Below are positions 1 through 24,067 of a stretch of 24,067 nucleotides of DNA, one piece after another. The position numbers were made by a program, and so were the translations under genes. Source of the DNA: Monosiga brevicollis MX1 (taxonomy: Eukaryota; Opisthokonta; Choanoflagellata; Craspedida; Salpingoecidae); NCBI RefSeq assembly GCF_000002865.3, contig NW_001865064.1, positions 30,540 to 54,606 on the forward strand. The letters are read 5' to 3'. Position 1 is the first letter of the stretch, and every line of letters starts with the position of its first letter. The notes under the pieces are model-generated. The model was given only the letters and a program-made list of their open reading frames with translations. It ran no database searches and had not been told where the DNA came from.

Positions 1-330
1 TGAAGCCACTTGAGTGTGCGAGAAAGGCAGAAGCGCGCTGGCAAGGGATGGGGTGGGGTCCAGAATGAAGTCACGACCTCGGAAAAGGGAAGCAGGCTCA
101 AGATACAACGAAACAGAGCGGGGTGCAGGGAGCACCGACAAAGCGCGGACACAAAACGGGGAAAAGGGATGGCGGGAAGGAAGAAAAGGAGCCAGGGGGG
201 AGAACGGACGCGCACGGGTGGGCAGGGTGTAGAGGAGCGAGGGACGGGGCCAAAGACGATGGGCAGCGGGAGCAGAGCAGCAGCCAGAGGAGTTCAGGGG
301 AGAAGAGGGAGGGTTAGGTACTGTACTGAC
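1..330 (-). other. Long intron of gene A (3' end outside window)
   Basis: This stretch follows the GTCAGT donor of the exon ending at 331. It is pyrimidine-rich on the minus strand and aligns by eye with gene B intron 5 (3144-3378). Shared words include the CTCCCGCTGCCC block and a CTCAAGnGGCTT block at the left edge (compare 3245-3275). It appears longer than its gene B counterpart through a C/T-rich insertion. The plus-strand open frames here, up to 147 codons, are basic and low-complexity and I do not regard them as genes. Confidence 0.55.
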
Positions 331-684
331 GCTGTTCTTGGCTTCAGTTTCAGCGCCGTGCTTCAACAGCATCTCCGCCACCTTGTCATGACCGTTAAAG
401 CAGGCCTTGTGCAGTGGTGTCCAGCCATCCTGTGGGATGATACATCAGCATGACGTACAGGTACAGCATCATCATCACCATCATCATGTGGTACAGGTGT
501 AGCATCATAGGGGGGCTAAAGGGGAAGAGGGTTAGGTACTGTACTGACGTTGGCCCTGACTTTAGCATCAGCACCGTGCTTCAACAGCATCTCCACCACC
601 TTGACATGACCGATATAGCAGGCATTGTGCAGTGGTGTATAGCCAAGCTGTAGGATAATGCATCAGCATGACGTACAGGTACAG

Positions 685-716
<32 letters not shown>

Positions 717-1134
717 GCATCATCATCATGGGGTACAGGTGCACCATCATAGGGGGGTAAAGGGGGAGAAGAGGAAGGTACTGTACTGACCTTGTTCTTG
801 GCGTCAGCATCAGCACCGTGCTTCAACAACATCTCCACCACCTTGACATGACCGTTACCGCAGGCCTCGTGCAGTGGTGTCCAGTCATCCTGTGGGATGA
901 TGCAAACATGCAGTATATGTCCCATGTTATGCCATAACGTCACCCATCCAGGGACATATTCAAAGTGCAACCAATATCACATAACATCATACCAAACAGC
1001 AAACGTACGAAACCACTTTTGGATTGGGCAGCATCTCGTTTGCGTTGTTGGTCCCAACTGTTCACCAACCGCAGCGCCTTTTGTGGATCTGATGAATAAC
1101 ACGCCCTGTACAGCTGCCCTCCGTCATCACTCAT
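1..1134 (-). CDS. Ankyrin-repeat protein gene A, 5' part, truncated by window edge
   Basis: Four phase-0 exons read on the minus strand: 1009-1134 (42 codons, start ATG at 1134), 791-889, 549-647 and 331-429 (33 codons each). The three 99-nt exons each encode exactly one ankyrin repeat of the form [32 protein letters not shown]. Donors are GTACGT after exon 1 and GTCAGT after each ankyrin exon; acceptors are CAG. The starter exon, [12 protein letters not shown]..., has an ankyrin-cap look ([16 protein letters not shown]). I chose the ATG at 1134 over the in-frame one at 1155 because only the former is conserved in paralogue B. Bases 1-330 match the long intron 5 of gene B, so the next exon should lie just beyond the left edge. 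Ankyrin proteins are protein-binding scaffolds; the partner cannot be inferred. No signal peptide or membrane segment is visible. Confidence 0.72.
687..730. repeat. CAT trinucleotide microsatellite inside an ankyrin-gene intron
   Basis: About ten CAT triplets, one CAG interruption, then four more CAT. It lies in the 143-nt intron between exons 549-647 and 791-889. Read through on the minus strand it would encode a run of aspartates, but retention shifts the downstream frame (143 is not a multiple of 3). Shorter CAT runs sit at the same relative place in neighbouring introns (469-487, 3510-3517, 3916-3923), showing that exon plus intron was the unit duplicated. Confidence 0.8.
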
Positions 1135-1605
1135 GGTAATGGTATCTCTCTCCATTCACCATCCGCTTCAAACCGCTTTTTTTCGCTTCTCGATCCACCA
1201 CCAATCTCATGAGCCCCCTCCAAGTACAACTCGTCTGACAACCCAAAAGTGGGATCCAACAAACGCGCGCCGTTTCCAAAACGGCAGCCGGTGAGCGGGT
1301 CTTGCTCTTCTCTGCCTGGTGCACCAAACGACCCACCTTTGGCCAATACTTATCAATGACAGTTGCGAGGACAGGGTATTTGGTTGCCCGGCGCACGTTG
1401 TCGACTGTGAGGCGAGATCAGTGAGGCCAACTGAAAGCAAAAAAATGGCAGCGATGCTTTCAATCAAAACGTTCGGGCGTCGCCGCAAGGTCCCGATCAG
1501 GGGAGTCCCGTACCAAACACAAGTGATCAGTCACCATGAAAGCACAAAGCAAGACACGTCAAGCAGCCCGCCGATGCCGATATCGAGACCGAGACCGCTG
1601 CCAAA

Positions 1606-1638
1606 AAGAAGAAGAAGAAGAAGAAGAAGAAGAAGAAG

Positions 1639-1668
<30 letters not shown>
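1606..1668 (+). repeat. AAG (GAA/TTC) trinucleotide microsatellite, about 21 units
   Basis: Uninterrupted AAG triplets. The purine/pyrimidine strand asymmetry is the kind known to form triplex (H-DNA). The equivalent place in the duplicated copy (about 4735-4790) has only a purine-rich non-repetitive sequence, so the run expanded in this copy or was lost in the other. Confidence 0.95.
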
Positions 1669-1669
<1 letters not shown>

Positions 1670-1699
1670 TCAAAAGCAAATGGCAAAAAAAATGCAAAC

Positions 1700-1700
<1 letters not shown>

Positions 1701-1767
<67 letters not shown>

Positions 1768-1776
1768 ACACACACA
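1701..1776. repeat. AC dinucleotide microsatellite (about 33 pure units plus an imperfect tail)
   Basis: Pure AC from 1701 to 1766, one slip (ACC), then CACACACAC. It is followed by a T-rich tract at 1779-1805. Absent from the paralogous segment upstream of gene B. The open frames across it, poly-Thr/His or poly-Val/Cys, are repeat artefacts. Confidence 0.95.
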
Positions 1777-1828
1777 ACTTTTTTTTTCTTTCTTTTTTTC
1801 TTTCTGACACACAGTCAGCAAATTCCAA

Positions 1829-1975
1829 AGCGCTGTAAAACTGGGGCCTTGGTCGTTCACTCGTCCTGCCCCTTTGCCTGCCAATGACACCTTACCCGTA
1901 ACGAGAGGCTGCTAGAGCGCCGCAAATTGGGGCTTGTACGTTCACGCGTACGGCCCCTTTCCCTGCCATGACATT
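1829..1975. repeat. Two copies of a roughly 60-bp element (left pair)
   Basis: Copies begin near 1829 and 1916 and share the core AGCGCyGyAAAnTGGGGC, then GTTCAC, a CCCCTTT block and a TGCCATGAC-type block. Two related copies lie at about 4879-4940 and 4976-5012, so the pair was carried along in the segmental duplication. I do not recognise it as a tRNA or a known transposon. Confidence 0.6.
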
Positions 1976-1990
1976 ACAAGCCCGTTGCCT

Positions 1991-2527
1991 AGTTGTTACT
2001 GCCCCATCCGATCATATCAATCTGATCCCCCCGCCCGGATGCGAGCGATTACTTCCGACGACGAGGGAGCCAGCTTTAAGATCATGGCGACTCGCGTTTC
2101 AAAGGGAACGAAATGCACCATTGGCCTTGTCGTCGCTTCAAGTGATCATCACGGCTAGAAGCTTTTGACCTCTTCAAAATTTGGAAAGCCCGACCGCCAA
2201 GCCCAGATCAGGGCCCAGATCCTGGCAGAGGCCCAGATTGACCAATTACCTCCTGCCAGAAGCAAACAAAGGGGATCGGATTAAAATTTAACGCTGAGGG
2301 AGCTCCTTTTAGGATATGATCTGTTTGTGGTCAATTCACAGAAGCAAACAGAGGAAATGCTCAGTGTTCCACAGGCTTCCTTGAAGAGCGCCGTTAAGGA
2401 TCATCAAGCATTATCCAGCCATGGTGCCACGACTGGCAGCTTCCAGTGTGATCCAGTAGCTTCTGGACATGCGTCTATGTTTGTTGCTCAGTAATAGCGA
2501 TCGCCTAGCCAAACACAAGCGGCCATA
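1991..2527. other. Intergenic region between ankyrin genes B and A
   Basis: No supported gene. It contains a short direct repeat, AGAAGCAAACAnAGG (about 2259 and 2341), several GCCCAGAT repeats around 2200-2240 and scattered GATC sites. Open frames here are short and lack motifs. It should hold the 3' UTR and terminator region of gene B (minus strand); I see no clear AATAAA on that strand. Confidence 0.5.
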
Positions 2528-2777
2528 TCAATTCGTGGGTGCAGCTTGAGCCGCAAACGTTAGAGCGGTCAGGCCGTCACACAGGGTTTGTAGATCTTGG
2601 ATATTGAACGATTGAGGATCCAAGCGCCAGCCGACACTGCAGAGAACAGCAGCAGCGCACCGCCAGCGTCTGCCCTGCTCCGCATGAATCAAGCCTTGGA
2701 CTGGCACCACGTTGAAATCCGATGAGAGCAAGAACGTGCGGACAATCACATGGGAATCAGGTTCGCACCATGGGAAT
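2528..2777 (-). CDS. Candidate terminal exon of ankyrin gene B
   Basis: The open frame on the minus strand runs from just after TAAAG at 2778 to TGA at 2528, containing [17 protein letters not shown] and later [19 protein letters not shown]. Composition looks protein-like and non-repetitive. It is preceded by a good pyrimidine tract (CCGTTCTCCTTGCTCCT). A phase-2 splice from donor GTACGA at 2884 would keep it in frame with the ankyrin exons. No domain recognised; the joining is inference. Confidence 0.38.
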
Positions 2778-4314
2778 CTTTAGTTTGGTAGGAGCAAGGA
2801 GAACGGGTTGCGCGCAATAGCTCTGCAATCGGCTAAAAGTGAAGCAGATTCATCGATAAGCAAGCTTGCCTTTGCAATTCGTACTGAAAATAACAAAGGC
2901 TCACCTCCAGCTCGATGCGAGCCTTGCAAAGAAGCAGATCCAAGGGCCGTGCATCCGTCTGCCACAGCAGGTCGTCAGATATCAATCGCAGGCGCAGCAG
3001 AACAGCGGAAAAGCACGGCATCAAGATGAAAAGCTTACAAGTTCTCTCGCATCTGGGTCAGCACCGCGCCGCAAGAGTTGTTGAATAACCTTTTGGCTGG
3101 CAGAGAAGGCAGTGCAGGCTGCATGGAGCGGCGTTTGGCCGTCCTATAATATACAATCAATGATCAGAAACACGAGACTCATTTTTCTGTTTCTTTGGGG
3201 ATTGAGCGTCGAGTGTGCCGAGGTAGAACCAAAGAAACGGCCGTTGAAAGCCGCTTGAGCATGCGAGGGAGGCAGACGAGTGATGGCAAGGGATACAACA
3301 TCGAAAAAGAATGGCGACGGGCAGCGGGAGTAGGAGCAGCAACCAGAGGTTGGGAGAAAACGGGAGTACTGAGCTGACCTTGTTCCTGGCTTCAACATCA
3401 CCACCGTGCTTCAACAGCATCTCCACCAGCTTGACATGGCCGTAGAGGCAGGCATTGTGCAGTGGTGTATCGCCACGCTGTGGGATGATGCGAAACAGCC
3501 ATCAACATCATCATCATGTGGGACAGGTGTACCACCATAGGGGCTAAGGCGGGAAGAGGGAGGCACTGTACAAACAATATCTTTGGCTTCAGCATCAACA
3601 CCGTGCTGCAGCAGCATCTCCACCACCCTGACATGACCGCTAATGCAGACATAATGCAGTGGTGTCCAGCCACGCTGTAAAATGATGTATCGGCATGACG
3701 TACAGTTACAACACGATTATTATCATTTGATACAGGTGTATCATTGTAGGGTGCTAAAAGTGAAAGACGTACTTACCATGTTCTTGGCTTCAGCATCAAC
3801 ACCGTGCTTCAACAGCATCTCCGCCACCTTGGCATGACCGTTTTCGCAGGCGTAGTGCAGTGGTGTGACGCCATTCTGTGGGACGATGCATCAGCATGAC
3901 GTACAGGTTCAGCAGCATCATCATGTGGTACAGATGTAGTCAAGGGGGAGAGGGAGGTACTGTACTGACAATGGTCTTGGCTCCAGCATCAACACCGTGC
4001 AGCAACAGCATCTCCACCACCTTTACAAGACCGTTAAAGCTGGCCTTGTGCAGTGATGTATTGTCCCACTGCGGGATGATGCAGTCATGCAGTGTATGCC
4101 CCATAACGTCACCACATTCATAGTCAGTGACATAATCAAAGGGTAACCAATAACACCAACGAACATCATATCAAGCTGCGTAGCATCGTACCTCAGCTTT
4201 GTATTCAGCAGCATCTCGGATGCGTTGTTGGTCCCAACTGCTCAACAGCTGTAGCGCCGCTTGTGGATCTGATGCATCGCACGCATCCGACAGCCGTTCT
4301 CCATTGCCACTCAT
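2528..4314 (-). CDS. Ankyrin-repeat protein gene B (tandem paralogue of gene A)
   Basis: Minus-strand exons: 4192-4314 (41 codons, ATG at 4314), then 99-nt ankyrin exons 3970-4068, 3777-3875, 3576-3674 and 3379-3477, then 3039-3143 (35 codons, [13 protein letters not shown]..., a diverged ankyrin repeat). All junctions so far are phase 0. Donors are GTACGA, GTCAGT, GTAAGT, GTTTGT (weak), GTCAGC and GTAAGC; acceptors are CAG or TAG. The 3' part is a best guess: exon 2885-2958 ([10 protein letters not shown]..., phase-2 donor GTACGA) joined to 2528-2777, ending at TGA 2528 and giving about 315 aa. An alternative uses donor GTGAGC at 2904 and acceptor at 2822, with a stop near 2759. The starter exon shares SDPQxAL and SWDQQRxRDAA with gene A. 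A soluble protein-binding scaffold is the likely role; partners are unknown. Confidence 0.65.
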
Positions 4315-5045
4315 GGCAAAGGTATCGCTCGACCACCATATGCTTCAAAACCGCTTTTGGGGTCCACGACCAATCTCATGCAACCCCTCCAAATAGAACT
4401 CGTCCGACAACCCAAAACGGCAGCCGGGCAGCGGGCCTTGCTCTGTCCTCCTGATGCGCCAAACGACGTATCTCTGGCCAACAGGTTTCGGTGACAGTTG
4501 CGAAGACAGGTGCACTTGCTGGATCAAAGCGCACGCGAACGACTGTGAAGCGAGCCACGTGGCCCCACTGGGAAAAAAAAAAGTGGCAGCGGTGCGATGA
4601 ACCAAACGTTCTGGCGTCGCCACAAGTCCCGACCAGGAGAGCCCCGTACCAACCACAAGCGATCAAGCACCACACACAAAGCAGGGCACGTCAAGCAACC
4701 CCCGGATACCGATGCCGACACCGATGCCAACGAGGGGAAGGAGAAGCGTACGAGGTCAAAAGTAGAAGGCAATTGCCAAAAAAAACTTCTGAAGAAGGAA
4801 AATGCAAAGAACACATGTTGTTGTTTTTGTCTATTTTTTGACTTGTCAAGTCCAAACGGTCATACGAGCAGATTCTGAAGCGCCGCAAAACTGGGGCCTG
4901 GATGTGCACGTGGACTGCCTCTTTGCCAGCCGTGGCAGCTGAAAAGCACTCCAAACCCCTTGACAAGCAGGTTGCAAAGCACCACAAAACTGGGGCTTGT
5001 ATGTGACCGGCGAGGCTCAGATCGTCGCATAGCAGCAAGGCTCAT
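4315..5045. other. Upstream region of ankyrin gene B, duplicate of 1135-1990
   Basis: This is the diverged copy of the gene A upstream region. It lacks the long AAG and AC microsatellites but keeps the flanking words (GGTATC at the start, AAACGGCAGCCGGG, GTCAAGCA, GCAAAGAACAC). It ends with the second pair of the 60-bp element. Presumably promoter and 5' UTR of gene B. A plus-strand frame from 4597 is lysine-rich (THKAGHVKQPPDTDADTDA...), but the matching frame in the other copy has a TGA just before the conserved stretch, so I do not call a gene. Confidence 0.5.
4879..5012. repeat. Two copies of the roughly 60-bp element (right pair)
   Basis: Copies start near 4879 and 4976 with cores AAGCGCCGCAAAACTGGGGC and AAAGCACCACAAAACTGGGG. 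They correspond to the pair at 1829-1975. Spacing is about 98 bp here and about 87 bp on the left. Confidence 0.6.
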
Positions 5046-5500
5046 GACAGAGTACGCATATCAATCAATATCTCTGACTCAAAATTCAATGTCTATATGA
5101 GCTTTTTCGACACGCTTCACTGTAACACATTTTGCAAGCCTCTGACGTGGGTGCCGACTGTCCTGGGTGCCCTTGCGGTGGTGTTGATGACCGAGTTGCG
5201 TAGCAGAGCACACAGTGTTCGCCGACTTTTCAGCCACACAAACTTGAGGTTTGATTCAAGCAACCGAAAAGAACCGTTTACTTTGCATAGCAGCTGTGGT
5301 AGGTCTGCAACAGAACGCACCAGCCCGGCTCATTTTCGGATATGCTTCTGCCCATTGCCTTTCCCTCGTAAATTAATAAAAAAAACAACCCGCTTTTACG
5401 CGTCTCCATCCTGTTGTGAGCTCCTTATCTTCCCACTGCGGTGCACAATTCGCTTTGTTATACGAGTCATCGAATGAATTGTGATCACAAGCAAAGAGCA
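5046..5500. other. Intergenic, no gene seen
   Basis: This lies between the ankyrin-gene upstream region and the repeats 3' of the giant gene. A plus-strand open frame (5097-5477) has no motif, is cysteine-rich and ends next to the minisatellite; I do not support it. An AATAAAA-like A-rich tract sits near 5374 on the plus strand, but no plus-strand gene leads into it. Confidence 0.45.
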
Positions 5501-5742
<242 letters not shown>

Positions 5743-5792
5743 AAGCGCATAGATCCTAATCACCATAGCATGGAAAAAAGAATTCAGTTCCT

Positions 5793-8700
5793 CTAACAAG
5801 AGCGAACATCCCGTGATTGAAGCCAACGTAGCAATGCATACGCGTGCTTCAGCTGCAGCTCCGCTGGTAAGATGTCTGAGGGGTCCACTCCTTGCAAACG
5901 AGGGAAAAACATTGCCTCCTCATCAAGAAAAAGACCAAGCTCGGCTTGGAAAGCTTGTTCCCCAAGGTCGTACATGGGCCAAACGTACACAATGACGCGA
6001 CGCAGTGCATCAGGGAGGCGCAACCACAATTCTGATGTGTGGCGCGAGCGTGCTGTTTGAACGCGTCGGGCCAGATCAGGCTCCAGAGCATCAGGAAAGT
6101 TTCTGAGACGCAAACGACCAGGTCGAACTTCCAGCTCCAGGCGGCACAAGACGTTCACCAAGCCCTCAACGTCGCGCAAAAGCCGAGGCATAATGCAGCT
6201 CGCACGGGCCGTTTGCATGGCGCCTTGATCTCCCAGACGCTCTAAGGCCCTCGCCAAGGTTGCATCCGCACTCAGACCGGTCAAGTCGCCGCTATGGCTG
6301 ACCAGGTACTCCAGGAGGTGCTGTGCCGGCGTTAGAGCTTGCCGCAACTCCGACATCATCAATGGCTGCTCTGCATCTTCAGCCAAAGGCACTTGGTTGT
6401 GAGAAACCGCGAAAACGCCCAAGGCACGAAGGAAAGCCACACCGGGCTGGTTGTATTTGAACAACGGTGCAGCTTCGAATTCAATCAAAAATTTATTGCG
6501 AACAAATTTGTGGTAAAAGATTGCATCCAGTGCCCGCCAATCGGCAATCAGTGTCAGCCCATTTCCAAAGCCCGGGGCGCGCATGGCATACGGAAGCCAA
6601 ATGCCATCCAAAGTAGCGGCATTATCAAGCGAAATTAGGCAGCTGGCATCACAGTCGGAGAGGGGTACCTGAGGTGCAAAAGCGCGCCGTGGTTCTTGCG
6701 CCAACAAGACATGGTGCCGCTGGCCCGCAGCCGATAAGAGTTGCTGCAAGCAGTTGTTGTGCTGGGCAATCAGGGCCGCCAGAAGGGCGCGCAGTTGATC
6801 CCCATCAGCATCCTCTGTGGGGAGGAGTCTTGTTGCAGGTGAGCTCAATGAAAGCGCGGGCAATGGCATCAGTTCGCGACACTCAAAGCGGCCGTGAGGG
6901 CTATCTTCGTCGGCCCCGAGCAGGTCATGCGGAGCCGAGGACCGAAGCGTGTTCCAAGCTGTGATGAAGCCTTCAATTGCCGAGTTCTCCACAAGGCCTC
7001 TGTTGATCACATCCGTCAAGCGCATGGCTTGGACTTGATCGGTTTGTAGAAGTTGACTGTCAGCGGCATGCATCATCTGCACACACGCACTCCACAACGG
7101 CCAGAGCTGTGCCGCGTTGAAGAGCATGGGCTGAACCTGCACAACGGCCGGTAGCAAGGGCAAGGCTGATGCAACGCGAGCATCGGATCGAAGGCGGCCT
7201 TCAAGAGCAGGCCAAGTGACTGCAGGGGCCAAGCGGAACGCTTCCTCCAGCTCAGAATCAGGTTCGTGTCGTTCCTGTAGCCACAACGCAAAATGCGACA
7301 CCTCTTGCCGTGACGCATCAGCTGCGGTGCACACGTCGACCCATGCTTGGTGTGCCGTCCGAGGGTCTGCTAGCTGCTGGGTCCAACTCGTCTGCAGGTG
7401 GGTCTCCAAGGCATCTCGCGCAGCCGTAGTGGTTGGAATTCCATGACCTTGCAAATCACGGGGCAGGTCCTGCACCAGTCGATGCAGGACATGGCTCGTC
7501 TCTTCCAGCGTCAACCCCCACAGTGTCGTCAGCTGACGCATGCGGACGCTAAATCGGGTACAGAGCAGGCCGCCAGCATCTGTACGGAGCTCAATTATCT
7601 CAGCCACAACGGCTGCGTTCACTTCTGTGGCCAACAAAAGGCTCACGCTGCACAAGATGTCCAAAATAATAAGCGTGGCAGGTTGTACAGAACGAATTGG
7701 GGCTGGTGTTTGATTTGCAGCTTGGAGAACTGGAGGGTGGTAGCCAGGTGTAGTGTTGGTTGTCTGTCGAGGTGTGTTGTTGGATTGCCCGCCAATTTGC
7801 GAACGGCAATTGGGACAAGTGGACACCTGGTTGAGCTGGCCACAATTACCCACGGCATAAACAAACCCACACGGGCAGTTGTACACACGTGTCACAGCGG
7901 CCACAGAGCCCAAAATGGCACTGACATCGTCGTCGGCCTGGCCTGGCAAGAAGCTGCGGTTGCACACTTCGGCCCCATAGATCATGGCGGCCAGATAATT
8001 ATCCTGTGCCATAGTCTCTGGGAATACAATGCTAAAGTGCAAAAGCAACCGATGGAGGTATCGGCCAGCATGCCCTGAGCCGGGCACGTCTGTTTGGGTA
8101 TTCGGAGGCATTGTTGTTGTCCAAGCACGCTGCAGTCGCGTCGTCCAGTCAACGTTGGCCGCTGCAGCAAACTGCCGAGGCATCGGGCCCAGCTGTGCAG
8201 GGGGTGCATCAAGTAGACTGCGAAAAGCTCCAGCTGTAACGTCGTTCTGGCGTGTTGTGAGCTCGCGAGCAACTTCGGCTTGCATGGCCGACTCACGCAA
8301 GGAAGGCGGTGCATCAGCGCCGCTAGTTGGCTGATTGGCAGTGGCATTGCTCCTATTGGCTGTCCCGACAGCCCCTGAAGCTGCAAACTGTTGCTCAGCC
8401 CAAGCAGCGCGTGCCACATCAGATGACAAGGGGCCAAAGACATTGCACTGATCGTCTTGTGCACCTTGCTGCTCAGGCCAGGGTAGCTGGGCGATCCACG
8501 GGAGCGTTTCACGCCATCGGTCTGCATGCTCACGCAAGAGACCAAACTCGGCTTTTAAGCGAAGGTGCTTGAATATCAAAACTTGAGCCACTTGCGGTGC
8601 GTTTGCAAAGCAGTCCCAGATCCATCGCGCAGAGTCTGAAAGCCGATCCAGATCCCAGTTTGCCAGCAAAGTGGCATCTACAGCTTGATGAATGAGAGCA

Positions 8701-11700
8701 CGAAGCACCGCAACGCAGATCATGTTGCGCGCGTTGACGGTCGGAATGTGCCTGTCCGTAGAAACGACGTGTAAAGCCCGCTCAGCAAATGCATACAGAC
8801 CATCCAGACCGTTCAAGTGCGTCTGAACGGCCTCAATCAGCAAAATTGCGGCAGGATGACCCAAAGAGCGGTCCCGAAGACCTCGTGTTGCGTTACAGAG
8901 TAGGCTGCTGTGCAAGGTGCCTGGTGATTCAATGATCCCCACACATTGAGTGGCCAGATCGTCGCCATTGGCGTGGCAAAAGTCCACGACACGCTGCAAA
9001 ATGCGCGCAATGGCAGGCCAGACAGGATCTTGGGCGTTCACCAGATGCTCGTGAGTCGCCTCCGCCTGTGTCTCTACACGATGCAGTTGGTCATGGGTTG
9101 TGGTCCGTCGACAAAAGGGGCAATTGTTGTGTCCTGATTGATTGAACCATTCATCGACGCACTCTTCACACATTTGGTGTCCGCAAGGCAGACGCATGTC
9201 GGGCACCGAGTCCATGCAAATGTCACAGCTCACTTGTTCTGGAAGAGCATCCAAACACTCTGCCACATGGCGCACCACAATCTCCAGAACTGATTCATCA
9301 GCGGAGGGTGTGAACAAGCTCGCCTGCAGCACAAAGTCACTAAAGACAGCCATGGCTTCGGCCACTGCACGCAGCTCACGAACGCGGCCGTCACGCAAGC
9401 ACTGATCAAAAAGCACCCGCAAATGCGCAAACAGGTCATCGCCTGGAGCCATCGCAGAGTCATCTGCAATGCGCACCGTCGTTTGTATGTCCTTGACGGG
9501 CAGCCCTCCTTCAAGCATGTGACCTAGCATGGCATACATGAGGCGGAGGCGAGCAACGTCACGAGATTCTTCAAGGAGCAACTGCCAAGGCATCTCTCCA
9601 ATTGGCGTGCTTGGGCTGAGATTAAATGGTACGACACGTAGGGCCTCAGACAGCTCCTCGATCGTGCGGCGATCTCTTGCGCCAAGGATTCGCTCTCGCC
9701 AGGCATGGCGTAAAGTCGTGGTCACTTGAGGAACAATATCGTCCCCATAAATTCCGGTCATGAGGAATTGGTGTGCTTCAACCTCACCAATCACAGATCG
9801 AAGCGCCTGCACTAAGACTAACAAGCTTCGCACATCCCTTTCCATCTGCATCCAGCGTCGTAATGCCACCGAGGGCGAATACTGAAACTGCTGTGGCAGC
9901 GAACGTGCAAAAATTGCACAGATGCGCAGCTCGACGTCCTTTTGGGCCCATCCCAGCAGCCGCGCCGCATCCAGAAGCAAGGCAACCATGATGTCAGGGT
10001 TCTCCTCAAACGAAATGAGGTCATCAAGGTATGCCAAGGCCTGAGAAGCCGGCCCCGCTGCCGATCCCTCATCACTCGACGTATCCATGGCACTATCACT
10101 CAAATTGTCCACCTCATGCGAGAGGGCACTGCACGCCATCGCTACACCAGGCAGCCAAGCCTGCATACTGCTTAGACCAGGAAGAAGTCGCACAGGTGGC
10201 AGCTCGTGGAGGCCGAGAGGGCGTGGGATGCCTTGCATGCGCTCACAAGCGACTCGAGCGTCGCGCTCTACAGCCAAGTTGAGCGCACGATGCCGCATGC
10301 GAATATCGTAGCGTCCAGACGGATCTATTTGCTCATAGCAATCGGCCGGCTCGATCAAGGCTTGCAAAGTGCCCTGCGCAAGCATTTCGTGCACGATGCG
10401 AGCGCTTGCCGCTTGCAAGGCGCGAACACAGGCTTCCTCCACTGTTTTGCAAAATGGCAGGCCTTCTTGCCGACAATCCACGTCCCGCGCTACGAGTTGC
10501 ACCCAATCTTCTGGCCCCATGGAGGCAAGATACGTGGCACCGATCTTAGTGACAAACAACCATAGTTGTCTCACATCATCACGCTCGCGCAATGCCAGGA
10601 GCAAGCGGGTGGTAAGCTCTTGAATGGTTGCCACTGGGCCATTGGCTGTGCGCGCCAAGCAGTGCCACATGCCCGCAGGCTGCTGAAGCCAGGATTGCAC
10701 GTCTGGAACAAAGGTGTGCACAAGCTCCTCAAACCGAATTTGCCTTAGTGTCACGCGATTCAGCTTTGGCATGTCAAGCGCGTCAACAAACTGCATCGGC
10801 ACATTGGCCGGCAGGTGGCAAGAAGCAGCACTCGCGGAATTTGATCGAGGTACAAACACAATGAGCACAAGCTGTTTTTCAGCCGTGTTGAGTTGCTGGC
10901 GCCGTTGCTGGGCCAATTGCACGATGATATCCAAAGTACTCAACTGTGCCACGTGAAGCCGCAGACAGCACAGCTCGCTGTCACCACGCACAAAGTCATC
11001 CAGACGGGTCTGCAACTCCCGCTCGCTCTGAAACGTCCGTATGTCATGTACCACATGGCGCGCGGTAAGTGGCAATTGCGCAAAGGGTGAATCATACGTC
11101 AGTAGCACACTGATAGGTCCAGCATGCGGAAGCCAGCTTTGCAGGGACTCGACGGGCCGTTGCAGTACTTCCTGCAGAATAAGGCGCGCCAGAGGCATAG
11201 TTGAAGCCTCCGGCGAAGCATTGAGGCCAAGGTACGCCTCTACCGAGAGAATGCCACTCAAAGCACGCGCCACACAGTGTTGAACGAGGCCGTACGGGAC
11301 TTGGGCACAACCTTGACCATGATCACCAGGCATGGACAGCGCAGGCAACACCGCGTGAGCAAGCAATGTGTTGTTGACCGCTACGAAGGCATCCGATTCC
11401 GACAGGCCTGCAGCCCTGGCCAGCATTTTCATGTCTGCTTGAATGTGATCCCACCATTGACGGTGCTGACCGGTGGCCAAAAGCCCAGGAAAGTCAATCA
11501 GCTGCTTCTCAAAGCGGTTTAAAAAAGGGGGATCGTACGTCTGCACTTTGTTTTGATCCATGATAACAACGCACTTGAACTCGGCGTGGACCGGGCACAG
11601 CGGATTTGAATGCTGACCAAAAGCAATGCGGCAGTTTCTCTTCCCCTGAATGGTCACGTACGCTTGATTCAGACAGTCGTACAAAGCGCCATACAAAAAC

Positions 11701-14700
11701 TCAAGGTGGCGCAGGATCAGGACCCCTCCAGCCTCCATAAAGTGGATAATCTGGTTCAGCTTGCCATAGACATACTCCTGTTGGAGGCGATCATCGGGAA
11801 ACGCGCTGCCAACCAGCTCCAATCGGGGCACTTGTTCGACGGGTGGCAGCAATTGATCAAGGGCCACCATCGCCGCATACCCATCCGTGCCCAGCAACAT
11901 GTGACGTGCTTGATAATCTTTCAGATTATTTTCGAGCAACTCAAGAGCCGTCGGAACCAAGAGTGCTCTTGAACCTCGCGTCCGAGGAGCAATGTGGGTC
12001 CAAAACAACTCACAGACGCTAGTCAAATCAGTGCTACGTCCACCAAAGTTGCGGGCAGCTGCAGAGATCACAATGCGACCCAAGCCTTTTTGCAGTGGTT
12101 GTCGCGCCTCTCTCAAAAGCTTGGCACCCTTGCCAATCGCTTTGCACAGCGCATAAAAGTCGCGGAGGCCATAAAAACTGTCATTGCTGGGTTGTAAGAC
12201 AAGTTCGTTGTAGGCGTGCACAACCTTCGTGACCAAGTCTTGAATCTCTTTGCAATCTTGCTCCTCTAAAAACGTGGCCAAAATGGTTTGAGCTGTGTTC
12301 TCAAGTTCCTTCAGGGTGGGAGGCGGGCGCTGAAGAACCACGGCCCTATTCATCTTGGCCGTGTCCAAGCCCCAGTTGGAGACGCCGATCACGGCCAGTG
12401 GCTCGAGTTGCTCAGCGGACGGCTCTAGCAGTTTATGCAAAATCTTGAGCGGGTTGAAGCGTGAATGCTCGGCCAGACCAATCTCGTCCATCAGAACAAC
12501 GGGAAAGGTTTGCTGATACCGTGGCTTGGCCGCATAATCGCGAGCTTGGCGAAACACCTTCTCAATGCCCTCGGAGGTCGAGTCCTCCGATCCTTGGTAG
12601 GGAAAAAGCTGAACGCCCGCATAGGTTTGAAGCAGAGGATCTCGCGAGTCGAGGTTACGAAGGCTACAGTTCACAATGGTGGTTGCCACGGTTTTCGAGT
12701 TGCCAGGCGCCCCAATCAGGATGATCGGCGTGCGAGTGAGGACGCACACTGTTAGCGAGAACACGTTTTGGAGCAGTGCCCGATTCATGGCCAAGTTGGG
12801 ATACGCTGATGTATCCATGCGGCCATAAAGGTTGCGTTCCTCGGCATTGACAACTTGACGCCAGGACTTGATGTCAAAGTTGCTGGGGAGCAGAGATCCT
12901 TGAACGCAGCGAAGAAACGTTTCGCGGGCCATCTGACGTTCTTCAGTGACGGGCATGCGCACAATGTACGCAAGCTGAATGGACAGCACCACGCTGAGGG
13001 CCTCTCTCTGACCATGCAATGCGTGCAGGCGATTTGATGCACTGACGTTGCGTGAAAAGTGATACCAGTAACTATCAGCATGAGAAGAGGGAGGGTCCAG
13101 GCTATCGCGGCGTGCGATATAGTCTTGGAAAAACTTGTAAAACACCAAAAACCGACGAACATCTCGCAAGCTGACGACAAATTCTTCGCTGCGGCCATCC
13201 TGGCGCAAAAATGTATGAAGGCGAGACAGGCCATGGGCCAAGGAGGCAAGTTGGCCGGGGGCGCGCAGTTGCACGTGTTGCATAAGCATCCGTTCGATGT
13301 AATTGGCCTCATCTGCCTCAGCCAAGGCACCAAAATCCCAGACATAGGTCAGCATGGCTTCGGGTAGCGGGTGCACGCGGTAGCGCAACTGCGAACGCTC
13401 GTCAAAGGTCTGAACGACTCGGCCCTGTCGCTTGTTCTCCACGGCCAGCCCTGCACGACGCACTGGTGGTGCGCGACGCTCATACGGGTTACATGCCCCC
13501 ATGACGATCAAATTCTCAGGCAGCGGATCCGTGTACAACTTGCGGCGCACGAGAATATCAGTCAAGAGACCGAGGTACTCGCAGGTATTGACCTCGTCGT
13601 AGAACGCCCATACCTGTTGATCGGGTACCCCGCGTGCTGTTTCGATGACTTGATGTGTAAACGCAACAATGTCCTGGCGTGTGGTTCCAGCATGATGGGG
13701 TAGCTGACGGAAAATGTGCCCGGCTATGCGGCAAAGTTCTTGCAAAAGGCTTGTTTTACCAATGCCAGCCTGTCCCATCAAGATGATGGGCTGAAGCGCA
13801 TCGGCACGCAGGACAATCATCGCCATCTTGAGCATATTGTCGGCTGTCAAGGAGTAGTTGCCAACAGGAGGACGATGTGCATCGTTATGGGAGGTCAGGG
13901 CACGCAATCTTTCAATCATTTGTTCCGGAGACGAACTGGCCAGGGATTTTGGCGGTTCGAGCTGGCTTTGTAAAAGTTGCCGAATTTCAGCATCTAAATC
14001 CGAGGGATCCTTGTACAAGATTGAAATGCAGCCGTCAACCTGCATGAGAACGAGGATGTGCGTCGCATCGTCCCACCGCACAAACTCTGAGAATGACGCA
14101 AGCATGGCATCAACGAGATTGCCCTCGTGATGTTGCTGGCGCTCACGTGCTGCGAGGGTGGAGCGAGCAGCAAATGTGCGCACCGTCTCCAGGAGGTGTC
14201 GCAAAAGCCGTGTGCGAAAGCCGCGAGGCACGGACATGTCACGTAGCACGTCGGGTTTTAGAAAAATAGATTTGTCAAAGCGAACAAGTTGCTGATGGAG
14301 GATGCTGATGAAGACGTCCAGTTCTGCGTAGCCTGCCGCGGGCTGATGTTCAAGAAAGTGTCGTTGAAGAAGTTGGCGACAGACTTCCTCTTCCAGCGCT
14401 TCACTGGTGTGTTCATCGGTCAGAGGTGCCTCTACATTGTTAGCATCCAGTTGATACAGGTAGCGACACACAATTTGCACGGGCGTATTCGGATCGCTTG
14501 GAACGCGCAGGTCGTTGACCGTACTTTCAATCAACTCCCACTGCAAGGCACGCAAGAGAGGCATGCACTGCTCGAGGTGGTTGCCAACTGTGTTGGCCAG
14601 CTCAATGTAAAAGCGGGTCCCTGGTCTCAGGGATACCAGCTTGCACCAGCTTGGTGTGGCTTGGAGCAAGAGGAGGTGCAACAGCAACTTCTGCACGGCC

Positions 14701-17700
14701 ACGGCACGCTCAGCCACCAGAGGGCCGATATCAACGTGCACGACCAAGGGTGGCTGGTCAGGGTGGCAAGGATGACGTGTGACAATTTGTTCCAACGCGG
14801 CTTGCACAGCCAGAAGGTCAGGATCGTCTTGGATGGATAGCAGCGCAAAACTCTGTTCCTCAGGGACCTGCTGCTCAATCCACCGACTCTTGCCTTGGCG
14901 CGGCGCTTGCGACATCACTACAGTCGAACTGACGCAGCGTGCAGGAAAGCATGCGCGCACCAAGGCAGCAAGATTTTCTCGGCTGCCATCCGGCAGCTGG
15001 TGTTGCACGGCTGGAATAGACATGCTCACGTGGTCAACTGCCTGGCCGCCTGGACCACGCAATGCAATGATATAAAAATAGCCCCGACGTTGAGTCTGCA
15101 ATTTCACCAGTGCCGTCTGAACCTCATCGTGCAGGTAGTCTGGGCGATAAACAACAAATGGGGTGCTATCGCCTGCAGCTGCCGTTCCCCAGCCCAGCTG
15201 TAAAAAGCGGTGGATTTGTAAGGCCGTGGTGGAGGAGTCACAGATCAAGACATGTGCGCTCGACGGTCGCGCTCCCGCAAGGGCAAAGGGCAGATGAAGG
15301 GCACATAAGCAACTAAGGTCATTCTGGCAAGCCAGTACCTGTGGTCGCGTCCCATCATGGGTTGGCAATTCGAGCGCACCCGGCGGCTGATAACGCTGTG
15401 GTTCCGGATTCGGACCCAGGGTGGCCTCGGTGAGTTGCAGCAGGGCGCGTAGAGCTTCGCACAAATTATCAAGCAGTAGGCCAGAGCGTTGGGTGTTCTT
15501 GTTTGGTGAGGACTGAGCCCAATTCTGGGCAATGCGGAGCACATCATCTTCGTTTGGCAACACATCATAACTCAGGTAGGCCACGAGGGGCCACAAGTTG
15601 TCCAACGAGTTGGTCTCACGGACGCTTTGAAAACAGTCATATACGTAAACCAATTGTGGTCCGGGGAAACGAGCCAGCTCGGGTGATTCAGTGCATCTCT
15701 GATCAATGATTGCGGTCCATCCTTCCAATTCGCACTCTAGCTCGGTGCTTAAGGCTTTGAGCGGTTCTTGCTGAAAATCAGTCGTAAAAGCCTCGTCAAG
15801 ATAGGCACCCATGTAGCCGCACGTCGCATATTCCTTGGCTATAGCTTTCAGACGATCAGCTTCCGCGCATGCGGCACGAAACTCGGTCATGGCTCGGGCT
15901 AGATCTGCTTCGGCCGAGCCGTACAGTTGTGACCGCGCACGGAGATCCTGCAAGCGATCCCAATTCAGTTGCTGGGCATCACCAGCAGGCGCGTTGTCGC
16001 TGACTGTCTCGACTGTGATGGCATGTGAGTGTGTGGTCGAATTCCAGCGCACAGAGAGTTTGGGCTGGTTTTGCATCAAATGCTGGATGCGGAGCTTGGC
16101 TGATCCTGATCGATCCGTCACGTTTTCCCAGAGGTTGCGAAGGGATCGCGCGCTAGTGCAGCATGAATGAACCAGTACTGCTAGATCTCTGCCACCCGGT
16201 ACTCCAGCCTGCTGCTGTTGGCGGTCATTGAGCTGATCGAACTGTTGCACTAGATGGGCTAGCCAGCCTTGGACATTGGTGCCTTGGCTGCGCAGAGTGG
16301 GAGCAATAATGTGATGCAGCGTGACAAAGTCATTGACGGCTGCCTCAGAGGCGGCATACTGGTCTGCGGAAACGCTCTCGGCGCCCATGATGAGACCACG
16401 CACATCCTCATCGAGGGAGATCCGGAGCAGGTCAAAAAGCTCGCCGCCATGAGCAAGCTCACGGACCACCGCCCAGATGTTGACCGACAAGCGATTCGTT
16501 TGTGCGTCGAGCAGGGCGAAGCAGTCGCTCAAAACTTGCAATTCGGTGTCGAGATTTGACAACAGCTCGAGGACGTTGGCACTAATGTCTAGCAATTGGC
16601 CTGAAGCGCGAATCCCAAAGGGCTGCAGCAGTTCTGCCAAGCGCGACAGGAGGCGACTACGGTCTTGTATCTCAACTGCTCTCCAGAGCAATTGGACCAG
16701 TTCGACTGGCTGCCCTCGGTATCTGCCAAGATCAAGGCGCGAAAACCACATCTCGGTCTCCTTGCGGCGCTGCTCGATGGGTGCGCGCGCCAGGCATTGA
16801 AACACCCATGCAATTGTCACGAGATTGGCCTCGGGCTGTAAAATGGCACGAAGATCTTCATCCAGTGTCTGCTGAACAGGCTCCAATAAGCCTGCATAAG
16901 AGACGTCCAGTGGATCAGCCAAAGAGCGCTGGGCCCTTTCACGCTCCAGTACCACGCTGTGAATCAAAGCTCCCACATTAGATAAAGCCCCAGCAGCCTC
17001 AGCCCCCTCGATCGCATCCTCATCTTGACCATCATTGATAAGAGCACCATCTTCATCCCCATCACCGTCTCCGTCACCTAGGCTAAAAGCATCTTCATCG
17101 TCCGTGTCGCCGTGGTCTTCAAGAACAAAGGCGTCTTCGTCCTCGTCGCTGTTGTTGATCAGAAGACCATTGCTCACATTCAAGGAGCGAGCGCGTAGCT
17201 CGCGACAAACCACGTGCTGTAGTACTTGCGAATCAAGAGGTGCTGCACGATAGGCAAGAAACGCACGTAGATCCTCAGGAAGCAACCAATCGGCACGCGG
17301 TAAGCTCTCGGCGTCGGCTTCAAACTGACTAAGCTGTACTTGAAGCGCCTCGACATGGCGGGCGGTTGCCTCGGCCTCGGCTATGCGCGCAGACTGCAAC
17401 AGATAGTCGAGGGCTGATCGGACGACCTCCATCTTTTCTTGGTAGGCAGTGACGGCTTGGCGCAGGTCCAAAGTCGGATCAAGGACGGCGCAGTCCGTGT
17501 CTGCCCAACGGTACAGTTGTTGAAGTTGCTGGTCGCTGCAGGACTCGCACAGCTGACGTGCAAACGCCAGCGTGGCCGAGCCATTGTGCACAGCGCGCAC
17601 AGTATCGTTCCATGCGTGCACGACCGCTGCGACGCGTGGCTCGCTACGAATTGCGGCTGCGAGATGGTTTTTCGGAGCTTCGGCGTCTGAAGCGTGCAGA

Positions 17701-19472
17701 GCTGCCATGATTTGATTCCAAAATGATCGTTGATACGCCAGGTTAGCCAAGAGAAGACCCAGGGCATCATGCTCCGGCGGCCCTTGCATAGCCGCCTCCA
17801 CGCGCAACGCGCTAGCGTAAAGCTGAAGGCTCAGCGCCTGCAGGTCAGGCAGAGCCAAACCTAAGAGCCCCTGCAAAAGCTGAGCATCTGGCTCCAGCTG
17901 AGCAGATTGTCTCTGGGCACCCTGCTGCAAAACTTTTGCGTGCAGTACAAGCATTGAAGGTGGGGCATCGATCGTGAAGCACTTGTCATGAATGGTATGG
18001 TGCAGCAGTACTGGCAGTGAAAACATTTGAACCAGGCGTTCCACCAGCTGATCACCAACGTCTGTTTCGGTAATAGGGCCAGGCTCGGCAGCATAGCGTT
18101 GCAGAATGACCGCGTATTCTGGTGGAGACTGATTGCGGAAACCGCTGGAGAGCAAGAGGTCCAAGTGCCTTGCAGATGACACAGCGCCCAGCTCGCTTGG
18201 TCGCACGTGACGCAAAACTGCGAGATGGCACCTCCACGTGTCCCAAGAGTCAGCTGTCACGGTAGAATCAAGCTGAAACGCGGAATTGCAGCGCAAGGTA
18301 TGCTCAAGAAGTGACTGGGTGTCCTGAGGATGCTCACGCCACCACACCACTTGCTGTTGTGCAAACTGATCCGAAAGAAATTGCTGAACAAGGGAGGACA
18401 AGCCAGGCTCTATCGGTCGGCTGAGCAAAGCACGGATGTTGGGCGGGGTCAGCTTTGTGAGCCCAGTTTGAAACGCGGCAAGGAGTCGGTCGCGCGACTT
18501 TGTGCCAGCAGCATGCCACGCCATTTGTTCCTCAAGTGTTTCATACAATAGAATCAAAGTGGTACTGCTGACAGAAGGACAACGCAAAATTTCAGACACG
18601 AGCGTGGCGGCGTGGTCTTGTAGCAGCACTTGGTCGTCTCGACAGGCTGTAATGAGCACTCGGGCGTCTTCATCGGTGACAATCGGGACTGAAGCTGGCG
18701 GTTTGCGCCCAACTGAGTTCACCTCAGGAACGCCCAGGCTTGCACGCAAGAGAAACTGGAAGACAGGATCCACCCGCCTGAGCGACCCTTTAACCAGCTC
18801 GCTGAGCACCTTTTCCATGCGATCCGCCACTGCTGGCTCTAGTTGAGAAGCGATTCGCTGCACGAACGGTGGCGCCTCGCGATAGGCGCGCTGCAGAAAG
18901 TATTTGTCTACACCATCCAAATAGATCTTGCCTGCAGCCAAAAACGCATGGAAGAGAGGCAGAAGTGCCACACGCTGAGGGAGATTGTCTTCAGCTTGTC
19001 GAACAAGTGCAAGCATGCATTCGCAACGTTCACGGGTATTGTAGAAGGCATAGGCAAAGGCGTCGACAAACTCGGCTTGCTCCCTCAAAGCAGTTGTGGG
19101 GGCTGGTTTGGCGTCGATGTGCCACTCTTCAAGGGACCGCTGTTGAAGCTTCAAGAAGGCAATCTTGTTCTGGAATGAGACAGACGAATGGCTTGACACA
19201 AACACAGAGACGTGTCGATCGCTCAGCGGTCGAACGGCTTGCCGAGTTACCACCCGATCCGTGGTCAAGTTCTCGAGCAGTTCTGCATGGCTTGGCTCGG
19301 AATCCGCACTTTTTTTGCTTGAGAAGAAGCGCTTAAACGAGGAAAATATCTGGCCTGCGGTGCTCTTGGGCTTGCAAAGGTGAATCTCAAGATTTAGCTT
19401 TTGCCAACTCGTGAGGAAGCTAGATGCCAGTTCCATCGTCACACAAGCACACAGTACGCCTGACACAGCCGT
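5793..19472 (-). CDS. Giant RNF213/mysterin-type E3 ubiquitin ligase, exon 3 (AAA+ core, RING, RZ finger)
   Basis: An open frame of 4,559 codons ends at TAG 5793. RNF213 proteins are giant E3 ligases built on a dynein-like AAA+ ring. In order (T1 at 19472): helical N-terminal region; acidic stretch 776-825; degenerate P-loop QAPRQGKS (K1528); first full AAA+ module, Walker A GQAGIGKT (K1906), Walker B FYDE (D1959, E1960), sensor N1995; second module, GAPGNSKT (K2260), MDEIGLAE (D2329, E2330), SNW sensor (N2366); FLNRFEK motif at about 2650; C3HC4 RING 3416-3454; RZ-type finger 3866-3889. The family-typical signatures are DEIGLAE, SNWGLDTAKMNR and GNCGQ...CPNC. Human RNF213 is 5,207 aa. If translated alone, it would start at ATG 19436 (A at -3, G at +4); upstream exons make the longer model likelier. 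The absence of introns over 13.7 kb contrasts with its intron-rich neighbours. Confidence 0.9.
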   Translation of the reverse strand, partial: TAVSGVLCACVTMELASSFLTSWQKLNLEIHLCKPKSTAGQIFSSFKRFFSSKKSADSEPSHAELLENLTTDRVVTRQAVRPLSDRHVSVFVSSHSSVSFQNKIAFLKLQQRSLEEWHIDAKPAPTTALREQAEFVDAFAYAFYNTRERCECMLALVRQAEDNLPQRVALLPLFHAFLAAGKIYLDGVDKYFLQRAYREAPPFVQRIASQLEPAVADRMEKVLSELVKGSLRRVDPVFQFLLRASLGVPEVNSVGRKPPASVPIVTDEDARVLITACRDDQVLLQDHAATLVSEILRCPSVSSTTLILLYETLEEQMAWHAAGTKSRDRLLAAFQTGLTKLTPPNIRALLSRPIEPGLSSLVQQFLSDQFAQQQVVWWREHPQDTQSLLEHTLRCNSAFQLDSTVTADSWDTWRCHLAVLRHVRPSELGAVSSARHLDLLLSSGFRNQSPPEYAVILQRYAAEPGPITETDVGDQLVERLVQMFSLPVLLHHTIHDKCFTIDAPPSMLVLHAKVLQQGAQRQSAQLEPDAQLLQGLLGLALPDLQALSLQLYASALRVEAAMQGPPEHDALGLLLANLAYQRSFWNQIMAALHASDAEAPKNHLAAAIRSEPRVAAVVHAWNDTVRAVHNGSATLAFARQLCESCSDQQLQQLYRWADTDCAVLDPTLDLRQAVTAYQEKMEVVRSALDYLLQSARIAEAEATARHVEALQVQLSQFEADAESLPRADWLLPEDLRAFLAYRAAPLDSQVLQHVVCRELRARSLNVSNGLLINNSDEDEDAFVLEDHGDTDDEDAFSLGDGDGDGDEDGALINDGQDEDAIEGAEAAGALSNVGALIHSVVLERERAQRSLADPLDVSYAGLLEPVQQTLDEDLRAILQPEANLVTIAWVFQCLARAPIEQRRKETEMWFSRLDLGRYRGQPVELVQLLWRAVEIQDRSRLLSRLAELLQPFGIRASGQLLDISANVLELLSNLDTELQVLSDCFALLDAQTNRLSVNIWAVVRELAHGGELFDLLRISLDEDVRGLIMGAESVSADQYAASEAAVNDFVTLHHIIAPTLRSQGTNVQGWLAHLVQQFDQLNDRQQQQAGVPGGRDLAVLVHSCCTSARSLRNLWENVTDRSGSAKLRIQHLMQNQPKLSVRWNSTTHSHAITVETVSDNAPAGDAQQLNWDRLQDLRARSQLYGSAEADLARAMTEFRAACAEADRLKAIAKEYATCGYMGAYLDEAFTTDFQQEPLKALSTELECELEGWTAIIDQRCTESPELARFPGPQLVYVYDCFQSVRETNSLDNLWPLVAYLSYDVLPNEDDVLRIAQNWAQSSPNKNTQRSGLLLDNLCEALRALLQLTEATLGPNPEPQRYQPPGALELPTHDGTRPQVLACQNDLSCLCALHLPFALAGARPSSAHVLICDSSTTALQIHRFLQLGWGTAAAGDSTPFVVYRPDYLHDEVQTALVKLQTQRRGYFYIIALRGPGGQAVDHVSMSIPAVQHQLPDGSRENLAALVRACFPARCVSSTVVMSQAPRQGKSRWIEQQVPEEQSFALLSIQDDPDLLAVQAALEQIVTRHPCHPDQPPLVVHVDIGPLVAERAVAVQKLLLHLLLLQATPSWCKLVSLRPGTRFYIELANTVGNHLEQCMPLLRALQWELIESTVNDLRVPSDPNTPVQIVCRYLYQLDANNVEAPLTDEHTSEALEEEVCRQLLQRHFLEHQPAAGYAELDVFISILHQQLVRFDKSIFLKPDVLRDMSVPRGFRTRLLRHLLETVRTFAARSTLAARERQQHHEGNLVDAMLASFSEFVRWDDATHILVLMQVDGCISILYKDPSDLDAEIRQLLQSQLEPPKSLASSSPEQMIERLRALTSHNDAHRPPVGNYSLTADNMLKMAMIVLRADALQPIILMGQAGIGKTSLLQELCRIAGHIFRQLPHHAGTTRQDIVAFTHQVIETARGVPDQQVWAFYDEVNTCEYLGLLTDILVRRKLYTDPLPENLIVMGACNPYERRAPPVRRAGLAVENKRQGRVVQTFDERSQLRYRVHPLPEAMLTYVWDFGALAEADEANYIERMLMQHVQLRAPGQLASLAHGLSRLHTFLRQDGRSEEFVVSLRDVRRFLVFYKFFQDYIARRDSLDPPSSHADSYWYHFSRNVSASNRLHALHGQREALSVVLSIQLAYIVRMPVTEERQMARETFLRCVQGSLLPSNFDIKSWRQVVNAEERNLYGRMDTSAYPNLAMNRALLQNVFSLTVCVLTRTPIILIGAPGNSKTVATTIVNCSLRNLDSRDPLLQTYAGVQLFPYQGSEDSTSEGIEKVFRQARDYAAKPRYQQTFPVVLMDEIGLAEHSRFNPLKILHKLLEPSAEQLEPLAVIGVSNWGLDTAKMNRAVVLQRPPPTLKELENTAQTILATFLEEQDCKEIQDLVTKVVHAYNELVLQPSNDSFYGLRDFYALCKAIGKGAKLLREARQPLQKGLGRIVISAAARNFGGRSTDLTSVCELFWTHIAPRTRGSRALLVPTALELLENNLKDYQARHMLLGTDGYAAMVALDQLLPPVEQVPRLELVGSAFPDDRLQQEYVYGKLNQIIHFMEAGGVLILRHLEFLYGALYDCLNQAYVTIQGKRNCRIAFGQHSNPLCPVHAEFKCVVIMDQNKVQTYDPPFLNRFEKQLIDFPGLLATGQHRQWWDHIQADMKMLARAAGLSESDAFVAVNNTLLAHAVLPALSMPGDHGQGCAQVPYGLVQHCVARALSGILSVEAYLGLNASPEASTMPLARLILQEVLQRPVESLQSWLPHAGPISVLLTYDSPFAQLPLTARHVVHDIRTFQSERELQTRLDDFVRGDSELCCLRLHVAQLSTLDIIVQLAQQRRQQLNTAEKQLVLIVFVPRSNSASAASCHLPANVPMQFVDALDMPKLNRVTLRQIRFEELVHTFVPDVQSWLQQPAGMWHCLARTANGPVATIQELTTRLLLALRERDDVRQLWLFVTKIGATYLASMGPEDWVQLVARDVDCRQEGLPFCKTVEEACVRALQAASARIVHEMLAQGTLQALIEPADCYEQIDPSGRYDIRMRHRALNLAVERDARVACERMQGIPRPLGLHELPPVRLLPGLSSMQAWLPGVAMACSALSHEVDNLSDSAMDTSSDEGSAAGPASQALAYLDDLISFEENPDIMVALLLDAARLLGWAQKDVELRICAIFARSLPQQFQYSPSVALRRWMQMERDVRSLLVLVQALRSVIGEVEAHQFLMTGIYGDDIVPQVTTTLRHAWRERILGARDRRTIEELSEALRVVPFNLSPSTPIGEMPWQLLLEESRDVARLRLMYAMLGHMLEGGLPVKDIQTTVRIADDSAMAPGDDLFAHLRVLFDQCLRDGRVRELRAVAEAMAVFSDFVLQASLFTPSADESVLEIVVRHVAECLDALPEQVSCDICMDSVPDMRLPCGHQMCEECVDEWFNQSGHNNCPFCRRTTTHDQLHRVETQAEATHEHLVNAQDPVWPAIARILQRVVDFCHANGDDLATQCVGIIESPGTLHSSLLCNATRGLRDRSLGHPAAILLIEAVQTHLNGLDGLYAFAERALHVVSTDRHIPTVNARNMICVAVLRALIHQAVDATLLANWDLDRLSDSARWIWDCFANAPQVAQVLIFKHLRLKAEFGLLREHADRWRETLPWIAQLPWPEQQGAQDDQCNVFGPLSSDVARAAWAEQQFAASGAVGTANRSNATANQPTSGADAPPSLRESAMQAEVARELTTRQNDVTAGAFRSLLDAPPAQLGPMPRQFAAAANVDWTTRLQRAWTTTMPPNTQTDVPGSGHAGRYLHRLLLHFSIVFPETMAQDNYLAAMIYGAEVCNRSFLPGQADDDVSAILGSVAAVTRVYNCPCGFVYAVGNCGQLNQVSTCPNCRSQIGGQSNNTPRQTTNTTPGYHPPVLQAANQTPAPIRSVQPATLIILDILCSVSLLLATEVNAAVVAEIIELRTDAGGLLCTRFSVRMRQLTTLWGLTLEETSHVLHRLVQDLPRDLQGHGIPTTTAARDALETHLQTSWTQQLADPRTAHQAWVDVCTAADASRQEVSHFALWLQERHEPDSELEEAFRLAPAVTWPALEGRLRSDARVASALPLLPAVVQVQPMLFNAAQLWPLWSACVQMMHAADSQLLQTDQVQAMRLTDVINRGLVENSAIEGFITAWNTLRSSAPHDLLGADEDSPHGRFECRELMPLPALSLSSPATRLLPTEDADGDQLRALLAALIAQHNNCLQQLLSAAGQRHHVLLAQEPRRAFAPQVPLSDCDASCLISLDNAATLDGIWLPYAMRAPGFGNGLTLIADWRALDAIFYHKFVRNKFLIEFEAAPLFKYNQPGVAFLRALGVFAVSHNQVPLAEDAEQPLMMSELRQALTPAQHLLEYLVSHSGDLTGLSADATLARALERLGDQGAMQTARASCIMPRLLRDVEGLVNVLCRLELEVRPGRLRLRNFPDALEPDLARRVQTARSRHTSELWLRLPDALRRVIVYVWPMYDLGEQAFQAELGLFLDEEAMFFPRLQGVDPSDILPAELQLKHAYALLRWLQSRDVRSC
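7806..7877 (-). other. RZ-type zinc finger with substituted ligand
   Basis: Encodes C3866-P-C3868-G-F3870, then VGNCG (C3877) and C3886-P-N-C3889, followed by QIGG a few residues on. In RNF213-type RZ fingers the pattern is C-x3-H-x15-C-x2-C, with a GECG-like turn. Spacing here matches exactly, but the histidine position is F3870 and an extra cysteine sits two residues earlier (C3868). The loop cysteine C3877 aligns with human C4516, which I recall as the proposed ubiquitin-accepting residue. F3870 aligns with human H4509, which I recall as needed for lipid A ubiquitylation. Confidence 0.75.
9111..9227 (-). other. C3HC4 RING finger of the giant E3
   Basis: C3416-x2-C3419-x10-C3430-x-H3432-x2-C3435-x2-C3438-x12-C3451-x2-C3454, read as CDIC...LPCGHQMCEECVDEW...CPFC. 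All eight zinc ligands are present, with the usual hydrophobic residue after C1 and a Trp in the E2-binding region. RING position relative to the AAA+ core and the RZ finger matches the order in RNF213. Confidence 0.93.
11490..12720 (-). other. Second catalytic AAA+ module and following FLNRFEK segment
   Basis: Walker A is GAPGNSKT (K2260), with Ser in place of the usual Gly before Lys, a substitution also typical of RNF213. Walker B is LMDEIGLAE (D2329/E2330). The sensor block SNWGLDTAKMNRAVV (N2366, R2376) is nearly a family signature. Further on, PPFLNRFEKQ (N2652, R2653) corresponds to the IPLINRLEK-type motif seen later in the RNF213 core. All key residues are intact, so ATP binding and hydrolysis are expected. 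Confidence 0.88.
13400..13830 (-). other. First catalytic AAA+ module
   Basis: Walker A IILMGQAGIGKTSLLQEL (G1900 to T1907), Walker B VWAFYDEVNT (D1959, E1960) and sensor-1 MGACNPYERR (N1995). In RNF213 two of six AAA units keep working ATP sites; this and the next module are the only two in the protein with full Walker A and B motifs, so they correspond to those units. Confidence 0.88.
14850..14920 (-). other. Degenerate P-loop, probable third AAA-like unit
   Basis: VVMSQAPRQGKSRWIEQQ keeps the GK[ST] end of a Walker A (K1528), but the first glycine is Gln/Ala and no clear Walker B follows. It lies about 380 residues before the first full AAA+ module, as expected for an inactive AAA unit of an RNF213 ring. 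Whether it binds nucleotide is unknown. Confidence 0.5.
16998..17150 (-). other. Acidic low-complexity linker in the giant E3
   Basis: About 50 residues rich in Asp/Glu/Gly (SDEDEDAF, DTDDEDAF, GDGDGDGDEDG, DGQDEDA). The repeated DEDAF/DEDA words point to slippage of GAT/GAC codons. It separates the N-terminal helical region from the rest and is probably disordered. Confidence 0.8.
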
Positions 19473-19584
19473 CTGATGGGCAGATACAACGGGAGTGAGA
19501 AGTTAGATAAAGGATAAATGAACAGGACCGTAACGCGCAAGCACACGACAGAGTTGATGTGGCTGCTTCAACCAGATAACACAC
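19473..19584 (-). other. Predicted intron 2 of the giant gene (112 nt, phase 0)
   Basis: Donor GTGTGT immediately after CAACCG; branch-point-like TATCTAAC with the branch A near 19503; pyrimidine-rich tract; acceptor CATCAG at 19473. It contains the in-frame TAA that stops backward extension of exon 3, so exon 3 cannot be extended without splicing. Not confirmed by transcripts. Confidence 0.6.
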
Positions 19585-19698
19585 CGGTTGAAACAAAATG
19601 CCATGCTCAACGTCTTTTGCTCCAAGGTCCCTGGCATCACCAGTCAAAACAAAACACCGATCGGCGTCCAGCTGTTGCTCAACTGCCAGATACACGGC
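19585..19698 (-). CDS. Exon 2 of the giant gene: CBM20-like segment
   Basis: 38 codons in phase 0, AVYLAVEQQLDADRCFVLTG followed by DARDLGAKDVEHGILFQP. The pattern hydrophobic-V-T-G-D-x3-LG, then a hydrophobic strand, resembles the first strands of CBM20 starch/glycogen-binding domains (as in STBD1); a W...L strand-like piece follows in exon 3 (SWQKLNLEIHL). The Trp that usually follows LG is missing. As I recall, vertebrate RNF213 has an N-terminal CBM20, which would place this exon in the same gene. No ATG of its own and flanked by good splice sites, so it is unlikely to stand alone. Confidence 0.55.
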
Positions 19699-19798
19699 CT
19701 GCAGGTAGAGAACAAGGTTAGATAATCAACGCAATAAGCAACTCAAAAAAAAAAAAAAAAAAAAAAAGAATGAAGAAGAAAAATTTGAACAGACCTAC
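19699..19798 (-). other. Predicted intron 1 of the giant gene (100 nt, phase 0)
   Basis: Donor GTAGGT directly after GAGATG; a 23-nt T run (19745-19767); branch-point-like TATCTAAC (A near 19718), 19 nt before the acceptor; acceptor ACCTGCAG at 19699. Reading through it gives a run of Phe and Leu and then a stop, which is typical of intron read-through and argues that the PDZ exon does not end there. Confidence 0.65.
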
Positions 19799-20803
19799 CA
19801 TCTCGCAATGCTCAAGGGAAGTCGAAGTCATCGCTGTGGGGAAAGAATTTGTGGCCCGCTGGGCGGCGCGATCTGGGGTTGGACCACCTCGACGCACACG
19901 GAGATGAACGTCACCTTGTTTCGATGATTTTTTGTGATCTTCGATGAGCTTTTTGACATTGTCAAGATTGACAACAGAGCCATTGATAGAAAGAATTTCG
20001 TCTCCGTCCTTCAGCTCGAAGCCTTGCCCTTTGTATTGAATCACTTGGGTTTGTACTTCACTGACAAACGTCGGGCGGTCGCTGTCACGATGAAAGACCT
20101 TGTGGCCGTTGCGAGTATGCAAGGAAGCCAGAAAAATATCAAGTTCTTTGGGCTGTGGAGACTGTGTCGTAGACGCTTCAAAGGATGGGGGTGCAGCAGC
20201 AGTCGCGCCAGGTTGCTGGGTTTGTCCCGAATCCGCGGGGTTGTTGGAGTGAGTGGCTGGCCGATGGGAAACGTGGGCATCAACGTCTACAACTGTGCGT
20301 TGCTGCGGCGAGGCGACGTTGCTCAGATCGGCAGTGTTGCTACTGTCACTACCATCGCCATGTCTGATCTCGTCGGGCCGTCTCGGTTCGTTCGTGTCGG
20401 AGGACGTGGCAGTGGTGGATACCAGCGGGTCCGAGGCCGCAATTGGCGCGGGTGTGGAGGCGGCTGTAACCTGCACGCTTGGCGCGGAGGCGGCCGTGGC
20501 TTCGACCTGCACGCTTGGCGCGGAGGCGGCCGGTAGAGACGGCGTCGGCTCCTCGGCAGTTGCAGCGGTACATGGTCTTTGCGTGGATCCATGACTTTTG
20601 TTGTCGCCCTCGTTGTCGCTGTCGTTCGCATCTGATTCGCAGCTGCTGCTGACGCTGGCCGTTTCCCAAACGGATTGACTGAGATCAGCGTCATTCGGGG
20701 ACGTTTGGCCCGATTCAACATTTGCTGCAGGGGCCGTTCTCAGCCTTGGATCGCCTTGGGCACCACCCCCAGCGGCGCTGCCCTTGGGCGGCTCCTGGTC
20801 CAT
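19799..20803 (-). CDS. Exon 1 of the giant gene: disordered N-terminus plus PDZ domain
   Basis: 335 codons from ATG 20803 (G at -3, G at +4; an in-frame TGA lies 36 nt upstream). Residues 1-215 are Ser/Thr/Pro/Ala/Asp-rich and probably disordered, with a repeated ASAPSVQV (93-112). Residues about 218-306 form a PDZ domain: FVSEV, then FELKDGDEILSINGSVV, a KKLIEDHKK helix and a final DVHLRVRR strand. The usual GLGF carboxylate-binding loop is not recognisable, so ligand binding may be atypical. The frame runs into a T-rich stretch after a GTAGGT donor, so I read it as the first exon of the RNF213-type gene. The alternative is a separate PDZ protein ending at 19718. PDZ domains usually dock proteins onto C-terminal tails or internal motifs. 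Confidence 0.7.
20469..20531. repeat. Direct repeat of 27 nt inside the PDZ exon
   Basis: ACCTGCACGCTTGGCGCGGA followed by GGCGGCC occurs at 20469-20495 and 20505-20531. It encodes the doubled ASAPSVQV in the disordered region, a recent in-frame duplication. Confidence 0.9.
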
Positions 20804-21045
20804 GACGCGGGCAGTACCTGCTTGCAACGCGTCACCTCAGTCCGCCGTCGCCTTTACCACAAGCCAAATGATTGCCAAACCAGACCAAAATGTCAATGAT
20901 CAGTGTGCACCATTCCCTGGTCTGTCCCCTAGATCAGCCGATCAAGGGCTGGGTCGTTCTATGTGCGCGTGTGCGCCGTGTGTGAGTGTGTGATCGAATG
21001 CCACTGCTCTCGTCGATGATCCGAATGCCACGCACGACGATCAAT

Positions 21046-21075
21046 AAAAAAAAAAAATGAGAGAGAGAGAGAGAG
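21046..21075. repeat. A12 run plus GA microsatellite (about 8 units)
   Basis: A run of As at 21046-21057, TGA, then GA repeated to 21075. Purine-rich on the plus strand, in the shared promoter region; GA tracts can act as GAGA-type or nucleosome-excluding elements, but nothing here shows that they do. Confidence 0.9.
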
Positions 21076-21624
21076 TTGAAGTGTGCGTGGTTGTGAGAGA
21101 CAGAGACACGACGTCAGGAGGCAAACAATTCAGAGACATGAGGGTAAGACTCACATAAAAGGTGTAAAGTTAATGGAAAGGGCGTAAGCGATCAGAGAGT
21201 TGGCAGTGAACGAGTCTGTGGTAAGAGGGTTGGTGGGTAAGGGCCAGACACACAAAAGCATTTCGGACTGGGAGAGGGACCGTACACACTGTGAGCACCA
21301 CCAGAGATGAGACGATCTTGCTTTCAACGAGCAATGTTAAACCAAAGGTAAAGCTAGAGAACTTACCTCACGCTGAGTTCTCTCAGAGATAAGGACGCTT
21401 CTCATAAGAACAGCGTCAGCACATGTAAATGTTATCACCAAAAAGAGAAACACAAACTACATGAAGAGTAGCATTATCTAACACTACATCCACCTGTACA
21501 ACAACAATAAGTACCCTATTTTCTTCATTATCTGTAATCTACACAAACTCTACGGTTTGCCACAAAAGCTCTATGATTTTGTTAGTACACATCATCTACC
21601 AATCCATAGCATCTTCATAACCTC

Positions 21625-21630
21625 TATAAA
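21625..21630 (+). promoter_or_regulatory. TATA-box-like element upstream of the Kelch gene
   Basis: TATAAA, 49 bp before the ATG at 21679, in an AT-rich context where chance matches are common. If functional, the 5' leader would be only about 20 nt and would exclude or barely include the small upstream ORFs at 21660-21682. Confidence 0.3.
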
Positions 21631-21659
21631 CAGGAACAGTAAATTTACAAGCAGTTTAA

Positions 21660-21682
21660 ATGTCAGACATTTGATGCCATGA
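21660..21682 (+). promoter_or_regulatory. Chain of two minimal upstream ORFs overlapping the Kelch start
   Basis: ATG at 21660 encodes MSDI-stop (TGA 21672-21674). Its last A starts the next ATG (21674), encoding MP-stop (TGA 21680-21682), which overlaps the Kelch ATG at 21679 as ATGA. If these ATGs are in the mRNA, Kelch translation would depend on leaky scanning or reinitiation. Transcript start is unknown. Confidence 0.45.
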
Positions 21683-22875
21683 CGACCAACGGCGACGCGA
21701 GCACATCGCGGCGAGCGAGGGGGGCGGGTGTCTTGCCTCGGTGGTGGCGCTGGGGTTCGGGCTGTGGTGGGATGATGCCGGCACTTGTGATTGGCGTCGT
21801 CATTGCGAATTTGGCTACTCTGTCCTGGGCAGAGTTGGGAGAGCCGGTGGTGTATGTGGATGATGTGGGCAACTTGTTTGTGAACGGTTCGGGTGGGGCG
21901 GCTCGGGTGTATGTGAACGGGATCGACTTGGCGGCCCTCGTGGCCGAGCAGGAGGTGCTGGCGGCTAGTCAGGCTAGCCTGCTCGCAGCCCAAACCAGTG
22001 CTTTGGCGACGCAAGCCAGTCTGCTGGCCCAGCTGCAGCACCGTCTTCCAGATTTTGACGCTCGGTTGCTGGCCATTGGTGGGTATACCAACGAGAGCCT
22101 GGACTTGGTCCATGCCTTTAATGGTACGGATTGGTCACCGGACCCCGCGCTGCCAAGCCCACTCCACGGGCACAGTGCCATTGCCTTTCGTGACCAGGTG
22201 TACGTGGTCGGTGGTTACAACACGGTGTATGTCCCCGACGTGTATCGCCGCCTCGACAATTCGTCTTGGATAGCTGCTGCCCCCTTGCATACGGCGCGCG
22301 GCTACTTGGCCACGGTTGTCTTTCACAACGAACTGTACGCTTTGGGTGGTGATGGTGGAAATACCATCTTGTCCAGCGTTGAAATTTACAATGGTACCGC
22401 CTGGCGCTCTGGGCCAGCCCTGCTAGACCCGCGTGCTGACCTAGCGGCTGTCTCGTACCAAGGAGAAATTGTGGTTTTGGGCGGCACGGAAAGTCGGGCT
22501 CCGCCTCAGGTCACCGGCTCGGTCATGGCGTTTAACGGCACTGCCTGGCGTTACATTGCGCCCCTGACGCAACCCCGCCGGGCCATGGTGGCTGCTGTTT
22601 TCATGGACCATATTTATGTGGCGGGCGGCATTGAAGCGGCTGCCTTGGCTTCGGTGGAGATGTTCAACGGCACCGCCTGGTCATTCGGGCTGGCTCTCCC
22701 CACTGCCCGTCACACCATGTCCGGTGCCGTCTTCCAAGACCAACTTTACATTGCTGCAGGGAAAGGCAACGTCGACATGGCAGATGTTCTGGCCCTCGAC
22801 GGTCACAACAAGGCCTGGATCACCGCCCCGCCCCTGCCTGTGGCCTGCCAGGCGCTTGCCCTCGTCGTCATTTAA
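21679..22875 (+). CDS. Membrane-anchored six-bladed Kelch-repeat protein
   Basis: A single exon of 398 codons. Residues 1-31 are basic (RRAR, RWWRW); residues 33-51 (MPALVIGVVIANLATLSWA) form one hydrophobic segment, read as a type II signal anchor or an uncleaved signal peptide. Residues about 84-122 are an Ala/Gln/Leu-rich coiled-coil stalk. From about 125 come six Kelch blades with GG pairs at 134, 178, 223, 268, 316 and a degenerate sixth (AAGKG, 360). Four blades carry FNGT/YNGT before a Trp (N148, N238, N286, N330), and blade two has N194SS; all are N-glycosylation sequons, which fits an extracellular or luminal propeller. Kelch propellers bind proteins or glycans; the ligand is unknown. 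It is divergently transcribed from the giant E3 gene. Confidence 0.88.
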   Translation: MTTNGDASTSRRARGAGVLPRWWRWGSGCGGMMPALVIGVVIANLATLSWAELGEPVVYVDDVGNLFVNGSGGAARVYVNGIDLAALVAEQEVLAASQASLLAAQTSALATQASLLAQLQHRLPDFDARLLAIGGYTNESLDLVHAFNGTDWSPDPALPSPLHGHSAIAFRDQVYVVGGYNTVYVPDVYRRLDNSSWIAAAPLHTARGYLATVVFHNELYALGGDGGNTILSSVEIYNGTAWRSGPALLDPRADLAAVSYQGEIVVLGGTESRAPPQVTGSVMAFNGTAWRYIAPLTQPRRAMVAAVFMDHIYVAGGIEAAALASVEMFNGTAWSFGLALPTARHTMSGAVFQDQLYIAAGKGNVDMADVLALDGHNKAWITAPPLPVACQALALVVI

Positions 22876-23033
22876 TAACTCTTGATGGGCGCATGATATT
22901 CAACACCATAATGGTGCCATGCAGCTTGCTGCCTGGCCCCTTTCTCCGACCTCTTTTGCCCCTTTGAAAGGTCATAACTCGACTTGTAATCGACACGTGT
23001 GTTTTCATTTCGCTTGTTCTTCACCACCACTCC
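22876..23033. other. 3' flank of the Kelch gene
   Basis: 158 bp between the Kelch TAA and the next in-context ATG. No AATAAA is visible. Ends in a pyrimidine-rich leader-like stretch before CCATGG at 23032-23037. Confidence 0.4.
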
Positions 23034-23213
23034 ATGGCTACGACCAACGGCTCGATCCCGCTTTCCGTTCACCCACCCACCCACGCACTCACGCTCCCAG
23101 TCAACGCCCCCCCCCTTGCCGCCTTGTCCGACCGTCTTATGTTTTTCATTCCCCCCTCCCCGTCCTCTTCTCGTACCGTCATGAGATCAAGTCTGCCTCG
23201 GGAACGACAATAA
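23034..23213 (+). CDS. Short ORF starting MATTNGS (59 aa), doubtful
   Basis: ATG at 23034 in good context (CCATGG); ends TAA 23211. The first residues match those of the ORF at 23624 (MATTNGS) and nearly match the Kelch protein (MTTNG). Beyond that it is proline/serine-rich with no domain. Could be a first exon, a remnant of a duplicated 5' end, or chance. Confidence 0.25.
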   Translation: MATTNGSIPLSVHPPTHALTLPVNAPPLAALSDRLMFFIPPSPSSSRTVMRSSLPRERQ

Positions 23214-23367
23214 CTAATTAATTTTCTGCATCAACTTCAATATGCTGAAAGGCATGGTGCCCTATGTAATCCTAATTTGCTACGATATCTGACATTTTAA
23301 CAGAAATAGTCATCCTCCTCTCTCTGTTTCGCGCATTTTGTGCGTCTTGCGTGTGTCTGTGTGTGTC
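23214..23367. other. AT-rich spacer, nothing recognised
   Basis: Contains TAACTAATTAATTTT and other AT-rich words, then shifts into the pyrimidine-rich block. No open frame or RNA signal seen. Confidence 0.4.
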
Positions 23368-23600
23368 TCTCTCTCTCAAACCCTCTCTCTCTCTCTCTCA
23401 AACCCTCTCTCAAACTCTCTCAAACCCTCTCTCAAACTCTCTCTCTCTCTCAAACCCTCTCTCTCAAACCCTCTCTCTCAAATCGTCTCAAAACTCTCTC
23501 AAACTATCTCAAACTCTCTCTCTCTCTCTCTCAGAAACACACTCTCTCTCGCTTTCTCTCTTTCTCTCTTTCTCTCTCACTTTCTCTCTCTACTTTTCTG
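23368..23600. repeat. CT-rich satellite with interspersed CAAACCCTCTCT units
   Basis: Tandem TC runs interrupted by AAACCC or AAACT words at irregular 10-20 bp spacing, then TTTCTC-type runs. Strong strand asymmetry (pyrimidine on plus). Leucine/serine-rich frames across it are artefacts. It lies just upstream of the MATTNGS start at 23624 and could be its leader or promoter. Confidence 0.9.
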
Positions 23601-23623
23601 AACTTGACGTGCTGAGCATCATC

Positions 23624-23695
23624 ATGGCAACTACAAATGGCAGCGCTGCGGACGGTACGTCGCTGCTGGACCCTTTGCTTGAGCGGCAGTCCTGA
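23624..23695 (+). CDS. Possible first exon of a gene continuing to the right (MATTNGSAAD...)
   Basis: ATG 23624 (ATCATGG context) encodes MATTNGSAADGTSLLDPLLE and a few more residues to TGA 23695. A consensus donor, G/GTACGT, at 23655 would end a 31-nt exon after MATTNGSAAD, with the rest in later exons I cannot identify. The shared start with 23034 is the main reason to list it. Confidence 0.25.
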   Translation: MATTNGSAADGTSLLDPLLERQS

Positions 23696-24014
23696 CCATT
23701 CCGCTACACGTGAGGATACACACCTACCAAGGCGTGCAGCCCGTCCTCCCACCATCTGGGTTTCTTGATCGGGCTCGTACCCCCAGAAGCCTTGGTTGCC
23801 AACCCCACTGACTGGCGCTCTTGACGCCTCGCACGTGTCCCTCCTTCCTCCCTCCGTGCTGTCTCTGCGTCTGTGCTCTGCCTGCCTGCCTGTGTCTTGC
23901 CTGCAGCTGTGTTGTCCTGGGTCTGCGCCTGACCTGAGTCCGCGCTTATGCTGGGCTGTGTCTGCATCTGTGTTTGCGTCTGTGCTGGCCTGAGTCATGT
24001 CCGACTTGAGCCCC

Positions 24015-24015
<1 letters not shown>
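23696..24015. other. Pyrimidine- and TG-rich region without a supported gene
   Basis: Contains imperfect repeats of CTGCCTGCCTG, TGTGTCTGCATCTGTGTTTG and CTGTGCTGGCCTGAGTC. Open frames on both strands are compositionally biased and have no motifs. It may be an intron of a gene starting at 23624, but no acceptor stands out. Confidence 0.4.

Positions 24016-24065
<50 letters not shown>
24016..24065. repeat. TC dinucleotide microsatellite (about 25 units)
   Basis: Pure TC reaching almost to the right edge of the window; its true length may extend beyond. Confidence 0.95.

Positions 24066-24067
<2 letters not shown>

Follow-up and report, generated by a model that had tools for sequence, protein, structure and literature searches.

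The window analyzed here is a 24,067-nucleotide stretch of the Monosiga brevicollis genome (39.5 Mb in 57 contigs), at positions 30540 to 54606 of contig C31. When 18 of 30 PDZ domains from this genome were compared with solved structures, the chains mbDLG-3 (91 residues, 178.5 bits) and mbDLG (71 residues, 139.4 bits) scored about 2 bits per residue, near the level of a self-match, and among the other chains listed only a long DLG4 chain was comparable (140.8 bits, in two stretches). On its minus strand, an exon with a PDZ-like sequence stands shortly ahead of a very long frame of the RNF213 type. We asked whether the two belong to a single gene, that is, whether this choanoflagellate has an RNF213 with a PDZ domain at its N terminus.

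Proposed gene structure and splicing

The original prediction linked three minus-strand exons through two phase-0 GT-AG introns into a single open frame of about 4,932 codons. Its coordinates all check out on the sequence: both introns were recovered as given, and the joined frame encodes 4,932 amino acids followed by a stop codon, with no internal stops. The parts of the model, in window coordinates, are as follows.

19799..20803, minus strand: exon 1, with an ATG at 20803, 335 codons and a phase-0 end
19889..20146, minus strand: predicted PDZ domain (PF00595), residues 220 to 305 of exon 1
19699..19798, minus strand: proposed intron 1, 100 nt, GT-AG, phase 0, with a run of 23 T and TATCTAAC ahead of the acceptor
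19585..19698, minus strand: exon 2, 38 codons, with coding bias restricted to the proposed frame
19473..19584, minus strand: proposed intron 2, 112 nt, GT-AG, phase 0, with TATCTAAC ahead of the acceptor
5793..19472, minus strand: exon 3, 4,559 codons and a stop, the RNF213 body in a single open frame

Exon 1 starts with about 215 residues rich in Ser, Ala, Thr, and Pro, and the PDZ region comes after them. As had been predicted, the PDZ-exon frame lacks a natural end: no stop codon occurs before the donor at 19798, and unspliced read-through enters T-rich sequence and stops at 19718. An ATG at 19436 is in frame and lies within exon 3, and the gap from the PDZ exon to this first ATG of exon 3 is only 362 nt. 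Elsewhere in the window, a Kelch-repeat gene (21679 to 22875, plus strand) is divergent to the PDZ-RNF213 gene, and a 129-residue frame with ankyrin repeats is found at 581 to 970 on the minus strand.

Reference introns were taken from the same genome, from its matches to the myosin head family (at least 106 matches, with 65 of 138 candidates scored). Gaps between abutting myosin exons were picked by eye, 47 in all, and the introns were solved by frame and residue count; 46 gaps yielded an intron (median of 2 candidates per gap, residue count exact in 40 of the 46), and the one gap without a candidate was dropped. The resulting introns span 78 to 200 nt (median, 115 nt), with 29 of 46 in phase 0, and introns 1 and 2 fit them in length, phase, and splice-site strength. 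Under splice matrices trained without the window sequence, the intron 1 donor scored 7.7 bits, a value that 70% of real donors do not exceed and that 0.7% of the 721 GT dinucleotides of exon 3 reach, and its acceptor scored 9.8 bits, at least as high as 98% of real acceptors and reached by none of the 764 exon 3 AG dinucleotides. For intron 2, the donor scored 8.4 bits (at least as high as 74% of real donors; reached by 0.3% of the same GTs) and the acceptor 6.8 bits (at least as high as 72% of real acceptors; reached by 2.9% of the same AGs).

These homology-defined introns are the test on which we rely, and they replaced two ab initio sets. A first, self-trained splice model gave no support, since 21% and 54% of decoys scored no worse than the two predicted introns; we judged this model faulty and rejected it as having learned false introns, because the introns it selected showed no pyrimidine tract and were GC-rich at the acceptor. 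A second run with generic splice matrices gave a mixed list, in which two candidate introns, themselves unproven, have T-runs like that of intron 1.

We then listed the valid ways of passing from the exon 1 frame to the exon 3 frame, allowing introns of 50 to 300 nt in two-intron parses and of 50 to 450 nt in one-intron parses, with very weak sites excluded from the two-intron list. The three-exon model ranks first of 1,371 parses (1,343 with two introns and 28 with one) at 46.9 bits, ahead of the next at 38.8 bits and of the best one-intron parse at 8.5 bits. None of 400 dinucleotide-preserving shuffles of positions 19810 to 19441 reached 46.9 bits (median, 24.9; maximum, 39.5). Coding bias, calculated from a codon table built on 39 long open reading frames at other loci of the genome and on the outer parts of the window, is 0.174 bits per codon in exon 2, compared with 0.111 in exon 1 and 0.143 in exon 3, and is negative in all three sense frames of both introns.

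The branch context that the two introns were predicted to have in common stood only in part. TATCTAAC occurs once in each intron and is overrepresented, with 3 copies in the window against 0.14 expected and none of 100 shuffles containing 3 (the third copy is on the opposite strand, at 21475), but CTAAC, the core of the proposed motif, was found in 0 of the 46 myosin introns; CTNAC was found in 21 of them. Intron 1 is also atypical in composition, with 58% T, 29% GC, and its run of 23 T; mean values for the myosin introns are 29% T and 54% GC, and runs of 10 T do not occur in them.

Taken as a prediction from sequence, the PDZ exon, exon 2, and the RNF213 exon are likely to form one spliced gene, and this is likely to be its main form. 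It could be argued that the PDZ exon is confined to an alternative isoform and that the main RNF213 mRNA comes from a downstream promoter, a reading for which the ATG at 19436, in frame with exon 3, would provide a start. A transcript starting there would, however, drop exon 2, which is itself coding, and we consider this arrangement quite unlikely. Two tandem genes, one for a PDZ protein that ends at 19718 with an added Phe-rich tail and one for an RNF213 translated from the ATG at 19436, would agree with the stop met by the PDZ frame, with the in-frame ATG, and with the atypically T-rich intron 1. Yet the interval between them holds splice sites that score strongly and an exon of 38 codons that is coding, and so short a gap would have to hold both a gene end and a promoter, which makes such a pair very improbable. 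No AATAAA or ATTAAA was found in the 362-nt gap; this absence is not decisive, since the stretch from the RNF213 stop codon to position 4,800 has none either.

The N-terminal region: predicted PDZ domain and exon 2

The N-terminal PDZ of the original prediction found in silico support of a borderline kind. Trimmed by eye, the domain matches PF00595 at 24.0 bits (E, 5.2e-5; cut-off, 23.2), and within the whole exon the match is weaker, at 20.8 bits and under the cut-off. Three further PDZ families match the same place, each below its own cut-off, as does, weakly, one Pfam family that is not a PDZ family. The closest solved structure is the PDZ of MAGI-1 (E, 0.023, over an alignment of about 90 residues). 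Like such scaffold-protein PDZ domains, the region shows the PDZ pattern, including LKDGDEILSING, and has VHLRVRR as its C-terminal strand; it differs from them in its low score, in its fusion to an AAA+ E3 ligase, and in the GLGF-type carboxylate loop, where an atypical TRNGH is aligned with the TGFGF of MAGI-1. The domain was absent among the 150 matches listed in a PDZ search of the genome (150 of 197 candidates scored), and a genome search with the PDZ region itself returned only one other match, of 24 residues, 46% of them identical (E, 0.079). AlphaFold, run on the PDZ region alone as a single sequence, gave a mean pLDDT of 39.6, too low for use as a model.

Given these scores, we considered whether the region is a chance resemblance in a fast-evolving N terminus rather than a PDZ domain. 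The borderline PF00595 score, the single short match elsewhere in the genome, the atypical loop, and the non-PDZ family among the weak Pfam matches would all be in keeping with chance. Against it, the PF00595 score of the trimmed domain is over the cut-off, matches to another three PDZ families coincide with it even if below their cut-offs, and the MAGI-1 alignment spans about 90 residues. We consider chance a poor candidate, and the region very likely adopts a true PDZ fold. Whether the predicted PDZ could bind peptides is a more even matter, and we lean slightly against it.

The assignment of exon 2 as CBM20-like fared less well, as Pfam, whole-genome, and home-made profile searches gave it no significant support. 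A Pfam scan of the segment found no match up to an E value of 10, CBM20 (PF00686) had no match in the whole genome, and the N terminus from exon 2 on (569 amino acids, including a short piece of exon 1) had no match to solved structures up to an E value of 10. A profile of four fungal CBM20 sequences scored the segment at 1.9 bits, a value equaled or exceeded by 5 of its 500 shuffled versions, and residues ~4,411 to 4,590 of the protein outscored the segment with the same profile (of 162 windows, 112 gave any score). Alignment of the segment to the CBM20 profile with hhalign gave a probability of 0.8% (E, 0.067). With no Pfam match, a profile score matched by shuffles, and this hhalign result, a CBM20 identity for exon 2 is not established. 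About 20 residues can nonetheless be placed in register with the CBM20 of glucoamylase, and the position fits, since the CBM20 of human RNF213 is given as residues 378 to 515 in PMC11549300 and the segment here spans residues ~336 to 450; what sets the two apart is that no significant sequence similarity to the human domain is seen here. A CBM20 fold might extend across exon 2 and the beginning of exon 3, which we judge somewhat less likely than not.

The RNF213 body and its second copy

The identification of exon 3 as RNF213-type held up well: a phmmer search against RNF213 structures gave an E value of 4.8e-99, with the best stretch at residues 1862 to 2720 of the exon 3 frame, and the AAA core, RING, and RZ finger were all recovered. 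The features of the body, with the two regions that diverge from a second copy described below, are as follows.

11307..13883, minus strand: AAA+ core, matched to RNF213
13775 and 13601, minus strand: Walker A (GQAGIGKT) and Walker B (YDEVN) of one AAA module
12713 and 12491, minus strand: Walker A (GAPGNSKT) and Walker B (MDEIGLAE) of a second AAA module
9099..9236, minus strand: RING finger, C3HC4 pattern (zf-RING_2, 32.4 bits; cut-off, 27.3)
8580..9239, minus strand: RING divergence island, covering the RING and ~175 amino acids after it
7773..7892, minus strand: RZ zinc finger (PF20173, 51.4 bits; cut-off, 27)
6180..6539, minus strand: second divergence island, from the comparison with the second copy

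From their order, we take the two Walker sets to be those of AAA3 and AAA4. In an alignment of the RZ finger to the mouse chain, the human catalytic residue C4516 has a retained Cys as its counterpart, while Phe and Asn occupy the positions of H4509 and H4537. The roles of these three residues are those reported in PMC11549300. Since both His are replaced, zinc binding and transfer chemistry may differ, and full activity is uncertain. The predicted protein thus resembles animal RNF213 (PDB 6TAX and 8S24) in its AAA+ core with two Walker sets, its RING, its RZ finger, and a similar length, and differs from it in the N-terminal PDZ exon, the RZ finger without two His, the lack of a recognizable CBM20, a body contained in one 13.7-kb exon, and the presence of a second, mosaic copy.

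That second RNF213 frame lies about 195 kb away on the opposite strand, in inverted orientation (C31, 246761 to 258734), and a run of 14,217 N (C31, 232544 to 246760) falls exactly at its expected N terminus. Homology between the copies extends from window position 17758, where the N run begins, to about the stop codon, beyond which only simple repeats are found. Across the core (3,630 codons, island edges included), the two copies have a dS of 0.047, a dN of 0.013, and 97.2% protein identity. Within the RING island (219 codons, 9215 to 8560), by contrast, dS is 1.20, dN is 0.39, and identity is 49%, and the second island (81 codons, 6500 to 6260) is similar, with a dS of 1.10, a dN of 0.35, and 59% identity. 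The borders of the islands are sharp, and a short third patch directly after the RZ finger has 88% DNA identity to the second copy. The RING of the second copy reads CIID where the window gene has CDIC; its match, at 31.7 bits, is over the cut-off and begins at position 17 of 44, so the first zinc site may be lost.

The simplest reading of this pattern is an old gene pair that would have been homogenized by recent gene conversion sparing the RING region, by chance or by selection. It is also possible that the islands were imported from another gene; a genome search turned up nothing close to the islands in a third gene, the next matches having E values of 7.6e-4 or weaker. The comparison suggests two proteins with a common motor that differ in a ubiquitin-transfer or partner-binding module. 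In RNF213-knockout mouse fibroblasts, as reported in PMC11549300, removal of the RING made no difference to how two bacteria were ubiquitylated, and RZ mutants failed.

Two more distant RNF213-like genes were found on other contigs, one at 375 to 383 kb of C33 (32 to 36% identity in the AAA region, apparently split by introns) and one at 36.6 to 38.5 kb of C23 (28 to 29% identity in the AAA region). Compared with the fusion protein, the C33 stretch, which the gene runs off, gave only chance-level matches before residue 2244 (best E, 0.80), and neither gene had a PDZ nearby among the matches listed in the genome PDZ search. Separately, a 1,167-residue frame on C10 (169643 to 173146) has an RZ finger that scores above the cut-off; 786 of its residues were scanned, and nothing else in Pfam matched them at an E value of 0.01. 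A frame of 1,166 residues lies ~3 kb upstream of it.

Predicted function and implications

The gene on the minus strand would be transcribed from ~20.8 kb and would yield a 4,932-residue RNF213 protein, with two exons ahead of its single-exon body. By analogy to animal RNF213, we infer that the product would act as an ATP-driven giant that assembles on the surface of a target and then ubiquitylates it, and RNF213-like ubiquitin ligase and ATPase activities are predicted from its domains. Ahead of the stalk, the PDZ may add one more step of recruitment, directed by a peptide or a scaffold. A fuller account, in which gene conversion keeps the choanoflagellate pair near-identical outside private RING and C-terminal cassettes, and in which at least one member has gained a PDZ recruiter at its front, is, taken as a whole, somewhat unlikely.

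Our literature searches, which covered the listings of one paper library, located no precedent for this architecture. Among the matches listed, no title or abstract opening named a PDZ in RNF213; the gene may already be annotated in public gene models. Searches combining RNF213 with choanoflagellates found no paper, and those with orthologue terms or with paralogue, architecture, and fusion terms had no RNF213 among the matches listed. A search for RNF213 with gene conversion returned nothing on such a pair, judged by title, and one for PDZ with RING, E3, and Monosiga found only work on phosphotyrosine domains. In the main text of a paper on M. brevicollis PDZ domains (PMC8512817), a word search found none of the terms RNF213, ubiquitin, and ligase.

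RNF213 is the main susceptibility gene for moyamoya. It coats very different intracellular pathogens, and PMC11549300 presents it as a basic question how such diverse targets are sensed. A docking domain on a pre-animal RNF213, together with a near-identical sister whose RING is different, would set up a natural experiment in which recruitment modules and ubiquitin-transfer modules can be compared against a shared motor. If the fuller account given above is true, these bacteria-eating relatives of animals would possess a modular surveillance ligase, in which the recruitment and ubiquitin-transfer modules vary while the motor stays constant.
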